Source: an uncultured Eubacteriales bacterium
GTDB lineage: Bacteria > Bacillota > Clostridia > Christensenellales > Aristaeellaceae
Direction of reading: 5' to 3'
NCBI GenBank assembly: GCA_902778995.1
Contig: CACYZW010000007.1
Coordinates: forward strand, 1-60,853
Length of the DNA stretch: 60,853 nt
In this document: piece after piece, positions 1-60,853 of the stretch
Layout of the letters: each line of letters begins with the position of its first letter
Numbering within the stretch: position 1 is the first letter of the stretch
The notes under the pieces: model-generated
The model's database searches: none
Told to the model about the DNA's origin: nothing
Seen by the model: only the letters and a program-made list of their open reading frames with translations
Position numbers and translations under genes: made by a program

Positions 1-125
1 GTCAAGGGAAATCAACACAGAAATGCAGTCGAGGTCGGAAATCGGAGATTTCCGAGTCCGCTGCGCGGACTGCCACGGCTCAAATCGTAGATTTGAGGCA
101 CGGCACCGTTGACGCCGAAAGTGCA
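1..125. repeat. Array of three short palindromes with 3-nt loops
   Basis: Three perfect hairpins follow one another: CGGAAATC/GATTTCCG (36-54, loop GGA), AGTCCGC/GCGGACT (55-71, loop TGC) and CTCAAATC/GATTTGAG (79-97, loop GTA). Stems are 7-8 bp and all loops are exactly three bases, but the stem sequences are unrelated. No T-run follows, so these are not ordinary terminators. The first ~30 bases resemble the middle of the MITE-like element seen at 26801-26968, so the array may sit inside a degraded copy. Similar arrays occur at 4882-5020, 19669-19746 and 59214-59340. Confidence 0.6.
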
Positions 126-150
126 TCTTTCCGAATTTAGAAACAGACTC

Positions 151-184
151 TAATGCGCCACGAGCATTGTGCGGTGTTTCCTAT
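151..184 (+). repeat. MITE-like element, right end only (copy A)
   Basis: This 34-nt stretch nearly matches the right end of the full element at 26801-26968, including the terminal GTGCGGTxTTTCCT. The left part of the element is missing or replaced by the palindrome array at 1-125. Confidence 0.6.
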
Positions 185-264
185 ACCAAAACAACAATTC
201 AACATGGTTATTATACAATATAAAATGGAATGTGTCTACAAAAATATGGATTTGTGCAAAAAAC

Positions 265-309
265 AATCCGACAGCTCTATACGAGAACCTGTCGGATTTA
301 TTTTTTTGT
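265..309 (+). terminator. Rho-independent terminator
   Basis: A perfect 10-bp stem AATCCGACAG/CTGTCGGATT (265-274 and 289-298) is followed by a T-rich tail (301-309). It lies upstream of the first visible gene and may end a gene lying left of the window. The A-run on its left side could let it act in both directions. Confidence 0.75.
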
Positions 310-361
310 TAACATATGTGTATTTATGGTAAATTCATACATTATGTGGTATAATTTGGGA

Positions 362-494
362 GACGGTGCATAATCGAATCGTGCGGTAACGCGATGCATT
401 TGGCCGTTCGTGGACCGCCAATTTCGCAAGCTTGCTGGCGCAGTCAAGGAATTGCCATACGGCAGGCGGCTGGCAATCAGCCCTTATTTCCTTA
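362..494 (+). repeat. MITE-like element, internally deleted copy B
   Basis: It aligns with the full element at 26801-26968 over GCATAATCGAxTCGTGC, GCTTGCTGG, GTCAAG, GGCAGGCGGCTG and the end TTTCCTTA. It lacks about 25 nt near the right end. It overlaps the first in-frame start codon of the downstream gene, so the first ~28 codons of that frame are repeat-derived. Confidence 0.6.
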
Positions 495-1090
495 GTATAT
501 CTGCTTGTTCACCCGGCTACAACGACGTCGGGATGGATTGCCCTGTGAGGAGTGATGTTTGCTTGAATCTCAGCGGCTATTGCTTTACAGCCACCGGCAT
601 CACGCAATACGCTTTCTTTTTAGAGGACAAGGAGCAGGTGTGTGTATCCCATGTCGCTCTGCCGGAGGCGCCCGTGCGCCTTGAAAGTGCCTCGGGCGCG
701 GAATACGCACTGCTGCGCTCTCCCGTCTGGGATGACAGAGGAACGCCGCATGCGGACGCCTCTGTACCCTTTCTCAACGCGGACGGCAGGGAAGCCGGGT
801 ACCTGTACTTGCTCGGGGAGGATCGCTTCGCCGTCTCCGTTCCCGGCAACGCGTTCGCCGGTCGTGTCATAATGGATCGGCTGCGCCGCAGCGTATGCTT
901 CACAGGGCTGGACGACGTCCTCGTCGCCCGCCTGGAATACAGCTTCGCCCGCATGCCATCGCGGGAAAGGTTCGGCGAATGGTTCCCAAGGCGATATATG
1001 GCCGAGGTATTTAAGCATGTGGACGAAAGCCTGTTGACCTTCGCTCTGGCCGCCCCGTTTCTCGGCTTCGATGGCATCGATATCGGCTGA
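410..1090 (+). CDS. Unrecognised protein, start uncertain
   Basis: I do not recognise this protein family. The open frame is 226 codons, with no clear signal peptide, membrane segment or catalytic motif; the middle and C-terminal parts (residues ~50-215) have ordinary globular composition. The GTG at 410 lies inside a MITE-like repeat and has no ribosome site. More plausible starts are GTG 545 (a GGGATGG about 11 nt upstream) or ATG 533. The gene may be the 3' remnant of a longer gene whose 5' end was replaced by the repeat. It converges with the MBG-repeat gene ending at 1185; the ~95-nt gap holds a weak GTGTGT/ACACAC hairpin. The frame is uninterrupted and its base composition is like the neighbours, so I think it codes, but its function is unknown. 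Confidence 0.5.
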   Translation: MDRQFRKLAGAVKELPYGRRLAISPYFLSISACSPGYNDVGMDCPVRSDVCLNLSGYCFTATGITQYAFFLEDKEQVCVSHVALPEAPVRLESASGAEYALLRSPVWDDRGTPHADASVPFLNADGREAGYLYLLGEDRFAVSVPGNAFAGRVIMDRLRRSVCFTGLDDVLVARLEYSFARMPSRERFGEWFPRRYMAEVFKHVDESLLTFALAAPFLGFDGIDIG

Positions 1091-1184
1091 TCTGTTCTGA
1101 CCGCCTGGCATAAGGATTATATATTTACGGAAATACCGCTGCACACAGTGTGTGTATGGAAACACACTTCGGGATCGGGATGAA

Positions 1185-4100
1185 TCAATAGATCTCAAAC
1201 TCTATCGTTCGCTTTGCCGGCAGCATATAATTGCTGTTTGAAAGCTTCGTCGCTTTCGCGGTGTAGGTCCCTCTTTTCTTCATCGCGCCGGTTACCGTCA
1301 CCGTGCACTTGTCGCCCTTGATCAAGCCCGTGGCCCTGGCCGTGGGCGCGATTTTTTGGCCGGTATATTTTAATCTGGTTCCAGTCCATTTCAGACCAAC
1401 CGTCTTCTGTTTGATTCTGAAGGTCCTTGTTCTGTTCTTGGGCAGCGCATAGTTGCGATTGGACAGCTTGCTGGCCCGCGCCGTGTAGCTGCCGGCATTC
1501 TTTTTGGCCCCCGTCACGGTTGCCGTGCATTTATCGCCGTTTATGACGCCGGTTACCGTCGCGACAGGCTTTTGGACATTGCCGTTATAGGTCAGCGTCG
1601 TTTTTTTCCATTTCAGTCCAACCGTCTTCGGGGCTATGACAAATGCGTGGGTCGCATCGTCCGGCAGCGCATAGTTGCTGTTTGACAGCCCGCTCGCCCT
1701 CACCGTATAGCTGCCGGCTTTTTTCTTGGCCCCTCTCACCGTTACGCTACAGACGTCGCCCGAAATCAGTCCGACCGCCGTCGCCCTGGGCTTTTGAATC
1801 TTTCCGTTATATGTGACGTTGGCGCTCTCCCATTCCAGGCTCACCGGTCTCGGGGCGATATCAAAGGCCTGATTCGCATCGTCCGGCAAGGCGTAGTTGC
1901 CGTTGGACAGCGCGATTGCCTCAGCCTTGTAACTTCCCGCATCCTTCTGGGCGCCCGTCACCGTCACCGCACAAGCGTCGCCTTCTATCAGATTGCCAAT
2001 CGTCGCCGAAGGCGCCTGCAATGCGCCGTTATAGATGAAACTGGCGTTTGTCCAGACCAGCGTCGCTTTTCTCGGAGCAATGGTAAACGTCTGCAGCGCA
2101 TTCTGCGGCAGGACATAGTTGCCGTTGGACAACGCGATTGCCGCAGCCTTGTAACTTCCCACATCCTTCTGAGCGCCCGTCACCGTCACCGCACAAGCGT
2201 CGCCTTCTATCAGATTGCCAACCGTCGCCGCAGGTGCCTGCAATGCGCCGTTATAGATGAAACTGGCGTTTGTCCAGACCAGCGTCGCTTTTCTCGGAGC
2301 AATGGTAAACGTCTGCAGCTCATTCTGCGGCAGGACATAGTTACCGTTGGACAACGCGATTGCCGCAGCCTTGTAACTTCCCACATCCTTCTGAGCGCCC
2401 GTCACCGTCACCGCGCAAGCATCGCCTTTTACCAGATTGTCAACCGTCGCCGCAGGCGCCTGCAATGCGCCGTTATAGACGAAACTGGCGTTTGTCCAGA
2501 CCAGCGTCGCCTTTCTCTGGGCAATGGTAAACGTCTGCAAAGCATTCTGCGGCAGGACATAGTTGCCGTTGGACAAAGATGTCGCCTCGGCGGTATAATT
2601 ACCGACGTCGGTCTGTTCTCCATCAACCGCCACCGTACAGATATCACCGGAGGCCAATCCGGTTGCCGTTGCCGTGGGCGCGTGGCTGTTTCCGTCGTAG
2701 GTAAAGGCGGTATCCGACCAGCTTAACCCAACCGTCTTTGGCGCAATGGCGACGGTTGCCTCACCCTCGATTACTTTTGAATTGCCTGTATGGATATAAT
2801 AATATACCGGGTGTGTACCGACATCCGCCCATGTGGGGCTTTCAACGAGATCGTATACGCCCTTGGACGTGCCATAGGCGACGATCAACGCCGCGTCTTC
2901 GGAGCTGATCCGAATGCCGTGTTGCCGGCCATCGTAAGTGCCCGAGAATCCCTCCACGGCAAAGGCGGTTTCACAGGCAACCGTCGCGGTGACATCGCCG
3001 CAGGGCATCGTAAAGCGCCATTCCCGTTCGCCCGTCCGTTGCAGATCCAAGAACCCATCGCCAAACCGGACGACGGGCGCTACGGCCTTGTACCCGGCGT
3101 CAGGATTCACCGTCAGCGTGACGGTTGCGCCTGCGTCCGCCACGGAGGGGTTTGATATCAGCGCGCCCTGTTCGGCGGAGGCCTTCACGGCGTAGCCCTT
3201 GCCGTAATCCGCGCCGGACAGCGTCAGCCACTCTATGCCATACGTTGAAAGCATGTTGTCACCGTAGGTATACTGGAGCCCACCGCAGGTATAGGGCCCG
3301 CCGGGTTCGCCGGCGCAGCCCTTCATAAACAGCCTTCCTTCCCAGACGCTGCCGTTGTCGCTGTTGGTCAGATCCACCAGATACGTCCGTCCATCGGGCA
3401 TGCGCACCGCATTCCACATATGCGCCTCCGGGATGCCGCCGCTCATCAGCTCGCAGGCCACATCGCCCTCAAAGTCGCTCAGGTCACACAGGTACTTGAA
3501 CCCCTTGGAGTAGCCCTCGCAGACCACCTTTGTATTCTCGTCGCCGTCGAATATAAAGACCAGCTGCCAGGGATCTCCGTAGGAGAGGCCTTCGTAGTCC
3601 CAGTTGTAATCCACCAATTCGCAAATCTTTTGGGCGTAGGCCGTCAGCTTCGTTATGTCGTCCTTGCTGGTATTGTCTGAAACAATGGCCTTTATATTTG
3701 TCACCGCCGTATGCACCCGGGCGGGCAGATCGTTCACCTCGTAGGTTCCCACCGTTCCTGTTTTGGAATAGTCCGCAGAGACAGACATCTTCGCGGTCAA
3801 CTTCCCAAGTCGCGCATATTTCACATCGTCCTTTGTTATAAAGAATTTAGTATAACTCCATCCCATTCCCCCGCCAGTCGTCTTATTGAACCAATACAGC
3901 TCATAGGGATAATCCGCCAGCAGGGCCTGCATGATTTTTCTCTGGTTAAAGCCTTCTTTCGCCAAAAGCTTCATTCCCAAATTGGCGTCGTCGAGGCTCG
4001 ACAATCCCAATTCCTCCGCTGTCCACCAGTTGTTCGTCAGACCTGCGTCGTCATCATTGACGCTTAATTCCGTGGAAGTCCTCTCGCCCCCGGCAACCTC

Positions 4101-4757
4101 GCGGATCATGGGAACCAGGGCATCGTACAGCCTGAGGTTCAGCCCGCTCAGGCTCCTGCGCCCGGAGTAAGCCGAGCGATTGCTGTGCACACTTCCCATG
4201 CCCGGCAGCACCCGATTCAGGTAGCCCTCGAACAGCGTATCGTTGTCCGCGCTGCCGGAGGTTGTGACGTTCGCCAGGCTCTCCACGGCGTTCACAGCCG
4301 CGCCGTCCGGAGTCGCGGAATCATCGGGCTGCGACGCAAGTGCGGTTTCGTCCGCCACCGCCTCCGGCATCGCCTCGATCGCTTCCACGGACGCGCCGTC
4401 GATTTCCACGGATACTTCCTCATTTTGGTCGTGCGTATCGTAGCCGACATCTGAAGCATCTTCCGTTTGTACGATGACCTCACCCACAATTTCCAATTCC
4501 TGTGCGTCCACATCCTGAAGCGGCGCCAAATCGATCAGCGCATCCGAGAGCAGTCCGTCCTCCAAATCTATGTTCAGGGCAATGTCGCCGTCCAAGGGCA
4601 AGCCAAACCCGGGCGCGTTCTCAAGGATCCCGGCCTCTTCCATTTCTACTTCCATGTCCTTCGCTTCCGACGCGTCCGCCTGTGCGAACAGAGCCGACGT
4701 CAGCAGCGCCGACATTGCCAGAAGCAAAGTCAGCATCAGGCGTATCCGGCGATACAT
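1185..4757 (-). CDS. Secreted transglutaminase-like protein with MBG repeats
   Basis: A 1,190-residue exported protein. Residues 1-29 form a signal peptide ending near ALFAQADA, followed by a strongly acidic linker (~30-165). Residues ~340-470 form a transglutaminase-like core with a candidate triad Cys413 (VVCEGYSKG), His446 (EAHMWN) and Asp462 (YLVDLTNS). A beta domain resembling InlB/Flg_new repeats lies at ~525-595, then one degenerate and seven clear MBG-type beta repeats of ~74 residues (YNG...GDxC.VTV.GA...GSYxAxA..LSNxNYxLP). There is no LPXTG or SLH anchor; the last repeat reaches the C-terminus. The start is set by a GGGAGGG site about 8 nt upstream of ATG 4757. Likely role: peptide cross-linking, peptidase or adhesive function at the cell surface, inferred from architecture only. 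Confidence 0.85.
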   Translation of the reverse strand: MYRRIRLMLTLLLAMSALLTSALFAQADASEAKDMEVEMEEAGILENAPGFGLPLDGDIALNIDLEDGLLSDALIDLAPLQDVDAQELEIVGEVIVQTEDASDVGYDTHDQNEEVSVEIDGASVEAIEAMPEAVADETALASQPDDSATPDGAAVNAVESLANVTTSGSADNDTLFEGYLNRVLPGMGSVHSNRSAYSGRRSLSGLNLRLYDALVPMIREVAGGERTSTELSVNDDDAGLTNNWWTAEELGLSSLDDANLGMKLLAKEGFNQRKIMQALLADYPYELYWFNKTTGGGMGWSYTKFFITKDDVKYARLGKLTAKMSVSADYSKTGTVGTYEVNDLPARVHTAVTNIKAIVSDNTSKDDITKLTAYAQKICELVDYNWDYEGLSYGDPWQLVFIFDGDENTKVVCEGYSKGFKYLCDLSDFEGDVACELMSGGIPEAHMWNAVRMPDGRTYLVDLTNSDNGSVWEGRLFMKGCAGEPGGPYTCGGLQYTYGDNMLSTYGIEWLTLSGADYGKGYAVKASAEQGALISNPSVADAGATVTLTVNPDAGYKAVAPVVRFGDGFLDLQRTGEREWRFTMPCGDVTATVACETAFAVEGFSGTYDGRQHGIRISSEDAALIVAYGTSKGVYDLVESPTWADVGTHPVYYYIHTGNSKVIEGEATVAIAPKTVGLSWSDTAFTYDGNSHAPTATATGLASGDICTVAVDGEQTDVGNYTAEATSLSNGNYVLPQNALQTFTIAQRKATLVWTNASFVYNGALQAPAATVDNLVKGDACAVTVTGAQKDVGSYKAAAIALSNGNYVLPQNELQTFTIAPRKATLVWTNASFIYNGALQAPAATVGNLIEGDACAVTVTGAQKDVGSYKAAAIALSNGNYVLPQNALQTFTIAPRKATLVWTNASFIYNGALQAPSATIGNLIEGDACAVTVTGAQKDAGSYKAEAIALSNGNYALPDDANQAFDIAPRPVSLEWESANVTYNGKIQKPRATAVGLISGDVCSVTVRGAKKKAGSYTVRASGLSNSNYALPDDATHAFVIAPKTVGLKWKKTTLTYNGNVQKPVATVTGVINGDKCTATVTGAKKNAGSYTARASKLSNRNYALPKNRTRTFRIKQKTVGLKWTGTRLKYTGQKIAPTARATGLIKGDKCTVTVTGAMKKRGTYTAKATKLSNSNYMLPAKRTIEFEIY
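1980..2650 (-). repeat. 222-bp near-identical tandem repeats inside the MBG gene
   Basis: The motif CTGGCGTTTGTCCAGACC recurs at 2041, 2263 and 2485, exactly 222 bp (74 codons) apart, with only scattered substitutions between units 2-4 of the MBG array. Outer units are much more diverged. This pattern points to recent duplication or gene conversion in the centre of the array. Confidence 0.85.
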
Positions 4758-4805
4758 CCATCATCCCTCCCATCTGCAGATACAGGCACCATGCCTCCTA
4801 TTACT

Positions 4806-4834
4806 ATTTTACACCATTTTCCGCGATTTGTCTA
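4806..4834 (-). promoter_or_regulatory. Sigma-A promoter of the MBG-repeat gene
   Basis: On the minus strand TAGACA (4834-4829), a 17-nt spacer and TAAAAT (4811-4806) lie about 50 nt before the start codon. Confidence 0.6.
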
Positions 4835-5490
4835 TGCGGCATATGCAAAATGGAAACACAGCAAACGCCCAATAATCGTTACAGTTCAACCTGCGGTTTC
4901 GCAGTAACTGTCGAAAGGGGACAGGTCCTCCCTCGAACAGGTGCGGCGCTTCAATCCACAGGATTGAACCGACCGCATCCCGGCCTTTGGCCGGGATGGA
5001 GAATCTGAAAGGGTTTTTCCCCTTGACATCCCCCCCAAAATATGCTTGAACATCGAAGATAATCAAGCATAATCCGCAAGACAGGCATTTCCCAGAAGGA
5101 AAATGCTGCCATCAGTACCAAATATGTGGTTCAGGCATGGTTTCGCCACTCACAACTCGAATCAGCAAACATGTTGTGAAATCCCAAAGGTGTTATCCAA
5201 GGCTTTGCGACCCGTTAAACCAACAGATGTCACCAGTTTCTTTTCTTTTGCCCTTCGTTCAAAATGCGGCAGCGGTATACAACCGGCTGATATCGAGGCA
5301 AACCAAAGTCACAGCACATGGGCATCCTACGCCTCTATTTTTTAGAATATCGGGAAAAACAATACTTTTCATGCGATTTAAATCTGGCAAATCAGTATTG
5401 CTGTTTGAATTGATTATCCCTGTCGCGATTGCGATGAAGCGCAGTATAACTTCAGCCGTCGATGTGTCGCGAACATGAAGCGGTATTCCC
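4835..5490. other. Non-coding region with palindromes
   Basis: No convincing gene was found: the short open frames here lack ribosome sites and protein-like composition. From 4882 to 5020 there is a cluster of hairpins, including TTCAATCC/GGATTGAA (4950-4968, loop ACA) and CATCCCGGCC/GGCCGGGATG (4976-4998, loop TTT). A longer-loop palindrome TATGCTTGA/TCAAGCATA follows at 5040-5071. The remainder (5072-5490) is AT-richer and shows nothing recognisable. Confidence 0.6.
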
Positions 5491-5925
5491 TCAATGGTTG
5501 AGGATGGAAAACAGTATTTCGTCCAATTCCCAGATTGCTGCGAAGCCTCCTGCGACGAGCTGACTGCGTATTTCGCTGAACAGGTTCGTCAATTGCTCGC
5601 GTTCCTGCCGGTTCCAGACCGGCAGCCTGTCTTCCGGCAGCAGTTGCCCCAACAGGCATTCTTCCTGTTTGCTCAGTCGCACGCCGCTCATGCGCAGCCA
5701 ATCACAGCGTATGCCGTTGAATAACCGCGCCCGTTCTGCCGTGAATTCCCGGAGGGAGCCGTTGGATACACCGTCGCCGCTGAGGCAGCGATGTATATGA
5801 ACATCCGCAAGGCATGATATTTTCCCCACCCTGGACGCTTCCATATAGAAGCGGTAGTCCTCCAGGCCGGGGCAATCCTCCCGATACGAGAGATTCTTTT
5901 CCTCCAAAAACGACTTCCTGAGCAT
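5491..5925 (-). pseudogene. Glycosyltransferase, C-terminal fragment
   Basis: Third reading-frame segment of a broken two-domain glycosyltransferase. Read upstream to about 6000 in this frame, the segment continues the GT2 fold (SPKHYLAKLLTGN, then HSSAMLRKSF and EDYRFYMEAS), the conserved region that follows the donor-binding part of family-2 enzymes. The apparent ATG at 5925 is an internal methionine with no ribosome site. A one-base shift near 5990-6005 separates it from the middle segment; no homopolymer is present there. Confidence 0.75.
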
Positions 5926-5957
5926 TGCGGAAGAATGGCAGAATTCCAGATTACCCG

Positions 5958-6743
5958 TCAGCAGCTTCGCCAGATAATGCTTTGGCGAGCCGGCATTACA
6001 GCGGAATGCGCGACGATCCTGCCTTCCCGATCGATCACCGAGGCTGCCGTCCCCAGGATCATGACCTCCCTGTCGTTTTCCAAATAGCTCAGCTGCGCCC
6101 TCAGCCTTTCCGGAAGCGAAACGGCATCACCGTCCATCACGGCAATGTATTCGCCGCTGCTGACGCTGATAGCGCGGTTCATGGACGCGGCAATTCCCCG
6201 ACTACGGTCGTTTTCCAATAATCGAATCCTCGGGTCGGAAAAACCGCGAATCACATCGCGCGTCGCATCCGAGGAAGCATCGTCCACGATGATCAGTTCG
6301 AAATGCTGCCAGGATTGATTCAGAATGGAAGATACGGCCTCGGAAATATAAGCCTCCACATTGCAGGCCGGCATGATCACGCTCACGAGCGGCTCCCTCC
6401 CCGGGGGAAGCGGAGGCGTAAAAAAACGTTCCCGATTGATCCGCCACGCCCTTCCTTCCGGCCAGGCCTTTCCGGCCCTGCTGTTCCAGGCTTCAGATTC
6501 CTCGATTTTTCCGCTGTCATAGGCAAGCGCGCACAGCTTCAGGCAGGGAAGGTAATCGTCATAGCCCGTGAACTCGATCATATACGACGTAATGTCAACC
6601 GGCAGGGCTGTGGCAAGCCTGTACTGCCTTTGGGCTTCTCTGGCATCCCCCAGGCCCTCTGCGGCCAACCCCAGAGATAGCAAAAAAAAGCCGATCGCGG
6701 AACGTGATACTGCTCGACGGATGTGGAAATCAACTGTCGGCAC
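5958..6743 (-). pseudogene. Glycosyltransferase, middle fragment (TPR linker and second GT2 domain)
   Basis: Second segment of the broken glycosyltransferase. It starts in a helical TPR-like linker (GLAAEGLGDAREAQRQY) and then carries a GT-A family-2 domain: VSVIMPACNVEAYI, IIVDDASSDAT and the metal-binding DGD in AVMDGDAVSLPERL. Its N-terminus reads in continuity with the preceding segment if one T is added to the T8 run (minus strand of 6682-6689). It ends prematurely at 5958 after VMPARQSIIWRSC. No ribosome site precedes the apparent start, so it is not an independent gene. Confidence 0.75.
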
Positions 6744-7537
6744 TCGTCGTACGCCTTTAGTCTAAGGAGCATCTTCGTCATAAACACCATCGCGTACTGG
6801 ACGCGTTGGGCGGAAGGATTTGTCGCAAGCAGCGCCCGCCATGCCTCCAGCGCCCTGTCCCTGTAGTCCCGAAGCGCCAGTTCGCGGCAATAATAGGACA
6901 GCATGTAGGCGCCGGACAGCCTTCCGGCGCTCCTGACATCGTCAAATATCCGCATGTTCCGATTGGGTTCGTTCACATATTCCTTTTTATGAAGGATCGT
7001 TATTTCGGGGCAAAGGATTATGTTCATGCTGTCATCGATCGTTATGGCTTCATGAACGTCTCCTTGCCACCGGCAGGCGAGCGCACGTCGATGGATTCTG
7101 TCCCGCAGCCCCATATCGGACAGGAAACCGAAATTGTGGTAGGTCATGAAGACGCCATCCGTCTGAGGCGTCAGTCGCTTCTTGAGATCAATCAGCTTGC
7201 GTATCTCTTCCGGATACATGACATCGTCAGCGTCAAGCCACATCACAAAATCACAATGTGCTTTCGAAGCCGCATAATTGCGAGCCCTGGCAAAACTGTT
7301 CTGCCAGGGCTCGCTGAAAACGAGATCCGTGTATTCTCCGGCGATCTCTCTGCTCCTGTCCCTCGAACCGGTGTCCAAAATGATCAGTTCATCCGCAAAC
7401 TGTACGGCTGCGGACAGACAGCGCCCCAGAACCCGCTCTTCATCCTTGACGATCAGGCAGACGCTGAGGGTCGCCGGCGTTTGGGTCTGATCAGCACAAA
7501 TAGTGTCATTCAGCATCTTGAATACAGTATCAGGCAA
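6578..7537 (-). pseudogene. SunS-like family-2 glycosyltransferase, N-terminal segment
   Basis: Start of the broken glycosyltransferase. TTG 7537 has an AGGA site about 11 nt upstream and lies 36 nt after the stop of the double-glycine peptide gene, so the two are probably co-transcribed. Residues ~24-125 form a GT2 domain (LSVCLIVKDEERVLGRC, IILDTGSRDRS, DAD in FVMWLDADDVMYPEE) of the SunS/WcaA-like type often followed by TPRs. Residues ~210-285 look helical and TPR-like. True coding leaves this frame at the T8 run (6682-6689); the last ~35 residues are out-of-frame sequence. SunS-type enzymes glycosylate bacteriocin peptides, but many relatives act in polysaccharide synthesis. The lesion may be real, phase-variable or a sequencing error. 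Confidence 0.75.
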
Positions 7538-7573
7538 AGCTCAAAATCCTATGTTCACCAGGTAATAATGAAA

Positions 7574-7750
7574 TCATTTGATGCTGCCTGAGCGATCACC
7601 GGAATTTTTGATGTCCGCCGAGTTAAAATTGCTTCCGTTGAAGGCTACCGTGTTTATTTCTGCGCCACCGTTGGCCTTCTCTATCTGTTCCATCGTCAGG
7701 TCTTCCACGTCCAGCGGGCGATTGTTATCCGCTTTTACAGTTTTCTTCAT
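7574..7750 (-). CDS. Double-glycine leader peptide, putative RiPP/bacteriocin precursor
   Basis: A 58-residue peptide. The start is ATG 7750, because AAGGAGGA sits 7 nt upstream of it; the other ATG at 7756 is only 1 nt from that site. Residues 1-29 look like a double-glycine leader: LDVEDLTMEQIEKANGG has Leu at -12, Ile at -7 and Gly-Gly at -2/-1. The predicted 29-residue core starts AEINTVAFNGSNF, lacks Cys, and is rich in Ser, Asn and Gly. The next gene, 36 nt downstream on the same strand, is a SunS-like glycosyltransferase, so Ser/Thr glycosylation of the core is possible. No peptidase-containing ABC exporter or immunity gene is visible. Alternative: a signalling peptide. Leader call fairly sure; function inferred. 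Confidence 0.65.
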   Translation of the reverse strand: MKKTVKADNNRPLDVEDLTMEQIEKANGGAEINTVAFNGSNFNSADIKNSGDRSGSIK

Positions 7751-7816
7751 CTTCATTTCCTCCTTGTCCGCAGCGATGGGATATACGGAATCCAAAGCAA
7801 ATCCGTATTTGTTAAG

Positions 7817-7845
7817 AGTGTATTGCATCGTGATTGCCATATCAA
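7817..7845 (-). promoter_or_regulatory. Probable promoter of the leader-peptide/glycosyltransferase unit
   Basis: On the minus strand TTGATA (7845-7840), 17 nt, TACACT (7822-7817), about 65 nt upstream of the peptide start codon. Confidence 0.5.
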
Positions 7846-7941
7846 TATAATTACTTGAATTTAACATCCGAACTTTCCAGCGACGCTTCCGGTCTGTCTG
7901 GCCCCTGGATGCAGCCGCCTATGGCTTTTGGCTCGATTATG

Positions 7942-7950
7942 TGTTATACT
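7942..7950 (+). promoter_or_regulatory. Extended -10 promoter of the DUF2974 gene
   Basis: TG-T-TATACT fits an extended -10 element. No good -35 is seen at the right distance. It lies about 65 nt before the ATG at 8015. Confidence 0.45.
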
Positions 7951-8014
7951 GGCAGCGTACATTGTGGTCTGAACCGTTTCCCAAGGGAAAGGCAAAACGG
8001 AGGGTGAGCACTCT

Positions 8015-9100
8015 ATGGATGGATTGTATGATTACATTTTGTGGTTGGGTGATTATCCTTTCACAGCCGTCCCTTTTCAGGAAGTGGACGCGGTCATTTT
8101 GTGCCTGTTGGTCTATTGTGACTTCACACCGCTGTTTGAGCAGGCGGACGGCGTTTATCTTCGCGACAGTCAAAAAATGATAGACGCGGGGGAAGTGCGC
8201 GTTCAACGCATCGGAAAGCCCGAACCCTTTATTCAGATTCTGAAGGCTGCCGCCTCTTCCCGGCGATTTGGCGAGCTATACCTGTCCGGTTATGTGGACA
8301 TCATGCTTTCCGAGAATACAATTCAGTTTTCTGCTGTTTCCTATCACTGTGATGCGGGCTGGTCTTTCATCGCCTATCGCGGCACCGATTGTACGCTGGC
8401 TGGCTGGAAGGAAGACTTCATGATCAGCTACAAGCGCACGCATGCCCAGGAACTGGCGCGGCAATATGCGGAAAATCGCATCGATTCAGATCACGTCTGG
8501 TACATCGGCGGCCATTCAAAGGGCGCAAATCTTGCGCTGTATGCCGCCTGTACGATAAAACAGGAACAGCTTTCGGGCGTCAAAGGCATATTCCTTCTCG
8601 ACGGGCCTGGCTTCTGCCCGGATGTGATGGATCCCGGCATCATCAACAGGATCGAATCCCGCGTCACCCGCATCATTCCCGGTTTTTCCGTGATCGGAAG
8701 GCTTTTTGAGCCGAAGATCAAATGTACCCATATCGTTCGATCCGCTGTTTCCGGCTTTAACCAGCACGACCCTGCCACCTGGGTCATCGATCATGGAAAA
8801 CTGGCAACCCTTTCACAGACCGATTCGTCCAGTGATCTTATCAAAACGATGTTGGACAATTGGATCGGCAAAATACCACGGGAGGACAGAGACGTCTTTA
8901 TAAACGATGTCTTTGACGCGTTGGGCTCCAGTGGCGCCGAGACGCTGGAGGGCCTTAGCGACCATGGTCACAAAGGCTACGAGGCGATGATAAACAGGTT
9001 TAAGGAGTCCAGCGAAGTCACCAAACGCATCCTCATGGATCTGTCGCGCCAGGCGTTGCAGGTAATCATCAAGGCACTGTTTCACAGGAACGAGAGCTGA
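8015..9100 (+). CDS. DUF2974 (Mbeg1-like) alpha/beta hydrolase
   Basis: A 361-residue soluble protein. Residues ~118-190 show the lipase-like core: FIAYRGTD, then the nucleophile elbow GGHSKGANLALYAA (Gly-His-Ser-Lys-Gly around the catalytic Ser), a hallmark of the Mbeg1-like/DUF2974 family common in Firmicutes. Later Asp and His residues (LLDGPGF; VIDHG) could complete the triad. There is no signal peptide or membrane segment, so it should act in the cytoplasm; the substrate is unknown, and a lipid or ester is only a guess. The start is supported by GGAGGGTG about 9 nt upstream of ATG. It is transcribed divergently from the leader-peptide unit and stands alone. Confidence 0.8.
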   Translation: MDGLYDYILWLGDYPFTAVPFQEVDAVILCLLVYCDFTPLFEQADGVYLRDSQKMIDAGEVRVQRIGKPEPFIQILKAAASSRRFGELYLSGYVDIMLSENTIQFSAVSYHCDAGWSFIAYRGTDCTLAGWKEDFMISYKRTHAQELARQYAENRIDSDHVWYIGGHSKGANLALYAACTIKQEQLSGVKGIFLLDGPGFCPDVMDPGIINRIESRVTRIIPGFSVIGRLFEPKIKCTHIVRSAVSGFNQHDPATWVIDHGKLATLSQTDSSSDLIKTMLDNWIGKIPREDRDVFINDVFDALGSSGAETLEGLSDHGHKGYEAMINRFKESSEVTKRILMDLSRQALQVIIKALFHRNES

Positions 9101-9193
9101 AATCAGCGTTCCTGACCGTCTGTCATTCGCTGACGCGCCGCCAGACGCAGTACGGCCCACGCAGGTCCCCTGACGGAAATCGCCTTCTGCCGT

Positions 9194-9979
9194 CTACCCC
9201 ACCTCTTTGGCCAGCGCCTCCATCATCTCGCCCGTGACCGGGCAGATGGCGCTGATATAGAGCGTATCCCGCGTCGCAAGCAGCTTGCGCGCCCCGGCGT
9301 CGTCGCCGTCCTGGTGCAGCATCCGCGCCAGGTAGTAGATTGTCGTGATCTGACGGGGCTTGCGCGCATGGGCCTTTTTGTAATAATCCAGCGCCTGGGC
9401 GCGGTATTCCGCCGCTTTCCCGCCATCCGCCTCAGCCTCTGACATCAGCTCATAGAGCTGCCCCATGTTGTCCAGCACGGCGGCGTCCTCGTCGTCGTAG
9501 TCCATGGCCTGCCGGTTGAAATCCAACGCCGGGCCGAATTCGCCGGTCTGCCTGGCCTTGTCCACCCAGTACATGCCCAATGTGCCATAGACGCTGCCGT
9601 TCATGCCCTTTGCGGCGGCGCGCCCGATGGTCTCCATCGCCCTGTCCAGCTGACCCGTGACCCACAGATAGATCGAATACTGAACGCGAAGCTGGAACCA
9701 GTCCGCTTCGGACAGCCCCTTCTGCCGGCTCATGGCCTCCATCAACTCGCGGGATCTTTCAAATTCGCCCTCCCGCAACAGCAGCAGCGTATAGGCCTGC
9801 ATGATGTTGGGCGCCCTGTTCCCCATGCGCTCGGCCTCGTCGTACAGCTTCAATGCCGCCTGGTATTTTTCCTTTGCCTGGGCTGTCTTTCCCTCGCCGG
9901 TCAGCTTGTTGGCGTCCACATGGGTCCGGTAGGCGCGATTTCCCGTATATGCCGCCTTTGCCGTATCAAATAGTCCCAT
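9194..9979 (-). CDS. TPR-repeat protein
   Basis: A 261-residue helical protein with at least four tetratricopeptide-like repeats, for example KEKYQAALKLYDEAERMG (N-terminal third), YSIYLWVTGQLDRAMETI (centre) and AQALDYYKKAHARKP (C-terminal third). No signal peptide or membrane segment. It overlaps the 3' end of the upstream exonuclease gene by 14 nt on the same strand, so translation is probably coupled. The upstream exonuclease itself ends in a similar repeat-like helical region, which suggests the two act together. TPR proteins are protein-interaction scaffolds; the partner is unknown. Confidence 0.75.
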   Translation of the reverse strand: MGLFDTAKAAYTGNRAYRTHVDANKLTGEGKTAQAKEKYQAALKLYDEAERMGNRAPNIMQAYTLLLLREGEFERSRELMEAMSRQKGLSEADWFQLRVQYSIYLWVTGQLDRAMETIGRAAAKGMNGSVYGTLGMYWVDKARQTGEFGPALDFNRQAMDYDDEDAAVLDNMGQLYELMSEAEADGGKAAEYRAQALDYYKKAHARKPRQITTIYYLARMLHQDGDDAGARKLLATRDTLYISAICPVTGEMMEALAKEVG

Positions 9980-11126
9980 CTTGTTCCTCCGATTGTCGTT
10001 TCATCTTTTGCCGGATGCGAGCGACGCGCCTGTCCAGCTGCTCCGCCGGTTCGCCATCCGGGTAATTTGCAGATTGCAGCGCATACGCCAGCGCCGCCGG
10101 ATAATCCCTGCGCCGGTGCTCGTACAGCTTGGACAGCTCCACGCAGACCGCGCCGCACATCTGCCGCCGCCGGAGCATCTGCCGCAGCACATCCTCTGCG
10201 CCCGCCCAGTCGCCAGAACGACGGCACAGCGCATACAGCCGCCAGTTGGCGGAACCCGCGATGCGTTCACCGGCCAGAGAGGCCAGCGTCCCCGCAGGGC
10301 GCGGCTTCGCCGATGCGCGGTACATCTCCCGGGCAGGCTTTAACTCGCCCTGTCGCTCCAGGGACTTGCCCATCGAAAACTGATCCCGCTGATCCGAAAG
10401 CAACTCCGGTCGGTCGTTGATCTCGCACAGGCGCCTCAACAGGGTCGCCAGCGTGGCAATATCCTGGCGATTGTGCCGCAGGATGTCGTCCAGCAGCGCC
10501 TCCTCCCCCGTCTTCATGTATTCAAAGAAGCGGGCGGGAACCTCGCTGCCGGGAAGGTCGTCCTCCCGGGGCATGCCCAATATCTCCGTCTCGATGCGGC
10601 AGAGCCGACAGCTTCCCAGCCGCAGCTTCCAGGCCCGGCGGGAGGGATAGAGCAAATCCAGGTTTTCAAGGGGCCGCCATTTATCCCGCATGCGGCACAT
10701 GGTAAAGCGCGTCTCCAGCAGGGGCATGTCGAAGTTGCGGCCGTTGAAGGTACACACGCTGTCAAAGCCCTGCATCCGCGCGCTCAGGCGTTCGATCAGC
10801 TCCGGCTCGTCGGCGTACTCCCGGATCATCAGCTGTTCGATCACCAGGGCGTCTCCCTCCACGTAGCCCATGCCCACCAGGAAGGCCACCGTCCCCGCGC
10901 CTCCGGAGAGCCCGGTGGTCTCCGTGTCCAGAAACAGACAGCGGCGGATGTCGAAGCGCGGCCCGCACCAGCCGATGCGGCGCAGTCCGGTCGGGGGCAG
11001 GTCGAGAAGGGCGGGTTCCAGCGGCTCGCGGTTGACATGGCAAATCAGGCCTCCCCTGCGCGGCTTTGCCGCGACGGGCGCCGAGAACTTCATCGCATTC
11101 AGCTTTGCTCTCAATCCGGATGCCAT
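9966..11126 (-). CDS. YprB-like ribonuclease H-fold exonuclease
   Basis: A 386-residue protein. Residues ~65-235 are a DnaQ/RNase H-like exonuclease domain: FLDTETTGLSGGAGT (Asp-x-Glu), CTFNGRNFDMPLLETRF and HNRQDIATLATLL, which together supply the DEDD-type acidic residues and a His-Asn/Asp signature typical of the B. subtilis YprB family. The C-terminal ~150 residues are helical and TPR-like. The start ATG 11126 follows a GGGTGATGG stretch and a strong promoter. Probable role: 3'-5' nuclease in DNA or RNA metabolism; substrate not determined in this family as far as I know. It is first in a two-gene unit with the TPR protein. Confidence 0.8.
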   Translation of the reverse strand: MASGLRAKLNAMKFSAPVAAKPRRGGLICHVNREPLEPALLDLPPTGLRRIGWCGPRFDIRRCLFLDTETTGLSGGAGTVAFLVGMGYVEGDALVIEQLMIREYADEPELIERLSARMQGFDSVCTFNGRNFDMPLLETRFTMCRMRDKWRPLENLDLLYPSRRAWKLRLGSCRLCRIETEILGMPREDDLPGSEVPARFFEYMKTGEEALLDDILRHNRQDIATLATLLRRLCEINDRPELLSDQRDQFSMGKSLERQGELKPAREMYRASAKPRPAGTLASLAGERIAGSANWRLYALCRRSGDWAGAEDVLRQMLRRRQMCGAVCVELSKLYEHRRRDYPAALAYALQSANYPDGEPAEQLDRRVARIRQKMKRQSEEQDGTI

Positions 11127-11145
11127 GTACCCATCACCCTATATT

Positions 11146-11174
11146 ATTGTAAATACCACCGGGCGGATTGTCAA
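11146..11174 (-). promoter_or_regulatory. Promoter of the exonuclease/TPR unit
   Basis: Minus strand TTGACA (11174-11169), 17 nt, TACAAT (11151-11146), about 20 nt before the start codon. Its -35 box overlaps the -35 of the divergent bcp promoter. Confidence 0.75.
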
Positions 11175-11195
11175 GCGGCTAAAATATGCTATAGT
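11168..11195 (+). promoter_or_regulatory. Promoter of bcp
   Basis: TTGTCA (11168-11173), 16 nt, TATAGT (11190-11195), then a short leader to ATG 11229. The -35 is shared with the opposite-strand promoter. Confidence 0.7.
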
Positions 11196-11228
11196 GATGT
11201 CAAATCATACAATCGGGAGGTAAGAAAC

Positions 11229-11684
11229 ATGCTCTCTATCGGAACCAAGGCGCCGGATTTCACACTGCCGGATCAGAACGGCGCGGCCCACACCCTTTCG
11301 GAGTATCGGGGCCAAAAGGTCATACTCTACTTCTACCCCAAGGACAACACCGCCGGATGCACCAAGCAGGCCTGCGGCTTCAAGGACCTGATGCCCCAAT
11401 TCCGGGAGAAGGGCGCGGTGATCCTGGGCGTCAGCAAGGATTCCGTGGCCTCCCACAAGCGCTTTGAGGAGAAGTACGGCCTGCCCTTTACGCTGCTTTC
11501 CGATGAGGAAAAAGCGGTGATACAGGCCTATGACGTGTGGAAGGAGAAGAAGAATTACGGCAAGGTCTCGATGGGCGTGGTGCGGACCACCTACCTCATC
11601 GACGAGAACGGCGTGATCGTCCGCGCCTTCGACAAGGTCAAGGCCGCGGACAACCCAGCCCAGATGCTGGGAGAACTGGGATAA
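11229..11684 (+). CDS. bcp: Thiol peroxidase of the Bcp/PrxQ type
   Basis: A 151-residue peroxiredoxin that reduces hydroperoxides with thioredoxin-type electron donors in the cytoplasm. The signature FYPKDNTAGCTKQACGF holds the peroxidatic Cys44 and a resolving Cys49 five residues later, the atypical 2-Cys arrangement of the Bcp/PrxQ subgroup. PDFTLPDQNG near the N-terminus and TYLIDENGVI near the end are also typical. Length matches the family (~150). Start ATG 11229 has GGGAGG about 9 nt upstream; a much longer open frame runs upstream but lacks a site and lies antisense to the exonuclease gene. Monocistronic, with its own promoter and terminator. Confidence 0.95.
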   Translation: MLSIGTKAPDFTLPDQNGAAHTLSEYRGQKVILYFYPKDNTAGCTKQACGFKDLMPQFREKGAVILGVSKDSVASHKRFEEKYGLPFTLLSDEEKAVIQAYDVWKEKKNYGKVSMGVVRTTYLIDENGVIVRAFDKVKAADNPAQMLGELG

Positions 11685-11699
11685 GGCAACAGGCGCAAC

Positions 11700-11748
11700 G
11701 CATCCCGCTTTCTTTTGTGGTGTACCCCCAAAGCGGGATGCCTTTTTT
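11700..11748 (+). terminator. bcp terminator
   Basis: A 12-bp stem GCATCCCGCTTT/AAAGCGGGATGC (11700-11711, 11730-11741) followed by T6 (11743-11748). Confidence 0.9.
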
Positions 11749-11825
11749 CTGAACTAAACGCGACTCAATAAACAGTTCGGGAAGCACTTCGTATTATTTC
11801 TGGTCGCCCATGGAATACCGGGCAC

Positions 11826-11890
11826 CCCTAAATAACGAACGTGCCGCCCGAAGAGATGATTTTTACTCGACTGCAAACTGCCAACGGTAT
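11826..11890 (+). repeat. MITE-like element, degraded left half (copy C)
   Basis: The stretch ending GACTGCAAACTGC aligns with the left half of the element at 26801-26968 (GATTGCAAACTGC), as do the preceding GAGATGA and ACTCG. The right half is not recognisable. It lies between the bcp terminator and the lysC stop codon. Confidence 0.45.
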
Positions 11891-11929
11891 CCGAATGGCA
11901 TTGGACAATCGAACGGTTTCCACCGCAAA

Positions 11930-13267
11930 TCAAGATCTTTCATTTTGCATGCTGTCATCGATGGCGGCGTAGATGGCACGTATGGCATCCTCATATCGGT
12001 CTTCCGGCACGCCCACCAGCAAATTCAGCTTGCCCGCGCCCTGATTGGCCGTGTTGATGGGGATTCTCGAACGGGCCAGCGCCTGCAAAACCTGCACGTT
12101 CGCGTCGCTGGATTCCGTATCACGCTCGCCGATGACCGCAATCATGGAAAGGTGCTCCGTCAGGCCAAGGTAATCGGGGTTCAGCTTTTCCCGAATCTCC
12201 GCGAACAGCTCCTCCTTGCAGGGGGCCAGCAGGTCGCTTCGGATCACAAGCGTCACCGTATCAATGCCCGTCAGGCACTGTTCAAAGGGCAAACGCCGGT
12301 TTTTCAGCATGTCCAGCATGACGGCTGTGAAGCCGGATTCATCGCTGACCATCACCTTCTCCACCTGGATCACAGACATGCCCTTCCGGCCCGCCACGCC
12401 GACGATGGGATACTTCGTCTCGCCCTCGGGCAGCTTTCGAACGATGGTAGTGCCCGGATCTTCGGGACGGCCGGTATTGCGGATGTTCAGGGGAATGTCC
12501 AGGTCGGAGACCGGCAGCACCGCATCGGTGTGCAGCACGGAAGCGCCCATGTAGGACAGCGTGCGCAGCTCCCGGTAGCTGACGTACTTCACGGTTCTGG
12601 GATTGGGCACGATGTGAGGGTCCGCCGCCAACAGCCCGGATACGTCGGTCCAGTTCTCATACAGGTCCGCGTGAATGGCCGAGGCGACCAGGCTGCCCGT
12701 GACATCCGAGCCGCCCCTTGTCATCGTATGGATACGGCCCTCCATGTCCGCGCCGTAAAACCCTGCGATCACCGCGTTTTGAAGGGGGCGAAGGGCCGCG
12801 CCCAGCGTCCGAAGGGTCATCGCACCGTCCAGATGGCCCTTTTCATCAAAGCACACGCACCATTCCGGGTCCACAAAGGTAAAGCCCAGCCACGCTGCCA
12901 GCAGCCGGGAATTCAGATATTCGCCCCGGCTGACCACGTAATCCTTTTGCGGATCGTTGGAGAGATGCCGCCGGAGGACCTCGAACTCCTGCTCCAGCGA
13001 ACAATCCAGACCCAGGTCGGCGATGATTTCATCGAAGCGCTCCCTCACCGCATGAAGGCACGCCCCGAAGTCCCGCCCCGCTGCGGCGCGGGTATAGCAG
13101 TCCAGCAGCAGATCCGTGACCTTTGTATCCTCCTCATAGCGCTTGCCGGGCGCAGAGGCCACGATGAGCCTGCGCGCCGGGTTCGCCTGAACGATGTCCC
13201 GCACCCTGCGGAATTGCTCCGCGCCGGCCAGGGACGTGCCGCCGAATTTCGCCACAACCGTTCTCAT
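11930..13267 (-). CDS. lysC: Aspartate kinase
   Basis: A 445-residue monofunctional aspartokinase: ATP-dependent phosphorylation of L-aspartate, the first step to lysine, threonine, methionine and diaminopimelate. Motifs: N-terminal VVAKFGGTSL, FYGADMEGRIHTMTRGGSDVTG (active-site/ATP region, ~190-215) and VLHTDAVLPV. The C-terminal ~160 residues form tandem ACT domains (VSDESGFTAVMLDML; MIAVIGERDTESSDAN) that normally bind feedback effectors. Start ATG 13267 follows GGAGG by 7 nt; the longer open frame upstream overlaps cysK and lacks a site. Only 23 nt separate it from the cysK stop, so cysK and lysC form an operon linking aspartate-family and cysteine synthesis. Confidence 0.95.
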   Translation of the reverse strand: MRTVVAKFGGTSLAGAEQFRRVRDIVQANPARRLIVASAPGKRYEEDTKVTDLLLDCYTRAAAGRDFGACLHAVRERFDEIIADLGLDCSLEQEFEVLRRHLSNDPQKDYVVSRGEYLNSRLLAAWLGFTFVDPEWCVCFDEKGHLDGAMTLRTLGAALRPLQNAVIAGFYGADMEGRIHTMTRGGSDVTGSLVASAIHADLYENWTDVSGLLAADPHIVPNPRTVKYVSYRELRTLSYMGASVLHTDAVLPVSDLDIPLNIRNTGRPEDPGTTIVRKLPEGETKYPIVGVAGRKGMSVIQVEKVMVSDESGFTAVMLDMLKNRRLPFEQCLTGIDTVTLVIRSDLLAPCKEELFAEIREKLNPDYLGLTEHLSMIAVIGERDTESSDANVQVLQALARSRIPINTANQGAGKLNLLVGVPEDRYEDAIRAIYAAIDDSMQNERS

Positions 13268-13290
13268 AACAATCCTCCGTGACCGTCGAC

Positions 13291-14220
13291 CTATTCCCCG
13301 AACAGCTGGGTGGAATAATAGCGCTCCGCCGTGTCCGGCAGCACGGTGACGACCCGCTTGCCTGGGCCCAGCTTTTTCGCCAGCTTCAGCGCGGCGGCCA
13401 CATTGGTACCGCTGGAGATGCCGCACATCAGGCCCTCCTCCTTTGCCAGGCGGCAGGCTGTGTCGATGGCCTCGGCGTCGGTGACGACATAGATGTCATC
13501 GTAGATTTCCCGGTTCAGTATTTCGGGGATGATGCCGTCGCCGATGCCCATCTGGATGTGGGTGCCGATGGTGCCGCCCGCCAGTATTGCCGCGTTTTCC
13601 GGCTCCACGGCCCAGATCTCGATATCCGGGTTTTCCGCCTTCAAAACCTCGCCGATACCCGTGAGCGTGCCGCCGGTGCCGATGCCGCTGCAATAGCCGT
13701 GGATCGGTGCGCCGACCTGCTCCAAAATCTCCAGCGCCGTGTGCTTCTTGTGCGCCAGCGTGTTGTTGGGGTTTTCAAACTGCTGGGGCACGAAAACCTT
13801 GGGGTTTTTCGCCCTCATGCGAAGGGCGCAGTTCAGGCATTCCTCGATGCACTTGCCGATGTCCCCGGCGTCGTGGATCAGCTTGACCTCGGCCCCGTAA
13901 TGGCGCACCAGCTTGCGGCGCTCCTCGCTGACAGAATCGGGCATGACGATGATGGTCCTGTAGCCCTTCACCGCGCCCACAAGCGCAAGTCCGATGCCCT
14001 GGTTGCCGCTGGTGGGCTCCACGATGATGCTGTCCCTGTCGATCAGGCCCTCCCGTTCGGCGGCCTCGATCATGTTGAGGGCCGTTCGGGTCTTGATGGA
14101 GCCGCCCACGTTCAGCGCCTCCACCTTTACCAGTATTTCGGCGCTGTCCGGCTCGGGCATGCGGTTCAGCCGCACGATGGGCGTGTTGCCAACGGCTTCA
14201 AGTATGTTCTGACAGATCAA
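13291..14220 (-). CDS. cysK: Cysteine synthase (O-acetylserine sulfhydrylase)
   Basis: A PLP enzyme of ~309 residues making cysteine from O-acetylserine and sulfide. Motifs: NILEAVGNTPIVRL, the PLP lysine in GGSIKTRTALNMIE, the substrate loop PTSGNQGIGLA and the phosphate-binding GIGTGGTLTGIG. The loop has Gln where classical CysK has Thr (TSGNTG), a variant I know from clostridial homologues. Start: GGAGG (14233-14229) is 8 nt upstream of TTG 14220, so translation most likely starts there; the in-frame TTG 14235 overlaps the ribosome site itself. First gene of a cysK-lysC operon with its own promoter (14289-14317) and a 5' hairpin. Confidence 0.93.
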   Translation of the reverse strand: MICQNILEAVGNTPIVRLNRMPEPDSAEILVKVEALNVGGSIKTRTALNMIEAAEREGLIDRDSIIVEPTSGNQGIGLALVGAVKGYRTIIVMPDSVSEERRKLVRHYGAEVKLIHDAGDIGKCIEECLNCALRMRAKNPKVFVPQQFENPNNTLAHKKHTALEILEQVGAPIHGYCSGIGTGGTLTGIGEVLKAENPDIEIWAVEPENAAILAGGTIGTHIQMGIGDGIIPEILNREIYDDIYVVTDAEAIDTACRLAKEEGLMCGISSGTNVAAALKLAKKLGPGKRVVTVLPDTAERYYSTQLFGE

Positions 14221-14248
14221 ATTGAGAGCCTCCAATTCATATCTTTTG

Positions 14249-14278
14249 CCGGGAGAGGCGTCATAGCCTCTCCCGGCG
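14249..14278 (-). promoter_or_regulatory. Perfect 12-bp hairpin at the 5' end of cysK mRNA
   Basis: GCCGGGAGAGGC and GCCTCTCCCGGC flank a 6-nt loop. It lies just after the predicted transcription start and ~15 nt before the ribosome site. There is no T-run on either strand, so it is not a typical terminator; an mRNA-stabilising 5' stem or a protein-binding palindrome is possible. Confidence 0.55.
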
Positions 14279-14288
14279 CGTCTTTCTG

Positions 14289-14317
14289 ATTATAGCACCA
14301 TCGCCCGCATACCGCAA
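14289..14317 (-). promoter_or_regulatory. Promoter of cysK-lysC
   Basis: Minus strand TTGCGG (14317-14312), 17 nt, TATAAT (14294-14289). Confidence 0.75.
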
Positions 14318-14399
14318 GCGGTTTGGGCAGATGGGAAGGGCGGATTAGTGGGAAGAAAGGGTTAAGAGTTCAGCGCTGACAGTCTCTTCTCCTAACTTT

Positions 14400-14485
14400 T
14401 TGATGCAGTGGAATTGCAGACAACAGATGGCTGTATTTCAGCCGTCAATGCATCGCGGGCATGTCCAGCGCTTTCCTATATGCGC
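14400..14485 (+). repeat. MITE-like element, degraded right half (copy D)
   Basis: GGCTGTATTTCAGCCGTCAATGC aligns with GGCTGAAATTCAGCCGTTAATGC of the full element, followed by a diverged end (CTTTCCTAT instead of TTTCCTTA). It sits immediately after the end of purL. Confidence 0.5.
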
Positions 14486-14495
14486 CCATGTCAAA

Positions 14496-17400
14496 TCAAA
14501 GTCTGAAATAATCCACCGCCCCGCGGAACATGCCGTTGTCGTAGTTGCCGGGAACGTTCTTGTACAGATCGACGTTAAACCCGACGCGCTCGCTGTGGGC
14601 CATCTTGCCGAACACCCTGCCGTCCGGAGAGGTGATGCCCTCGATGGCGGCGCAGGAGCCGTTGGGGTTGCAGCGAATGTCCATGGTGGGGTTGCCCTTC
14701 CCGTCGCAATACTGGGTGGCCACCTGGCCGTTCTCCATCAGCCGCAGGATCACCGCGTCGCTGGCGACAAACCTGCCCTCGCCGTGGGAGACGGGCGCGG
14801 TGTGCACATCGCCGGTATGGGTGTACATCAGCCACGGGCTCTTGTTGGAAGCCACGCGGGTGCGCACCAGGCGGGACTGATGGCGGCCGATGTCGTTGAA
14901 GGTCAGCGTGGTCTCGACGCAGGCGTCGGCCTCCCGAATCTCGCCGTAGGGTACCAGGCCCAGCTTTACAAGCGCCTGGAAGCCGTTGCAGATGCCCCCC
15001 ATCAGGCCGTCGCGCTGGTTCAGCAGCGCGTGTACCTCATCCCGAATCAGCGGGTTGCGGAAGAAGGCCGTGATGAACTTGCCCGAGCCGTCGGGCTCGT
15101 CGCCGCCGGAAAAGCCGCCGGGTATGAATACGATCTGGCTGCGCCTGATCGCAGCGGCGAACGCCTCCACCGACTCCGCCACCGCCTGCGCGGTGAGATT
15201 GCGAATCACCATGACCTCCGGCTCTGCCCCCGCCTTGATGAAGGCCCGGGCGGTGTCGTATTCGCAGTTGGTGCCGGGGAACACCGGTATCAACACGCGG
15301 GGCTTGTCGACGGCTCTGGCGGGGCGCACGCGCCCCTTGGCCTCGAAGCAGCACGCCATCGGCTCAGCGTAAGTCTTCTTCACCGTGGCCGGGAACACGT
15401 CGTTCAGGCGATTCTCGTAGAGCGCCTCCAGGGTGTCGGCTGAAATCCCTTCGCCGCCCCTGCTGAAGGTGCGCTCTGCGGTGACATGGCCGATCACATG
15501 TTCTGCCGCCGCATTGTCGGCATACTCCACCAGGAAGCTGCCATAGACGGGGGCGAACAGATCGGCGTCCGCCTCAAAGGCCACGCCAAAGCCGTTGCCC
15601 AGGGCCATGCGGAAGGCCGCCGAAGCGACGCCGCCCTTGCCCACCGCGTACACGGAGAGCGCACTGCCGGAGCGAATCAGGCGATTCACCTTCTCAAACA
15701 GCGCCTTCTGGCTTGCGGGTTCAGGCGTGCCGTTGGCGCGGTATTCGGGCCTCAGCCAGCCGATGGCGCTGCCCGCCCGCTTGAATTCGCCGGAGACGAC
15801 GTTTCCCGCCGGGCATACGCCCACCGCGAAGGACACCAGCGTGGGCGGCACGTGGATGTCCTCGAAGGAGCCGGACATGCTGTCCTTGCCGCCGATGGCT
15901 GCCGCGCCGAAATCCAGCTGGGCTTCCAGCGCACCCAGCAGCGCCGACAGGGGTTCCCCCCAGGCGGCTTCGCTACTCATGCGCTGGAAGTATTCCTGGA
16001 AGGTCAAATGGACGTTGGCCATGCCGTTGCCCGCCGCCACCAGCCTGGCGATGGAATCCACGACAGCCAAATAAGCGCCGCGCCAGGGGCTCTTTTCGCT
16101 GACGGACGGATCGAAGCCATAGGCCATGACGCTGGCGGTGTCGCTTTCGCCGCCCTCCACAGGGATCCGGGAGGCCATCGCCTGTATGGGCGTCAGCTGC
16201 CGCGCCCCGCCGAAGGGCATCAGCAGCGAGGACGCGCCGTTGGTGCTGTCAAAGCGCTCGGAGAGCCCCCTCTGTGAGCAGAGGTTCAGGTCGGAGACCA
16301 TGGCCTTCATGCCCTCGACGAAGTCCCGCTTTGCGGCCGCATCTTCCTTCTGCTGCGCCGCCACGCGCACGTTGGCCCGCTTGGGCGCGCCGTTGGAATT
16401 CAGGAACGCCCGGGATACGTTCACGATGTCCGCGCCGTTCCAGCGCATCACCAGCCGGGGCGACTGTGTGACGACCGCCACCAATGTGGATTCCAGGTTC
16501 TCCCCGTCCGCCAGCGCCCGGAAGGCGTCCAGGTCCTCCTTGGCCAGCACCACGGCCATGCGCTCCTGGGATTCGGAGATGGCCAGCTCGGTGCCGTCCA
16601 AACCATCGTATTTGCGGGGCACGGCGTTCAGGTCGATGTCCAGGCCGTCGGCCAGCTCGCCGATGGCGACGGACACGCCGCCCGCGCCGAAATCGTTGCA
16701 GCGCTTGATCATGCGCACGGCTTCGGGATTGCGGAACAGCCTTTGCAGCTTGCGCTCCTCGGGGGCGTTGCCCTTCTGTACCTCGGCGCCGCAGGTCTCC
16801 AGGGATTCGTGGGTATGGGCCTTGGAGGAGCCTGTCGCGCCGCCGCAGCCGTCCCGGCCCGTGCGCCCGCCCAGCAGGATCACCACGTCGCCGGGTTCGG
16901 GAACCTCGCGGCGCACCTGATCCGCCGGAACCGCGCCCACCACCGCGCCGATCTCCATGCGCTTGGCGGCATAGCCGTCGTGGTATATCTCCTCAACCAG
17001 CCCCGTGGCAAGGCCGATCTGGTTGCCGTAGCTGCTGTAGCCCGCCGCTGCCGTGGTCACCAGCTGGCGCTGGGGCAGCTTGCCGGGGATGGTCTGTTCC
17101 ACACCTCGCGTGGGGTCCGCCGCGCCGGTGACGCGCATGGCCTGGTACACGTAGCCCCGCCCGGACAGCGGGTCGCGGATGGCCCCGCCGATGCAGGTGG
17201 CCGCGCCGCCGAAGGGCTCGATCTCCGTGGGGTGGTTGTGGGTCTCGTTCTTGAACAGCAGCAGCCATTTCTGCGTCTCGCCATTCACGTCCACGTCCAC
17301 TTTGATGGTGCAGGCGTTGATCTCTTCGCTCTCGTCCAGGTCGGTGAGCACGCCCTTTTCCTTCAGATACTTCGCGCCGATGGTGGCGATGTCCATAAGG

Positions 17401-18185
17401 CACACCGGCTTTGTGCGCCCCAATTCGGCCCGAACCGACAGATAGCGCTTCCAGGCTGCCTCCACGTCTGGGTCCTCAAAGGCCACGTCTCCAAGTTCGG
17501 TCAGGAAGGTGGTGTGGCGGCAGTGGTCGGACCAGTAGGTGTCGATCATGCGAATCTCGGTGAGCGTGGGGTCGCGCCGCTCCGACCTGAAATATTCCTG
17601 GCAGAACGCGATGTCCGCCGCGTCCATGGCCAAGCCGTACCGCCCGATGAAATCCGCAAGCTGCGCCGGGGTGTAGTCGATGAAGCCCTCCATGGTCTGA
17701 ACCGCGGTGGGCACGGCATAGCTGGCCTTTAAGGTCTCCACGGGCTTCAGCGAAGCCTCGCGCCGCTCCACCGGGTTGATGACGTGCTTCTTCACCGCTT
17801 CGATGTCTGCGTCTGACAAATCGCCGGCCAGGACATACACCGTGGCCGTGCGCACGTCGGGCCGCTCCACCTGGGCCAGAAGCTGGATGCACTGGGCGGC
17901 CGAATCCGCGCGCTGGTCGAACTGACCGGGCAGGTATTCCGCGGCGAAGATCGCGCCGGTGTAATCGGGCAGCTCGCGGTAGACGTCGTCCACCATCGGC
18001 TCGGAAAACACGTTGGACACGGCCTTTTCAAACAGTGCCGAGTCGATGTTCTCCACGTCGTAGCGGTTCAGGATGCGCACGCCCGTCAGGCCTTCGATGC
18101 CCAGGAACGATTTCAGCTCGTCGTACAGCGCCGCCGCCTCGTGGTCGTAACCGGGCTTCTTCTCTGCGTAAACGCGATAGACCAT
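14496..18185 (-). CDS. purL: Phosphoribosylformylglycinamidine synthase, single-chain
   Basis: A 1,229-residue FGAM synthase: FGAR + glutamine + ATP to FGAM, step 4 of purine synthesis. This is the large one-chain form, with synthetase halves and a C-terminal glutaminase (~960-1229). Motifs: DTYWSDHCRHTTF near 210, KNETHNHPTEIEPFGGAATC (ATP/substrate loop) near 310, IGGKDSMSGSFEDIHVPPT near 755, and the glutaminase signature VFPGTNCEYD, FIPGGFSGGDEPDGSGK and nucleophile Cys in GGICNGFQALVKLGL. Because the glutaminase is fused, no separate purQ or purS is needed, and none is present. Last gene of the operon, about 105 nt after purD. Confidence 0.96.
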   Translation of the reverse strand: MVYRVYAEKKPGYDHEAAALYDELKSFLGIEGLTGVRILNRYDVENIDSALFEKAVSNVFSEPMVDDVYRELPDYTGAIFAAEYLPGQFDQRADSAAQCIQLLAQVERPDVRTATVYVLAGDLSDADIEAVKKHVINPVERREASLKPVETLKASYAVPTAVQTMEGFIDYTPAQLADFIGRYGLAMDAADIAFCQEYFRSERRDPTLTEIRMIDTYWSDHCRHTTFLTELGDVAFEDPDVEAAWKRYLSVRAELGRTKPVCLMDIATIGAKYLKEKGVLTDLDESEEINACTIKVDVDVNGETQKWLLLFKNETHNHPTEIEPFGGAATCIGGAIRDPLSGRGYVYQAMRVTGAADPTRGVEQTIPGKLPQRQLVTTAAAGYSSYGNQIGLATGLVEEIYHDGYAAKRMEIGAVVGAVPADQVRREVPEPGDVVILLGGRTGRDGCGGATGSSKAHTHESLETCGAEVQKGNAPEERKLQRLFRNPEAVRMIKRCNDFGAGGVSVAIGELADGLDIDLNAVPRKYDGLDGTELAISESQERMAVVLAKEDLDAFRALADGENLESTLVAVVTQSPRLVMRWNGADIVNVSRAFLNSNGAPKRANVRVAAQQKEDAAAKRDFVEGMKAMVSDLNLCSQRGLSERFDSTNGASSLLMPFGGARQLTPIQAMASRIPVEGGESDTASVMAYGFDPSVSEKSPWRGAYLAVVDSIARLVAAGNGMANVHLTFQEYFQRMSSEAAWGEPLSALLGALEAQLDFGAAAIGGKDSMSGSFEDIHVPPTLVSFAVGVCPAGNVVSGEFKRAGSAIGWLRPEYRANGTPEPASQKALFEKVNRLIRSGSALSVYAVGKGGVASAAFRMALGNGFGVAFEADADLFAPVYGSFLVEYADNAAAEHVIGHVTAERTFSRGGEGISADTLEALYENRLNDVFPATVKKTYAEPMACCFEAKGRVRPARAVDKPRVLIPVFPGTNCEYDTARAFIKAGAEPEVMVIRNLTAQAVAESVEAFAAAIRRSQIVFIPGGFSGGDEPDGSGKFITAFFRNPLIRDEVHALLNQRDGLMGGICNGFQALVKLGLVPYGEIREADACVETTLTFNDIGRHQSRLVRTRVASNKSPWLMYTHTGDVHTAPVSHGEGRFVASDAVILRLMENGQVATQYCDGKGNPTMDIRCNPNGSCAAIEGITSPDGRVFGKMAHSERVGFNVDLYKNVPGNYDNGMFRGAVDYFRL

Positions 18186-18292
18186 ATCATAAACTCCTTC
18201 GATTGCATATTAGGCTTATATTTACCCGATCGACGTGCATATTGCGCCGTCGCACGCGCCTTCGGAAATGCGCGGCGCCCGGCGAACGTCCG

Positions 18293-19573
18293 TCAGCACC
18301 TCTTCTCCAGGATCCTCAGCGCCCGCTGACCGATGTCCCGGCGCAGCATCATTCCGTCCCATTTTACCTCGCCAGCGGCGGCGTAGGCCCTTTCAACAGC
18401 GGTCTTCAAATCGCCTGCGGTGCAGCACACGCCCAGCACGCGCCCGCCGGCGGTGACGAGGTTGCCCTCGGCATCCCTTCCCGTGCCGCTGTGGTATATC
18501 TCGGCCATTTCAGGCGCCTTTCCCAGGTCGATCGGCTTTCCCTTCTCATACTTGCCCGGATAGCCGCCCGAGGCCAGCATCACACAGCAGGCCGCCCCGT
18601 CCGAAAACTCCACGGGGGTTTCGGCGAGGGTCCCGTTCTCCACGGCCAGCATCACGGTGAGCAAATCGCTCTTCATCAGCGGCAGCACCACCTGGGTCTC
18701 CGGGTCTCCGAAGCGGCAGTTGTATTCGATCACCTTCGGGCCGTCCGCCGTAATCATCAGGCCGAAGTACAGGCAGCCCTTAAAGGGGCAGCCCTCGGCG
18801 TTCATGGCCGCAATTGTCGGCAGGAATATTTCCTTCATGCAGCGCTCGGCGACTTCCGGTGTATAGCAGGGGTTGGGCGCAATGGTGCCCATGCCGCCGG
18901 TATTCAAGCCGGTATCGCCGTCCCCCGCCCGCTTGTGGTCCATCGAGGACACCATGGGCCTGACCACATGGCCGTCGGTGAAGGCCAGCACGGAGACCTC
19001 CGGGCCCTCCAGGTATTCCTCCACCACGATGCGGCTGCCGGACTTGCCAAACACACTCTCCACCATGGCGGCGGTCACGGCGCTGACGGCGTCCTGGCGG
19101 GTAAAGCAGATCACCACGCCCTTGCCCAGCGCCAGGCCGTCGGCCTTCACGACCACGGGCAGCGGGCAGGCCTGCACATATTCCAGGGCCTGCTTCGCGT
19201 CGTCAAAGACCTCGTAGGCCGCCGTGGGAATGCCGTATTTTTTCATCAGGTTCTTGGCAAAAACCTTGCTGGCCTCGATGCGGGCGGCCTTCGCCTCCGG
19301 ACCGAAGCACTTCACGCCCAGCGCGTGCAGCCGGTCCACGCAGCCCAGGGCCAGCGGATCATCCGGCGCGACGACGGCAAAGTCCACGGGGTTGCGCTTC
19401 ACATAATCGACGATGCCATCGATGTCCGTGGTCCTGATGTTCACGCACTCGGCGTCCGCCGCGATGCCCGCGTTCCCGGGCAGGGCTACGATGTGCGCAA
19501 CCTCCGGATTCTGCTTCAGCTTCTTGATGATGGCGTGCTCCCGCCCGCCCCCGCCGACGACCAGTATCTTCAT
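18293..19573 (-). CDS. purD: Phosphoribosylamine-glycine ligase (GAR synthetase)
   Basis: A 426-residue ATP-grasp enzyme joining 5-phosphoribosylamine and glycine (step 2 of purine synthesis). N-terminal MKILVVGGGGREHAI and the PGNAG motif are diagnostic; the ATP-grasp core includes PLPVVVKADGLALGKGV, NTGGMGTIAP (~235) and the Mg-binding EYNCRFGDPETQVVLP (~285). Full length for the family. A ribosome site (TGGAGGATATGTC) precedes the ATG. The 189-nt gap to the upstream transformylase gene is unusually long for this operon and carries a tandem hairpin array. Confidence 0.96.
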   Translation of the reverse strand: MKILVVGGGGREHAIIKKLKQNPEVAHIVALPGNAGIAADAECVNIRTTDIDGIVDYVKRNPVDFAVVAPDDPLALGCVDRLHALGVKCFGPEAKAARIEASKVFAKNLMKKYGIPTAAYEVFDDAKQALEYVQACPLPVVVKADGLALGKGVVICFTRQDAVSAVTAAMVESVFGKSGSRIVVEEYLEGPEVSVLAFTDGHVVRPMVSSMDHKRAGDGDTGLNTGGMGTIAPNPCYTPEVAERCMKEIFLPTIAAMNAEGCPFKGCLYFGLMITADGPKVIEYNCRFGDPETQVVLPLMKSDLLTVMLAVENGTLAETPVEFSDGAACCVMLASGGYPGKYEKGKPIDLGKAPEMAEIYHSGTGRDAEGNLVTAGGRVLGVCCTAGDLKTAVERAYAAAGEVKWDGMMLRRDIGQRALRILEKRC

Positions 19574-19639
19574 GACATATCCTCCAAATAAAGACGATAA
19601 AGCGTATTAAAACCAAACAGACGCCATTCCTGTTCCCCG

Positions 19640-19762
19640 TTCGCAAGGGCCTGCCAGCCCGTTCTCAAGGGAAACGCTCCACTGGAGCGTTTCCCGGGCG
19701 CTCGAACCACTGAAAACAGTCCACCGGACTGTTTCCCGGGCGCTCGCTGTCCATGTTCCCTG
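19640..19762. repeat. Tandem 42-bp hairpin units within the purine operon
   Basis: Two units each contain a perfect stem with a 3-nt loop, AAACGCTCC-ACT-GGAGCGTTT (12-bp stem in total, 19669-19695) and AAACAGTCC-ACC-GGACTGTTT (19714-19734), followed by the same tail CCCGGGCGCTCG. Unit period is 42 bp (tails end at 19704 and 19746). Stems differ between units while loop size and tail are kept. GAAAACAGTCC-type hairpins are, from memory, common dispersed repeats of gut Clostridia. Confidence 0.75.
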
Positions 19763-20941
19763 TCAATGGTGGAACAACCGAATCCCTGTAAACGCCATGG
19801 CGATGCCGTATTCATCGCACTTGGCGATGACCTGGTCGTCGCGGATGGAGCCGCCGGGCTGTGCGATGCACGTCACGCCGCTGCGGTGGGCACGCTCGAT
19901 GTTGTCGCCGAAGGGGAAGAAAGCGTCGCTGCCCAGGGCCACATCGGTGACGGTCTTCAGGTAGGCCTGCTTTTCGGCGCGGGTCAGCGGCTCGGGGCGG
20001 GTGGTGAACAGGCGCTCCCAACGGCCCTCGTCCAGCACGTCGCGCCAGTCCTTTGAAATGTATACGTCGATGGCGTTGTCCCGGTCGGGGCGTCCGATGT
20101 CCTCCCGGAAGGGCAGGTTCAACACCTTCTCATGCTGTCTCAGGTGCCAGTTGTCCGCCTTGCCGCCCGCCAGGCGGGTGCAGTGGATGCGGCTCTGCTG
20201 GCCCGCGCCCACGCCGATGGCCTGGCCGTCCTTGACGTAGCAGACGGAATTGGACTGGGTGTATTTCAGCGTGATCAACGAAATCAGCAGATCCCGCTTC
20301 TGGGCCCCGGTGAGCGTCTTGTTGGCGGTGACCACGTTGGAAATCATGGCTTCGTTGATCTCCAGCGCCTGACGACCCTGCTCGAAGGTGATGCCGAAGC
20401 ACATCTTGCGCTCGATTTCAGCGGGCACATAGTCTGGGTCGATCTGAATGATGTTGTACCCGCCCTTGCGCTTCTCCTTCAGAATTGAAAGCGCCTCGTC
20501 GGTATAGCCGGGAGCGATGACGCCGTCGGAAACCTCGTGGCGAATCAGCTGGGCCGTAGGTGCGTCGCAGACGTCGGACAGGGCGACGAAGTCGCCGAAG
20601 GAGGACATGCGGTCGGCGCCACGGGCCCGGGCATAGGCGCAGGCCAGCGGGGACAGCTCCATGTCTGCGGGCACGAAGTAGATCTGGCGCAGCACGTCCG
20701 TCAGCGGGTTGCCGATGGCCGCACCCGCGGGGCTGACGTGCTTAAAGGAAGCCGCAGCGGGCATGCCCGTGGCCTTCTTCAGCTCAGAAACCAGCTGCCA
20801 GCTGTTCAGGGCGTCCAGGAAGTTGATGTAGCCGGGGCGTCCGTTCACGACCGCCAGGGGCAATTCGCCGCCCTCCATGTAGATGCGGGAGGGCTTCTGA
20901 TTGGGATTGCAGCCGTATTTTAATTGGATCTCGTGCGCCAT
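19763..20941 (-). CDS. Stand-alone AICAR transformylase (PurH C-terminal domain only)
   Basis: A 392-residue enzyme transferring a formyl group from 10-formyl-THF to AICAR (step 9). It aligns with the transformylase half of PurH: KYGCNPNQKPSRIY at the start, AAASFKHVSPAGAAIG (catalytic Lys-His) near 85-100, YTQSNSVCYVKDGQAIGVGAGQQSR near 235, and SDAFFPFGDNIERAHRSGV with IAQPGGSIRDD towards the end. The N-terminal IMP cyclohydrolase (MGS-fold) domain of bifunctional PurH is absent: normal PurH is ~510-530 residues. The missing activity is supplied by the purO-like gene immediately upstream. Start ATG 20941 has GGAGGATATTT upstream. Confidence 0.93.
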   Translation of the reverse strand: MAHEIQLKYGCNPNQKPSRIYMEGGELPLAVVNGRPGYINFLDALNSWQLVSELKKATGMPAAASFKHVSPAGAAIGNPLTDVLRQIYFVPADMELSPLACAYARARGADRMSSFGDFVALSDVCDAPTAQLIRHEVSDGVIAPGYTDEALSILKEKRKGGYNIIQIDPDYVPAEIERKMCFGITFEQGRQALEINEAMISNVVTANKTLTGAQKRDLLISLITLKYTQSNSVCYVKDGQAIGVGAGQQSRIHCTRLAGGKADNWHLRQHEKVLNLPFREDIGRPDRDNAIDVYISKDWRDVLDEGRWERLFTTRPEPLTRAEKQAYLKTVTDVALGSDAFFPFGDNIERAHRSGVTCIAQPGGSIRDDQVIAKCDEYGIAMAFTGIRLFHH

Positions 20942-21012
20942 TTCAAATATCCTCCTTGCGCGACTATTCAGGGTCCGGAGTCAAGATGTTACGTGCTGAA
21001 ACACTTCTCATC

Positions 21013-21726
21013 TCAGTGGTTTCGATTGACGATCTTCTGTTCGGTGCGGCCCGTTTCCAGATCCCGGGTGCACACCCAAAGCGAGACGCGGTTGTCGGCG
21101 TTGAGGCCGTTCCACAGCGCGTCCGCGATGTGCTCGGCGTCGCAGTCGCCGATGGTCACGGTTTCGGGGTCGCCGGTAAAGGCCGGTATCGGATTGCCGT
21201 CGGAAAGATAGGTGTGCAGGAAATAGCCCTTCCCCGCCTCCACCTGCTCATATTCCCAGAACACGCGATGGCAAAAGCTGCCCTTGGCGTCTCCGGCGCG
21301 CAGTATCGCCATATCCAGGCTGAAATCGCCGCCCACAAAGGTGGCCATGGCGCTGACGCGGGGCGTATAGTTGGGGGCGTCCGGCTCGAAGGTGCGCTCC
21401 CGCAAGGCGTCGGCGAAGGTCGCGCCGTCGCCGATGTAGTTATAGATATCGTCGGTCTGGTCGCCGTTTGTGATGATGAAGCAACCGTCGATCACGCGCA
21501 CGGGCCAGTAGATGATCAGGCTGGGATCGACCATCTTCGAGGGATCGAAGGCCTGTGTGCGAATGCCGTTCTGCTCCTGTACGAATATGCGGTTGCGGCT
21601 GTTCTCGCTGCGCCCCATGATGAAATAGGCCATCACGGCCCGCTTGCCGTCCGCGCTCTTGCCGACGATGATGCCCCGACCCGGATAGGTGGTCGCGCCG
21701 ACGGCCTTGCATGCACTCTGGATCAT
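21013..21726 (-). CDS. purO: IMP cyclohydrolase, archaeal PurO type
   Basis: A 237-residue protein that fits the PurO family, which closes the ring of FAICAR to give IMP, the last step of the pathway. Features I recognise: the N-terminal YPGRGIIVGKSADGKRAVMAYFIMGRSENSRNR block and the DGNPIPAFTGDP and NRVSLWV stretches near the C-terminus. It lies between purN and the stand-alone AICAR transformylase, exactly where a PurH substitute is needed. A GGAGGAATACAC ribosome site precedes ATG 21726. PurO was first described in archaea; bacterial relatives occur in some Clostridia. High confidence from motif plus context; the reaction is not shown by sequence alone. Confidence 0.88.
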   Translation of the reverse strand: MIQSACKAVGATTYPGRGIIVGKSADGKRAVMAYFIMGRSENSRNRIFVQEQNGIRTQAFDPSKMVDPSLIIYWPVRVIDGCFIITNGDQTDDIYNYIGDGATFADALRERTFEPDAPNYTPRVSAMATFVGGDFSLDMAILRAGDAKGSFCHRVFWEYEQVEAGKGYFLHTYLSDGNPIPAFTGDPETVTIGDCDAEHIADALWNGLNADNRVSLWVCTRDLETGRTEQKIVNRNH

Positions 21727-21825
21727 GTGTATTCCTCCTGTATGGGGTTGAAATGAAGCGTTAAGTGTGCAGAGTAAGCGTCAATATAAAACCGTTGTTC
21801 TTTGGCTGACTCTGCGCTCATAACT

Positions 21826-22440
21826 CTAAGCGTTGTTTTTTTCCTCCCAGATCTTCATTGCGACCTTCTCCGCCGCCCAGGGCAGCAGAATCCACTCCGC
21901 CTGCTCCATCACCCGGCGCTGCAGGCTCTCCGGGGTGTCGTCCTCGCGGATGTCCACGGCCTTTTGGCAGATGATCCTGCCGCCGTCGGGAATCTCGTTG
22001 ACGTAGTGAACCGTCGCGCCGGTGACCTTCACGCCATAGTCCAGCGCCGCCCGATGCACCCGCAGGCCGTAGAAGCCCTCGCCGCAGAAGGACGGTATCA
22101 GCGACGGGTGGACGTTGATGATGCGATTGGGATAGCGACTGACGAAGTCGGCGGACAGTATCGCCATGAAGCCCGCCAGCACGATCATCTCTATCCTGTT
22201 GTCTGCGAGTATGGCCAGCAGCCGGGACTCAAAGGCGGCCTTCGGCTCGCCCTTCTGTCTCAGGCAGAGCGCCGTGGGTATGCCCGCTCTGGCAGCGCGC
22301 GTCATCGCGTAGGCCCCGGCGTTGTTGGACACCACCAGGGAAAGCTCACCGTGGGGCAGCTCTCCCCGGTCTCTGGCGTCGATCAGGGCTTGCAGATTCG
22401 TCCCGCCACCGGACACCAGCACCGCGATGCGCGTCTTCAT
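21826..22440 (-). CDS. purN: Phosphoribosylglycinamide formyltransferase (GART)
   Basis: A 204-residue 10-formyl-THF-dependent enzyme converting GAR to formyl-GAR (step 3). Motifs: N-terminal IAVLVSGGGTNLQALID, VLAGFMAILS, the active-site NVHPSLIPSFCGEGFYG (Asn-His pair) and GATVHYVNEIPDGGRII with its catalytic Asp region. The usual PSF(K/P)G motif reads PSFCGEGFYG, as in clostridial relatives. Start ATG 22440 overlaps the purM stop by 4 nt (ATGA), indicating translational coupling. Confidence 0.95.
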   Translation of the reverse strand: MKTRIAVLVSGGGTNLQALIDARDRGELPHGELSLVVSNNAGAYAMTRAARAGIPTALCLRQKGEPKAAFESRLLAILADNRIEMIVLAGFMAILSADFVSRYPNRIINVHPSLIPSFCGEGFYGLRVHRAALDYGVKVTGATVHYVNEIPDGGRIICQKAVDIREDDTPESLQRRVMEQAEWILLPWAAEKVAMKIWEEKNNA

Positions 22441-23480
22441 ATCAGCGTCACCCTTTCGTCGCCGGGCACGATCTCGCCGATGATTTGCGCGTCCTCGCCG
22501 CACGCCTTCAGTATGCGCACCGCCTCATCCGCCTGTTCGCCGGAAACGGTCAGGCATATGCCGATGCCCATGTTGAAGGTGTTGTACATGTCACGCAGGG
22601 GGATGTTCCCGGCGCTGGCAATGCGGTCGAACAGCGGGATCGGGCCGATGCGGTTCAGGTCGATGCAGGCCGTCACGCCCTGGGGCAGGCTGCGGGGGAT
22701 GTTCTCATAGAATCCGCCGCCGGTGATGTGGGACGCGGCCTTGACCGTCACCGCCTCCGCCAGCTTCAGAACCGGCTTCACATAAATCCGGGTGGGCTCC
22801 AGAAGCGCCTCGCCCAGCGTGCGGCCCAGGTCGTCGCAGTAAAAGTCCAGTCCGCCGTTTTCCACGTCGAACACCCTGCGCACCAGTGAAAAGCCGTTGG
22901 AATGCACGCCGGAGGAGGGCAGGCCGATCAGCGCGTCCCCCACCCTGACGCTCGCGGGATCGAACAGCTTCGCCCTGTCCACCACGCCCACGGAAAAGCC
23001 CGCCAGGTCGTACTCGTCTTCGGGATAGAAGCCGGGCATTTCGGCGGTCTCGCCGCCGATGAGCGCGCAGCCCGCCTGAACGCAGCCCTCGGCCACGCCG
23101 GACACGATCTGCGCGATACGCTCGGGCACGTTCTTGCCGCAGGCGATGTAATCCAGGAACGTCAGTGGCTTCGCGCCGCAGCAGACGATGTCGTTGACGC
23201 ACATCGCCACGCAGTCGATGCCCACAGTGTCGTGCTTGTCCATCACAAAGGCCAGCTTGAGCTTGGTGCCCACGCCGTCGGTGCCGCTGACCAGCACCGG
23301 CCGGGTCATGCCGGTCACGTCCAGCTCAAACAGCCCGCCGAAGCCGCCAATGCCCGACACCACGCCGGGAATGTTCGTCCGGGCAATGTGTTTTTTCATC
23401 AGTTCGACGGCCCTGTAGCCGGCGGTGATGTCCACGCCTGCGGCGGCGTAGCTGTCAGAACGGGATAATGTGTTCGCCAT
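22437..23480 (-). CDS. purM: Phosphoribosylformylglycinamidine cyclo-ligase (AIR synthetase)
   Basis: A 347-residue ATP-dependent AIR synthetase (step 5). Typical features: SYAAAGVDITAGYRAVELMK at the start, VSGTDGVGTKLKLAFVMDKHDTVGIDCVAMCVND (ATP-binding and dimer core), LIGGETAEMPGFY (~140) and SHITGGGFYENIPR (~250). Full length for the family. An AGGATTCTACAT ribosome region precedes ATG 23480. It follows purF by ~165 nt containing an AT-rich inverted repeat, and overlaps purN by 4 nt. Confidence 0.96.
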   Translation of the reverse strand: MANTLSRSDSYAAAGVDITAGYRAVELMKKHIARTNIPGVVSGIGGFGGLFELDVTGMTRPVLVSGTDGVGTKLKLAFVMDKHDTVGIDCVAMCVNDIVCCGAKPLTFLDYIACGKNVPERIAQIVSGVAEGCVQAGCALIGGETAEMPGFYPEDEYDLAGFSVGVVDRAKLFDPASVRVGDALIGLPSSGVHSNGFSLVRRVFDVENGGLDFYCDDLGRTLGEALLEPTRIYVKPVLKLAEAVTVKAASHITGGGFYENIPRSLPQGVTACIDLNRIGPIPLFDRIASAGNIPLRDMYNTFNMGIGICLTVSGEQADEAVRILKACGEDAQIIGEIVPGDERVTLI

Positions 23481-23525
23481 GTAGAATCCTCCAAGTAATA
23501 AAGTAATGGAAATCGCAAATGAGGA

Positions 23526-23634
23526 ATTGAAAATTCAAGATTCCTGGACCGAATGACTTGATTTCAGGCGTCGACACCTTTCTCGTCCGAGTCGATCAAA
23601 CAGATACGCGAGGATTTGAGCCTGAATTTTCAAT
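23526..23634. repeat. AT-rich inverted repeat between purF and purM
   Basis: ATTGAAAATTCA (23526-23537) and TGAATTTTCAAT (23623-23634) are perfect inverted copies 85 nt apart. They could form a long-stem structure in the operon mRNA; no T-run follows on the coding strand. Confidence 0.45.
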
Positions 23635-23645
23635 CTTCATTTTTT

Positions 23646-25064
23646 TCATTCCTCCACGCCCCGCTCGAACCGCGTCTTGTCAGGCTTTTTGGGCGGGGTG
23701 CAAGGGTATTTGCCGTCAAAGCAGGCGGTGCAGAAGCCGGTGGTGTTTTCGGCCAGCTTGTGGGCGTTCTCACAGGAGAGATAGCCCAGGGAATCCACGC
23801 CGATGATCTGGCGGACCTCCTCCACGGTGCGATTCCAGGCCACCAGGTTCTTCTGGCTGTCCACGTCGGTGCCGTAATAGCAGGGGTACAGGAAGGGCGG
23901 CGCGCTGGAGCGCATGTGCACCTCTGTGGCCCCGGCGTCCCGCAGCAGCTGTACGATGCGGGCGCAGGTGGTGCCCCGCACGATGCTGTCGTCCACCAGC
24001 ACCACGCGCTTGCCCTTGACCGTGGCCGAGACGGGGTTCAGCTTGATGCGCACCTTGTTCTCACGGTCCGACTGGGTGGGCTGTATGAAGGTGCGGCCGA
24101 TGTACTTGTTCTTGATGAAGCCGATGCCGTAGGGGATGCCGGAGGTCTTGGCGTAGCCGATGGCCGCGTCCAGGCCGCTGTCCGGCACGCCGATGACCAC
24201 GTCCGCGTTGACGGGATGCTCCAGGGCCAGGAAGCTGCCTGCCCGCTGGCGGGCCATGTGGACGCTGGAGCCGTCCACCACGGAATCGGGGCGGGCGAAG
24301 TAGATGTATTCAAACACGCACAGCGACTTCTTGCAGCTGCCCACGTGGCTCTCGTCGCTGCGCATGCCCTTCTTGTCCACGATCACCACTTCCCCGGGCT
24401 GCACGTCCCGCAGGAAGGTGGCGCCCACCGCGTCCAGGGCGCAGGTCTCCGACGCGAAGATCACGCTGCCGTCCGGCCGGGTGCCGATGCACAGCGGGTG
24501 GAAGCCGTGGGGGTCACGGGCTGCGATCAGCTTGGTGGAGGACATCACCACGAAGGAATAGGCGCCCTCCAGCCGGTCCATGGCCTTGCACACCGCCGTC
24601 TCGATGGAATCGGACTTCAGGCGCTCCCGTATGATGACGTGGGCGATGATCTCTGAATCGCTGGTCATGTGAAAGATGGAGCCGTTCATCTCCAGCTCCT
24701 CCCGCAGCTCGCTCGCGTTGGTCAGCGCGCCGTTGTGGGCCAGGGACATCAGCCCCTTGCAGTGGTTCACCACGATGGGCTGTGCGTTCTGCACCGGGTT
24801 GATTCCCGCCGTACCGTAGCGCACATGGCCCACGGCCATGTTGCCCCGGCCCAGATAGTTCATCACGTCGGGGGTGAACACATCCTGCACCAGTCCGGCG
24901 TCCTTGTGGGTGCGCAGGCGACCCTTTTCATTGACGGTGATGCCAGCGCTCTCCTGACCGCGATGTTGAAGGGCGAACAGCGCATAGTAGCAATCCGACG
25001 CGAGATCGCCCTGAGTCTTGTTGAAGATGCCAAATACGCCGCATTCCTCGTGAATATGATTCAT
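23646..25064 (-). CDS. purF: Amidophosphoribosyltransferase
   Basis: A 472-residue glutamine PRPP amidotransferase, the committed step of purine synthesis. A 7-residue propeptide (MNHIHEE) precedes the nucleophile Cys8 in CGVFGIF, as in the B. subtilis-type enzyme that is matured by cleavage. The glutaminase domain has ALQHRGQESAGI and GNMAVGHVRYGTAG; the phosphoribosyltransferase domain has the PRPP loop VVLVDDSIVRGTT (~340). Cys pairs near the C-terminus (GYLSCENAHKL; TGFCTACFDGKYP) match the 4Fe-4S ligands of the Bacillus-type enzyme. It is separated from purC by only ~10 nt. Confidence 0.96.
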   Translation of the reverse strand: MNHIHEECGVFGIFNKTQGDLASDCYYALFALQHRGQESAGITVNEKGRLRTHKDAGLVQDVFTPDVMNYLGRGNMAVGHVRYGTAGINPVQNAQPIVVNHCKGLMSLAHNGALTNASELREELEMNGSIFHMTSDSEIIAHVIIRERLKSDSIETAVCKAMDRLEGAYSFVVMSSTKLIAARDPHGFHPLCIGTRPDGSVIFASETCALDAVGATFLRDVQPGEVVIVDKKGMRSDESHVGSCKKSLCVFEYIYFARPDSVVDGSSVHMARQRAGSFLALEHPVNADVVIGVPDSGLDAAIGYAKTSGIPYGIGFIKNKYIGRTFIQPTQSDRENKVRIKLNPVSATVKGKRVVLVDDSIVRGTTCARIVQLLRDAGATEVHMRSSAPPFLYPCYYGTDVDSQKNLVAWNRTVEEVRQIIGVDSLGYLSCENAHKLAENTTGFCTACFDGKYPCTPPKKPDKTRFERGVEE

Positions 25065-25074
25065 ACAGTCTCCT

Positions 25075-25785
25075 TTATTTGCTCGTCAGTCTGCGCATGA
25101 CCTCGTTGTAAGCGTCCTCGACGCCGCCCAGGTCGCGGCGGAAGCGATCTTTGTCCAGCTTTTCACCGGTGTTTACATCCCAGAAGCGGCAGGTGTCGGG
25201 GCTGATCTCATCGGCCAGCACGATGGTTCCGTCCGGCAGGCGTCCGAATTCCAGCTTGAAATCCACCAGCGTGATGTTCAGCTTCAGGAAGTACGCCTTC
25301 AAAACCTCGTTCACCTTAAAGGCATAGGCTTCAATCTGGTCGATCTCCCGGGCTGTGGCCAGCTTCAGTGCCAACGCGTGGTACCGGTTCAGCAGAGGAT
25401 CGCCAAGATCGTCGTTCTTATAGGAAAACTCTATGGTCGGCGCATCGAACACGATGCCCTCCTTCACGCCGTAGCGCTTGGCAAAGCTGCCCGCAGAGAC
25501 ATTGCGGATGATGACCTCCAGCGGCACGATGGAGACCTTTTTTACCAGCGTCTCGCGGTCGCTCAGCTCCCGGACGAAATGGGTGGGCACGCCGTGCTGC
25601 TCCAGCATCTGCATCAGCATGTTGCTCATGCGGTTGTTGATGACGCCCTTCCCGGCGATGGTGCCCTTTTTCAGGCCGTTGAAGGCCGTAGCGTCGTCCT
25701 TGTAAGAGACGATGTACAGGTTGTCGTCGCCCGTCGCGTAGACCTTCTTGGCCTTGCCCTCGTAGAGCTGCTGCAGCTTTTCCAT
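25075..25785 (-). CDS. purC: SAICAR synthetase
   Basis: A 236-residue ATP-dependent ligase adding aspartate to CAIR (step 7). Motifs: LYEGKAKKVYAT at the N-terminus, EVIIRNVSAGSFAKRYG, FEFSYK-like substrate loop, LVDFKLEFG and LADEISPDTCRFWD. Length is standard. ATG 25785 is chosen because GGAGGAGAACC lies just upstream; an in-frame extension into purE has no site. The next step, adenylosuccinate lyase (purB), is not encoded in this window. Confidence 0.96.
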   Translation of the reverse strand: MEKLQQLYEGKAKKVYATGDDNLYIVSYKDDATAFNGLKKGTIAGKGVINNRMSNMLMQMLEQHGVPTHFVRELSDRETLVKKVSIVPLEVIIRNVSAGSFAKRYGVKEGIVFDAPTIEFSYKNDDLGDPLLNRYHALALKLATAREIDQIEAYAFKVNEVLKAYFLKLNITLVDFKLEFGRLPDGTIVLADEISPDTCRFWDVNTGEKLDKDRFRRDLGGVEDAYNEVMRRLTSK

Positions 25786-25867
25786 GATGGTTCTCCTCCA
25801 AGCTATCTTTGTATTTGTATAAAATGCGAAGCGCCGGAAACCGCTGATACCGTTCCGGCTCTCCACA

Positions 25868-26365
25868 CTATAAGCATGAGTATTCTTCTGAAATCCTAGC
25901 GTCCTTTTCCTCGACCTTTGCCCTCTGGCTCTCGCGGTATTCGGCAAACCGACAGGCCAGTTCGTCGTCGGAAAGGGCGATGATCTGGGCCGCGAGCAGG
26001 GCCGCGTTTACCGCGCCGTCGATGGCTACGGTGGCCACCGGCATGCCCGAGGGCATCTGCACCGTGCTCAGCAGCGCGTCCAGCCCGTCCAGCGTCGAGG
26101 ACTTCATCGGTACGCCGATCACCGGCAGTATCGTATTCGCCGCCATCACGCCCGCCAGGTGCGCCGCCTTGCCCGCCGCCGCGATGATGGCGCCATAGCC
26201 CGCATCCCGCGCCTGCCTGGCGAAGGCCGCCGCCGCGTCGGGCGTTCTGTGCGCCGACAGTATGCGCACACAGAAGGGAATCTCCAGCGTTTTCAGTGTA
26301 TCCATAGCGCCCTGCATCACCTTGAGATCGCTGTCACTGCCCATGATAATGGCCACACGCTTCAT
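25868..26365 (-). CDS. purE: N5-carboxyaminoimidazole ribonucleotide mutase
   Basis: A 165-residue PurE, first gene of the operon. The signature [29 protein letters not shown] and [14 protein letters not shown] (the usual AGGAAHLPG reads AGKAAHLAG) followed by [35 protein letters not shown] is diagnostic. Class I enzymes need PurK to make N5-CAIR, yet no purK is present in the window; it may lie elsewhere, or the enzyme may use CO2 directly. ATG 26365 has GGAG about 9 nt upstream. The gap of ~80 nt to purC holds only purC's ribosome site and a short hairpin. Confidence 0.94.
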
Positions 26366-26426
26366 AACGTCATCTCCGATCCCCGCAATCAGCCGGATCC
26401 CGGCTTTGCAGGCTTTCAATGCAATA

Positions 26427-26456
26427 AGTATAAGCCGTGGCGGCATGCAAAGTCAA
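26427..26456 (-). promoter_or_regulatory. Promoter of the purine operon
   Basis: Minus strand TTGACT (26456-26451), 18 nt, TATACT (26432-26427). The predicted leader to purE is only ~55 nt, too short to hold a guanine riboswitch. Confidence 0.75.
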
Positions 26457-26460
26457 TATC

Positions 26461-26505
26461 ATTGCCGAATTATTAACGTGCTATCGCGTTTGAACGTTCG
26501 TGTTT
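26461..26505. promoter_or_regulatory. Candidate PurR operator (two inverted PurBox-like sites)
   Basis: ATTGCCGAATTAT (26461-26473, plus strand) and AAACACGAACGTT (26505-26493, minus strand) both resemble the Gram-positive PurBox AWWWCCGAACWWT. Their centres are about 31 nt apart in inverted orientation, just upstream of the -35 of the purine promoter. A third CGAAC lies at 26560-26564. No purR gene is in the window, so this is a proposal. Confidence 0.4.
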
Positions 26506-26800
26506 TTATGTTATTTTCAGAAAAAAATTAATAATTCAATGCTGAATAATTCAAATTTACGAACAATCATTCTTTCATCCAACACAATCTGTTTTCCGGT
26601 TCCGTTTCAGTCCCCCCTTTTTTTGTTTTCGGCATAATGAACAGTTTTCATCCGCAAATTATGACCAATCGGGATCTGGCATTAAGTCCGTATATAGCGC
26701 CATGCTTCATAAATATTCATTTGCAAAGCATCATTATGCGCTATTCAGCGTCATTATACGTTAATTTCACTTAAGTATTCATTCTGTAAGCAATAAAAAT
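26506..26800. other. AT-rich intergenic region
   Basis: Besides the extra CGAAC site, this ~295-nt stretch contains repeated near-palindromic TTCAT/ATGAA words and no open frame with a ribosome site. I see no RNA gene in it. Confidence 0.5.
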
Positions 26801-26968
26801 TTAAGGAAACACCGCATAATCGAGTCGTGCAGTAACGAGATGAATTTTAGTCGATTGCAAACTGCAGATTTCCAAGGCTTGCTGGTGGCAAGTCAAGAAA
26901 TCAGCAGGCAGCAGGCGGCTGAAATTCAGCCGTTAATGCGCCATGAGCATTGTGCGGTATTTCCTTAA
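26801..26968. repeat. MITE-like element, full-length reference copy E
   Basis: A 168-bp element with inverted ends: TTAAGGAAACACCGCATAAT on the left and, read on the other strand, TTAAGGAAATACCGCACAAT on the right (18 of 20 match). The inside carries further short palindromes (GGCTGAAATTCAGCC) and no coding capacity. Its right end directly abuts the ABC-operon terminator. Partial copies lie at 151-184, 362-494, 11826-11890, 14400-14485 and 47147-47227. Confidence 0.75.
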
Positions 26969-26998
26969 AACGGCCACCGGGCAGAGCCCGGTGGCCGC
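26967..26998 (-). terminator. Terminator of the Fe3+/polyamine-type ABC operon
   Basis: Minus strand: 12-bp stem CGGCCACCGGGC/GCCCGGTGGCCG with a 3-nt loop, followed by TTTT that merges into the end of the MITE-like element. Confidence 0.8.
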
Positions 26999-27012
26999 TT
27001 CATATCTGCTCC

Positions 27013-28089
27013 TTACAGCAGATGTGCGCAAATCTTGTCAAAGGAGATACATGCGCTGTCGCCCACATTGAACACCTTCTTGCTGATGGGGCAGTTGTCG
27101 GTGATCTTGACCAGCGTGTCGCCCACCCGCACATGGTAATTCTGATAGGAGCCCATGAAGCAGCTCAGCTCCACCTTGCAGGGCAAAAGCCCGGTATCGC
27201 CGATGACAATGGCCTCGGGGCGCAGCACGATCTCGCCCTCGTCCCCCACCTTCACGGCCTTGTCCGTGGCCACGGGCACGTCCACGCCCGTGATATTCAC
27301 ACAGGCCTCCCCCGTTCCAACTTTGCTGATGGGGCCCTTGAGGAAATTGCACTCACCAATAAAATCGGCCACGAACTCGCTGTTGGGATGGTAGTATATC
27401 TCCGTGGGCGTGCCCATCTGGGCGATGACGCCCTTTTTCATCAGTATGATGTTGTCGGAGATGGCCATGGCCTCGGACTGGTCGTGGGTGACGTAGATGG
27501 CGGTGATGCCCAGCGCCTGCTGGATGCGGCGAATCTCCGTGCGCATCTGCACGCGCAGCTTGGCGTCCAGGTTGGACAGCGGCTCGTCGAACAGCAGCAC
27601 GCCCGGCTCCACCACCAGGGCGCGGGCCAGGGCCACGCGCTGCTGCTGGCCGCCGGAAAGCTGGTTGGTATAGCGGTTCTCCATGCCCTCCAGCCCCACA
27701 AGATCCAGCATGTCAAACACCTTTTGCCTGATCTCGTTCTTGGGTAACTTGCGCAGCTTCAGGCCGTAGGCCACATTGTCGAAGATGGTCATATGGGGAA
27801 ACAGCGCGTAGCTCTGGAACACCATGGCCGTATCGCGCATGTTGGGGGTCAGGGCGTTGATGGGCGTGTCCCCAAGGTAGATCTCGCCCTCGTCGGGACT
27901 TTCAAAGCCGGCGATCATGCGCAGCGTCGTGGTCTTGCCACAGCCGGAGGGGCCCAGAAGGGTGACGAATTCACCCGGCGCGATGGTCAGGTTGATGTTG
28001 TCCACGGCCTTGAATGCCTTTTTTGTCTTGGGATCCAGGTATATCTTGGAAATGTTCTCCAGGCGGACGCCCTTCTTCACTTTGCTCAT
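27013..28089 (-). CDS. ABC transporter ATPase, PotA/FbpC type
   Basis: A 358-residue ATPase energising the import system encoded just upstream. It has Walker A GPSGCGKTTT (~50), Q-loop VFQSYALFPHMT, signature LSGGQQQRVALARAL (~145), Walker B VLLFDEPLSNLD and the switch His in IYVTHDQSEAM. The C-terminal ~110 residues form a TOBE-type regulatory domain (GEIVLRPEAIVIG), as in polyamine (PotA) and ferric-iron (FbpC) ATPases. Start ATG 28089 overlaps the permease stop by 4 nt. Substrate is not evident from the ATPase; the partner binding protein looks like the Fe3+/2-aminoethylphosphonate group. Confidence 0.92.
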   Translation of the reverse strand: MSKVKKGVRLENISKIYLDPKTKKAFKAVDNINLTIAPGEFVTLLGPSGCGKTTTLRMIAGFESPDEGEIYLGDTPINALTPNMRDTAMVFQSYALFPHMTIFDNVAYGLKLRKLPKNEIRQKVFDMLDLVGLEGMENRYTNQLSGGQQQRVALARALVVEPGVLLFDEPLSNLDAKLRVQMRTEIRRIQQALGITAIYVTHDQSEAMAISDNIILMKKGVIAQMGTPTEIYYHPNSEFVADFIGECNFLKGPISKVGTGEACVNITGVDVPVATDKAVKVGDEGEIVLRPEAIVIGDTGLLPCKVELSCFMGSYQNYHVRVGDTLVKITDNCPISKKVFNVGDSACISFDKICAHLL

Positions 28090-30122
28090 GCCAAAGCCTC
28101 CTTCTTTTCAGCGCGCTTCTGCCTGCGGCTGGTGCCGAACAGGTTCAGGCAGAGATTCATGATACCGATGGCGCCGTAGACCATAATCATCATCATCGTG
28201 GCATAGGCGCAGGCGACCGAGTATTCGCCGCGATCGACAACCGTCATGATCTGCGGCGTGATCAGGTTGAAGCGGGCGGAGATCAGGAAGATGACCGCGC
28301 TGGTCGCCGTGATGGAGCGGGCAAAGGTGGTCACAAGGCCGCTGAAGAACGAATCCTTGATCAGGGGCAGCGTGACGGAGGTGAACACCTTGCCGCTGCT
28401 CGCACCCATGTCGTAGGCGGATTCCTCGATGGACTTGTCGATCTGCCGCAGCGCCGCCACGCCGGAGCGCGTGCCGATGGGCAGCGAGCGCACCACGAAC
28501 GCGATCACGATGATCGTTCCAGTGCCCACGAGGGCCAGGAAGCCGGTGCCGAACAGGCCGGTAATGTAGCCGCGCAGCAGCGCGATGCCCAGCACCGTGC
28601 CGGGAACGGCCATGGCGAACATGGTGACAAATTCCATAAAGCCCTTGCCCACGAACTTGCGCTTGACCACCAAGTACGCGATCATCATCGAAAGCAGCGC
28701 GGTGATGGGAGCGGCGATCAGCGACAGTATCAGCGCGTCGCGGAAGGGCGCCATGCCCATGCTGAGCACCGTCTTGAAGTGGGTGGTCACAAGGTTGAAT
28801 TTACGGCCCCATTGCTGGAACAGGCCGCCCAGCGGGATCAGCGCGTACATGCCGATCACGAACACGGAGATCAGCATGCAGAAGGTGACCAGCGGTATCG
28901 TGACCGATTTTTCGGTGATCGGCTGGCGCATTCGGGATGCCTTGCCGCTGAGCGTCGCCACCGATTTGCGCTCCAGCCAGTACTTTTCCAGCATGAACAG
29001 TATGATCGTTATCACCAGCAGTATCACGGCCATGGCCGCCGGCCCGCGCGGGTCGGATTGCAGCGAATACTGGAAGTAGATGTGCTCGGCCAGCGTGGTA
29101 TAGTCGCCGCCGATCATCACCGGGTTGGTAAAGTCGGCCACGGCCTCAATGAAGGCCACCAGGAAGGCGTTGCCGATGCCGGGCAGCAGCAGCGGCAGCG
29201 TGACCGTGGTGAACACCTTCCAGCGGGAAGCGCCCATGTCCCGGGCGGATTCCTCCAGCGACGGGTCGATATTCGCCAGCAGGCCCTTCAACATCAGGTA
29301 AGTGACCGGGAAAAAGGTCATGGTCTGCACCATCACCAGGCCGTGCAGGCCCTGTATGTTGGCGTTCATCATGCCCAGCAGGTGGCGGGTGATCAGGCCG
29401 CGCTTGCCGAACACCATGATGGCTGACAGCGTCAGCACAAAGGGCGGCGACACGATGGGCAGCACCGAAATCACCCGAAACATGCCGTTGAACTTCGTCC
29501 TGGTGTACATGTCCACATAGGCGAATATGAAGCCGATCAGCGTGGAGAAGAAGCCTGTAATCAGGCCCAGCTGCAGCGTGTTCCTGACGATGCGCATAAA
29601 CGTGGCATTTTGGAACAGGGAGGCGTAGACATCGAAGGACAGGGCAAATTTGCCGAGCTTCGACTCATCCGCCTGAACTGCGGCGATTCTCGAGGAGATG
29701 TCCTCAGCCGTAATCGCCCCGCCCGCAGCGTTCACCGATTCCACAAACGCGGCGGCCTGCCCGTCGTCCAGGGCGGTCATGGCCGCGTCCATTTCGTCAC
29801 GGGCTGCAATCACCTTATCGTTGTTCTTGCGCGCCTTGTTGTACTCCTTGTAATAGGCTGTGATCTTTCCTCCCAGTGCGGCAAAGGCGTCCGCAGAGCC
29901 GTCCTCCACCAGGGCAGCCTGCTTCGTAAACCATTCGCCGGCTTCCTTCACCTCGGCGATCATTTCCGTCTCGCCCCGGGAGAAGCTCTGTATCGTCACC
30001 GTCCACAGCGGATATACGATGAACAGCAGCAGGAAGAGCATGATCACGAGTATCGCGATGACCAGGATCGGATCGCCGAAAAACTTCTTGCGATCCAGCG
30101 CCTTGCTCTTTGCGTTGGCCAT
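28086..30122 (-). CDS. Fused double ABC permease, FbpB/iron(III)-type
   Basis: A ~678-residue inner-membrane protein carrying two permease modules in one chain, as in FbpB/SfuB/AfuB. Each module has the EAA loop that docks the ATPase: LEESARDMGASRWKVFTTVTLPL and IEESAYDMGASSGKVFTSVTLPL. The first membrane helix (~20-42) is followed by an unusually long extracytoplasmic segment (~45-165) rich in Ala, Glu and Lys and likely helical (KNNDKVIAARDEMDAAMTAL). Start ATG 30122 (GAGG further upstream) is preferred; GTG 30134 is an alternative. It overlaps the ATPase gene by 4 nt and follows the binding-protein gene after a ~95-nt gap with a hairpin. Confidence 0.88.
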   Translation of the reverse strand: MANAKSKALDRKKFFGDPILVIAILVIMLFLLLFIVYPLWTVTIQSFSRGETEMIAEVKEAGEWFTKQAALVEDGSADAFAALGGKITAYYKEYNKARKNNDKVIAARDEMDAAMTALDDGQAAAFVESVNAAGGAITAEDISSRIAAVQADESKLGKFALSFDVYASLFQNATFMRIVRNTLQLGLITGFFSTLIGFIFAYVDMYTRTKFNGMFRVISVLPIVSPPFVLTLSAIMVFGKRGLITRHLLGMMNANIQGLHGLVMVQTMTFFPVTYLMLKGLLANIDPSLEESARDMGASRWKVFTTVTLPLLLPGIGNAFLVAFIEAVADFTNPVMIGGDYTTLAEHIYFQYSLQSDPRGPAAMAVILLVITIILFMLEKYWLERKSVATLSGKASRMRQPITEKSVTIPLVTFCMLISVFVIGMYALIPLGGLFQQWGRKFNLVTTHFKTVLSMGMAPFRDALILSLIAAPITALLSMMIAYLVVKRKFVGKGFMEFVTMFAMAVPGTVLGIALLRGYITGLFGTGFLALVGTGTIIVIAFVVRSLPIGTRSGVAALRQIDKSIEESAYDMGASSGKVFTSVTLPLIKDSFFSGLVTTFARSITATSAVIFLISARFNLITPQIMTVVDRGEYSVACAYATMMMIMVYGAIGIMNLCLNLFGTSRRQKRAEKKEALA

Positions 30123-30162
30123 TTCCTCACCCACCTCACATTATCTGGCACTCTCAACCGGC

Positions 30163-30194
30163 AGAGACCGCCTGCCTGGGGCAGACGGTCTCCT
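30163..30194 (-). promoter_or_regulatory. Intergenic stem-loop after the binding-protein gene
   Basis: Minus strand GGAGACCGTCTGCC pairs with GGCAGGCGGTCTC around a short loop. No T-run follows, so it is likely a processing or mRNA-stabilising hairpin that lets the binding protein be made in excess over the permease, as is known for other importers. Confidence 0.5.
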
Positions 30195-30217
30195 TTTCAG
30201 CCTTGGGACAACAGCAA

Positions 30218-31288
30218 TTATTCGGTCGCGATCTTGTCGCTGGAGATGACGCTGTTCCAGGCTTCGATAATCTCATTCTTGTGCGTGCCGGTCCAGTCGG
30301 AATCGTAGTCGATCAGCTTGGTGCCCAGCAGGGACTTGGCGGATTCGGGATCCTCCGCGCCCTCAACCGTCAGGAACTGCAGCGCGCCGACGGTCTTGCC
30401 GATCTCCTGGCACTCGGGGGTCAGGGCAAATTCGACGAACAGCTTGGCCTCGTCCAGGTGCTTGCAGCCCTCGATGATGGCGGTGCCGCCGACCTCGTAG
30501 CCGGTGCCCTCTTCCGGGCCCACCAGTTCGAAGTTGTCATAGCCGTCCTCGATGTACATCAGGCCGGTGTGCAGGAAGCCGACGCCGATGGCGGCCTCGC
30601 CCAGCGCCACGTTGTGGCTGGTGCCGGAGCCGGTCTTGACGTAGGTGGTCACGTTCTTGTCCATCGCGGCGATCATGTCCAGTACCTCCTGCTGCTCAGC
30701 CAGGGGCTTTTCCTTGTCGCCGAAGATCTGGAACAGTATGGAGGTGGTCATCACGCCCGTGCCGGTGGCGCCGGGGTTCGCCATGACGATCAGATCCTTA
30801 TACTTGGGATCCATCAGATCCTTCCAGGACTTGGGAAGCTCCAGGCCGCGGGCCTCCAGCTCCTCCTTGTCGCAGATGAAGCCGATGTAGCCGGAATAGA
30901 TGCCGAACCAATAGGGCTCGCCCACGCCGAAGTTTTCGGACTTGTAGGGCACATGGCGGCAGTCGGTGAACTCATGCAGCAGGCCCTGATCCGCAGCGGC
31001 AATGTAGGGATCCCAGGTGCCGCCGTACCACACGTCGCCCTGAGGATTGTCGCGCTCCTCAAGGATGCGGTTGTAGCAATCGTTGCCGCTCATGCGGATA
31101 AAGTTGACCTTGATGCCGGTCTTTTCCTCGAACGCCTTGGCAACCGCAGCAACATGGGGCTCGTCGCAGCCGCCGTACATGTTCAGCTCTCCGCCCTCCA
31201 GGGCGCGCCAGTCGATTTCCTCGGCCATGGCGGACATACAGCCCAGCGCCATGACCAGAGCCAGAAGCACAACCAGAATCTTCTTCAT
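30218..31288 (-). CDS. ABC substrate-binding protein, Fe3+/phosphonate-type
   Basis: A 356-residue exported binding protein, first gene of the importer operon. The signal peptide MKKILVVLLALVMALGCMSAMA is probably cut after AMA; ALGC is a poor lipobox because position -3 is Ala, but a lipoprotein cannot be fully excluded. The mature part shows the solute-binding fold of the Fe3+/AfuA group: NMYGGCDEPHVAAVAKAFEEKTGIKVNF, GDVWYGGTWDPYIAA, WFGIYSGYIGF and ANPGATGTGVM. Substrate could be ferric iron, an aminophosphonate or a small organic ion. GGAG lies upstream of ATG 31288. Confidence 0.85.
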   Translation of the reverse strand: MKKILVVLLALVMALGCMSAMAEEIDWRALEGGELNMYGGCDEPHVAAVAKAFEEKTGIKVNFIRMSGNDCYNRILEERDNPQGDVWYGGTWDPYIAAADQGLLHEFTDCRHVPYKSENFGVGEPYWFGIYSGYIGFICDKEELEARGLELPKSWKDLMDPKYKDLIVMANPGATGTGVMTTSILFQIFGDKEKPLAEQQEVLDMIAAMDKNVTTYVKTGSGTSHNVALGEAAIGVGFLHTGLMYIEDGYDNFELVGPEEGTGYEVGGTAIIEGCKHLDEAKLFVEFALTPECQEIGKTVGALQFLTVEGAEDPESAKSLLGTKLIDYDSDWTGTHKNEIIEAWNSVISSDKIATE

Positions 31289-31315
31289 CGTCTCGTCTCT
31301 CCTTCTGTTTATTGC

Positions 31316-31331
31316 GGACGGTCAACCGTCC
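31316..31331 (-). promoter_or_regulatory. Small 5' UTR hairpin of the importer operon
   Basis: GGACGG-TCAA-CCGTCC forms a perfect 6-bp stem between the promoter and the ribosome site; function unknown. Confidence 0.4.
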
Positions 31332-31344
31332 CTTAACACACGAT

Positions 31345-31373
31345 ATATTAACATATGTGTCTGATTCTGTCAA
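31345..31373 (-). promoter_or_regulatory. Promoter of the Fe3+-type importer operon
   Basis: Minus strand TTGACA (31373-31368), 17 nt, TAATAT (31350-31345). Confidence 0.8.
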
Positions 31374-31512
31374 GGGATTTGACAAAATTTATGCCCATTC
31401 AGATCGACCCTTGTCACCGTTTGCCAAAGCAGGCAGACCCGCCAGAAAGGTATCGGCAGAAGCTTCCCTCCGGGGTTCAATCGGCCCTTCGCCATACGGC
31501 TGCAGTTTATAT

Positions 31513-31543
31513 GTAAAAAAACGCCTGTCCGGCTAATTCCGAC
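31513..31543 (-). terminator. Possible terminator of the HAD phosphatase gene
   Basis: Minus strand shows an imperfect GTCGG/CCGGAC stem followed by GGCG and T7. The T-run is good but the stem is weak. Confidence 0.4.
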
Positions 31544-31544
31544 C

Positions 31545-32375
31545 TCACTCGCCCAGCATGTAGCGCAGCACCGCCTTCGCCGCGCCGTCGTGGTCACAGT
31601 CGTCGGTAACGGCTTGGGCCACGCGCCTGACCGCATCCACAGCGTTTCCCATGGCCACGGAAAATCCGGCGGCCTCCATCAGCTCGATGTCGTTGTTGCC
31701 GTCCCCAACCGCCATAGTTCTCTCTATGGGCAGACCCAGGTGGTCGCACAGTGCCCTCAATCCGTCGCCCTTGCCCGCGCCCTTCGGGGAAATCTCGTAG
31801 CCGATGCCTATACAGCCGGTGACGCACAGGTCCATATCGCCCATATCCTCGGTAAAGCGCGCCTTCTCGTCCTCCGAGGCGAAATATAGGTTGAACTTGG
31901 TCATCGGCTTGCCGCTCTCGCGCCAGAGAGAGCGGATATCCCGGGTAAATACAGAGCCCGCGACAAAGGCCTCCACGAAGCCGCCCATGTGAAAGTGGGC
32001 CATCCTGCCGCAATCCTCGGGCTGAACGTAGGACTGGTTGCCGAAGAAGCACTGGAGCATCACGTCCCGGGGCGCGGCCGCTTCGAACATACGCTCGATC
32101 ACATCCCCGTCCAACGCCGCCTGGAACAATATCCTGTCGGCCCTCACGTCATACAGGCAGCCGCCGCTTTCGTTGATGGCGTAGCGTATGCCCGGAACGC
32201 GCTTCAGGTGATACCGCAGCTCGGAAAGACATCGCCCCGTGCAGAGCGCAATCACCTTGCCCGCCGCGTCCGCGCGGTTGAGCGCGCGACGGGTAAAGGG
32301 CGTAATTTCGTTGGCCGAATTCAAGAGCGTACCGTCCATGTCCAGCGCGGCGAGATCGTACAGTCTGTCTGTCAT
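31545..32375 (-). CDS. Cof-type HAD-superfamily phosphatase
   Basis: A 276-residue cytoplasmic phosphatase. HAD motif I is LAALDMDGTLLNS (nucleophile Asp in DMDGT), motif II is ALCTGR, the Lys of motif III lies in SPKGAGKGDGL, and motif IV is MAVGDGNNDIELMEAAGFSVAMGNA, all typical of the Cof/YidA (HAD-IIB) group that dephosphorylates sugar phosphates and flavin or PLP precursors. Exact substrate is unknown. The start ATG 32375 is preceded by TTTGGGGGTAACA and its own promoter; the in-frame extension upstream lacks these. Confidence 0.88.
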   Translation of the reverse strand: MTDRLYDLAALDMDGTLLNSANEITPFTRRALNRADAAGKVIALCTGRCLSELRYHLKRVPGIRYAINESGGCLYDVRADRILFQAALDGDVIERMFEAAAPRDVMLQCFFGNQSYVQPEDCGRMAHFHMGGFVEAFVAGSVFTRDIRSLWRESGKPMTKFNLYFASEDEKARFTEDMGDMDLCVTGCIGIGYEISPKGAGKGDGLRALCDHLGLPIERTMAVGDGNNDIELMEAAGFSVAMGNAVDAVRRVAQAVTDDCDHDGAAKAVLRYMLGE

Positions 32376-32405
32376 GGCATTGTTACCCCCAAATGTATTG
32401 TCTAT

Positions 32406-32434
32406 ATTATCGCAGATCATCGACAATCTTTCAA
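32406..32434 (-). promoter_or_regulatory. Promoter of the HAD phosphatase gene
   Basis: Minus strand TTGAAA (32434-32429), 17 nt, GATAAT (32411-32406). Confidence 0.6.
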
Positions 32435-32463
32435 GGGGGGAACTCCAATATTTGCAAGGATAG

Positions 32464-32500
32464 ACAGAGCCGCCGTCCGGCACAGTGCCGGGCGGCGGCT
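32464..32500 (-). terminator. Terminator-like hairpin after hsp20
   Basis: Minus strand GCCGCCGCCCGGCAC/GTGCCGGACGGCGGC is a strong stem followed by TCTGTCT. The T-run is poor, but position and stability fit a terminator. Confidence 0.6.
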
Positions 32501-32516
32501 TCAGTTTCATTTCGTA

Positions 32517-32969
32517 TTACTGGATCTCGATGGCCTTGGTTTCGGGCAGCGCCTTGGTCTCCTGCTTGGGCAGGGTCAGCTTCAGCACGCCGTCCTTGAA
32601 TTCGGCGGTGATGTCGTCCTCGCGGATGCCCTCCACATTGAAGGACCTGCGCATGCTGCCGCAGCGGCGCTCGCGGTAGACGTACTTGTCGTCCTCGCCC
32701 TTCTCTTCCTTCTTCTCGTCGTAGTCGGCAGAGATGGTCAGCATGCCGCCGACGATCTCAACCTTCACGTTGTCCTTGCTGACGCCGGGCATGTCGGCCT
32801 CCAGGGTGTACTTGTCGCCCTCGTCCCGCACGTCCACCTTCATGGCCTGCTCGGGCCGGATCATGCCGAAGCCGTCGAAGAGGGGCTTGAAGAAGTCATT
32901 GGTGAAATCATCGAAGAAACCACGGGGAGCCACACTGCGATTGTTGCGATAAGGAATCATTCCGAACAT
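32517..32969 (-). CDS. Small heat-shock protein, Hsp20 family
   Basis: A 150-residue ATP-independent chaperone. The alpha-crystallin domain spans ~45-140: KVDVRDEGDKYTLEADMPGVSKDNVKVEI, YVYRERRCGSMRRSFNV and DGVLKLTLPKQ. The N-terminal region is short with FFDDF/FFKPLF hydrophobic motifs that usually drive oligomerisation. Start ATG 32969 follows AAGGAGGATAAGCAT; an upstream in-frame ATG lacks a site. It has its own sigma-A promoter and a ~90-nt leader with a GTCAGCG/CGCTGAC stem; no CIRCE element is seen. Confidence 0.92.
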   Translation of the reverse strand: MFGMIPYRNNRSVAPRGFFDDFTNDFFKPLFDGFGMIRPEQAMKVDVRDEGDKYTLEADMPGVSKDNVKVEIVGGMLTISADYDEKKEEKGEDDKYVYRERRCGSMRRSFNVEGIREDDITAEFKDGVLKLTLPKQETKALPETKAIEIQ

Positions 32970-33061
32970 ATGCTTATCCTCCTTTTCGCTCCAGATCATG
33001 GAGCGCTGTCTTTATTGTTGTCAGCGAAGCTGTTTCCCATGCCCTCCCGCTGACATTTACC

Positions 33062-33089
33062 ATTATAATCAATAGTCAAAGAAAGTCAA
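33062..33089 (-). promoter_or_regulatory. Promoter of hsp20
   Basis: Minus strand TTGACT (33089-33084), 16 nt, TATAAT (33067-33062). Confidence 0.75.
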
Positions 33090-33139
33090 TACCCCTTTGC
33101 ATGATTTAACTTATTATCAACATTTTCGTGCGTATCTGC

Positions 33140-33168
33140 TTGACAGGCGCTTTCATTTCAGGTATCAT
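33140..33168 (+). promoter_or_regulatory. Promoter of the epimerase gene
   Basis: TTGACA (33140-33145), 17 nt, TATCAT (33163-33168). Confidence 0.7.
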
Positions 33169-33208
33169 CAGGTTGATTGATAAAACGATATATTCGGAGG
33201 AAACGATC

Positions 33209-34288
33209 ATGGCCAAAGTGCATGTGAATCTGGACGGCAGAACGATACTGGTTACCGGTTCCCCAGGCTTCATCGGCGCAAATCTCGTACTCCGGCTGCT
33301 CAATGGCATGAAAGGCGGCACGGTGATCAGTCTGGATAACATGAACGATTACTATGACCCGCGTCTAAAGGCTTACCGGCTCGGACTGATTGAAAGAGCC
33401 GCCGAAGCATCGGCGGCGAAGCATGTTTTCATTCAGGGATCTATCGCGGACAAACCGCTGGTGGACAATGTGTTTGCGAAATACAGGCCGAGTGTCGTGG
33501 TGAATCTCGCCGCCCAGGCCGGGGTACGCTACAGCATCGCCCATCCCGAGGCCTACATTGAAAGCAATATGGTGGGATTCTTCAATATATTGGAGGCCTG
33601 CCGGCGCCATCCTGTGGCTCATCTGGTCTACGCCTCCTCCTCGTCGGTCTACGGGGGCAATAGGAAAGTGCCATTCAGCACCGACGACAAGGTGGATCAT
33701 CCGGTAAGTCTCTACGCCGCCACGAAGAAATCCAACGAGCTGATGGCCCACAGCTACGCCAAGCTGTATGACATCCCCTGTACCGGCCTGCGCTTCTTCA
33801 CCGTGTACGGCCCCGCCGGAAGGCCGGACATGTTCTACTATTCTGCCACTGAAAAGCTGCTGCGCGGCGAAACCATCCGTATCTTCAATTACGGCAACTG
33901 CCTGCGGGATTTCACCTTCATCGACGACATTGTCGAAGGCGTGTATCGTGTCATGCAGGGCGCGCCTGAGCGCCGCATGGGCGAGGACGGATTGCCCGTC
34001 GCCCCCTGGGCGGTTTACAACATCGGCGGCGGCAGGCCGGAAAACCTGTTGGATTTTGTCGCCGTGCTGCAGCAGGAGCTGGTGCGCGCGGGCCTGCTGC
34101 CCGAGGATTACGACTTCAACAGCCATCGGGAACTGGCGCCCATGCAACCCGGCGACGTGCCGGTGACCTACGCCGACACCGGCCCCCTGGAGGCCGATTA
34201 CGGCTTCCGCCCGACGATCGGAATACGCGAGGGACTGCGCAAATTTGCGGAGTGGTACCGGGACTACAGGGCCATGGGCAACCCATGA
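33209..34288 (+). CDS. NAD-dependent epimerase, UDP-glucuronate 4-epimerase-like
   Basis: A 359-residue extended short-chain dehydrogenase acting on nucleotide sugars. The Rossmann motif is VTGSPGFIGANLV, followed by NLAAQAGVRYSI, the Ser of YASSSSVYGGNRKVPF and the catalytic Tyr-x3-Lys in SLYAATKKSNELMAH. The sequences AAQAGVRYS and TVYGPAGRPDM are typical of UDP-glucuronate 4-epimerases (CapI/GAE) making UDP-galacturonate for surface polysaccharide. Related decarboxylases or UDP-glucose epimerases cannot be fully excluded. GGAGGAAACGATC precedes ATG 33209. No polysaccharide genes lie next to it; it is a single-gene unit. Confidence 0.85.
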   Translation: MAKVHVNLDGRTILVTGSPGFIGANLVLRLLNGMKGGTVISLDNMNDYYDPRLKAYRLGLIERAAEASAAKHVFIQGSIADKPLVDNVFAKYRPSVVVNLAAQAGVRYSIAHPEAYIESNMVGFFNILEACRRHPVAHLVYASSSSVYGGNRKVPFSTDDKVDHPVSLYAATKKSNELMAHSYAKLYDIPCTGLRFFTVYGPAGRPDMFYYSATEKLLRGETIRIFNYGNCLRDFTFIDDIVEGVYRVMQGAPERRMGEDGLPVAPWAVYNIGGGRPENLLDFVAVLQQELVRAGLLPEDYDFNSHRELAPMQPGDVPVTYADTGPLEADYGFRPTIGIREGLRKFAEWYRDYRAMGNP

Positions 34289-34297
34289 TTTCACGGC

Positions 34298-34597
34298 TTA
34301 AAAGCCGTCGAACTGATTCCGGGGATCGTTGCTGCGGCGCGTTTTGCCGTCGTCCTCCAGAAACTCAATTTCAAGCCGCTGGAAGGGCACCTCCTCCATG
34401 AAGTGTTCCGGCAGGAACTGCGTCCGGCGGAAATCCTCAAACTCCCGATAATGCTTGTTCAGCCAAATCGGACGGGGAATGTCAAATTCATGGCACAGCG
34501 TGGTCAGCGCGTCCTCGACCTCCTCCCAGGCGCATTCAGCCGTGGCCTGCCTTTCTATGCGCTGTTTTCGTATGATCCTGGCCCAAAGTCTCGGCAT
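34298..34597 (-). CDS. Conserved small protein of unknown function
   Basis: A 99-residue, charged, soluble protein with no known motif that I can name; stretches such as WEEVEDALTTLCHEFDIPRPIWLNKHYREFEDF look like a folded helical/beta domain, and I recall similar short proteins in Clostridia. GAGGG lies ~9 nt before ATG 34597 and a TTGCCT-18-TATAAT promoter precedes it. It is convergent with the epimerase gene, ending 9 nt after that stop, so the two transcripts overlap. Confidence 0.7.
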   Translation of the reverse strand: MPRLWARIIRKQRIERQATAECAWEEVEDALTTLCHEFDIPRPIWLNKHYREFEDFRRTQFLPEHFMEEVPFQRLEIEFLEDDGKTRRSNDPRNQFDGF

Positions 34598-34629
34598 CGG
34601 TATCCCTCGTTTCCTTCTGTAGTATTCAT

Positions 34630-34659
34630 ATTATACAGCATACCGGGCGGATCAGGCAA
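34630..34659 (-). promoter_or_regulatory. Promoter of the 99-residue protein gene
   Basis: Minus strand TTGCCT (34659-34654), 18 nt, TATAAT (34635-34630). The -35 lies within the 3' end of the LytM gene. Confidence 0.6.
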
Positions 34660-35365
34660 CAGATAATTTTCTGAAATCCACGCTCTCCCCCGCCCTTGCC
34701 AGCTCGAAGTGCAGATGCCAACCCAGCTCTGCCTCGCATACGGCGGACTGTCCCACCGAGCCTATGACCTGGCCCGCCTCGACGCTGTCGCCCTCGTTGA
34801 CCATCTCAAGGGTATTCAGGCCCGCGTAGGTGGATCGGTACCCCTCGTCGTGCTCGATCACGATGACATTGCCCCACAGCCTGTCGCTCCATTTTTCCGC
34901 CACAGTGCCGTCGCGGCAAGCGTACACCGCCTCGCCGGGGGAACCGGCGATGTCCAGCGCGGCATGGGTCTGCCACTGGGCAAGGGTCTGGGACCAGACC
35001 GGCGCGTCGGGCGAATACCCGGACAGTATCTCACCCTCCAGCGGCCAGACCCATCGCACGGGCTCGGGCGTCGCCGGGGGCATCGGTTCGAGGAACGGCG
35101 CAGGCGCGAGGGTGGGGATGCGCGCAAGCGCTGCCGCACGCGGCGCTTCGCCGGACTCAGGCGCATCGGAAGCGCCGCGCGTCCGCCAGGCATGGGATCC
35201 CACGCCCAGCAGCGTAAGCAGCAGCGCCAGACCCGTGTAGTAGCCCAAACGCCTCCGCTTCTCCCGGCAGCGTGCGAACGCCACCGCCCCGGAGGCGGCG
35301 GCTTCGCCCCATCCGGCGAGCCTGCGCCACATGTTATCCATTCTTTGCTTCATCGATTCCAGCAT
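34652..35365 (-). CDS. Membrane-anchored M23/LytM peptidase, SpoIIQ-like
   Basis: A 237-residue cell-wall endopeptidase-type protein. A short basic N-terminus precedes one membrane helix (~41-56, LGYYTGLALLLTLLGVG), a Pro/Ala-rich linker, then the LytM domain (~105-235). Zinc ligands appear complete: His134 and Asp138 (THAALDIA) and His219 in GWHLHFEL, with His217 as catalytic partner. This layout fits clostridial SpoIIQ, which keeps its metal site, but general LytM proteins look the same, so sporulation is only suggested. The ribosome site GAGGGGG is buried in a stem-loop (35374-35408). It lies downstream of two DacF-type genes, consistent with a wall-remodelling operon. Confidence 0.82.
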   Translation of the reverse strand: MLESMKQRMDNMWRRLAGWGEAAASGAVAFARCREKRRRLGYYTGLALLLTLLGVGSHAWRTRGASDAPESGEAPRAAALARIPTLAPAPFLEPMPPATPEPVRWVWPLEGEILSGYSPDAPVWSQTLAQWQTHAALDIAGSPGEAVYACRDGTVAEKWSDRLWGNVIVIEHDEGYRSTYAGLNTLEMVNEGDSVEAGQVIGSVGQSAVCEAELGWHLHFELARAGESVDFRKLSVA

Positions 35366-35373
35366 ATGACAAA

Positions 35374-35408
35374 CCCCCTCACGCTTCCTATTATCGGGCG
35401 TGAGGGGG
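35374..35408 (-). promoter_or_regulatory. Stem-loop that includes the LytM ribosome site
   Basis: Minus strand CCCCCTCACGC pairs with GCGTGAGGGGG (11 bp, 13-nt loop), followed by TTTGTCATATG. The 3' arm contains the GAGGGGG ribosome site. It could be a weak terminator after the carboxypeptidase gene, a translation control, or both. Confidence 0.6.
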
Positions 35409-35435
35409 AAAATATACATCCAACCACCTTTTTTT

Positions 35436-36899
35436 CTACCGTCTGCGCCGGCTCCGGGCGTCGCGACGCTTTTGCGCGCTCATGCGGCGCATGTATTCCA
35501 GCCGCTTGGCCTCGTAGATCTTCTTGCGCTGGCGATCCTTGCGCGCGCCCCGGACGATGCCGGCGATCACCAGCAGCACGATCAACAGGATCAGTACCGC
35601 AGCCAGAAGCACCACCAGCGGGTTTTCAAAGTACGTCAGCACCGGGAAGATGTCCGTCAGCTCGATCCTCGGCGGCTGCTCCTCGATGGTCCTGTCCGCC
35701 ACCAGCAGCGCGGTGATCTCCCTGCCGGACTGGTCCATGTATTTCAGCCGGCCGATGATCTCGCCCTTGGAGATGGGTGCGACCATGTCCGAGGTCACCG
35801 TCAGCTCGCAGCGGGTGACGAAGTCGTCGATGGCCTCGTCCATAGCCGCCTGGTTGTCGTTCTCCACCATGCGAACGTATTCCGGGTCGCTGATCTGGGC
35901 GATTTTCAGGTTCAGCATGCCCTCATAGGGGTCGCTGGCGATGGCGTTGGAGACCCTCAGCGTGGCGATCTTGCTCCCGGCAAGGTTGAACATCTGCTCC
36001 ATCGAGTAGCCGGTATAGCAGGTAAAGCCGTAATTGAACAGGCGGATGGTGTCCACCCACTTGTCCACCGACCCCATGCAGTGCAAATCCACCGTAACCA
36101 GCCGCACGCCGTCGCGCTCCGCCGCACCGACGAAGCACTGCCCCGCCTGGCTGTGGTAGCCGGTTTTGATGCCGATACAGTCGGGATAATAGTAGGTGTT
36201 GTCGCTCTTGAGCAGCGAATTGGAATTGACCACGCGCTGTTCCATGGCGTTGTTGCCCCGCTGTATCTTCATAATATAGCTTGGAGCCGAAGTGATCTTC
36301 CTGAAAGCGTCCAGCTTGATACCCTCGCTGGCAATGCGGGCCAGGTCCAGCGCGGTGGAATAGTGCTGGGGATCATGGTAGCCGTGGGGATTGACAAAGT
36401 GTGTGTCCTCGCAGCCCAGCTCCTTCGCGCGCCTGTTCATGCGGTCCACGAAGGCTTCGACGTTGCCGCTCACCAGCACCGCGATGGCGTTCGCGCCGTC
36501 GTTGCCCGAGGTGAGCATGAAGCCGTAGAGCAGGTCCCTGAACGACATCATATCGCCCGGGAACACGGGAATCAGCGAGCTGTCTGCGGGAATCTGGGTG
36601 GCCTGTTGCGGGATGACGATGGGCGTATCCATGGAAATGCCGCTTTCAAGGGCCAAAAGCAGCGTCATGGCCTTCGTGGTGGACGCGGGATACATGCGCG
36701 CGCGGGCATTTTTTGAAAACAGAACATCCCCGCTGATGGCGTCCACCAGTATGGCGGAATCGGCGTACAGGTGTCCCTCGCGCAACAGCTGCGGCACATT
36801 TCGGTTGTAATCGGCGGGGGATTCCGCCAGCGCCGCGCCGCACAGCAGCGCCAGCGCCACAGCCAGGAGCAGCGCTATTCTCCTGAGGCTTCGTTGCAT
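35436..36899 (-). CDS. D-alanyl-D-alanine carboxypeptidase, DacF-like, copy 2
   Basis: A 487-residue penicillin-binding protein trimming the stem peptide of peptidoglycan. Signal peptide 1-25 (ALLCGAALA). Active-site motifs of the S11 family are intact: Ser73-x-x-Lys76 (ASTTKAM), Ser131-Gly-Asn133 (LTSGNDGAN) and Lys245-Thr-Gly (GIKTGYHS). The C-terminal extension contains a membrane helix (~435-465, VVLLAAVLILLIVLLVIAG) and a very basic tail, an anchor rather than the usual amphipathic helix. GAGAGGTAG precedes ATG 36899. It is a tandem paralogue of the gene at 36995, and upstream of the LytM gene. Confidence 0.93.
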   Translation of the reverse strand: MQRSLRRIALLLAVALALLCGAALAESPADYNRNVPQLLREGHLYADSAILVDAISGDVLFSKNARARMYPASTTKAMTLLLALESGISMDTPIVIPQQATQIPADSSLIPVFPGDMMSFRDLLYGFMLTSGNDGANAIAVLVSGNVEAFVDRMNRRAKELGCEDTHFVNPHGYHDPQHYSTALDLARIASEGIKLDAFRKITSAPSYIMKIQRGNNAMEQRVVNSNSLLKSDNTYYYPDCIGIKTGYHSQAGQCFVGAAERDGVRLVTVDLHCMGSVDKWVDTIRLFNYGFTCYTGYSMEQMFNLAGSKIATLRVSNAIASDPYEGMLNLKIAQISDPEYVRMVENDNQAAMDEAIDDFVTRCELTVTSDMVAPISKGEIIGRLKYMDQSGREITALLVADRTIEEQPPRIELTDIFPVLTYFENPLVVLLAAVLILLIVLLVIAGIVRGARKDRQRKKIYEAKRLEYMRRMSAQKRRDARSRRRR

Positions 36900-36994
36900 G
36901 TAGCTACCTCTCAAAATCGAATCGTTTTTATGCCCATTCATAGATAATATCGCCTGATCGGTTGACACAGTCGTTCCGGCATGCCACAGGGCGT

Positions 36995-38476
36995 TTAACG
37001 TCCGCCGCCGCGCCTCGTGCGCGTCTGCGGCTCGCCGCGCCGTGGGGGCCGCCTTCTGCGGGTCCGCGCCCTGCGGCGCTGCTCCCGCTTCAGCGCCGCC
37101 ACAACGGCAATGGCCGACGCCGACATAAGCAGTATCAAAATCACCAGTATGGCCAGTCCTGAACCGCGACCCGAAGCGCGATTCGGCGCCTGGGTGACAG
37201 GCTCGGGCGTCCGGACGACTTCCGTCGGCTCCGGCACGCTCTCGGGCGTGGCCACGGGCTGGGCTTCAACGGTTCGCGTCGCCGTCAGCGTCGCAGTGAC
37301 CGGGGCAAAGCCCTCCAGCTCCAGGGACAGCGTTCCCACCGCGTCTCCCTGGGTCACCGGCGCGCGCAGGGGGTCGGTCAGCGTCACGCGAATGCCCGCC
37401 GCCACCCGATCGACGGCGGCTGAAAGGGCAAGCTGGCTGCCTGAAACCAGCTGCATCGCCTGCTCGCCGCCGGAAACATCGGTAAGCGCCAGCGCCAGGC
37501 GGCCACCCTGAGGGTCGTCCTGCCGGGCATCCTCGACCTGGACCGCATCGAATCGGTCCCGGCACTGCTCCAGCAGGCTGCCAAGCGCAACGGGCGCATA
37601 TCGCGTAAAGCCGTATTCAAACAGGCGGGCGGCGTCATACCACTTCGACATCTCCTCCGCGCACTTCAGCACGACGCAGATCACGCGCTTGCCATCCCGT
37701 TCAGCCGATCCCACAAAGCACCAGCCCGCCTTGTTGTGATGCCCCGTCTTGATGCCGGTGCAGTCGGGATAGTAATACTTTTCGCCGCTTTGGAGCAAAC
37801 TGTTCCTGGAGACGATCTCCGTCTGAACGTCCTTGCCGTCGCGCCGTATGTTCATCGTCCAGCGCGGCGCGGCGACGATCTTCCTGAAATCAGGGTTTTG
37901 CATCGCCGTCAGCGAAATCAGCGCCAGGTCCTGAGCCGTGGTATAGTGCTCGGAATCCTGATAGCCGTGGGCGTTGACGTAGTGGGTGCCCTGGCAGCCG
38001 ATCTCCCCGGCGCGCCGGTTCATGTGCGCCACAAAGGCTTCGATGCTGCCGTCCACCAGCACCGCCACGGCGTTGGCGCCGTCGTTGCCGGAGGACAGCA
38101 TAAAGCCGTAGAGCAGGTCTGCAAAGGAAGTTACGTCTCCCGGCTTTACCGGGATCACCGAGCTGCCCTCGGGCACGTCCCCCGCCTCGGCGGGAATGGT
38201 GACCTGCTCCTGGAGGGGAATGCCACTCTCCAGGGCGAGCAGGAGGGTCATGATCTTCGTGGTGCTGGCGGGATACATGCGCACCCGTGAATCCTTGGAA
38301 AACAGCGTTTCACCCGAATCCTGATCCACCAGCAGCGCCGATTCCGCAAAGAGGTGCGACGGATCCAGATTCTGGGGCTGGTTCATATCGTATTCCGCCC
38401 GGGCGACGCATGCCGCCGCATAACAAAGCCACGCCAGCGCCAGCACCACAGACAGGAAACGTTTGACTATCCGCAT
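36995..38476 (-). CDS. D-alanyl-D-alanine carboxypeptidase, DacF-like, copy 1
   Basis: A 493-residue S11 carboxypeptidase. Signal peptide ~1-28 (CVARA). Motifs: Ser71-x-x-Lys74 (ASTTKIM), Ser129-Gly-Asn131 (LSSGNDGAN) and Lys243-Thr-Gly (GIKTGHHN). A Pro/Thr-rich stalk (EAQPVATPESVPEPTE) leads to a C-terminal membrane helix (GLAILVILILLMSASAIAVV) and an Arg-rich tail. About half identical by eye to copy 2, so a tandem duplication. GAGGAG precedes ATG 38476. It is divergent from the two-component system at 38726; the ~250-nt gap holds both promoters. Confidence 0.93.
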   Translation of the reverse strand: MRIVKRFLSVVLALAWLCYAAACVARAEYDMNQPQNLDPSHLFAESALLVDQDSGETLFSKDSRVRMYPASTTKIMTLLLALESGIPLQEQVTIPAEAGDVPEGSSVIPVKPGDVTSFADLLYGFMLSSGNDGANAVAVLVDGSIEAFVAHMNRRAGEIGCQGTHYVNAHGYQDSEHYTTAQDLALISLTAMQNPDFRKIVAAPRWTMNIRRDGKDVQTEIVSRNSLLQSGEKYYYPDCTGIKTGHHNKAGWCFVGSAERDGKRVICVVLKCAEEMSKWYDAARLFEYGFTRYAPVALGSLLEQCRDRFDAVQVEDARQDDPQGGRLALALTDVSGGEQAMQLVSGSQLALSAAVDRVAAGIRVTLTDPLRAPVTQGDAVGTLSLELEGFAPVTATLTATRTVEAQPVATPESVPEPTEVVRTPEPVTQAPNRASGRGSGLAILVILILLMSASAIAVVAALKREQRRRARTRRRRPPRRGEPQTRTRRGGGR

Positions 38477-38622
38477 TTTGGATATACTCCTCAAACCGCA
38501 GGCCGCCCTTGCGTCGCCCACGGGAAACCACATATTATTCATGCTACCCCATTATATTATCACCTCTGGCCATTTTTGTACAGCGTCGCATGGAAAACCT
38601 AACAACATTTAAAAAAAACAAC

Positions 38623-38651
38623 TTGAAAAAATGACAGGAATCGTTTATAAT
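38623..38651 (+). promoter_or_regulatory. Promoter of the two-component operon
   Basis: TTGAAA (38623-38628), 17 nt, TATAAT (38646-38651), about 75 nt before the response-regulator start. Confidence 0.8.
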
Positions 38652-38725
38652 AATAACAAAATGATGAATATGTGATGTCATAGAGAACACAATATGGTTT
38701 CATTGGCGTCAAAGGAGGATAAATC

Positions 38726-39418
38726 ATGCCCAAGCGGATTTTAATTGTCGATGACGAGCCATTGATTGTTAAAGGATTGAAATATTCCCTTGAGCAGGAC
38801 AGCTACGAGACGGATTCTGCCGCAGACGGCGAGGAAGCGCTGAACAAGTTCTTCTCCGGCCATTATGATCTTGTGCTTCTGGACGTCATGCTTCCCAAGA
38901 TCGACGGCATAGAGGTTTGCCAGCGCATTCGCGAGCGCAGCAACGTCTCCATCATCATGCTCACGGCCAAGGGCGACGACATGGACAAAATTCTGGGGCT
39001 TGAATACGGTGCGGACGATTACATGACCAAGCCCTTCAACATCCTCGAGGTCAAGGCCCGCATCCGCACCATCTTCCGCCGCACCACGATGATGCAGCGC
39101 GAGAATGGCCAGCGGGTGATCACCGTGAGGGACATGCAGCTCAACGTCAACAACCGCTCCGTCAGCGTGGGCGGGCGCGAGGTCAATCTGACGGCCAAGG
39201 AATTTGACCTGCTGCACCTGTTCGTCACCAACCGGGGCAAGGTGTTCTCCCGCGAAAGCCTGCTCGAGACGATTTGGAAGTACGATTACTTGGGCGATCT
39301 GCGCACCGTGGACGTGCACATCCGCCGCCTGCGGGAAAAGATCGAAAAGGTGCCCAGCCAGCCGGAATACATCTTCACCAAGTGGGGGGTTGGCTACTAT
39401 TTCACTGACAAGGATTAA
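38726..39418 (+). CDS. OmpR/PhoB-family response regulator
   Basis: A 230-residue DNA-binding regulator. The receiver domain (1-120) has the acidic pair VDDEP, phospho-acceptor Asp53 (LLDVMLPKIDG), Thr80 and Lys102 (YMTKPFN). The winged-helix output domain (~130-228) has NLTAKEFDLLHLFVTNRGKVFSRESLL and RTVDVHIRRLREKIE. AAAGGAGG lies upstream of the ATG. It is followed without a gap by a histidine kinase and then a GerMN lipoprotein, so the system most likely watches the cell envelope; it resembles WalR and MtrA in layout. Confidence 0.93.
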   Translation: MPKRILIVDDEPLIVKGLKYSLEQDSYETDSAADGEEALNKFFSGHYDLVLLDVMLPKIDGIEVCQRIRERSNVSIIMLTAKGDDMDKILGLEYGADDYMTKPFNILEVKARIRTIFRRTTMMQRENGQRVITVRDMQLNVNNRSVSVGGREVNLTAKEFDLLHLFVTNRGKVFSRESLLETIWKYDYLGDLRTVDVHIRRLREKIEKVPSQPEYIFTKWGVGYYFTDKD

Positions 39419-40883
39419 AGCCTTTATACATTCCATACGCTGGAAAATAACCATCGCCTATCTGCTGATCATCGTCGTGGCGTTCTGCGTCATCGGTTTT
39501 TCGCTGATTCAGCTGGTAGGCGAATATCTGTTTAACCAGCGCACGCGGGACGACCAGAGGATCGCCGAAAGCCTTGCGGAGGAATTCAGCGGTCTTTTGG
39601 CGTCCTCCGACGTGATGTCCATGTATGACGTGGCCCTTCAGACCGCCCGTGCGGAGCAGAGCCGCGTATTGGTGTTGGACCGGCTGTGCACGGTGCAGGT
39701 GGACACCAATTCCCAGCTGAACGGCCAGCGCTTTATCACCTCCGAAATCAGCAGCGTTCTTGAGGGCAGCGAGGGCGATTACGGCTTCTACGACGTGGGC
39801 AACGCAAACGCCTACTGGCTTCGGGCCGCGCTGAACGCCTTTTCAGGCGTCAACGCCATGACCGGGCTGTACGCCCGCAGCATCCGCAATGCCTCGGGAG
39901 GCCTTATGGGCGTGCTGGTCTACATCTCCCAGGTGCAGGAAATCTACGAAAGTCTGCGGGAAATCCAGCTCAAGATACTGGCGTGGATGGCCATCGTCGC
40001 CCTGGCCGTGTTGATGGTCAACGCGCTGATGCTGCGCACGATCACGCGCCCCATCGGCGAGCTGAACGACGGCATCGCGCGCATGAGCCAGGGCGACCTG
40101 TCCGCCCGCGTCAGCGTCCGGGGCAAAAATGAATTTGCTAGCCTTGCCAAGGCCTTCAACTCGATGTCTGAACGCCTGGAACAGCTGGACAATTCCAGAA
40201 GCCAATTTGTTTCCAACGCCTCCCACGAGCTCAAGACCCCGCTGAGCACCATCAAGATATTGATCGAAACCCTGCTGTATCAGGACCCGATGGATACGGG
40301 CATGGCCAAGGAATTTTTGACCGATGTCAACAAGGAGATCGACCGCCTGAACCGCATCGTCAGCGATCTGTTGACGCTGGTGAGCATCGACAGCGGCATG
40401 AAGATGAATCTGACCGACCTGGATATCGGGGCGCTGCTGCAGGAGCAGGTGCGACGCCTGACGCCCCTGGCCCGGGAGAACGGCATCGAGCTGGATTGCA
40501 CCGTCAAGGAACCCCTCGAGGTCAACGGCGACGCCCTGAAGCTGCAACAGGTGGTGTACAACATCATCGACAACGCCATCAAGTATACGCCCCGTGGCGG
40601 CGAGGTCCACTGCTCGCTGGCGCGCGCAGGCAGGAAAGCCGTCATCAAGGTCAGCGATACCGGCGTCGGCATTCCCGAGGCGGATCTGCCCCACATCTTC
40701 GACAGATTCTATCGCGTGGACAAGGCGCGATCCCGGGAAACGGGCGGCACGGGCCTGGGCCTGTCCATCGTAAAGCAGTTTGTACTGCTGCACGGCGGCA
40801 CCATCGAAGCCGCCAGCACCGCAGGGAAAGGCACCACCTTCACCATAGAGCTGCCGCTGGCCGCGAAGAAGCAGGAGGGGTAG
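39390..40883 (+). CDS. Membrane histidine kinase
   Basis: About 497 residues. TM1 (ITIAYLLIIVVAFCVIGFSL), an extracytoplasmic domain of ~150 residues, TM2 (LAWMAIVALAVLMVNALML), a HAMP linker, HisKA with the phospho-acceptor His in FVSNASHELKTPLS, and a HATPase domain with N box (NIIDNAIKYTP), G1 (DTGVGIP), F (FDRFYRVD) and G2 (GGTGLGLSIV). The start is unclear: no ATG is near, TTG 39390 is the best standard codon but sits right on a GGGGGG site, and an ATT at 39399 would have better spacing. The reading frame overlaps the regulator gene by ~29 nt, indicating translational coupling. Partner of the upstream regulator. Confidence 0.9.
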   Translation: MATISLTRIKAFIHSIRWKITIAYLLIIVVAFCVIGFSLIQLVGEYLFNQRTRDDQRIAESLAEEFSGLLASSDVMSMYDVALQTARAEQSRVLVLDRLCTVQVDTNSQLNGQRFITSEISSVLEGSEGDYGFYDVGNANAYWLRAALNAFSGVNAMTGLYARSIRNASGGLMGVLVYISQVQEIYESLREIQLKILAWMAIVALAVLMVNALMLRTITRPIGELNDGIARMSQGDLSARVSVRGKNEFASLAKAFNSMSERLEQLDNSRSQFVSNASHELKTPLSTIKILIETLLYQDPMDTGMAKEFLTDVNKEIDRLNRIVSDLLTLVSIDSGMKMNLTDLDIGALLQEQVRRLTPLARENGIELDCTVKEPLEVNGDALKLQQVVYNIIDNAIKYTPRGGEVHCSLARAGRKAVIKVSDTGVGIPEADLPHIFDRFYRVDKARSRETGGTGLGLSIVKQFVLLHGGTIEAASTAGKGTTFTIELPLAAKKQEG

Positions 40884-40887
40884 AGCG

Positions 40888-42399
40888 TTGTACAGGCATG
40901 TCAGACTGAGCGTACTGTTCGTCCTCGTCGCCGCGCTGCTGGGCGGGTGTGTGCTCGCGCCCAGGGAGCCGGAGACCGTGACTGAAATTCGCCTGCCGGA
41001 GCCCTCTGAGGAGCCGGAGAACATGATCCTCGGTGAAAAGCTGTCCAGCGCGCCCAGGGAGGTAACGCTGTACTTTGCCGCGCAGGACGGCACAGGCTTT
41101 TCCGCCGTGAATCGCAGCATTCCCAGGGACGCGGGGCAGAGCCTGCCCCAGGCCGCCGTTGAGACGCTGCTGGACAGCGGCGCGGAGCGCAACATACGCT
41201 TCATGGCGGACACTCAGATGCTGGCCTGCGAATATGCCTGCGGCACCGTGACCGTAAACCTGTCCATAGACGCCCGAAACGTGCAAAATCCCCAGGAGCT
41301 GCTCGCCCTGCAAACGTCGATCGGCAATACCCTGCTGGACATTGACGGCGTCAACGGCGTGAACGTGCTGGTCGGCAACATCAGCGAGAGCCACTGCCAG
41401 ATGCCCCTGGGCGTCCAGACCGAGCCGGTGACCAGCGTGGCGGCGGCCTACGCACAGCTCCAGGCCAATCGGGAACGAATGCTGCAGGCCGATGGGGCGG
41501 AACAAGCGGAACCCGTCGTCCGCACGGCGCTTCTGTATTTTCCCTCGGAAACCGGCGATTGGCTGATCCCGGAGCTGAGAACCGTCTCCGCCGGCAAGGC
41601 GGGCTTTGCCGCGGCGCTGTTCGACGTATTGCGGAACGGCCCGAAGCCGGGGACCTGCGCCGCCGTTTCCATCCCCGAGGGCGTCGAACTGCTGGAGCCC
41701 AGCCCCGCCATCCAGACGCTTTCAAGCGGCGAACGGGTGTTGGATCTGAATTTCTCCTCAACCCTCGTCACCTACATGGCGCTCTCGGGCCTGGAAGTCT
41801 GGAAGCTGGTCGGTTCCGTCGCCCTGACCATGTGCTCCTTCCTGCCAGACCTGGACGCCGTGCGCATCATGGTCGACAGCGAACCGATCACCGTTTGCGA
41901 ACGCAACCAGATCCTCATGGAATTTTCAGAGGGCATGATCTACCGCCGCGATTTCTCGGGCTGCATCGGCAGCACCGCCACGCTCTTCCTCGTCAACAGC
42001 GAGGGCATGCTCCAGCCGGTTCAGCGCGCCGTTTCGATGCACAGCGCCCTGTCCCCCCGCAGCCTGCTGGCCGAGCTGATCCTTGCCGGCAGCGCGGGCG
42101 ACGACCTGCGCCTGCCCATTTCGGAGGGCATACAGCCCGTAGACATATTGGGCGTACAGACCTCGGGCGGCACGGCGCGGGTCAATCTGTCCGGCAACTT
42201 CTACCGCTGCTGCCAGATCCTCAACGCCCGGGAGGAGCGCAGCCTGATTTACACGATGGTCAACACGCTGTGCCAGCTCGACGGCATTCGCGGCGTGCGG
42301 TTTTACGTGGAAGGTCAGGCCGCTGAAACCTTGGCGGGCGGCATCTATTTGAAGAGCGTGCTGCTGCCCAATCCGGGCATCGTGGTGCAGGGGCGGTAG
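40888..42399 (+). CDS. GerMN-domain lipoprotein
   Basis: A 503-residue lipoprotein, third gene of the two-component operon. The signal peptide ends in lipobox LLGGC (Cys21). Two GerMN/LpqB-type domains are suggested: VTLYFAAQDGTGFSAVNRSIPRD...TVNLS (~60-180) and LLYFPSETGDWLIPELRTVSA...LDLNFSS (~210-330); a third related C-terminal part (DILGVQTSGGTARVNLSGNF) follows. TTG 40888 is the start, set by AGGAGGGG 7 nt upstream and only 4 nt after the kinase stop. The order regulator-kinase-GerMN lipoprotein parallels actinobacterial MtrA-MtrB-LpqB, where the lipoprotein modulates the kinase. A germination/sporulation role (GerM) is the alternative. Confidence 0.85.
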   Translation: MYRHVRLSVLFVLVAALLGGCVLAPREPETVTEIRLPEPSEEPENMILGEKLSSAPREVTLYFAAQDGTGFSAVNRSIPRDAGQSLPQAAVETLLDSGAERNIRFMADTQMLACEYACGTVTVNLSIDARNVQNPQELLALQTSIGNTLLDIDGVNGVNVLVGNISESHCQMPLGVQTEPVTSVAAAYAQLQANRERMLQADGAEQAEPVVRTALLYFPSETGDWLIPELRTVSAGKAGFAAALFDVLRNGPKPGTCAAVSIPEGVELLEPSPAIQTLSSGERVLDLNFSSTLVTYMALSGLEVWKLVGSVALTMCSFLPDLDAVRIMVDSEPITVCERNQILMEFSEGMIYRRDFSGCIGSTATLFLVNSEGMLQPVQRAVSMHSALSPRSLLAELILAGSAGDDLRLPISEGIQPVDILGVQTSGGTARVNLSGNFYRCCQILNAREERSLIYTMVNTLCQLDGIRGVRFYVEGQAAETLAGGIYLKSVLLPNPGIVVQGR

Positions 42400-42441
42400 C
42401 GAAAACGCCGCGCAATGCGGGTCGATGATCGGAGGGACAGC

Positions 42442-43542
42442 ATGCTTACGGAAAACCAACTGCGACGGGTCGTCGCGCTGCGGCGCGCGCTGCACGACTG
42501 CCCGGAGCGTTCCGGACAGGAGCGGCGAACGATGGCGGCGATCCAGGCCTTCCTGTCGCAAAACACGGCGCTTGCCGTGAGGGATATGGGCGGCTGGCTG
42601 CTGGCGACCCATTGGGAGGGCGACGACCTTCCTGCCGTCGGCTTCCGGGCGGACATGGACGCGCTTCCGGCATGTAATGAGATCGGCGCGCGCCACGGCT
42701 GCGGGCACGACGGCCACAGCGCCATGCTCTGCGGCCTGGGGCTGCTGCTGGAGGGGCGGCGCGTCGGCAAAAACGTCCATCTCATATTCCAGGCGGCGGA
42801 GGAAACCGGCGAGGGCGCAAAACGGGTGATCGACACCTGGCGGGCGCTCAGTACGCTGGACGCCATTTACGCCCTTCACAACATTCCCGGCCACCCGAAG
42901 GGCACGCTGCTGATGCGCCGGGGCTGTTTTGCCTGTGCCTCCTGCGGTCACATCGTCCATATGACGGGCAGGCCCGCCCACGCGGCCTATCCCGGCGACG
43001 GCGCGAACCCCATCGGGCCGCTGTGCCGCCTGACCTTGGAGATACCGGAGATGATCGCCGACATACTGGCCGGCAGCGACCGTCTGCTGATGCGCACGCT
43101 CATCGGGCTGAACGCCGGCGGGGAGGACTTCGGCATCTCCGCCCACGAGGGCCGGCTTTGCCAGACCCTTCGCGGCCATCGCCAGCGGGACATTGACGCA
43201 CTGATTCAAAGAACAGAAGCCTGCGCGCGGGCAAGCTGCCGCGAAACAGGCATGAAATGTGATTTTGAGATTCGGGACGCCTTCCCGGACACCACCAACG
43301 ACGACGCCCTTTTCGACGCCGCCATGAATCGCTTTCAGGCCGCGAACTTGCCCGTTCGACTGCTTGGCGAGCCCATGCGCTGGTCCGAGGACTTCGGCTG
43401 GCTGCTCAGGGAGACGCCCGGCGTCTACTTCGGCATCGGCGCCGGCGAGGACTGCCCCGGCCTGCACACCGAGGGCTATGCCTTCGACGATGATCTGATC
43501 GAGACGGGGGTAAGGGCGTTTGGGGCGCTGCTGGGGCTGTAA
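42442..43542 (+). CDS. M20-family amidohydrolase
   Basis: A 366-residue zinc-dependent aminoacylase/amidohydrolase of the M20D group (N-acyl amino acid or hippurate hydrolase-like). Metal-binding and catalytic motifs: GFRADMDALP, HGCGHDGHSAM (Cys87 and His89 as ligands), AAEETGEGAKRVI, ALHNIP and a late WSEDFGWLL. No signal peptide. GGAGGGACAGC precedes ATG 42442. It follows the GerMN gene by ~40 nt on the same strand, so it is probably the last gene of that operon, perhaps by read-through rather than shared function. Substrate unknown. Confidence 0.88.
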   Translation: MLTENQLRRVVALRRALHDCPERSGQERRTMAAIQAFLSQNTALAVRDMGGWLLATHWEGDDLPAVGFRADMDALPACNEIGARHGCGHDGHSAMLCGLGLLLEGRRVGKNVHLIFQAAEETGEGAKRVIDTWRALSTLDAIYALHNIPGHPKGTLLMRRGCFACASCGHIVHMTGRPAHAAYPGDGANPIGPLCRLTLEIPEMIADILAGSDRLLMRTLIGLNAGGEDFGISAHEGRLCQTLRGHRQRDIDALIQRTEACARASCRETGMKCDFEIRDAFPDTTNDDALFDAAMNRFQAANLPVRLLGEPMRWSEDFGWLLRETPGVYFGIGAGEDCPGLHTEGYAFDDDLIETGVRAFGALLGL

Positions 43543-43545
43543 AAC

Positions 43546-43677
43546 TATTCTCAAATTTGAAAATACACAAAGTTTCTTCGACTTCGGCTTTGCCTCCGCT
43601 CAGAATTACACCGGTGCGTCAAAAGCTTGTCATCCTGAGCGCAGCGAAGGATCTTCCAATTTCAATTTGAGAATGGT
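43546..43677. repeat. Second MITE-like palindromic element
   Basis: ATTCTCAAATTTGAAA (left) and TTTCAATTTGAGAAT (right) are near-perfect inverted ends ~130 bp apart. Inside are two opposed copies of the CCTGAGCGxAGCGAAGGATCTT-type motif (43629-43655 plus strand; 43572-43607 minus strand). From memory that core is a dispersed repeat in many gut bacteria. No open frame inside. Confidence 0.65.
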
Positions 43678-43708
43678 ATGACAAGGTCGACGAACTGTCA
43701 GGTGTCTG

Positions 43709-43752
43709 AAAAACCGCAAGGCGTCGGGGCTGTTGCCCCGGCGCCTTGCGGT
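43709..43752 (-). terminator. Terminator of the BspA-like gene
   Basis: Minus strand ACCGCAAGGCGCCGGGGC/GCCCCGACGCCTTGCGGT (one mismatch) followed by TTTTTC. On the plus strand no T-run follows the stem. Confidence 0.85.
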
Positions 43753-43829
43753 CGTTGAAGACGCGCAGCCCATGCGGTCGTACCGCCCATGGGCATCGCG
43801 CGCTCCGGTTACGCCTCAATATATCTCAC

Positions 43830-45524
43830 TTAATCGTAGACCGTGAACGTCTGTTTCGCGGACAGGCCGTTGTCGGTAGTGACGGTGATAACGGCTGTTC
43901 CCGCCGATATGCCGGTCACAACGCCATCCTGGTCCACCGTCGCCACGCCGGTGTCGCTGGAGGACCAAGTCAGGGCATACTCAGCATCCTTGGGCTCAAT
44001 ATCCACATACAGCTTCAAGGTATACCCCACATAGACGTAATTATCCCAGTAATCAATCGAGACGCTCGTCGGCTTCGGCGGAATCACCTCGATATCGACG
44101 GAGGCCGCTGCCTCGCCGTTGGCATTGCAGACGGTGATCGTTGCCTTGCCTGTCTTATTGGCGCTGACCACGCCCTCAGCCGAAACCTCAGCCACACTGG
44201 TATCGGAGGATTTCCAGGTCACATAGGGGGCGCATCCCTCGGGGGCCAGCGCAGGCACCAGCGTCAGGCTCTGGTATTTTTCCAGCTGTACGGTACCCGT
44301 ATAGTTCAGCGTGATCGAAGTCGGGGCGTCGAGATAAAACACTCTCATATAATAATTATTCGCATAGGCTTCGGCAGGGGAATTGTAGTAGGTCCGCACC
44401 GTTAACCCTTCATCCGTAGATGGGGGCAGCGCATACTCGCCCAGTTGGGTCTCCCTGGGGATCGTGATGCTGGTGAGAGAGTAGCATTCATAGAAAGCAT
44501 AGTTCCCAATGGTCTCCACGCTTCCGGGAATGACCACAGTAGCCAGCGAGGTATACTGGAAAGCCGAATCGCCTATCGTCTTCAGGCCCTCGTTCAGGGT
44601 CAGTGTGGCCAGTGAATTGCAATCATAGAACGCCGAATCCCTGATGCTGGTCACGCTGCCCGGAATGGCGACGGCAGTCAGGCCTGTTCTATAAAACGCC
44701 TGTTCACCGATGGTCACAAGCCCCTCATTGAGAGTGACCCCTGCCAGAGAACTGCATTGTTCGAACGCTGATTTCCCGATACTCGTCACGCTGCCCGGAA
44801 TGGCGACGGCAGTCAGGCCTGTTCCATAAAACGCCTGTTCACCGATGGTCACAAGTCCATCTTTGAGAGCGATCTCCTTCAGAGATTCGCAATAACCGAA
44901 CGCTGATTTCCCGATGCTGGTCACGCTGGCGGGAAAAGCGACGGCAGTCAGGCCTGTTCTATAAAACGCCTGTTCACCGATGGTCACAAGCCCCTCTTTG
45001 AGAGTGACCTTATTCAAGGCATTACACCCACAGAAAGCATTCTTGCCTATGGTCTTCACCGTAGCCGGGATGGTGACCTGGGTGAAACTGTAGCTACTCC
45101 ATTCACTATAAAATGCCGAATCCGGAATAGACGTCACGCCGGACGGTATGACCAACTTGGTCACATTGTATGCGCTCGCCTTGCTGAACAGCTCTGGGCT
45201 GATGGTCAGCTTCTTCAGCTTTTCACAGGAAGAGAATACACTTTCGCCCATCTTGGTCACGCTGAGGGGTACTGAGGCTGCGGTCAGGCTATTGCAATCA
45301 TAGAAAGCACACTCTCCAAGGGTCTTCAGCTTTTTCGGGAGGATCGCCTCCTTCAAGCCGCTGTTGGCGAAGGCATATTCCCCGATGGTCTTCAGGTTCT
45401 TGGAGAGTACAATACTCGCAAGCGACGTGCAACTCTGAAAGGCTCTCGCCCCAATGGCGGTCACGCTGTCGGAAAGCGGGCGGTCACGCTGTCGGAAAGC
45501 GTCGCCTTTTTCAGGGCTGAGCAC
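43830..45524 (-). pseudogene. BspA-like leucine-rich protein, C-terminal part
   Basis: Downstream half of a split gene. It holds ~10 further BspA-type leucine-rich units (LKTIGEYAF, LVTIGEQAFYRTGLTAVAIP, SVTSIGKSAFxxCxSL) and two C-terminal Big_2-like Ig domains (VTWKSSDTSVAEVSAEGVVSANKTGKATI; LTWSSSDTGVATVDQDGVVTGISAGTAVI). Without the 23-bp duplication at 45457-45500 the frame joins the upstream half exactly (LSDSVTAIGARAF). The apparent ATG 45524 has no ribosome site. Whole product would be ~1,055 residues. Role: surface adhesion or host binding, inferred from family. Confidence 0.85.
45457..45500. repeat. 23-bp tandem duplication that breaks the BspA-like gene
   Basis: Two copies of GCGGTCACGCTGTCGGAAAG(C) start at 45457 and 45480, a 23-bp period. 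Because 23 is not a multiple of three, the frame shifts and a stop follows at 45461. Deleting one copy restores the leucine-rich pattern perfectly. Confidence 0.9.
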
Positions 45525-47020
45525 CCGGAGAAGGCATCAGCCCCGATGGTCTTCAGGTTCTTGGAAAGCACGAAATTCGCAAGCGACGTGCAATCCTGAA
45601 AGGCTCTCGCCTCGATGGTGGCCACACTGTCGGGAAGCGTCACCTTTTTCAGGGCTGTACACCCATAGAAGGCTTCCTTGCCTATGGTCTTCACCGTAGC
45701 CGGGATGGTGACCTGAATAATTCCGGATCTACCCGAAAATGCCGAAGCGGGAATGGACGTCACGCCGGACGGTATGACCAGCTGGGTCACATTGCTTGCG
45801 CCCGCCTTGCTGAACAGCTTCGGGCTGATGGTCAGCTTCTTCAGCTTTTCACAGGAAGAGAACACACTTTCCCCCATCTTGGTCACGCTGATCGGCACCG
45901 AGACCGTGGCCAGGCTATTGCAATCATAGAAAGCACACTGTCCAAGGGTCTTCAGCTTTTTCGGAAGGATCGCCTTCTTCAGGCCGCTGTGGGCGAAGGC
46001 GTATTCCCCGATGGTCTTCAGGTTCTTGGAGAATACAATGCTTTCAAGCGACGCGCAATTCGAAAAAGCATCCGCACCGATGGCGGTTAAGCTGTTGGGA
46101 AGGGTCACTTTCTTCAGGCCGCTGTATTCGAAGGCATATTCCCCGATGGTCTTCAGGTTCCTGGAAAGCACGATACTCGCAAGCGACTTGCAATTCTGAA
46201 AAGCCCATTTCCCGATCGAAGTCACGGTATCCGGCAGGGTGATGCTTGAAAAAGCACACTGATTAAACGCATAATCGCCTATGGTCTTCAGGCCCTTGTT
46301 CAGCTTCACCTTGGCAAGAACCGTGCACTCTGAAAAGGCGCCTTCGCCTAGCGTCTTCACGCTGCCGGGAACGGTCACCGAAGTCAGGTAATCGCATCCC
46401 TCAAAGGCATATTCGCCAATCGAGGTCACCGATTTTGGGATCGTCACGCGCTTCAGGCCCCGCAATGCACGGAAAGCCCGGTTTCCTATCTTCTTTACCG
46501 TATTCGGAATGGTGATGCTGCGAATCCTGTTCGAGCCATAGTCGAGCAGGCCATCGCCGATCTCGGTCACGCGGTATTTCCTGAGCTTGCCTGGAATGAC
46601 GATGTTTTCGGCATTTTCATAGTTAAGATAGGTAATCCTTACATTGTTGCCCTTGATGATCCTGTAGCAGTTCCCCGCCTCGTCATAGAAATACGTGTAA
46701 ATTTCGATGATCTCGCCGTGCTCGTCCCGCGTTTCGCCCTGCAGAAGCTCGAAGGGCTCGGCGTTCGCCACGGCTTCACCGGCGGGCGCTTCCTCGCTGC
46801 CTGCCGGGTCCTGGGCTGGCGATTCGATCCCGCCCAGTTCGCCGTCCATGTCCAATTCGAGTGCGTCCAGCGCAGGCGGCTCGGGAAGCGTCCCATCCTC
46901 CAGAGAAACCCCTTCCGGCGCGAAGCCGTCCAGGGCGACATCCACCTCCGCCAGGGCGCCGTTCAACGCCCCGCACAACAGCGCCGCCAGCAGCAACGCA
47001 AGCCATCTGTTCAACCGCAT
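45461..47020 (-). CDS. BspA-like leucine-rich protein, N-terminal part
   Basis: A 519-residue fragment that begins with a signal peptide (MRLNRWLALLLAALLCGALNG, cleavage near ALA) and an acidic linker (~25-100), followed by ~15 BspA/Treponema-type leucine-rich units of ~23 residues (SVTSIGEYAFEGCDYLTSVTVPGSVKTLGEGAF pattern). ATG 47020 is preceded by TCAAGGAGG; an upstream in-frame ATG lacks a site. It ends early (LSDSVTARFPTA) because of the 23-bp duplication. If the duplication is real, this truncated exported protein lacks its Big_2 domains; if slippage removes it, full length is restored. Confidence 0.85.
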   Translation of the reverse strand: MRLNRWLALLLAALLCGALNGALAEVDVALDGFAPEGVSLEDGTLPEPPALDALELDMDGELGGIESPAQDPAGSEEAPAGEAVANAEPFELLQGETRDEHGEIIEIYTYFYDEAGNCYRIIKGNNVRITYLNYENAENIVIPGKLRKYRVTEIGDGLLDYGSNRIRSITIPNTVKKIGNRAFRALRGLKRVTIPKSVTSIGEYAFEGCDYLTSVTVPGSVKTLGEGAFSECTVLAKVKLNKGLKTIGDYAFNQCAFSSITLPDTVTSIGKWAFQNCKSLASIVLSRNLKTIGEYAFEYSGLKKVTLPNSLTAIGADAFSNCASLESIVFSKNLKTIGEYAFAHSGLKKAILPKKLKTLGQCAFYDCNSLATVSVPISVTKMGESVFSSCEKLKKLTISPKLFSKAGASNVTQLVIPSGVTSIPASAFSGRSGIIQVTIPATVKTIGKEAFYGCTALKKVTLPDSVATIEARAFQDCTSLANFVLSKNLKTIGADAFSGCSALKKATLSDSVTARFPTA

Positions 47021-47056
47021 GGTTCTGCCTCCTTGACAAATATTTACCATAACATA

Positions 47057-47085
47057 ATCATATAGCATCCTTTTTCGAAAGTCAA
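47057..47085 (-). promoter_or_regulatory. Promoter of the BspA-like gene
   Basis: Minus strand TTGACT (47085-47080), 17 nt, TATGAT (47062-47057). Confidence 0.7.
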
Positions 47086-47146
47086 GTGATTATTAACGGT
47101 TATCCGGTTCATGGTGAACTTTTTTCGTAATCATTCATTGACCACA

Positions 47147-47227
47147 TAAGAAAATACCGCATAATGCTCATGGCGCATTAACGGCTGAATTTCAGCCGCC
47201 TGCTTCCTGCTGATTTCTTGACTTGCT
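47147..47227 (-). repeat. MITE-like element, right half inverted (copy F)
   Basis: Reads on the minus strand as the right ~80 nt of the element at 26801-26968, about 90% identical (GCTCATGGCGCATTAACGGC, CTGATTTCTTGACTTGC). It stops where the terminator of the FecCD-type operon begins. Confidence 0.75.
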
Positions 47228-47263
47228 TAAAAAGCTGATTTGCCGCGTTGCGACAAATCAGCT
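47226..47263 (-). terminator. Terminator of the TetR-amidase-FecCD operon
   Basis: Minus strand AAAAGCTGATTTG/CAAATCAGCTTTT with a GC-rich loop and T-run. The upstream arm includes the TGA stop of the ATPase gene, so the operon ends with no spare sequence. Confidence 0.8.
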
Positions 47264-48343
47264 TTTATCTTTCGCCCTCTCGATCAGCTCAGCCATCCTC
47301 GCATTCGTCTGACCGATCTCCACCCCGGCGTTGATGACCCTGGGCAGGCGCTCGATCCAGTGCAGGGCGCGGTTGAAGGCGTCGTCGCCGATGGGCATGA
47401 AGGGGCGTTCCTCGATCACCTCCGCCGCCAGCACCCGGGCCAGGCGGCAGTCGATGTCGTTGCTGTACAGTATGCCCGCCACAAAGGGCACGCCCTGCTT
47501 TTGCAGGCTGCGATACACGGGGATGCCCGTGCCGCAGGCGGACAGCACCAGCGCCTGGGGCTCGCCCTCGGGCCGGGGCAGCTCGATGCTGCCGAACAGC
47601 GGGTCGAACGAGCCCTGGTCGATCTCGTACAGTTCGCGTATGGCGTCCGCGTCGAACACCTTCTCCGGCGGGCCGCTTCGGGCGATATGGTCGCCCTTTA
47701 CGCAGATGATCTTGTCGGAGATTTTCTGCGCCAGGTCGATCTCGTGCAGCGACATGATGACGGTGATGCCCTTCTCCTTCGCCATCTTCCGCAGTATGCT
47801 GAGCAGCTGCAGCTTGTGGCGAATGTCCAGGAAGGATGTCGGCTCGTCCAGTATGATGATCTCCGGCTCCTGGCATATCGCCCTGGCCAGCAGCACCCGC
47901 TGGCGCTGGCCGTCGCTGATGGCGTTGAAATCCCGGTTGCGCAGCTCCAGCGCGTGGACGGCGTCCATCGCCGCTTCGACCTTGATCTCATCCTCCGCCG
48001 AAAGGATGCCCAACCGCCCTGTATATGGGTATCGGCCCGTGGCCACGATGTCCCGGCAGGTCATCAGCTCCGGCTTCATGCGCTCGGTCAGCACCACGGC
48101 CATGCGGGTGGACAGATCCTTGTAGGAGAGCTTGCGCAGCTCCTCCGATTCGATGAACACCTGGCCGCCGATCATGCGCAACTGGCGGGTGATGCTCTTG
48201 AGTATGGTGGACTTGCCCGACCCGTTGGGGCCGATCAGCGTGACGATCTCGCCCCGGGCAATGTCGATGGTGATGTCGTGAATCAGCGGCACGCCGTCGT
48301 AGCCGACGGTCAGCTGACGCGTGGTAAAGTAGAAATTGCTCAT
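47258..48343 (-). CDS. FecCD-type ABC importer ATPase with C-terminal extension
   Basis: A 361-residue ATPase for a siderophore, haem or cobalamin-type importer. Walker A IGPNGSGKSTI (38-48), signature SDGQRQRVLLARA (~145), Walker B IIILDEPTSFLD and the switch His in VIMSLHEIDLA. FepC-type ATPases are usually ~260 residues; here residues ~250-361 form an extra domain (PQALVLSACGTGIPVYRSLQ, FVAGILYSNDIDCRLARVL, FMPIGDDAFNRALHW) that looks like a nucleotide-binding-style alpha/beta fold and whose role I do not know. Start ATG 48343 overlaps the permease stop by 4 nt. A longer open frame upstream is only the out-of-frame shadow of the permease gene. Confidence 0.9.
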   Translation of the reverse strand: MSNFYFTTRQLTVGYDGVPLIHDITIDIARGEIVTLIGPNGSGKSTILKSITRQLRMIGGQVFIESEELRKLSYKDLSTRMAVVLTERMKPELMTCRDIVATGRYPYTGRLGILSAEDEIKVEAAMDAVHALELRNRDFNAISDGQRQRVLLARAICQEPEIIILDEPTSFLDIRHKLQLLSILRKMAKEKGITVIMSLHEIDLAQKISDKIICVKGDHIARSGPPEKVFDADAIRELYEIDQGSFDPLFGSIELPRPEGEPQALVLSACGTGIPVYRSLQKQGVPFVAGILYSNDIDCRLARVLAAEVIEERPFMPIGDDAFNRALHWIERLPRVINAGVEIGQTNARMAELIERAKDKS

Positions 48344-49407
48344 GCCGCCTTCCCCCCCTGTCGCCGCAGCATCATGGCGATGACCACCGGCGCGCCGAAC
48401 ACGCTGGTCACGGTGCTGATGTTCAGCTCGGTGGGCGCGAAGGCCGTTCGGGCGATCAGGTCGCAGCCCATGCAGAACACCGCGCCGCCCAGGAACACCG
48501 CCGGTATCACGATCAGCGGCTTCGAGGTCTTTAACGCCCGCTTGACCAGATGGGGCACCGCGATGCCCACGAAGGAAATCGGCCCCGCGAAGGCCGTCAC
48601 CGTCGCGGAAAGCAGGCTGGACACGACGATCAGCGCGATCCTGAAGGCCCGGATGTTCACGCCCATGCTCTGGGCGTAGGCCTCGCCCAGCTGGTAGGCC
48701 CCGATGGGCTTCGCCATTGCAAAGGTCACCGCCGCCGTGACGCCCACCATCACCGCCGCCACCCCCACGTTGTCCCAGCTCATGCCGGAAAAGCTGCCCA
48801 GGGACCAGCCCCGCAGGTTTACAATGTCGGCATCCTCGGCGAATGTAACCACAAAATCCGTCACCGCCGAGCAGATATAGCCGATCATAATGCCCGCTAC
48901 GAGCAGTATGGACATCTGTTTGAGCTTTCTGGACAGCAGCAGTATGAAGCCCACGGACATCAGCGAGCCCGCAAAGGCCGCCACGATCAGCGCCCAGGAG
49001 GAGACGTGGCTGAAAAAGCGAAGGAAGTAGATCATCGTCAGGGCCACCACCATCTTCGCGCCGGAGGAGATGCCCAGCACAAAGGGGCCCGCGATGGGAT
49101 TGCCGAAGAAGGTTTGCAGCAAGAATCCGGACAGCGACAGCCCGCCGCCCAGCAGCGCCGCCATCAATATGCGGGGCAGGCGTATCTTCCATATGATGCT
49201 GTATTGGGGAGAATCCTGCGCCTGACCCAACAGAATGCGGAATATCTCGCCCACCGGTATCGCCACGCTGCCGGTGTTGATATTCAGCACCGTGATGAGC
49301 ACAAACGCCGCTGCCAGCAGCACGAACACCAACTGGTAACGCGCCCTCCTGCGCATATTTTCGCTGAGAAAGGCACTGCGAACGCCGTTATCGTTCTGGT
49401 TCTGCAT
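48340..49407 (-). CDS. FecCD/BtuC-family ABC permease
   Basis: A 355-residue inner-membrane permease with ~10 predicted helices. Family motifs: RLPRILMAALLGGGLSLSGFLLQTFFGNPIAGPFVLGISSGA (second and third helix region), GWSLGSFSG, FAGPISFVGIAVPHLVKR (ATPase-contact loop) and a late DLIARTAFAPTELNISTVTSVFGAPV. Substrate class: ferric siderophore, haem or cobalamin. ATG 49407 is chosen because GAGGGG lies 6 nt upstream; ATG 49413 directly abuts that site. No periplasmic binding-protein gene (FhuD/BtuF type) is in this cluster, so it must be supplied elsewhere. Confidence 0.92.
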   Translation of the reverse strand: MQNQNDNGVRSAFLSENMRRRARYQLVFVLLAAAFVLITVLNINTGSVAIPVGEIFRILLGQAQDSPQYSIIWKIRLPRILMAALLGGGLSLSGFLLQTFFGNPIAGPFVLGISSGAKMVVALTMIYFLRFFSHVSSWALIVAAFAGSLMSVGFILLLSRKLKQMSILLVAGIMIGYICSAVTDFVVTFAEDADIVNLRGWSLGSFSGMSWDNVGVAAVMVGVTAAVTFAMAKPIGAYQLGEAYAQSMGVNIRAFRIALIVVSSLLSATVTAFAGPISFVGIAVPHLVKRALKTSKPLIVIPAVFLGGAVFCMGCDLIARTAFAPTELNISTVTSVFGAPVVIAMMLRRQGGKAA

Positions 49408-49459
49408 TGACATCCCCTCTTGTCGCCGCGCTCAACGATGGCTGAGCCTTGCGGCGGGA

Positions 49460-50368
49460 TTATTCGCCGTCCCTGGCCTGGATGTAATCGATGATGCCCT
49501 GGGTCAGGCCCTTGGCCAGCAGCCACTGATAGTCCTCCGAATTCAAAAGCACGTCCTCGTCCGGGTTGCTGGAAAAGCCGCATTCCACCATCAGGCAGGG
49601 CACGGTGGACCAGTTCTGGCCCGTGTAGTTGTCGTTTGAGACGATGCCGTTGTTCTTTGCGCCGGTGGCCTCGCAAACGGCGGGCAGTATGGCCTCGCAG
49701 GCGCGATAGCTCTCCGCGGCGATGCTGTTTGAACGGCTGCAATACACGGCGATGCCGTGCTTGGCGCGATTGTCCGCGCCGTCGCAGTGGATGCGCAGCA
49801 CCAGATCGACGCCGTAACCGTTCATCATCTTCGCCCGTTCCTGGTTGGAGATATTCACGTCGTGGGTCTCCCGGGTCATGTAGACCTCCGCGCCCATAAG
49901 CTCCAGCGCCTCGCGCAGCTTCAGCGAAATCTCCAGCACGGTCTTGTATTCGGGAATGCGCGTCACTACGCCGGCGGTTCCCGAGGACACCTTGGGCTTG
50001 GTGGTCTTGCTGTTTGGCGCAATGGTCTCCTTCTGATTGTTACCCTTGGCCTGGTGCCCCGGATCGATGCCGACCTTTATGCCCGTCAGCGGCTTTTGCT
50101 GTTCAACCAGCTTCATCACCACGCTGGGCACCGGCGTGGGCGTCGCGTCCGGATCATCGGCTTCCCCATCGTTTTCCGCGCTTGGGGTCACGGCGCTCTG
50201 TTGTATCGTGTCGTCCCAGACGGGTTCAGGCGCGTCCTCCGCCGGCTGGGCTTGTTTCGCTTCCCCCTCGGCGCTGTTGACCTGGGGCGCTTCGCCCTCA
50301 ATCGCCTCGCCCAGCGCGGGCAGCGTCCACAGAAGCATTGACATCATCATCAGGCATAACCATTTCAT
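49460..50368 (-). CDS. N-acetylmuramoyl-L-alanine amidase (Amidase_3)
   Basis: A 302-residue exported cell-wall hydrolase. Signal peptide ~1-20 (LLWTLPALG), an acidic Pro/Thr-rich linker (~21-85), then the amidase_3 domain (~95-300): GIKVGIDPGHQAKG (first zinc His), LRIHCDGADNRAKHGI (second His) and the catalytic Glu in CLMVECGFSSNPDED. Glu in the EYKTVLEISLKL stretch is the third ligand. It cuts the amide bond between MurNAc and L-Ala. ATG 50368 overlaps the TetR-family stop by 4 nt, so it is co-translated with the regulator. Its place in a metal-importer operon is unusual. Confidence 0.92.
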   Translation of the reverse strand: MKWLCLMMMSMLLWTLPALGEAIEGEAPQVNSAEGEAKQAQPAEDAPEPVWDDTIQQSAVTPSAENDGEADDPDATPTPVPSVVMKLVEQQKPLTGIKVGIDPGHQAKGNNQKETIAPNSKTTKPKVSSGTAGVVTRIPEYKTVLEISLKLREALELMGAEVYMTRETHDVNISNQERAKMMNGYGVDLVLRIHCDGADNRAKHGIAVYCSRSNSIAAESYRACEAILPAVCEATGAKNNGIVSNDNYTGQNWSTVPCLMVECGFSSNPDEDVLLNSEDYQWLLAKGLTQGIIDYIQARDGE

Positions 50369-51069
50369 TGCGGATCATCCTCCTTGTTCAGTAAATCGGT
50401 GGCCGTCTGCCAGGCGCTGATCAGATGGCCAACCTCAAACAGCACGACGGTGCCGTAGGGTGCGCCCACCAGTCTCTCGACGCTGTCCCGCCAGGTGTTC
50501 AGCATCTCCAGCATGCGAAGCATCACATCCGGGTTGTCCGGGTTGTCCGCCAGCAGATTGCAGACCTCGTCGTCCACATCGCAGGCCATCAGCATCAGCA
50601 GACGCCCGATCTCCATGGGATGCCGGGTGTGAAGGCTGCCGTCCGCCATGCCCTCTGCGATGATGTCGTTCAGCGTGGGCAACAGCCCGTCCACCAGAAC
50701 GCGACGGCGATGGGCGCACATGGCCGCGTCCTTGTCCCGATAGCACAGCTTCAGCATCAGCGCTGCAAACGGCGCTTCCTCCGCCTCAAAAAGGTTCGCC
50801 ATGCCCAGCACCAGGTTGAGCTTTTCAACGGGATTGCGGCGCGTGCCATGGATGGCGGCGTTCAGCTGGTCGAACCGGCTTTGGGCGCGGCGCTCGCTCA
50901 CCGCCCGAAGCACGCTGTCCTTGGCATCGAAGTAATGGTAGAAGCCCCCCTTGGACATTTGAAGCGCATCCAGTATGTCCTGCACCGAGGTACGGTCATA
51001 GCCCCGTTCAAAGAACAGCTTCTCAGCGGTATCCAGTATCTGTATGCGCTTTAAATCGCCCTTTTTCAT
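50365..51069 (-). CDS. TetR-family transcriptional regulator
   Basis: A 234-residue regulator. The N-terminal helix-turn-helix (RIQILDTAEKLFFERGYDRTSVQDILDALQMSKGGFYHYFDAKDSVL) is classical; the C-terminal ~170 residues are an unclassified ligand-binding domain. ATG 51069 follows GGGAGGAATACACG. It heads the operon with the amidase and FecCD-type importer genes and probably controls it; no operator palindrome is obvious in the ~120-nt gap to ygiQ. Ligand unknown. Confidence 0.9.
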   Translation of the reverse strand: MKKGDLKRIQILDTAEKLFFERGYDRTSVQDILDALQMSKGGFYHYFDAKDSVLRAVSERRAQSRFDQLNAAIHGTRRNPVEKLNLVLGMANLFEAEEAPFAALMLKLCYRDKDAAMCAHRRRVLVDGLLPTLNDIIAEGMADGSLHTRHPMEIGRLLMLMACDVDDEVCNLLADNPDNPDVMLRMLEMLNTWRDSVERLVGAPYGTVVLFEVGHLISAWQTATDLLNKEDDPQ

Positions 51070-51188
51070 CGTGTATTCCTCCCATCTGCGGTGTTTCCTG
51101 TCAGGAGCAGGAAATGGTCTGCGCAAAAGCACCGTGACCCGGTTTCCAAATGTCGGCTGTATCCCATACGTGCATAAGCTCTTTCAGA

Positions 51189-53084
51189 TTATCTCCGCTT
51201 TCTGCGCTCAGAGGAACGTTCCCTTTCAGGACGCTTCTGCTTCCCGGATCGCTGTCCCGCCCTGTCGCGCGGGTCGCTCTTCTGCGCCCCGGTCCTGCGC
51301 TCGTAGGGCGCAATCAGGCAGTCGGGCCCCCAGCCGATCAGGTCCTCCCGGCCCGCCTTCTTCAGCGCCGCCAGCACCAGCGGGCGGTTATAGGGTTTGA
51401 AGTAGTGCATCAGCGCCCGCTGCATGGCCTTCTCCTTCGGGTCCCGGGGCACGTATACCGGCGTCATATCCCTGGGGTCAAGCCCGGTGAAGAACATGGC
51501 CGTGGACAGCGTGCCGGGCGTGGGGTAGAAATCCTGCACCTGATCCGGGTGCTGGCCCGTGCGCTTCATGTACACCGCCAGCTGAATGGCGTCGTCCAGC
51601 GTACAGCCCGGATGGCTGGACATGAAGTATGGCACCAGGTACTGCCTAAGTCCCAGGGCTTCGTTGATCTGCCGGTATCTTTGGGTAAAGGCGTCGTAGG
51701 TCTCCACGTCCGGCTTGCCCATGTAGTGCAGCACCCTCGGGCTCACGTGCTCAGGCGCCACCTTCAGCTGGCCGGAGATGTGGTGCTTTGCCAGTTCCGT
51801 CAGAAAGCGCCCCTTCTTGTCGGCCATCACGTAGTCGTAGCGTATGCCGGAGCGCACGAACACCTTTTTCACCCCCGGCAGCGCCCGCAGCTCCCGGAGG
51901 ATGTCGATATACTCCCGGTGGTCCGCCACCAGGTTGGGGCAGGGCTTCGGAAACAGGCACTGCCGGTGGGCGCACGCCCCCTGTTTGAGCTGCTTGTCGC
52001 AGGCGGGACGCCGAAAGTTGGCCGTCGGGCCGCCCACGTCGTGTATGTAGCCCTTGAAGCCCGGCTGCTTCGTCAGCAGGCGGCCCTCCGCCACGATGGA
52101 AGCCTTGCTCCGCGCCGTGACGATGCGCCCCTGATGGAAGGTCAGCGCGCAAAAGCTGCACGCGCCGAAGCACCCCCGCACCGAGGCGATGGAAAACTTC
52201 ACTTCCTCGATGGCCGGTACGCCGCCCTCGCCGTCGTACATCGGATGCCATGCGCGCATGTAGGGCAGCGCATACACGGCGTCCAGCTCTTCCTGGCTCA
52301 GGGGCATGTCCGGCGGGTTTTGTAGCAGCCACCGCCTGCCGTGCTTCTGGGCGACGGGCCTGCCCCGCACCGGGTCCTGCTGGTCGTACTGCACCCTGAA
52401 GGCCTCGGCGTAGGCCCGCCTGTCCTTCGCCACGACCTCCCAGGCCGGGATCTCCACAAAGCCCTCGGGAAGCTCTCCCGCCGTCACGCAGGTGCCGGGG
52501 ATGCGCATGTCGGCGAAATCCCGCCCCGAGGCCATCCACTCGGCCACCTTTAGCACGCTGCGCTCGCCCATGCCGAACATCAGCACGTCCGCGCCGCTGT
52601 CCACCAATATGGAATTGCGCACCCGATCGTCCCAGTAATCATAGTGGGCAAAGCGCCGCAGGGAGGCCTCCACCCCGCCGATGGCGATGGGAATATCGCC
52701 GTAAGCCTCGCGGATGCGGTTGCAGTATACGATGGTGGCCCGGTCGGGGCGATGTCCGGCCTTGCCACCGGGAGAATAGGCGTCCTCCGAGCGCCTCTTC
52801 TTCGCGACGGTGTAGTGGTTCACCATGCTGTCGATGACCCCTGCCGTCACCAAAAACCCAATTTTTGGACGTCCGAACGCCTTGAAGGGTTCACAGCTGT
52901 GCCAGTCGGGCTGGGGCAGCATCGCCACACGATACCCGGCGTTTTCCAGCACCCGGCTGATGATGGCGAGGCCGAAGGAGGGGTGATCCACATAGGCGTC
53001 GCCGGTGACGTATACGAAATCCGGCGCGTCCCAGCCCCTGGCCCGCGCTTCCTTCATGCTCACGGGCAGAAAGCCCTTCGCCAT
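51189..53084 (-). CDS. YgiQ-family radical SAM protein
   Basis: A 631-residue protein. An N-terminal B12-binding-like/UPF0313 domain (DAPDFVYVTGDAYVDHPSFG, IAIGGVEASLRRFAHYDYW) precedes the radical SAM core with the 4Fe-4S motif Cys305-x3-Cys309-x2-Cys312 (RGCFGACSFC). Downstream YIHDVGGPTANF, KVAPEHVSPRVL and YFMSSHPGCTLDD are typical of YgiQ, and the basic tail is poorly conserved. Full length for the family. The biochemical role of YgiQ is not established to my knowledge. Another Cys cluster (CAHRQCLFPKPCPNL) may bind a second metal centre. Same strand as the TetR operon, ~120 nt upstream. Confidence 0.92.
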   Translation of the reverse strand: MAKGFLPVSMKEARARGWDAPDFVYVTGDAYVDHPSFGLAIISRVLENAGYRVAMLPQPDWHSCEPFKAFGRPKIGFLVTAGVIDSMVNHYTVAKKRRSEDAYSPGGKAGHRPDRATIVYCNRIREAYGDIPIAIGGVEASLRRFAHYDYWDDRVRNSILVDSGADVLMFGMGERSVLKVAEWMASGRDFADMRIPGTCVTAGELPEGFVEIPAWEVVAKDRRAYAEAFRVQYDQQDPVRGRPVAQKHGRRWLLQNPPDMPLSQEELDAVYALPYMRAWHPMYDGEGGVPAIEEVKFSIASVRGCFGACSFCALTFHQGRIVTARSKASIVAEGRLLTKQPGFKGYIHDVGGPTANFRRPACDKQLKQGACAHRQCLFPKPCPNLVADHREYIDILRELRALPGVKKVFVRSGIRYDYVMADKKGRFLTELAKHHISGQLKVAPEHVSPRVLHYMGKPDVETYDAFTQRYRQINEALGLRQYLVPYFMSSHPGCTLDDAIQLAVYMKRTGQHPDQVQDFYPTPGTLSTAMFFTGLDPRDMTPVYVPRDPKEKAMQRALMHYFKPYNRPLVLAALKKAGREDLIGWGPDCLIAPYERRTGAQKSDPRDRAGQRSGKQKRPERERSSERRKRR

Positions 53085-53132
53085 TCGACCTCCCCCTTCC
53101 GGACGTTGTGGATTGCCTTTTTACGGCGGCTG

Positions 53133-53585
53133 TCAGTCATGTCTGTACACCCGGGTCGATCTCCCGTCGCCCTCCTCGCGGGCCATGCAGCAGAACGCCC
53201 AGCCGTACCGCTCGTAGAAGCCGACGTGGTCGGTCACCAGGTACACCGGCGACAGGCCCGCCGCCCGCAGGTCGGCGACAGCCGCGTCCAGCAACCGCCC
53301 GGCGACGCCCCGGCCCCGCCATTCGGGCTCGGTGTACACCGCGCAGATGTTCGGCGACAGGTCCTTCCGGTCGTGAAAGTCGTTGTCGATCACGCCCAGG
53401 CCGCCGACGATGCGTCCGGCGTCCAGGCACAGGTACCATCCGTATTCGCTCTCGCCCGACAGATAAGGCCGCATGCGCGCCAGGTACGCTTCCCTGGGCA
53501 CGCCCCACTTCCCGTGGAACCAGGATGCCGCGCGGTCCAACAGCTCCGGCGCCTGCCTCAGGGAAAGGTATTTGAGCGCCGCCAT
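53133..53585 (-). CDS. GNAT acetyltransferase 1
   Basis: A 150-residue acetyltransferase. The acetyl-CoA loop is in YTEPEWRGRGVAGRLLDAAV (Arg/Gln-x-x-Gly-x-Gly/Ala), and the C-terminal FYERYGWAF matches motif B. ATG 53585 lies after GGGGGCGGGACGG; TTG 53600 is a possible earlier start. Substrate unknown. It is one of three consecutive GNAT genes downstream of mfd and just upstream of ygiQ. Confidence 0.85.
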   Translation of the reverse strand: MAALKYLSLRQAPELLDRAASWFHGKWGVPREAYLARMRPYLSGESEYGWYLCLDAGRIVGGLGVIDNDFHDRKDLSPNICAVYTEPEWRGRGVAGRLLDAAVADLRAAGLSPVYLVTDHVGFYERYGWAFCCMAREEGDGRSTRVYRHD

Positions 53586-53614
53586 CCGTCCCGCCCCCAA
53601 TTCCGTGCCTTCCT

Positions 53615-54055
53615 TCAGGTGTCGATGCGCTTCATCTCGGAAAGCGCGCGGTTTCGGTAATTCAGGTCGTCCCGAACGGCAAAGCCCAATCTTTCCCAGA
53701 ACGCGTTCCCGGCCTCGTTATATTTGAACGCCACAAGCGCCACCTTGTGGATGTCCTCGGCCCGCAGCGCCTCAAGGGCACGTTCCACCAGCGCCGAGGC
53801 GACGCCCTGCCGCCGATATTCCTCAGACACGGCCAAGTGGTAGATATACCCCCGCCGCCCGTCGTGCCCGACGAGGATCGCACCCGCCAACGCGTCCCCC
53901 ACCTCGGCCACAAGGCAGGTGGTCGGGTTGCGCCGCAGGTAGCGCCCGATGCCCGCCCTGGAATCGTCGAGATCATTGAAGCCCATGTTTTTGCAGGACA
54001 TCCACAGCGCCCATACGGCGTCGTAGTCATCGGCGGTCATTTCACGAATCCTCAT
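53615..54055 (-). CDS. GNAT acetyltransferase 2
   Basis: A 146-residue GNAT with clear motifs: MRIREMTADDYDAVWALW start, HLAVSEEYRRQGVASALVERAL (CoA loop) and NEAGNAFWERLGF. The sequence resembles the YpeA/RimI-like group. It lies 10 nt after the stop of GNAT 3; substrate unknown. Confidence 0.88.
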   Translation of the reverse strand: MRIREMTADDYDAVWALWMSCKNMGFNDLDDSRAGIGRYLRRNPTTCLVAEVGDALAGAILVGHDGRRGYIYHLAVSEEYRRQGVASALVERALEALRAEDIHKVALVAFKYNEAGNAFWERLGFAVRDDLNYRNRALSEMKRIDT

Positions 54056-54065
54056 GGCCCGTCCC

Positions 54066-54524
54066 TCATTCCACGGTAAAGTCCGTCCACTGCACGCGGT
54101 TGTAGACCATCACGTCATCGGCCGCCCGCATGCCCAGCTTCTCATAGAAGCCCAGGGCGTTCCCGTTGGCGCAGGTGTAGACAATGATGTCGTCCGCCCC
54201 GCCCGCCGCCTCCAGCGCCGCGGCCATCAGCGCCTTGCCAATGCCCCGCTTCACATAGTCCCGGTCCACGCCCAGGTCCGTGATGAACAGCCAGTAGGCG
54301 AAGTCCGTGATGCCGAAGCACACCCCCACCAGCCGGTCGCCGTCCCGGGCTGTCACGCTGACGGGCACGCTGCGCACCAGTTTTTCAATCCGCGCCTCAA
54401 AGCGTTCCGCCGGATACTGCCCGCCCAGGTCCGTATGTCGGAGAAAGTCGATGTACGCCCCGGCGGAGAGGCGCTCGGGCCTGATGGCGATCGTCTTCTC
54501 AGCGATTTTGCCGATTGAATTCAT
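54066..54524 (-). CDS. GNAT acetyltransferase 3
   Basis: A 152-residue GNAT: TDLGVDRDYVKRGIGKALMAAAL (CoA loop) and NGNALGFYEKLGMRAADDVMVY. Its ATG overlaps the mfd stop by 4 nt, so it is translationally coupled to mfd. Substrate unknown. Confidence 0.88.
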   Translation of the reverse strand: MNSIGKIAEKTIAIRPERLSAGAYIDFLRHTDLGGQYPAERFEARIEKLVRSVPVSVTARDGDRLVGVCFGITDFAYWLFITDLGVDRDYVKRGIGKALMAAALEAAGGADDIIVYTCANGNALGFYEKLGMRAADDVMVYNRVQWTDFTVE

Positions 54525-57500
54525 TGCGCCGCTTCACCTTCCGCATCCTCCGGCGGCGCACTGGCCTCAAACCGCGCCACAACCTGCTCCATGAATTTCA
54601 CGCAGTCCCGCAGCAGCGCTTCCGTATCCTTGCCCCGCTCGTAGAAGTACAGCTCCGGCGGGTTGATGGGCTTCACGCGGAAGACCTGCGGGAACGCCTT
54701 CACGGCGGCCAGCACCTTCATCAAGTCGATATCCGCGGCCATCGAGAAGCGCAGCATAAGCTCGTCCCCCCGCATCGTCACATAGTCGATGCCCAGCCGT
54801 CCGCACAGCGCTTTCAGGTGCGCCGCCTCGATCAGGTTCATCACCGGGCGGTTCGGGTCGCCGAAGCGGTCGATCAGCTCGTCGATCAGGTCGTTGCGGC
54901 TGTCCCGATTCCGTATGGAGGCGATCTTCTTGTACATCTCCACGCGAAGCAGGTCGTTGGAAATGTATTCCTGGGGCAGGTAGGCGTCGATCTTCAAATC
55001 GACGCGGGTCTCGATGTCCTCCAGGTTCACGTCCCCCCGCAGCTCCCGCACGCTCTCTTCGATCATCTTCACATACAGGTCGTAGCCCACCGAAGCCATA
55101 AAGCCGCTCTGCTCGCTGCCCAGCAGGTTGCCCGCGCCGCGAATCTCCAGATCCCGCATGGCCACCCGGAAGCCCGAGCCGAACTCGGTAAACTCCCGTA
55201 TGGCGGCCAGTCGCTTGTCCGCCGCCTCGGTGAGCACCTTGCTGGGGTTCACCGTCAAATAGGCATAGGCCAGTCGGTTGCTGCGGCCCACCCGGCCCCG
55301 AAGCTGGTAGAGCTGCGCAAGGCCGAAGCGATCGGCGTCGCAGACGATCAGCGTGTTGGCCCGGGGCACGTCCAGCCCCGCCTCGATGATGGTGGTGCAC
55401 AGCAGCACGTCGAACTTGCCCTCGTAGAAGTCCAGCATCACATCCTCCAGGGCATGCTCGCGCATCTGGCCGTGGCCGATGGCGATGCGCGCCTCGGGCA
55501 CCAGCTTTTTCAGCCGGGCGTACATGATCTCGATGGTCTGCACCCGGTTGTGCAGCACGTACACCTGCCCGCCCCGGCCCAGCTCCCGCAGTATGGCGTC
55601 GCGCACCAGGCCGTCGGAATACTCCACCACATAGGTCTGCACCGGATAGCGCTCCTCCGGCGGGGATTGCAGCAGGGACATGTCCCGTATGCCCACCATG
55701 CTCATGTGCAGCGTACGGGGAATCGGCGTCGCCGTCAGCGTCAGCACGTCCACCGAGCGCTTCATCTGTTTGATGGCCTCCTTGTGGGTGACGCCGAAGC
55801 GCTGTTCCTCGTCCACCACCAGCAGGCCCAGGTCCTTGAACTGCACGTCCTTGGCCAACAGCCGGTGGGTGCCCACCACCACGTCCAATTCGCCGTTTTT
55901 CAGCTTTTCGATGATCTTCTTCTGCTCCGCCGCCGTCTTGAAGCGGCTGATGGTCTCCACCCGTATGGGGAAGCCGGCAAAGCGGTTCAGCATCGTGGCG
56001 TAATGCTGCTGCACCAGTATGGTGGTGGGGGCCAGCATGGCGGCCTGCTTGCCGCTCATCACGCACTTGAATATGGCCCGCAGCGCCACTTCGGTCTTGC
56101 CGTAGCCCACGTCGCCGCACAGCAGGCGATCCATGATCTTCGGCTTTTCCATGTCCCGCTTGATGTCCACGATGGCGGCCAGCTGATCAGGCGTCTCCTC
56201 CCAGGGAAAGCTGTCCTCGAACTCCCGCTGCCAGGGGGTGTCCGGGTCGAAGGCATAGCCGGGAATGGACTCACGCTGGGCGTACAGCTTCAAAAGGTCG
56301 CCTGCGATCTCCTGGATGGACTGTCGCACGCGGCTCTTCTGCCGCTGCCACTCGCCGCCGGACAGCCGGTTCAGCTTGGGGGCCTCACCCTCGCTGCCGA
56401 TGTATTTCTGCACCCGATCCAGCTGGTCGGTGGGCACGTACAGCTTGTCGCTGCCCTGATAGCGGATGTGCAGAAAATCCCTGTAGGTGCCGTCGCTGGC
56501 GAGACGCACCATGCCCATGTACTGGCCGATGCCGTGGTTTTCGTGCACCACGTAGTCCCCCACCTTCAAATCGGTGAAGGCCGCGATCTTCTCGCCGCTG
56601 GCCGCCCTTGCCCTGGCCCGCTGGCGGTTGATGCCATAGATGTCCGATTCCGCCACCACGGCAAAGCGGATCTCCGGGTAGACGAAGCCCCGGTTCAGCG
56701 TGGTGGGAAAGATCACCGGTTCACCGGGCGTCAGCGCGTCCGGAAGCTCGGTGACGAACGGCGCCGGGCTCCCCTGGGTGGTCAGCGCGCCCTCCAGCCG
56801 TTCGCCCCTGGCCGTGCCGCCCGCGAGCAGCGCCACCCGCCAGCCCTCCGCCTTCCAGCGGTCCAGGTCGCGGGCCAGCTCCTTCACGTTGCCCTGGTAG
56901 GCCGCGGCGTTTCGGCACTCGAACTTCAGCAGCGCCGTGGGCTTGAAATCCGGCTCGGTTCGCATGAACAGGTTGGTCAGCAGGATGCTTTTGCCGTTCA
57001 GCCTGGCCAGCAGTTCGTCATAGGAAATGAGTATCTCCGCCTGACAGGGCAGCGCCTCCTGTCGCTCCAGCGCGGCGACATAGCGCTCCCTGAACTCCAG
57101 GAACCGGTTTTCGCAGCGCTCGCGCAGCCGCTCGGGCTGGTCGAACACCACAATGGGATCGTTCAGATAATCCGCCGGGGTATCCCGGTAATCCAGCAGC
57201 ACCGGCAGCAGCGAATCCGCGCCGTCGGGCGTCAGGCCCGTGCGCAGCGCCTCCAGCACACCGTCGAAATTGCGGCGCAGGGCCGAGCCCATCGTCACCC
57301 TTTTCGGCAGGGCCACCACGCCGCGCCTGCCCTTTTTGCGGGGCTCGGCTTCGGCCTCGCCCTCCGGCTCTGCGGCCAGCTTCAAAAAATCCTCGAAGGG
57401 AATGAGGTCAAATTCCTTCTCAATGCTCGACTGACGGCTGGGACCGTCGGCGCTGTCGCGGCTTTCGAGCATCTCCTGCAGCGCGCCGGCGGCGCGTCCC

Positions 57501-58222
57501 CGGGCGTCGGCGTCCATGGGAAGCTCCTGGGCCGGGTACAGGCGCACCTCGGGCCTGCGGGAGATGGAGCGCTGGGTCATCACGTCGAAGGAGCGTATGG
57601 AATCCACCTCGTCGTCGAAGAACTCCACCCTCAGCGCGCTTGGGCTGCCCACAGGATAGACATCCAGTATGCCGCCGCGCAGCGCGCACTGGCCCCGCGC
57701 CTCCACCAGATGCACCCGTTCGTAGCCTGCCTGGATCAGCTTTTCCATCAGCTCGGCGGGTTCCAGCCGGTCGCCCTCCGACAGGCCGACGATGCGCGCA
57801 TCGAATTGCTCCGCCGGGGCCAGGCGAAACAGCATGGCGTCCGCTGACGTCACCAGCGCCTTCACCCGTCCGCTGAGGCAGTCGCCCAGCGCTTCGATGC
57901 GGCGCATGGAAAGGTCGCGGCTGGATGCGGCGGTCTTGAGGAAGCTGATGTCCCGTGCGGGCAGAAAACGCGCCGTGCCGGAGAGGAGCACGTTCAAATC
58001 CTCGGTCATGCGGGCGGCGGCCACGTCGTTGGGCTCGATCACCAGCAGCGGCCTGTTCAGCTTCAGCGCCGCCGCGGCCAGCAGATGTGCCCGCTGGGAG
58101 TCGTCCGGCCCATAGGCGGAACAGACCCCCGGCTGCTTTAGCGCTCGGGTCATCTCGCCGAAGGCGGCAAGAGACGCCATCGGCTCAAACAGACAATTCA
58201 GTTTCCAGTTCGTATCCTGCAT
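54521..58222 (-). CDS. mfd: Transcription-repair coupling factor
   Basis: A 1,233-residue DNA translocase that removes RNA polymerase stalled at lesions and recruits UvrA. Order of parts: UvrB-homology region (~30-340), RNA-polymerase-interacting domain with LKVGDYVVHENHGIGQYMGM (~560), then the RecG-like motor with Walker A GDVGYGKTEVALRAI, DEEQ helicase motif II (VVDEEQRFGV), TATPIPRTLHMSM, TTIIEAGLDVPRANTLIV and QLYQLRGRVGRS, and the C-terminal TRCF domain. Slightly longer than average. An AGGAG site precedes ATG 58222. First gene of a unit followed by a GNAT overlapping by 4 nt. Confidence 0.96.
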   Translation of the reverse strand: MQDTNWKLNCLFEPMASLAAFGEMTRALKQPGVCSAYGPDDSQRAHLLAAAALKLNRPLLVIEPNDVAAARMTEDLNVLLSGTARFLPARDISFLKTAASSRDLSMRRIEALGDCLSGRVKALVTSADAMLFRLAPAEQFDARIVGLSEGDRLEPAELMEKLIQAGYERVHLVEARGQCALRGGILDVYPVGSPSALRVEFFDDEVDSIRSFDVMTQRSISRRPEVRLYPAQELPMDADARGRAAGALQEMLESRDSADGPSRQSSIEKEFDLIPFEDFLKLAAEPEGEAEAEPRKKGRRGVVALPKRVTMGSALRRNFDGVLEALRTGLTPDGADSLLPVLLDYRDTPADYLNDPIVVFDQPERLRERCENRFLEFRERYVAALERQEALPCQAEILISYDELLARLNGKSILLTNLFMRTEPDFKPTALLKFECRNAAAYQGNVKELARDLDRWKAEGWRVALLAGGTARGERLEGALTTQGSPAPFVTELPDALTPGEPVIFPTTLNRGFVYPEIRFAVVAESDIYGINRQRARARAASGEKIAAFTDLKVGDYVVHENHGIGQYMGMVRLASDGTYRDFLHIRYQGSDKLYVPTDQLDRVQKYIGSEGEAPKLNRLSGGEWQRQKSRVRQSIQEIAGDLLKLYAQRESIPGYAFDPDTPWQREFEDSFPWEETPDQLAAIVDIKRDMEKPKIMDRLLCGDVGYGKTEVALRAIFKCVMSGKQAAMLAPTTILVQQHYATMLNRFAGFPIRVETISRFKTAAEQKKIIEKLKNGELDVVVGTHRLLAKDVQFKDLGLLVVDEEQRFGVTHKEAIKQMKRSVDVLTLTATPIPRTLHMSMVGIRDMSLLQSPPEERYPVQTYVVEYSDGLVRDAILRELGRGGQVYVLHNRVQTIEIMYARLKKLVPEARIAIGHGQMREHALEDVMLDFYEGKFDVLLCTTIIEAGLDVPRANTLIVCDADRFGLAQLYQLRGRVGRSNRLAYAYLTVNPSKVLTEAADKRLAAIREFTEFGSGFRVAMRDLEIRGAGNLLGSEQSGFMASVGYDLYVKMIEESVRELRGDVNLEDIETRVDLKIDAYLPQEYISNDLLRVEMYKKIASIRNRDSRNDLIDELIDRFGDPNRPVMNLIEAAHLKALCGRLGIDYVTMRGDELMLRFSMAADIDLMKVLAAVKAFPQVFRVKPINPPELYFYERGKDTEALLRDCVKFMEQVVARFEASAPPEDAEGEAAQ

Positions 58223-58234
58223 AATTCTCCTGCG

Positions 58235-58540
58235 TCAACCCATATTCTCCCGCCAGTGCGCCGCGTCGATCCGCACAAAGGGAATCCGTATAGAATAACC
58301 ATCCCCGGCGAGCGGAAAATCCGACTCCAGTCCCTTCCCGCCCGTGCGCAGACGGTTCAGCGCTATGCGCACCGCAGCCTTGCCCAATGCGTGAGCATCC
58401 TGTTTCACGGTGCCAGTCATGCACCCGCTGCGTATCGCCTCGAGGTCGGCCGCTGTGCCGTCAACGCCGATCACAACGATGCCGTGAGCGCCCGCTTCGC
58501 AAGTGTTGTACCCGGGTTGGTTCAACGTGGCGATGGGCAT
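58235..58540 (-). pseudogene. C-terminal remnant of a sugar-binding protein gene
   Basis: The ~101-codon frame carries a piece typical of periplasmic galactose/ribose-type binding proteins: GIVVIGVDGTAADLEAIRSG (second sugar-contact strand), MTGTVKQDAHALGKAAVRIAL and the end YSIRIPFVRIDAAHWRE. Whole proteins are ~330-400 residues with a signal peptide, both lacking here; no ribosome site precedes the ATG. It is squeezed between pth (ends 58555) and mfd (starts 58222). I read it as a decayed gene fragment left after deletion or transfer. Confidence 0.7.
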
Positions 58541-58554
58541 TTTGGATGGAGACT

Positions 58555-59127
58555 TCAGCCGTTCAGCTTCCCCACCAGCTGCCGCGCGGCCTCCACGCCG
58601 TTTTTAATCAGCTCGGCGACCACGTCCGCCGCGCCCATGTAGGCGTCGAACATCGTCTGGCGCAACTCCTTGGTCTGATAGGTGGCCAGCACCCAGTCCT
58701 TCATATCCCAGCCCTCGGGCGGCCTGCCGATGCCCACCCGCACCCGGGGAAAGTCGTCCCATCCCAGCAGATAGATGATGTTGCGCATGCCGTTGTGGGT
58801 GCCCGCCGACCCCTTGGGTCTGAAGCGCAGCTTGCCCTCCGGCAGGTCCACGTCGTCATAGCAGAGGATCAGGTGATCGTGCTCTGGCTTGTACCAGTTC
58901 ACCAGCTGCACCACGCTCTCCCCCGACAGGTTCATAAAGGTCTGGGGCTGGCACAGGGCCACCCGCTGGCCGCGAATCGTCCCCTCGCCGACCACGGCCT
59001 TGCAGCGCATCCGCTGCATGGGGATGTCGTACTTCTGCGACAGGACCTCCGTCACGTCGAAGCCCACGTTGTGGCGGGTGTGCTGGTATTTCCTGCCTGG
59101 ATTGCCCAGGCCAACGATCACATACAT
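58555..59127 (-). CDS. pth: Peptidyl-tRNA hydrolase
   Basis: A 190-residue esterase that frees tRNA from peptidyl-tRNA dropped off ribosomes. Family residues are all present: Asn10 in VGLGNPGRKYQHTRHNVGF with catalytic His19, Asn66 in QTFMNLSGE, and the Asp of CYDDVDLPEG; GSAGTHNGMRNI follows. Length is normal. TGGAGG lies upstream of the ATG and a strong promoter 40 nt before that. In many Firmicutes pth and mfd are adjacent, as here, apart from the remnant between them. Confidence 0.97.
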   Translation of the reverse strand: MYVIVGLGNPGRKYQHTRHNVGFDVTEVLSQKYDIPMQRMRCKAVVGEGTIRGQRVALCQPQTFMNLSGESVVQLVNWYKPEHDHLILCYDDVDLPEGKLRFRPKGSAGTHNGMRNIIYLLGWDDFPRVRVGIGRPPEGWDMKDWVLATYQTKELRQTMFDAYMGAADVVAELIKNGVEAARQLVGKLNG

Positions 59128-59164
59128 CTGAAAACCTCCATGAAAATGGACATCAAATCAGTTT

Positions 59165-59194
59165 ATTGTACCAAGTCCCCCCGATGATTGTCAA
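59165..59194 (-). promoter_or_regulatory. Promoter of pth-mfd
   Basis: Minus strand TTGACA (59194-59189), 18 nt, TACAAT (59170-59165). Confidence 0.75.
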
Positions 59195-59213
59195 GCATAT
59201 TATTGACAAAAGA

Positions 59214-59340
59214 AGGGGCTGTCTCAAAACGGGTGATCTGGAAAACACCGTTCGCAGCGGCGGCGACCTGCCGTCGCGCTGGCGACTGACAGTCGCGCTG
59301 CACGTTGTTTTCACGGATTTGCCTGTCTTGAGACAGCCCC
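59214..59340. repeat. Composite palindrome between pth and the PVAD gene
   Basis: GGGGCTGTCTCAA (59214-59227) and TTGAGACAGCCCC (59328-59340) are perfect inverted ends of a ~127-bp element. Nested inside are GAAAACA/TGTTTTC-type arms and two hairpins, GCGAC/GTCGC (59263-59277) and GCGACT-GAC-AGTCGC (59282-59296). The right arm followed by CTTCTTTTG on the minus strand may terminate the PVAD gene. Confidence 0.65.
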
Positions 59341-59359
59341 GGTATCTTTCAGCGATAAA

Positions 59360-60853
59360 TTACTGCGCCTGTCCCTCCGCGATTGCCGCCTCTGGCGGGG
59401 TGAAGGTCACGTCGGCCTTGGCGACGGTGACGGCGAGGGCCTGGGCCTCGGCGTCGGGGTCGCCGGCGGGCTTGAGGAACACGGTGTAATCCCCGGAATA
59501 GAGCCATTCCCCGTCAGCGCTCACCAGCGCCTGTGCCTCGCCGTTGTAGGTCAGGGCGTTGGGCGTGGGAAGGGTGGCGGCGGGCTGATCGGTGACGGGT
59601 TCGTCAGCCACGGGTTCGTGGGCGACGGGTTCGTCCGCGACGGGCTGGTCGGCTACAGGTTCGTCAGCCACGGGTTCGTCAGCCACGGGCTGATCGGCTG
59701 CGGGTTCGTCGGTCACGGATTCGTCCGCAACGGGCTGATCAACCACAGGTTCGTCTTCAACGGGTTTGTCCACGACGGGTTCATCCGCGACAGGCTGGTA
59801 GGCCACGGATTCGTCAGCGACGGGCTGGTCAGCAACGGGCTGGTCGGCCACGGGCTGGTCGGCCACGGGTTCGTCAGCGACGGGTTCGTCGGCCACGGGC
59901 GGGTTAGCGGCAGGCTGGTCGGCGACGGGCTGGTCTGCCACGGGTTCGTCGGCCACGGGTTCGTCGGCGACGGGCGGGTCAGCCACGGGCGGGTCAGCGA
60001 CGGGCGGGTCGGCCACGGGCGGGTCAGTGACGGGCTGGTCGGCCACGGGCGGGTCAGTGACGGGCTGGTCGGCCACGGGTTCGTCAGCCACGGGTTCGTC
60101 GGCCACGGCTTCGTCCGCCACGGGCTGGTCGGTAACAGGTTCGTCGGCCACGGGTTCGTCCGCAACGGGCGGATCAGCGACAGGCTGGTCGGCCACGGGT
60201 TCGTCAGCCACGGGTTTGTCCACGACAGGTTCGTCCGCCACGGGTTCGTCAGCGACAGGCAGGTCGGCGACAGGCTGGTCGGCCACGGGTTCGTCTGACA
60301 TGGGTTCATCGGCGACAGGCTGGTCCGCGACGGGCGGGTCCGCGACAGGCTGGTCGGCGACAGGTTCGTCGGCCACGGGTTCGTCGGCCACGGGTTCGTC
60401 TGCGACGGGTGGGTCTGCGACAGGCTGATCGGCCACGGGTTCGTCTGCCACGGGCGGGTCAGCGACGGGCGGGTCAGCCACGGGTTCGTCGGCCACGGGC
60501 GGGTCAGCGACGGGCGGCTCGGCCACCGTCTCCGCAAACCGCGCATACACCGCGATTTCCGGCACCAGCGCGTCCACCTGGGCGATCACGGGATCGACTG
60601 CACCGTCTTCGTCTCCATCCACGAAAAGCGGCGTGCCGTCCTCCAGGAACCAGCCCTCAAAGGTCGTCCCCTCCGGCGCGGCGGGGTCTTCGGGGCGGAG
60701 GATCTCCTCCCCCGCCTTCGCCGTCTGCGCCGCGTATTCTTCCCCGTTCAGGAGGAAGCGGTACACCACCACGGCCTCCGGCGCGTCCGAAACCAGGTCG
60801 CCGATGGACAGGTCGCTCAAACCGTCCAGGCCCATGCCCCCGTCCGCAACGGG
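59360..60853 (-). CDS. PVAD-repeat surface protein, 5' end outside the window
   Basis: At least 497 codons; the frame continues past the right edge (the edge codes PVADGG, so more repeats lie upstream). Within view: a Flg_new/InlB-like beta domain (~20-105: GTTFEGWFLEDGTPLF, PEIAVYARFAE), about 62 pentapeptide repeats PVADx with x = Glu, Gln or Pro (~60517-59594), and a C-terminal MBG-like domain (NALTYNGEAQALV, YSGDYTVFLKPAGDPDAEA). No LPXTG or membrane anchor at the C-terminus. The repeat is likely an extended acidic stalk; whole protein probably an adhesin or other surface protein. Confidence 0.85.
   Translation of the reverse strand, partial: PVADGGMGLDGLSDLSIGDLVSDAPEAVVVYRFLLNGEEYAAQTAKAGEEILRPEDPAAPEGTTFEGWFLEDGTPLFVDGDEDGAVDPVIAQVDALVPEIAVYARFAETVAEPPVADPPVADEPVADPPVADPPVADEPVADQPVADPPVADEPVADEPVADEPVADQPVADPPVADQPVADEPMSDEPVADQPVADLPVADEPVADEPVVDKPVADEPVADQPVADPPVADEPVADEPVTDQPVADEAVADEPVADEPVADQPVTDPPVADQPVTDPPVADPPVADPPVADPPVADEPVADEPVADQPVADQPAANPPVADEPVADEPVADQPVADQPVADQPVADESVAYQPVADEPVVDKPVEDEPVVDQPVADESVTDEPAADQPVADEPVADEPVADQPVADEPVAHEPVADEPVTDQPAATLPTPNALTYNGEAQALVSADGEWLYSGDYTVFLKPAGDPDAEAQALAVTVAKADVTFTPPEAAIAEGQAQ
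59594..60517 (-). repeat. 15-bp tandem repeat coding for PVADx
   Basis: About 62 units of 15 bp with the pattern GGTTCGTCxGCCACG on the plus strand and mainly third-base and x-codon variation. Unit length of 15 keeps the frame whatever the copy number. Confidence 0.85.

What the first reader, a model, noticed from the sequence alone, without database searches (positions are those of the whole stretch)
5491..7845. Double-glycine peptide next to a SunS-like two-domain glycosyltransferase
A 58-residue peptide with a convincing GG leader (start fixed by an AAGGAGG site) is followed after 36 nt by a glycosyltransferase with two GT2 domains joined by TPR-like helices. SunS-type enzymes glycosylate GG-leader bacteriocins (established for sublancin), but here the core has no Cys and is Ser/Asn/Gly-rich, so it would be a Cys-free glycopeptide class, possibly O-linked. 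No exporter or immunity gene is visible, so it may be a decaying or minimal locus.
Basis: partly seen in the sequence, partly recalled or inferred. Interest (0 to 1): 0.75.

Follow-up and report, generated by a model that had tools for sequence, protein, structure and literature searches.

The report
Double-glycine peptide with sugar-adding enzyme
In an uncultured Clostridia genome a small peptide built for export sits beside a damaged enzyme of the kind that attaches sugars to proteins, and a related bacterium carries a complete version of a like pairing, which points to a little-known kind of sugar-decorated peptide without cysteine.

The parts
7574..7750 (-). 58-aa double-glycine precursor peptide (29-aa leader, 29-aa Cys-free core)
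   Evidence: its 97-aa open frame has no Pfam or NCBIfam match at E <= 1; one match in its own genome, itself; best other match in 200 family genomes E 0.034
7664..7750 (-). leader MKKTVKADNNRPLDVEDLTMEQIEKANGG; C39-type cleavage expected after GG
   Evidence: position-by-position reading; consensus recalled
7577..7663 (-). core AEINTVAFNGSNFNSADIKNSGDRSGSIK, 0 Cys, 6 Ser/Thr, 5 Asn
7759..7765 (-). ribosome-binding site AAGGAGG, 8 nt before the ATG at 7750
6578..7537 (-). GT piece 1: SunS/SgtA-like GT2 catalytic domain plus first helices (reliable frame 6689-7537)
5958..6743 (-). GT piece 2: rest of the helical domain plus a second GT2 domain (EpsE/TuaG-like)
   Evidence: PF00535 E 1.6e-33; NCBIfam EpsE 108 bits, below cut-off; linker weakly matches the C-terminus of ~360-aa relatives, E 1e-3 to 2e-5 among the 30 rows shown
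5491..5925 (-). GT piece 3: C-terminal end of the second GT2 domain; only match in the fetched set is itself

Best explanation
The locus is, or recently was, a two-gene cassette for a sugar-modified exported peptide. The 58-aa precursor is made first. A SunS-fold protein glycosyltransferase of the SgtA/collagen-glycosylating branch then puts a sugar (GlcNAc by analogy) on Ser/Thr of the unfolded, Cys-free core. The fused second GT2 domain extends the sugar to a disaccharide. The leader is cut after Gly-Gly and the peptide exported in trans by one of the two NHLM-type C39-peptidase exporters elsewhere in the genome. The cassette is specific to this lineage, and its GT gene now has two frame changes, by decay or by assembly error. 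Shown here: peptide anatomy, enzyme families and fold, the exporters, absence from 27 genus mates, and a second intact pairing with exporter in a related genus. Inferred: acceptor, sugar, linkage, role of the second domain, export in trans, recent acquisition, biological activity.
Against: Only one other pairing among 259 distinct GT loci, and the leader pattern alone is not enriched (p 0.22). Of 43 NHLM loci examined, only that same one has such a GT. Window and L305 peptides share the plan but no clear sequence. The GT has two frame changes, so it may make nothing. Nearest kin act, where known, on collagen-like proteins. No C39 exporter in the window and no immunity or regulator gene recognised by eye beside it. 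No relative in 27 other genomes of its genus and none of the L305 GT in 4 others of its genus. Low GC at third positions covers the whole 0.4-9.1 kb end of the contig, neighbours included, so it does not mark the cassette as foreign by itself. A joint origin of the two GTs is neither shown nor rejected (p-AU 0.27). A large MBG-repeat surface-protein gene (1185-4757) on the same strand is a possible alternative acceptor.
Confidence: 0.58

Rival explanations
1. The GT is a stray, diverged member of the collagen-protein (SgtA/BclA-type) transferases, and its proximity to the GG peptide is accidental.
For: Nearest relatives often lie beside collagen-like genes; leader-pattern adjacency is not significant by pattern alone; GT broken.
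Against: No PF01391 match in the own genome, though it is 83% complete; 36-57 nt spacing on one strand; the second pairing with exporter in L305.
Confidence: 0.2
2. The GT modified the MBG-repeat surface protein encoded downstream (1185-4757), as its cousins modify repetitive surface proteins; the peptide is an unrelated GG bacteriocin or signal.
For: Same strand; repeats with many Ser/Thr; MBG_2 repeats; low GC3 shared with the GT (0.70); cousins sit beside surface proteins.
Against: A gap of about 730 bp against 36-57 nt to the peptide. Pairing of MBG genes with such GTs elsewhere was not searched for.
Confidence: 0.12
3. The locus is dead: the genes are remnants and nothing is made now. (This concerns the present state and can be true together with any of the others.)
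For: Two frame changes; low coding scores of the peptide and GT pieces; absent from 27 genus mates.
Against: The peptide with leader and RBS is intact, and the acidic motifs of both GT2 domains are there by eye (recalled motifs); frame A changes at an 8-base run, where sequencing or slippage errors are common.
Confidence: 0.35

Closest known systems
Glycocins (sublancin/SunS, thurandacin/ThuS, glycocin F, enterocin F4-9, thermoglycocin)
   Same: GG- or related-leader precursor beside a SunS-fold GT, C39 export; O-GlcNAc on Ser/Thr has precedent (enterocin F4-9, PMC8620827 abstract; ThgS on Ser and Cys, PMC12457901 abstract)
   Different: No Cys in the core, hence no disulfides; GT nearer collagen-protein transferases by sequence; second GT2 domain fused; no C39 exporter in the window
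SgtA/BclA-type collagen-protein O-GlcNAc transferases
   Same: Same ~360-aa GT2 plus helical domain; gene beside its acceptor; acts on flexible Thr peptides in vitro (PMC7157674, passages)
   Different: Acceptor here would be a short double-Gly peptide; no collagen match in the genome; extra C-terminal GT2. SgtA itself was not compared by sequence
GmaR (PDB 22ao; flagellin transferase by recall)
   Same: Best solved-sequence match of the catalytic domain, E 7.5e-23
   Different: Matched only at residues 23-127; no flagellin gene seen beside the window locus
NHLM/NHLP peptide export systems
   Same: C39-peptidase ABC pair at two places in the own genome; GG leaders of like form in some NHLM loci of the family
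   Different: The window peptide is not encoded in an exporter locus

Membership tests
glycocin | precursor with double-Gly or related C39-cleaved leader | tested here: met
   (sequence anatomy only)
glycocin | Cys residues forming two structural disulfides ('All glycocins...', PMC8620827 passage) | tested here: not met
   core has 0 Cys
glycocin | SunS-family enzyme at the curated NCBIfam cut-off (TIGR04195, 350 bits) | tested here: not met
   42.3 bits for piece 1; the intact L305 enzyme 63.3
glycocin | SunS fold of the transferase | tested here: met
glycocin | C39 exporter in the cluster | tested here: not met
   PF03412 matches in the genome lie on C26 and C108 only, the window being C7
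glycocin | thiol-disulfide oxidoreductase and immunity genes in the cluster | tested here: inconclusive
   none recognised by eye in the gene calls up to 30 kb; only seven ORFs near the finding were scanned with profiles
glycocin | sugar on the core peptide, antimicrobial activity | not testable with these tools
   needs mass spectrometry and assay
SgtA/collagen-protein transferase | GT2 plus helical C-terminal domain of ~360 aa | tested here: met
   piece 1 aligns to such proteins; the linker of piece 2 weakly matches their C-terminus
SgtA/collagen-protein transferase | collagen-like acceptor gene | tested here: not met
   no PF01391 match at E <= 0.001 in the own genome (genome 83% complete; control rings in 3 of 14 genomes)
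NHLM export substrate | double-Gly leader and an NHLM exporter in the genome | tested here: met
   TIGR03796 906 and 938 bits, TIGR03797 719 and 725 bits, over cut-offs
NHLM export substrate | encoded in the exporter locus | tested here: not met
   exporters on contigs C26 and C108, window is C7; the L305 peptide does lie beside its exporters

The most novel reading that the evidence does not exclude
Clostridia carry a class of Cys-free, double-Gly (or Gly-Ala) leader peptides that are O-glycosylated by transferases recruited from the collagen/spore-protein O-GlcNAc branch and exported by NHLM C39 transporters. The window form builds a disaccharide with a fused two-transferase enzyme. This would be a glycopeptide class that needs no disulfides.
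Probability: 0.4. Interest if true: 0.75.

Novelty: new variant of a known kind. Interest (0 to 1): 0.55.

Why it matters
Glycocins described so far are cysteine-bearing peptides held by disulfides (PMC8620827 passage). A Cys-free, sugar-modified, C39-processed peptide made by an SgtA-type enzyme would link surface-protein glycosylation with small-peptide biosynthesis. It would show how acceptor range changes in this transferase family and give a small, testable system (L305) for peptide O-glycosylation without disulfide chemistry.

Tried and rejected
Homologues of the peptide itself: none in viral contigs (11 pattern hits, 0 confirmed). At E <= 1, 15 of 200 family genomes match, the own one included; the best other E is 0.034, and at least four of the weak matches are other GG-leader peptides by eye.

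Synteny: three genus mates have 64-66% orthologues of the neighbouring gene 8015-9100; in the 16-20 kb fetched around them neither GT nor peptide was found.

Same fused architecture: among 295 ORFs that match piece 1 (own copies included), ten also matched the second GT2 domain outside it. Six have the opposite order. Three long viral-contig ORFs (L171, L199, L224; 1056-1575 aa) have the window's order, but with weak second hits (12-18 bits). One is a different single GT. No close counterpart was found.

L305 GT: 1 of 5 genomes of its genus, itself; 0 confirmed in viral contigs; 40 plasmid records, the 10 listed at 32-33% identity.

Order-wide search with piece 2: 3 of 396 genomes, own included; the others match in the GT2 part only.

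Collagen counts come from a repeat pattern in my scripts, not a profile; the 84 of 191 counts repeats anywhere in the fetched locus.

Trees: the first lost the L305 row to de-duplication and the size limit; repeated with it. L301 (E. faecalis pTEF2, glycocin type by recall) and L279 sat on very long branches in the first and were left out of the second.

Phage records: 12 match, none named as SunS or SPbeta. GmaR (22ao) is absent from the fold lists, which I do not read as evidence. Promoter and terminator scans: near chance for terminators (4 against 3.5) and weak for promoters (7 against 3.2 expected).

Paper searches for a Cys-free glycocin class showed none among the titles and abstract starts listed (11 of 11, 17 of 17, 15 of 95, 12 of 256, 12 of 483); on the bacterial group gave nothing of use. 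I read passages of three papers only.

Full report
What is there. The window is contig C7 of a 3.88-Mb, 239-contig genome, 83% complete. One genome of its family has a 19,260-base contig that matches a Candidatus Avichristensenella record in length and hit position (G046:C82, L106), so this is a Clostridia family; the link is inferred. On the minus strand a 58-aa peptide (7574-7750) has a strong ribosome-binding site and a canonical double-glycine leader; its 29-residue core has no Cys. The GT open frames follow after 36 nt (57 nt from the first ATG).

What its relatives do. In searches that overlap in genomes, relatives were found in 20 of 200 family genomes (E <= 1e-20), 18 of 396 order genomes (E <= 1e-42) and 96 of 391 class genomes (E <= 1e-15), own genome included; the nearest are about 35-46% identical. 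Of the 80 best loci of a genome-wide scan, 46 have collagen-like ORFs within about 8 kb, against 0 of 45 control loci of the family (NHLM and synteny regions, mean 15 kb for the 40 NHLM ones) by the same pattern (Fisher p 2e-12). By a looser test over whole loci it is 84 of 191 de-duplicated rows. Of three Bacillaceae plasmid loci opened, two carry annotated collagen-like genes, one does not, having spore-coat genes and wecB nearby. Longer forms sit beside flagellins or a recurrent surface protein in many of the loci I could see (output partly cut). C. difficile SgtA, 358 aa, adds beta-O-GlcNAc to Thr in collagen-region peptides of BclA3, and its gene is immediately upstream of bclA3 (PMC7157674, passages). 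By neighbourhood and length, then, an O-glycosyltransferase of flexible peptides is a better guide than S-glycosylating SunS. The own genome has no PF01391 match.

The second pairing. Scanning 259 distinct GT genes for leader-bearing small ORFs gave 16 pattern hits within 800 nt. Only two were on the same strand within 40 nt: the window and L024, whose larger region is L305. L305 (G017, another genus of the family) holds two ABC exporters best matched by TIGR03796 (718 bits) and TIGR03797 (518 bits), both under the curated cut-offs, the first with the peptidase part of the model. Convergent to them lie an intact 363-aa GT and, 23 nt behind it, the 51-aa peptide MNDNLEKNTLLTDSELEELLDEDDLDNVSGA|FSINRPPQGGDVGRNVDISF, again Cys-free. 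The control rate of the leader pattern beside other long genes is 3 of 1208 (the L305 GT left out); Fisher p 0.22, so pattern adjacency alone is not significant. The exporter beside L305 is what makes that case strong. Of 43 NHLM loci examined (40 regions fetched from the capped list, plus L053, L054, L305), only L305 has a GT of this family, and none of 4 other genomes of its genus has it: the pairing is rare.

Evolution. In a careful 47-row tree the window GT and the L305 GT are the two longest end branches (3.22 and 2.81; median 0.47) and fall on the side of the ~360-aa, often collagen-neighboured enzymes (100/100 against nine longer forms). Holding the two together is not rejected (p-AU 0.27), but long branches make their place unsure. 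The window GT is in 1 of 28 genus genomes, its own. GC at third codon positions is 0.59 (peptide) and 0.65, 0.67, 0.68 (pieces 1-3) against 0.82 +- 0.05 for 26 high-scoring window genes. The neighbours 410-1090, 1185-4757 and 8015-9100 are low as well (0.68, 0.70, 0.63), so this marks the whole end of the contig, not the cassette alone.

Export. The own genome carries two NHLM exporter pairs above the curated cut-offs (906/719 and 938/725 bits), so cleavage and export in trans are possible. Some NHLM loci of the genus carry GG-leader precursors of similar form (L344, L352, L353).

A third, looser parallel. In L279 (another family of the class) a 591-aa SunS-like GT (40 bits, under the cut-off) lies behind two precursor-like genes. 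One was scanned and is Os1348-type (64.5 bits, cut-off 40); the other resembles it by eye. Both have Cys-free Ser-rich ends. Beside them lie a peptide-prenyltransferase-like and a daptide-protease-like gene, both under their cut-offs. This fits the idea that this GT superfamily is used on RiPP precursors without Cys, but the enzyme is only distantly related.

Verdict. The peptide as a double-Gly precursor: my estimate 0.85. That the GT's acceptor is or was the peptide: 0.58, lowered from 0.6 after the GC3 check. It fails glycocin membership on Cys and on the curated enzyme score; it works like a glycocin locus in plan. The frame changes mean the window copy may be inactive or misassembled; L305 is the copy to study.

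Noticed in passing
L305 (G017:C75:1-16000), 1164-7180: Complete candidate cluster: small unassigned ORF upstream of the exporters (no NCBIfam match), C39-peptidase ABC, second ABC, intact SgtA/SunS-type GT and a 51-aa Cys-free Gly-Ala-leader peptide.
   Followed up: yes
L279 (G585), 1289-9255: RiPP-like cluster with two precursor-like genes (one scanned, Os1348 type) with Cys-free Ser-rich ends, a 591-aa SunS-like GT, a LynF/TruF-like prenyltransferase and a daptide-protease-like gene (both under cut-off), and two radical-SAM-like genes by eye.
   Followed up: partly
L343 (G052:C40) 1375-5190 and L305 1-3818: The exporter region is 92% identical in DNA between two genera of the family, suggesting transfer or misbinning; the L343 contig ends before the peptide/GT position.
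   Followed up: partly
L344 1591-1878, L352, L353, L373: NHLM loci of the family carry GG-leader precursors; some have SH3-like cores (NVRTGPGLGY... type), an unusual cargo.
   Followed up: no
L003/L056 (G131:C61): Tandem GG-leader peptides (KPLEPAELTDDQLEDVAGG type) with CxxC zinc-ribbon-like cores on the contig of an NHLM exporter.
   Followed up: no
L054 10442-10708: 88-aa peptide with GGG leader and Cys-containing core beside one of the window genome's own NHLM exporters.
   Followed up: no
window 410-9100: The genes at this end of the contig all have low GC3 (0.59-0.70) against 0.82 for most of the window, as if the whole segment were a younger or foreign region.
   Followed up: partly
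window 6682-6689: First frame change of the GT lies at a run of 8 identical bases, which could be an assembly error or slippage (phase-variation-like).
   Followed up: no
window 1185-4757: 1190-aa secreted-looking protein with MBG repeats and a weak match to a transglutaminase-related lipoprotein model, downstream of the GT on the same strand.
   Followed up: no
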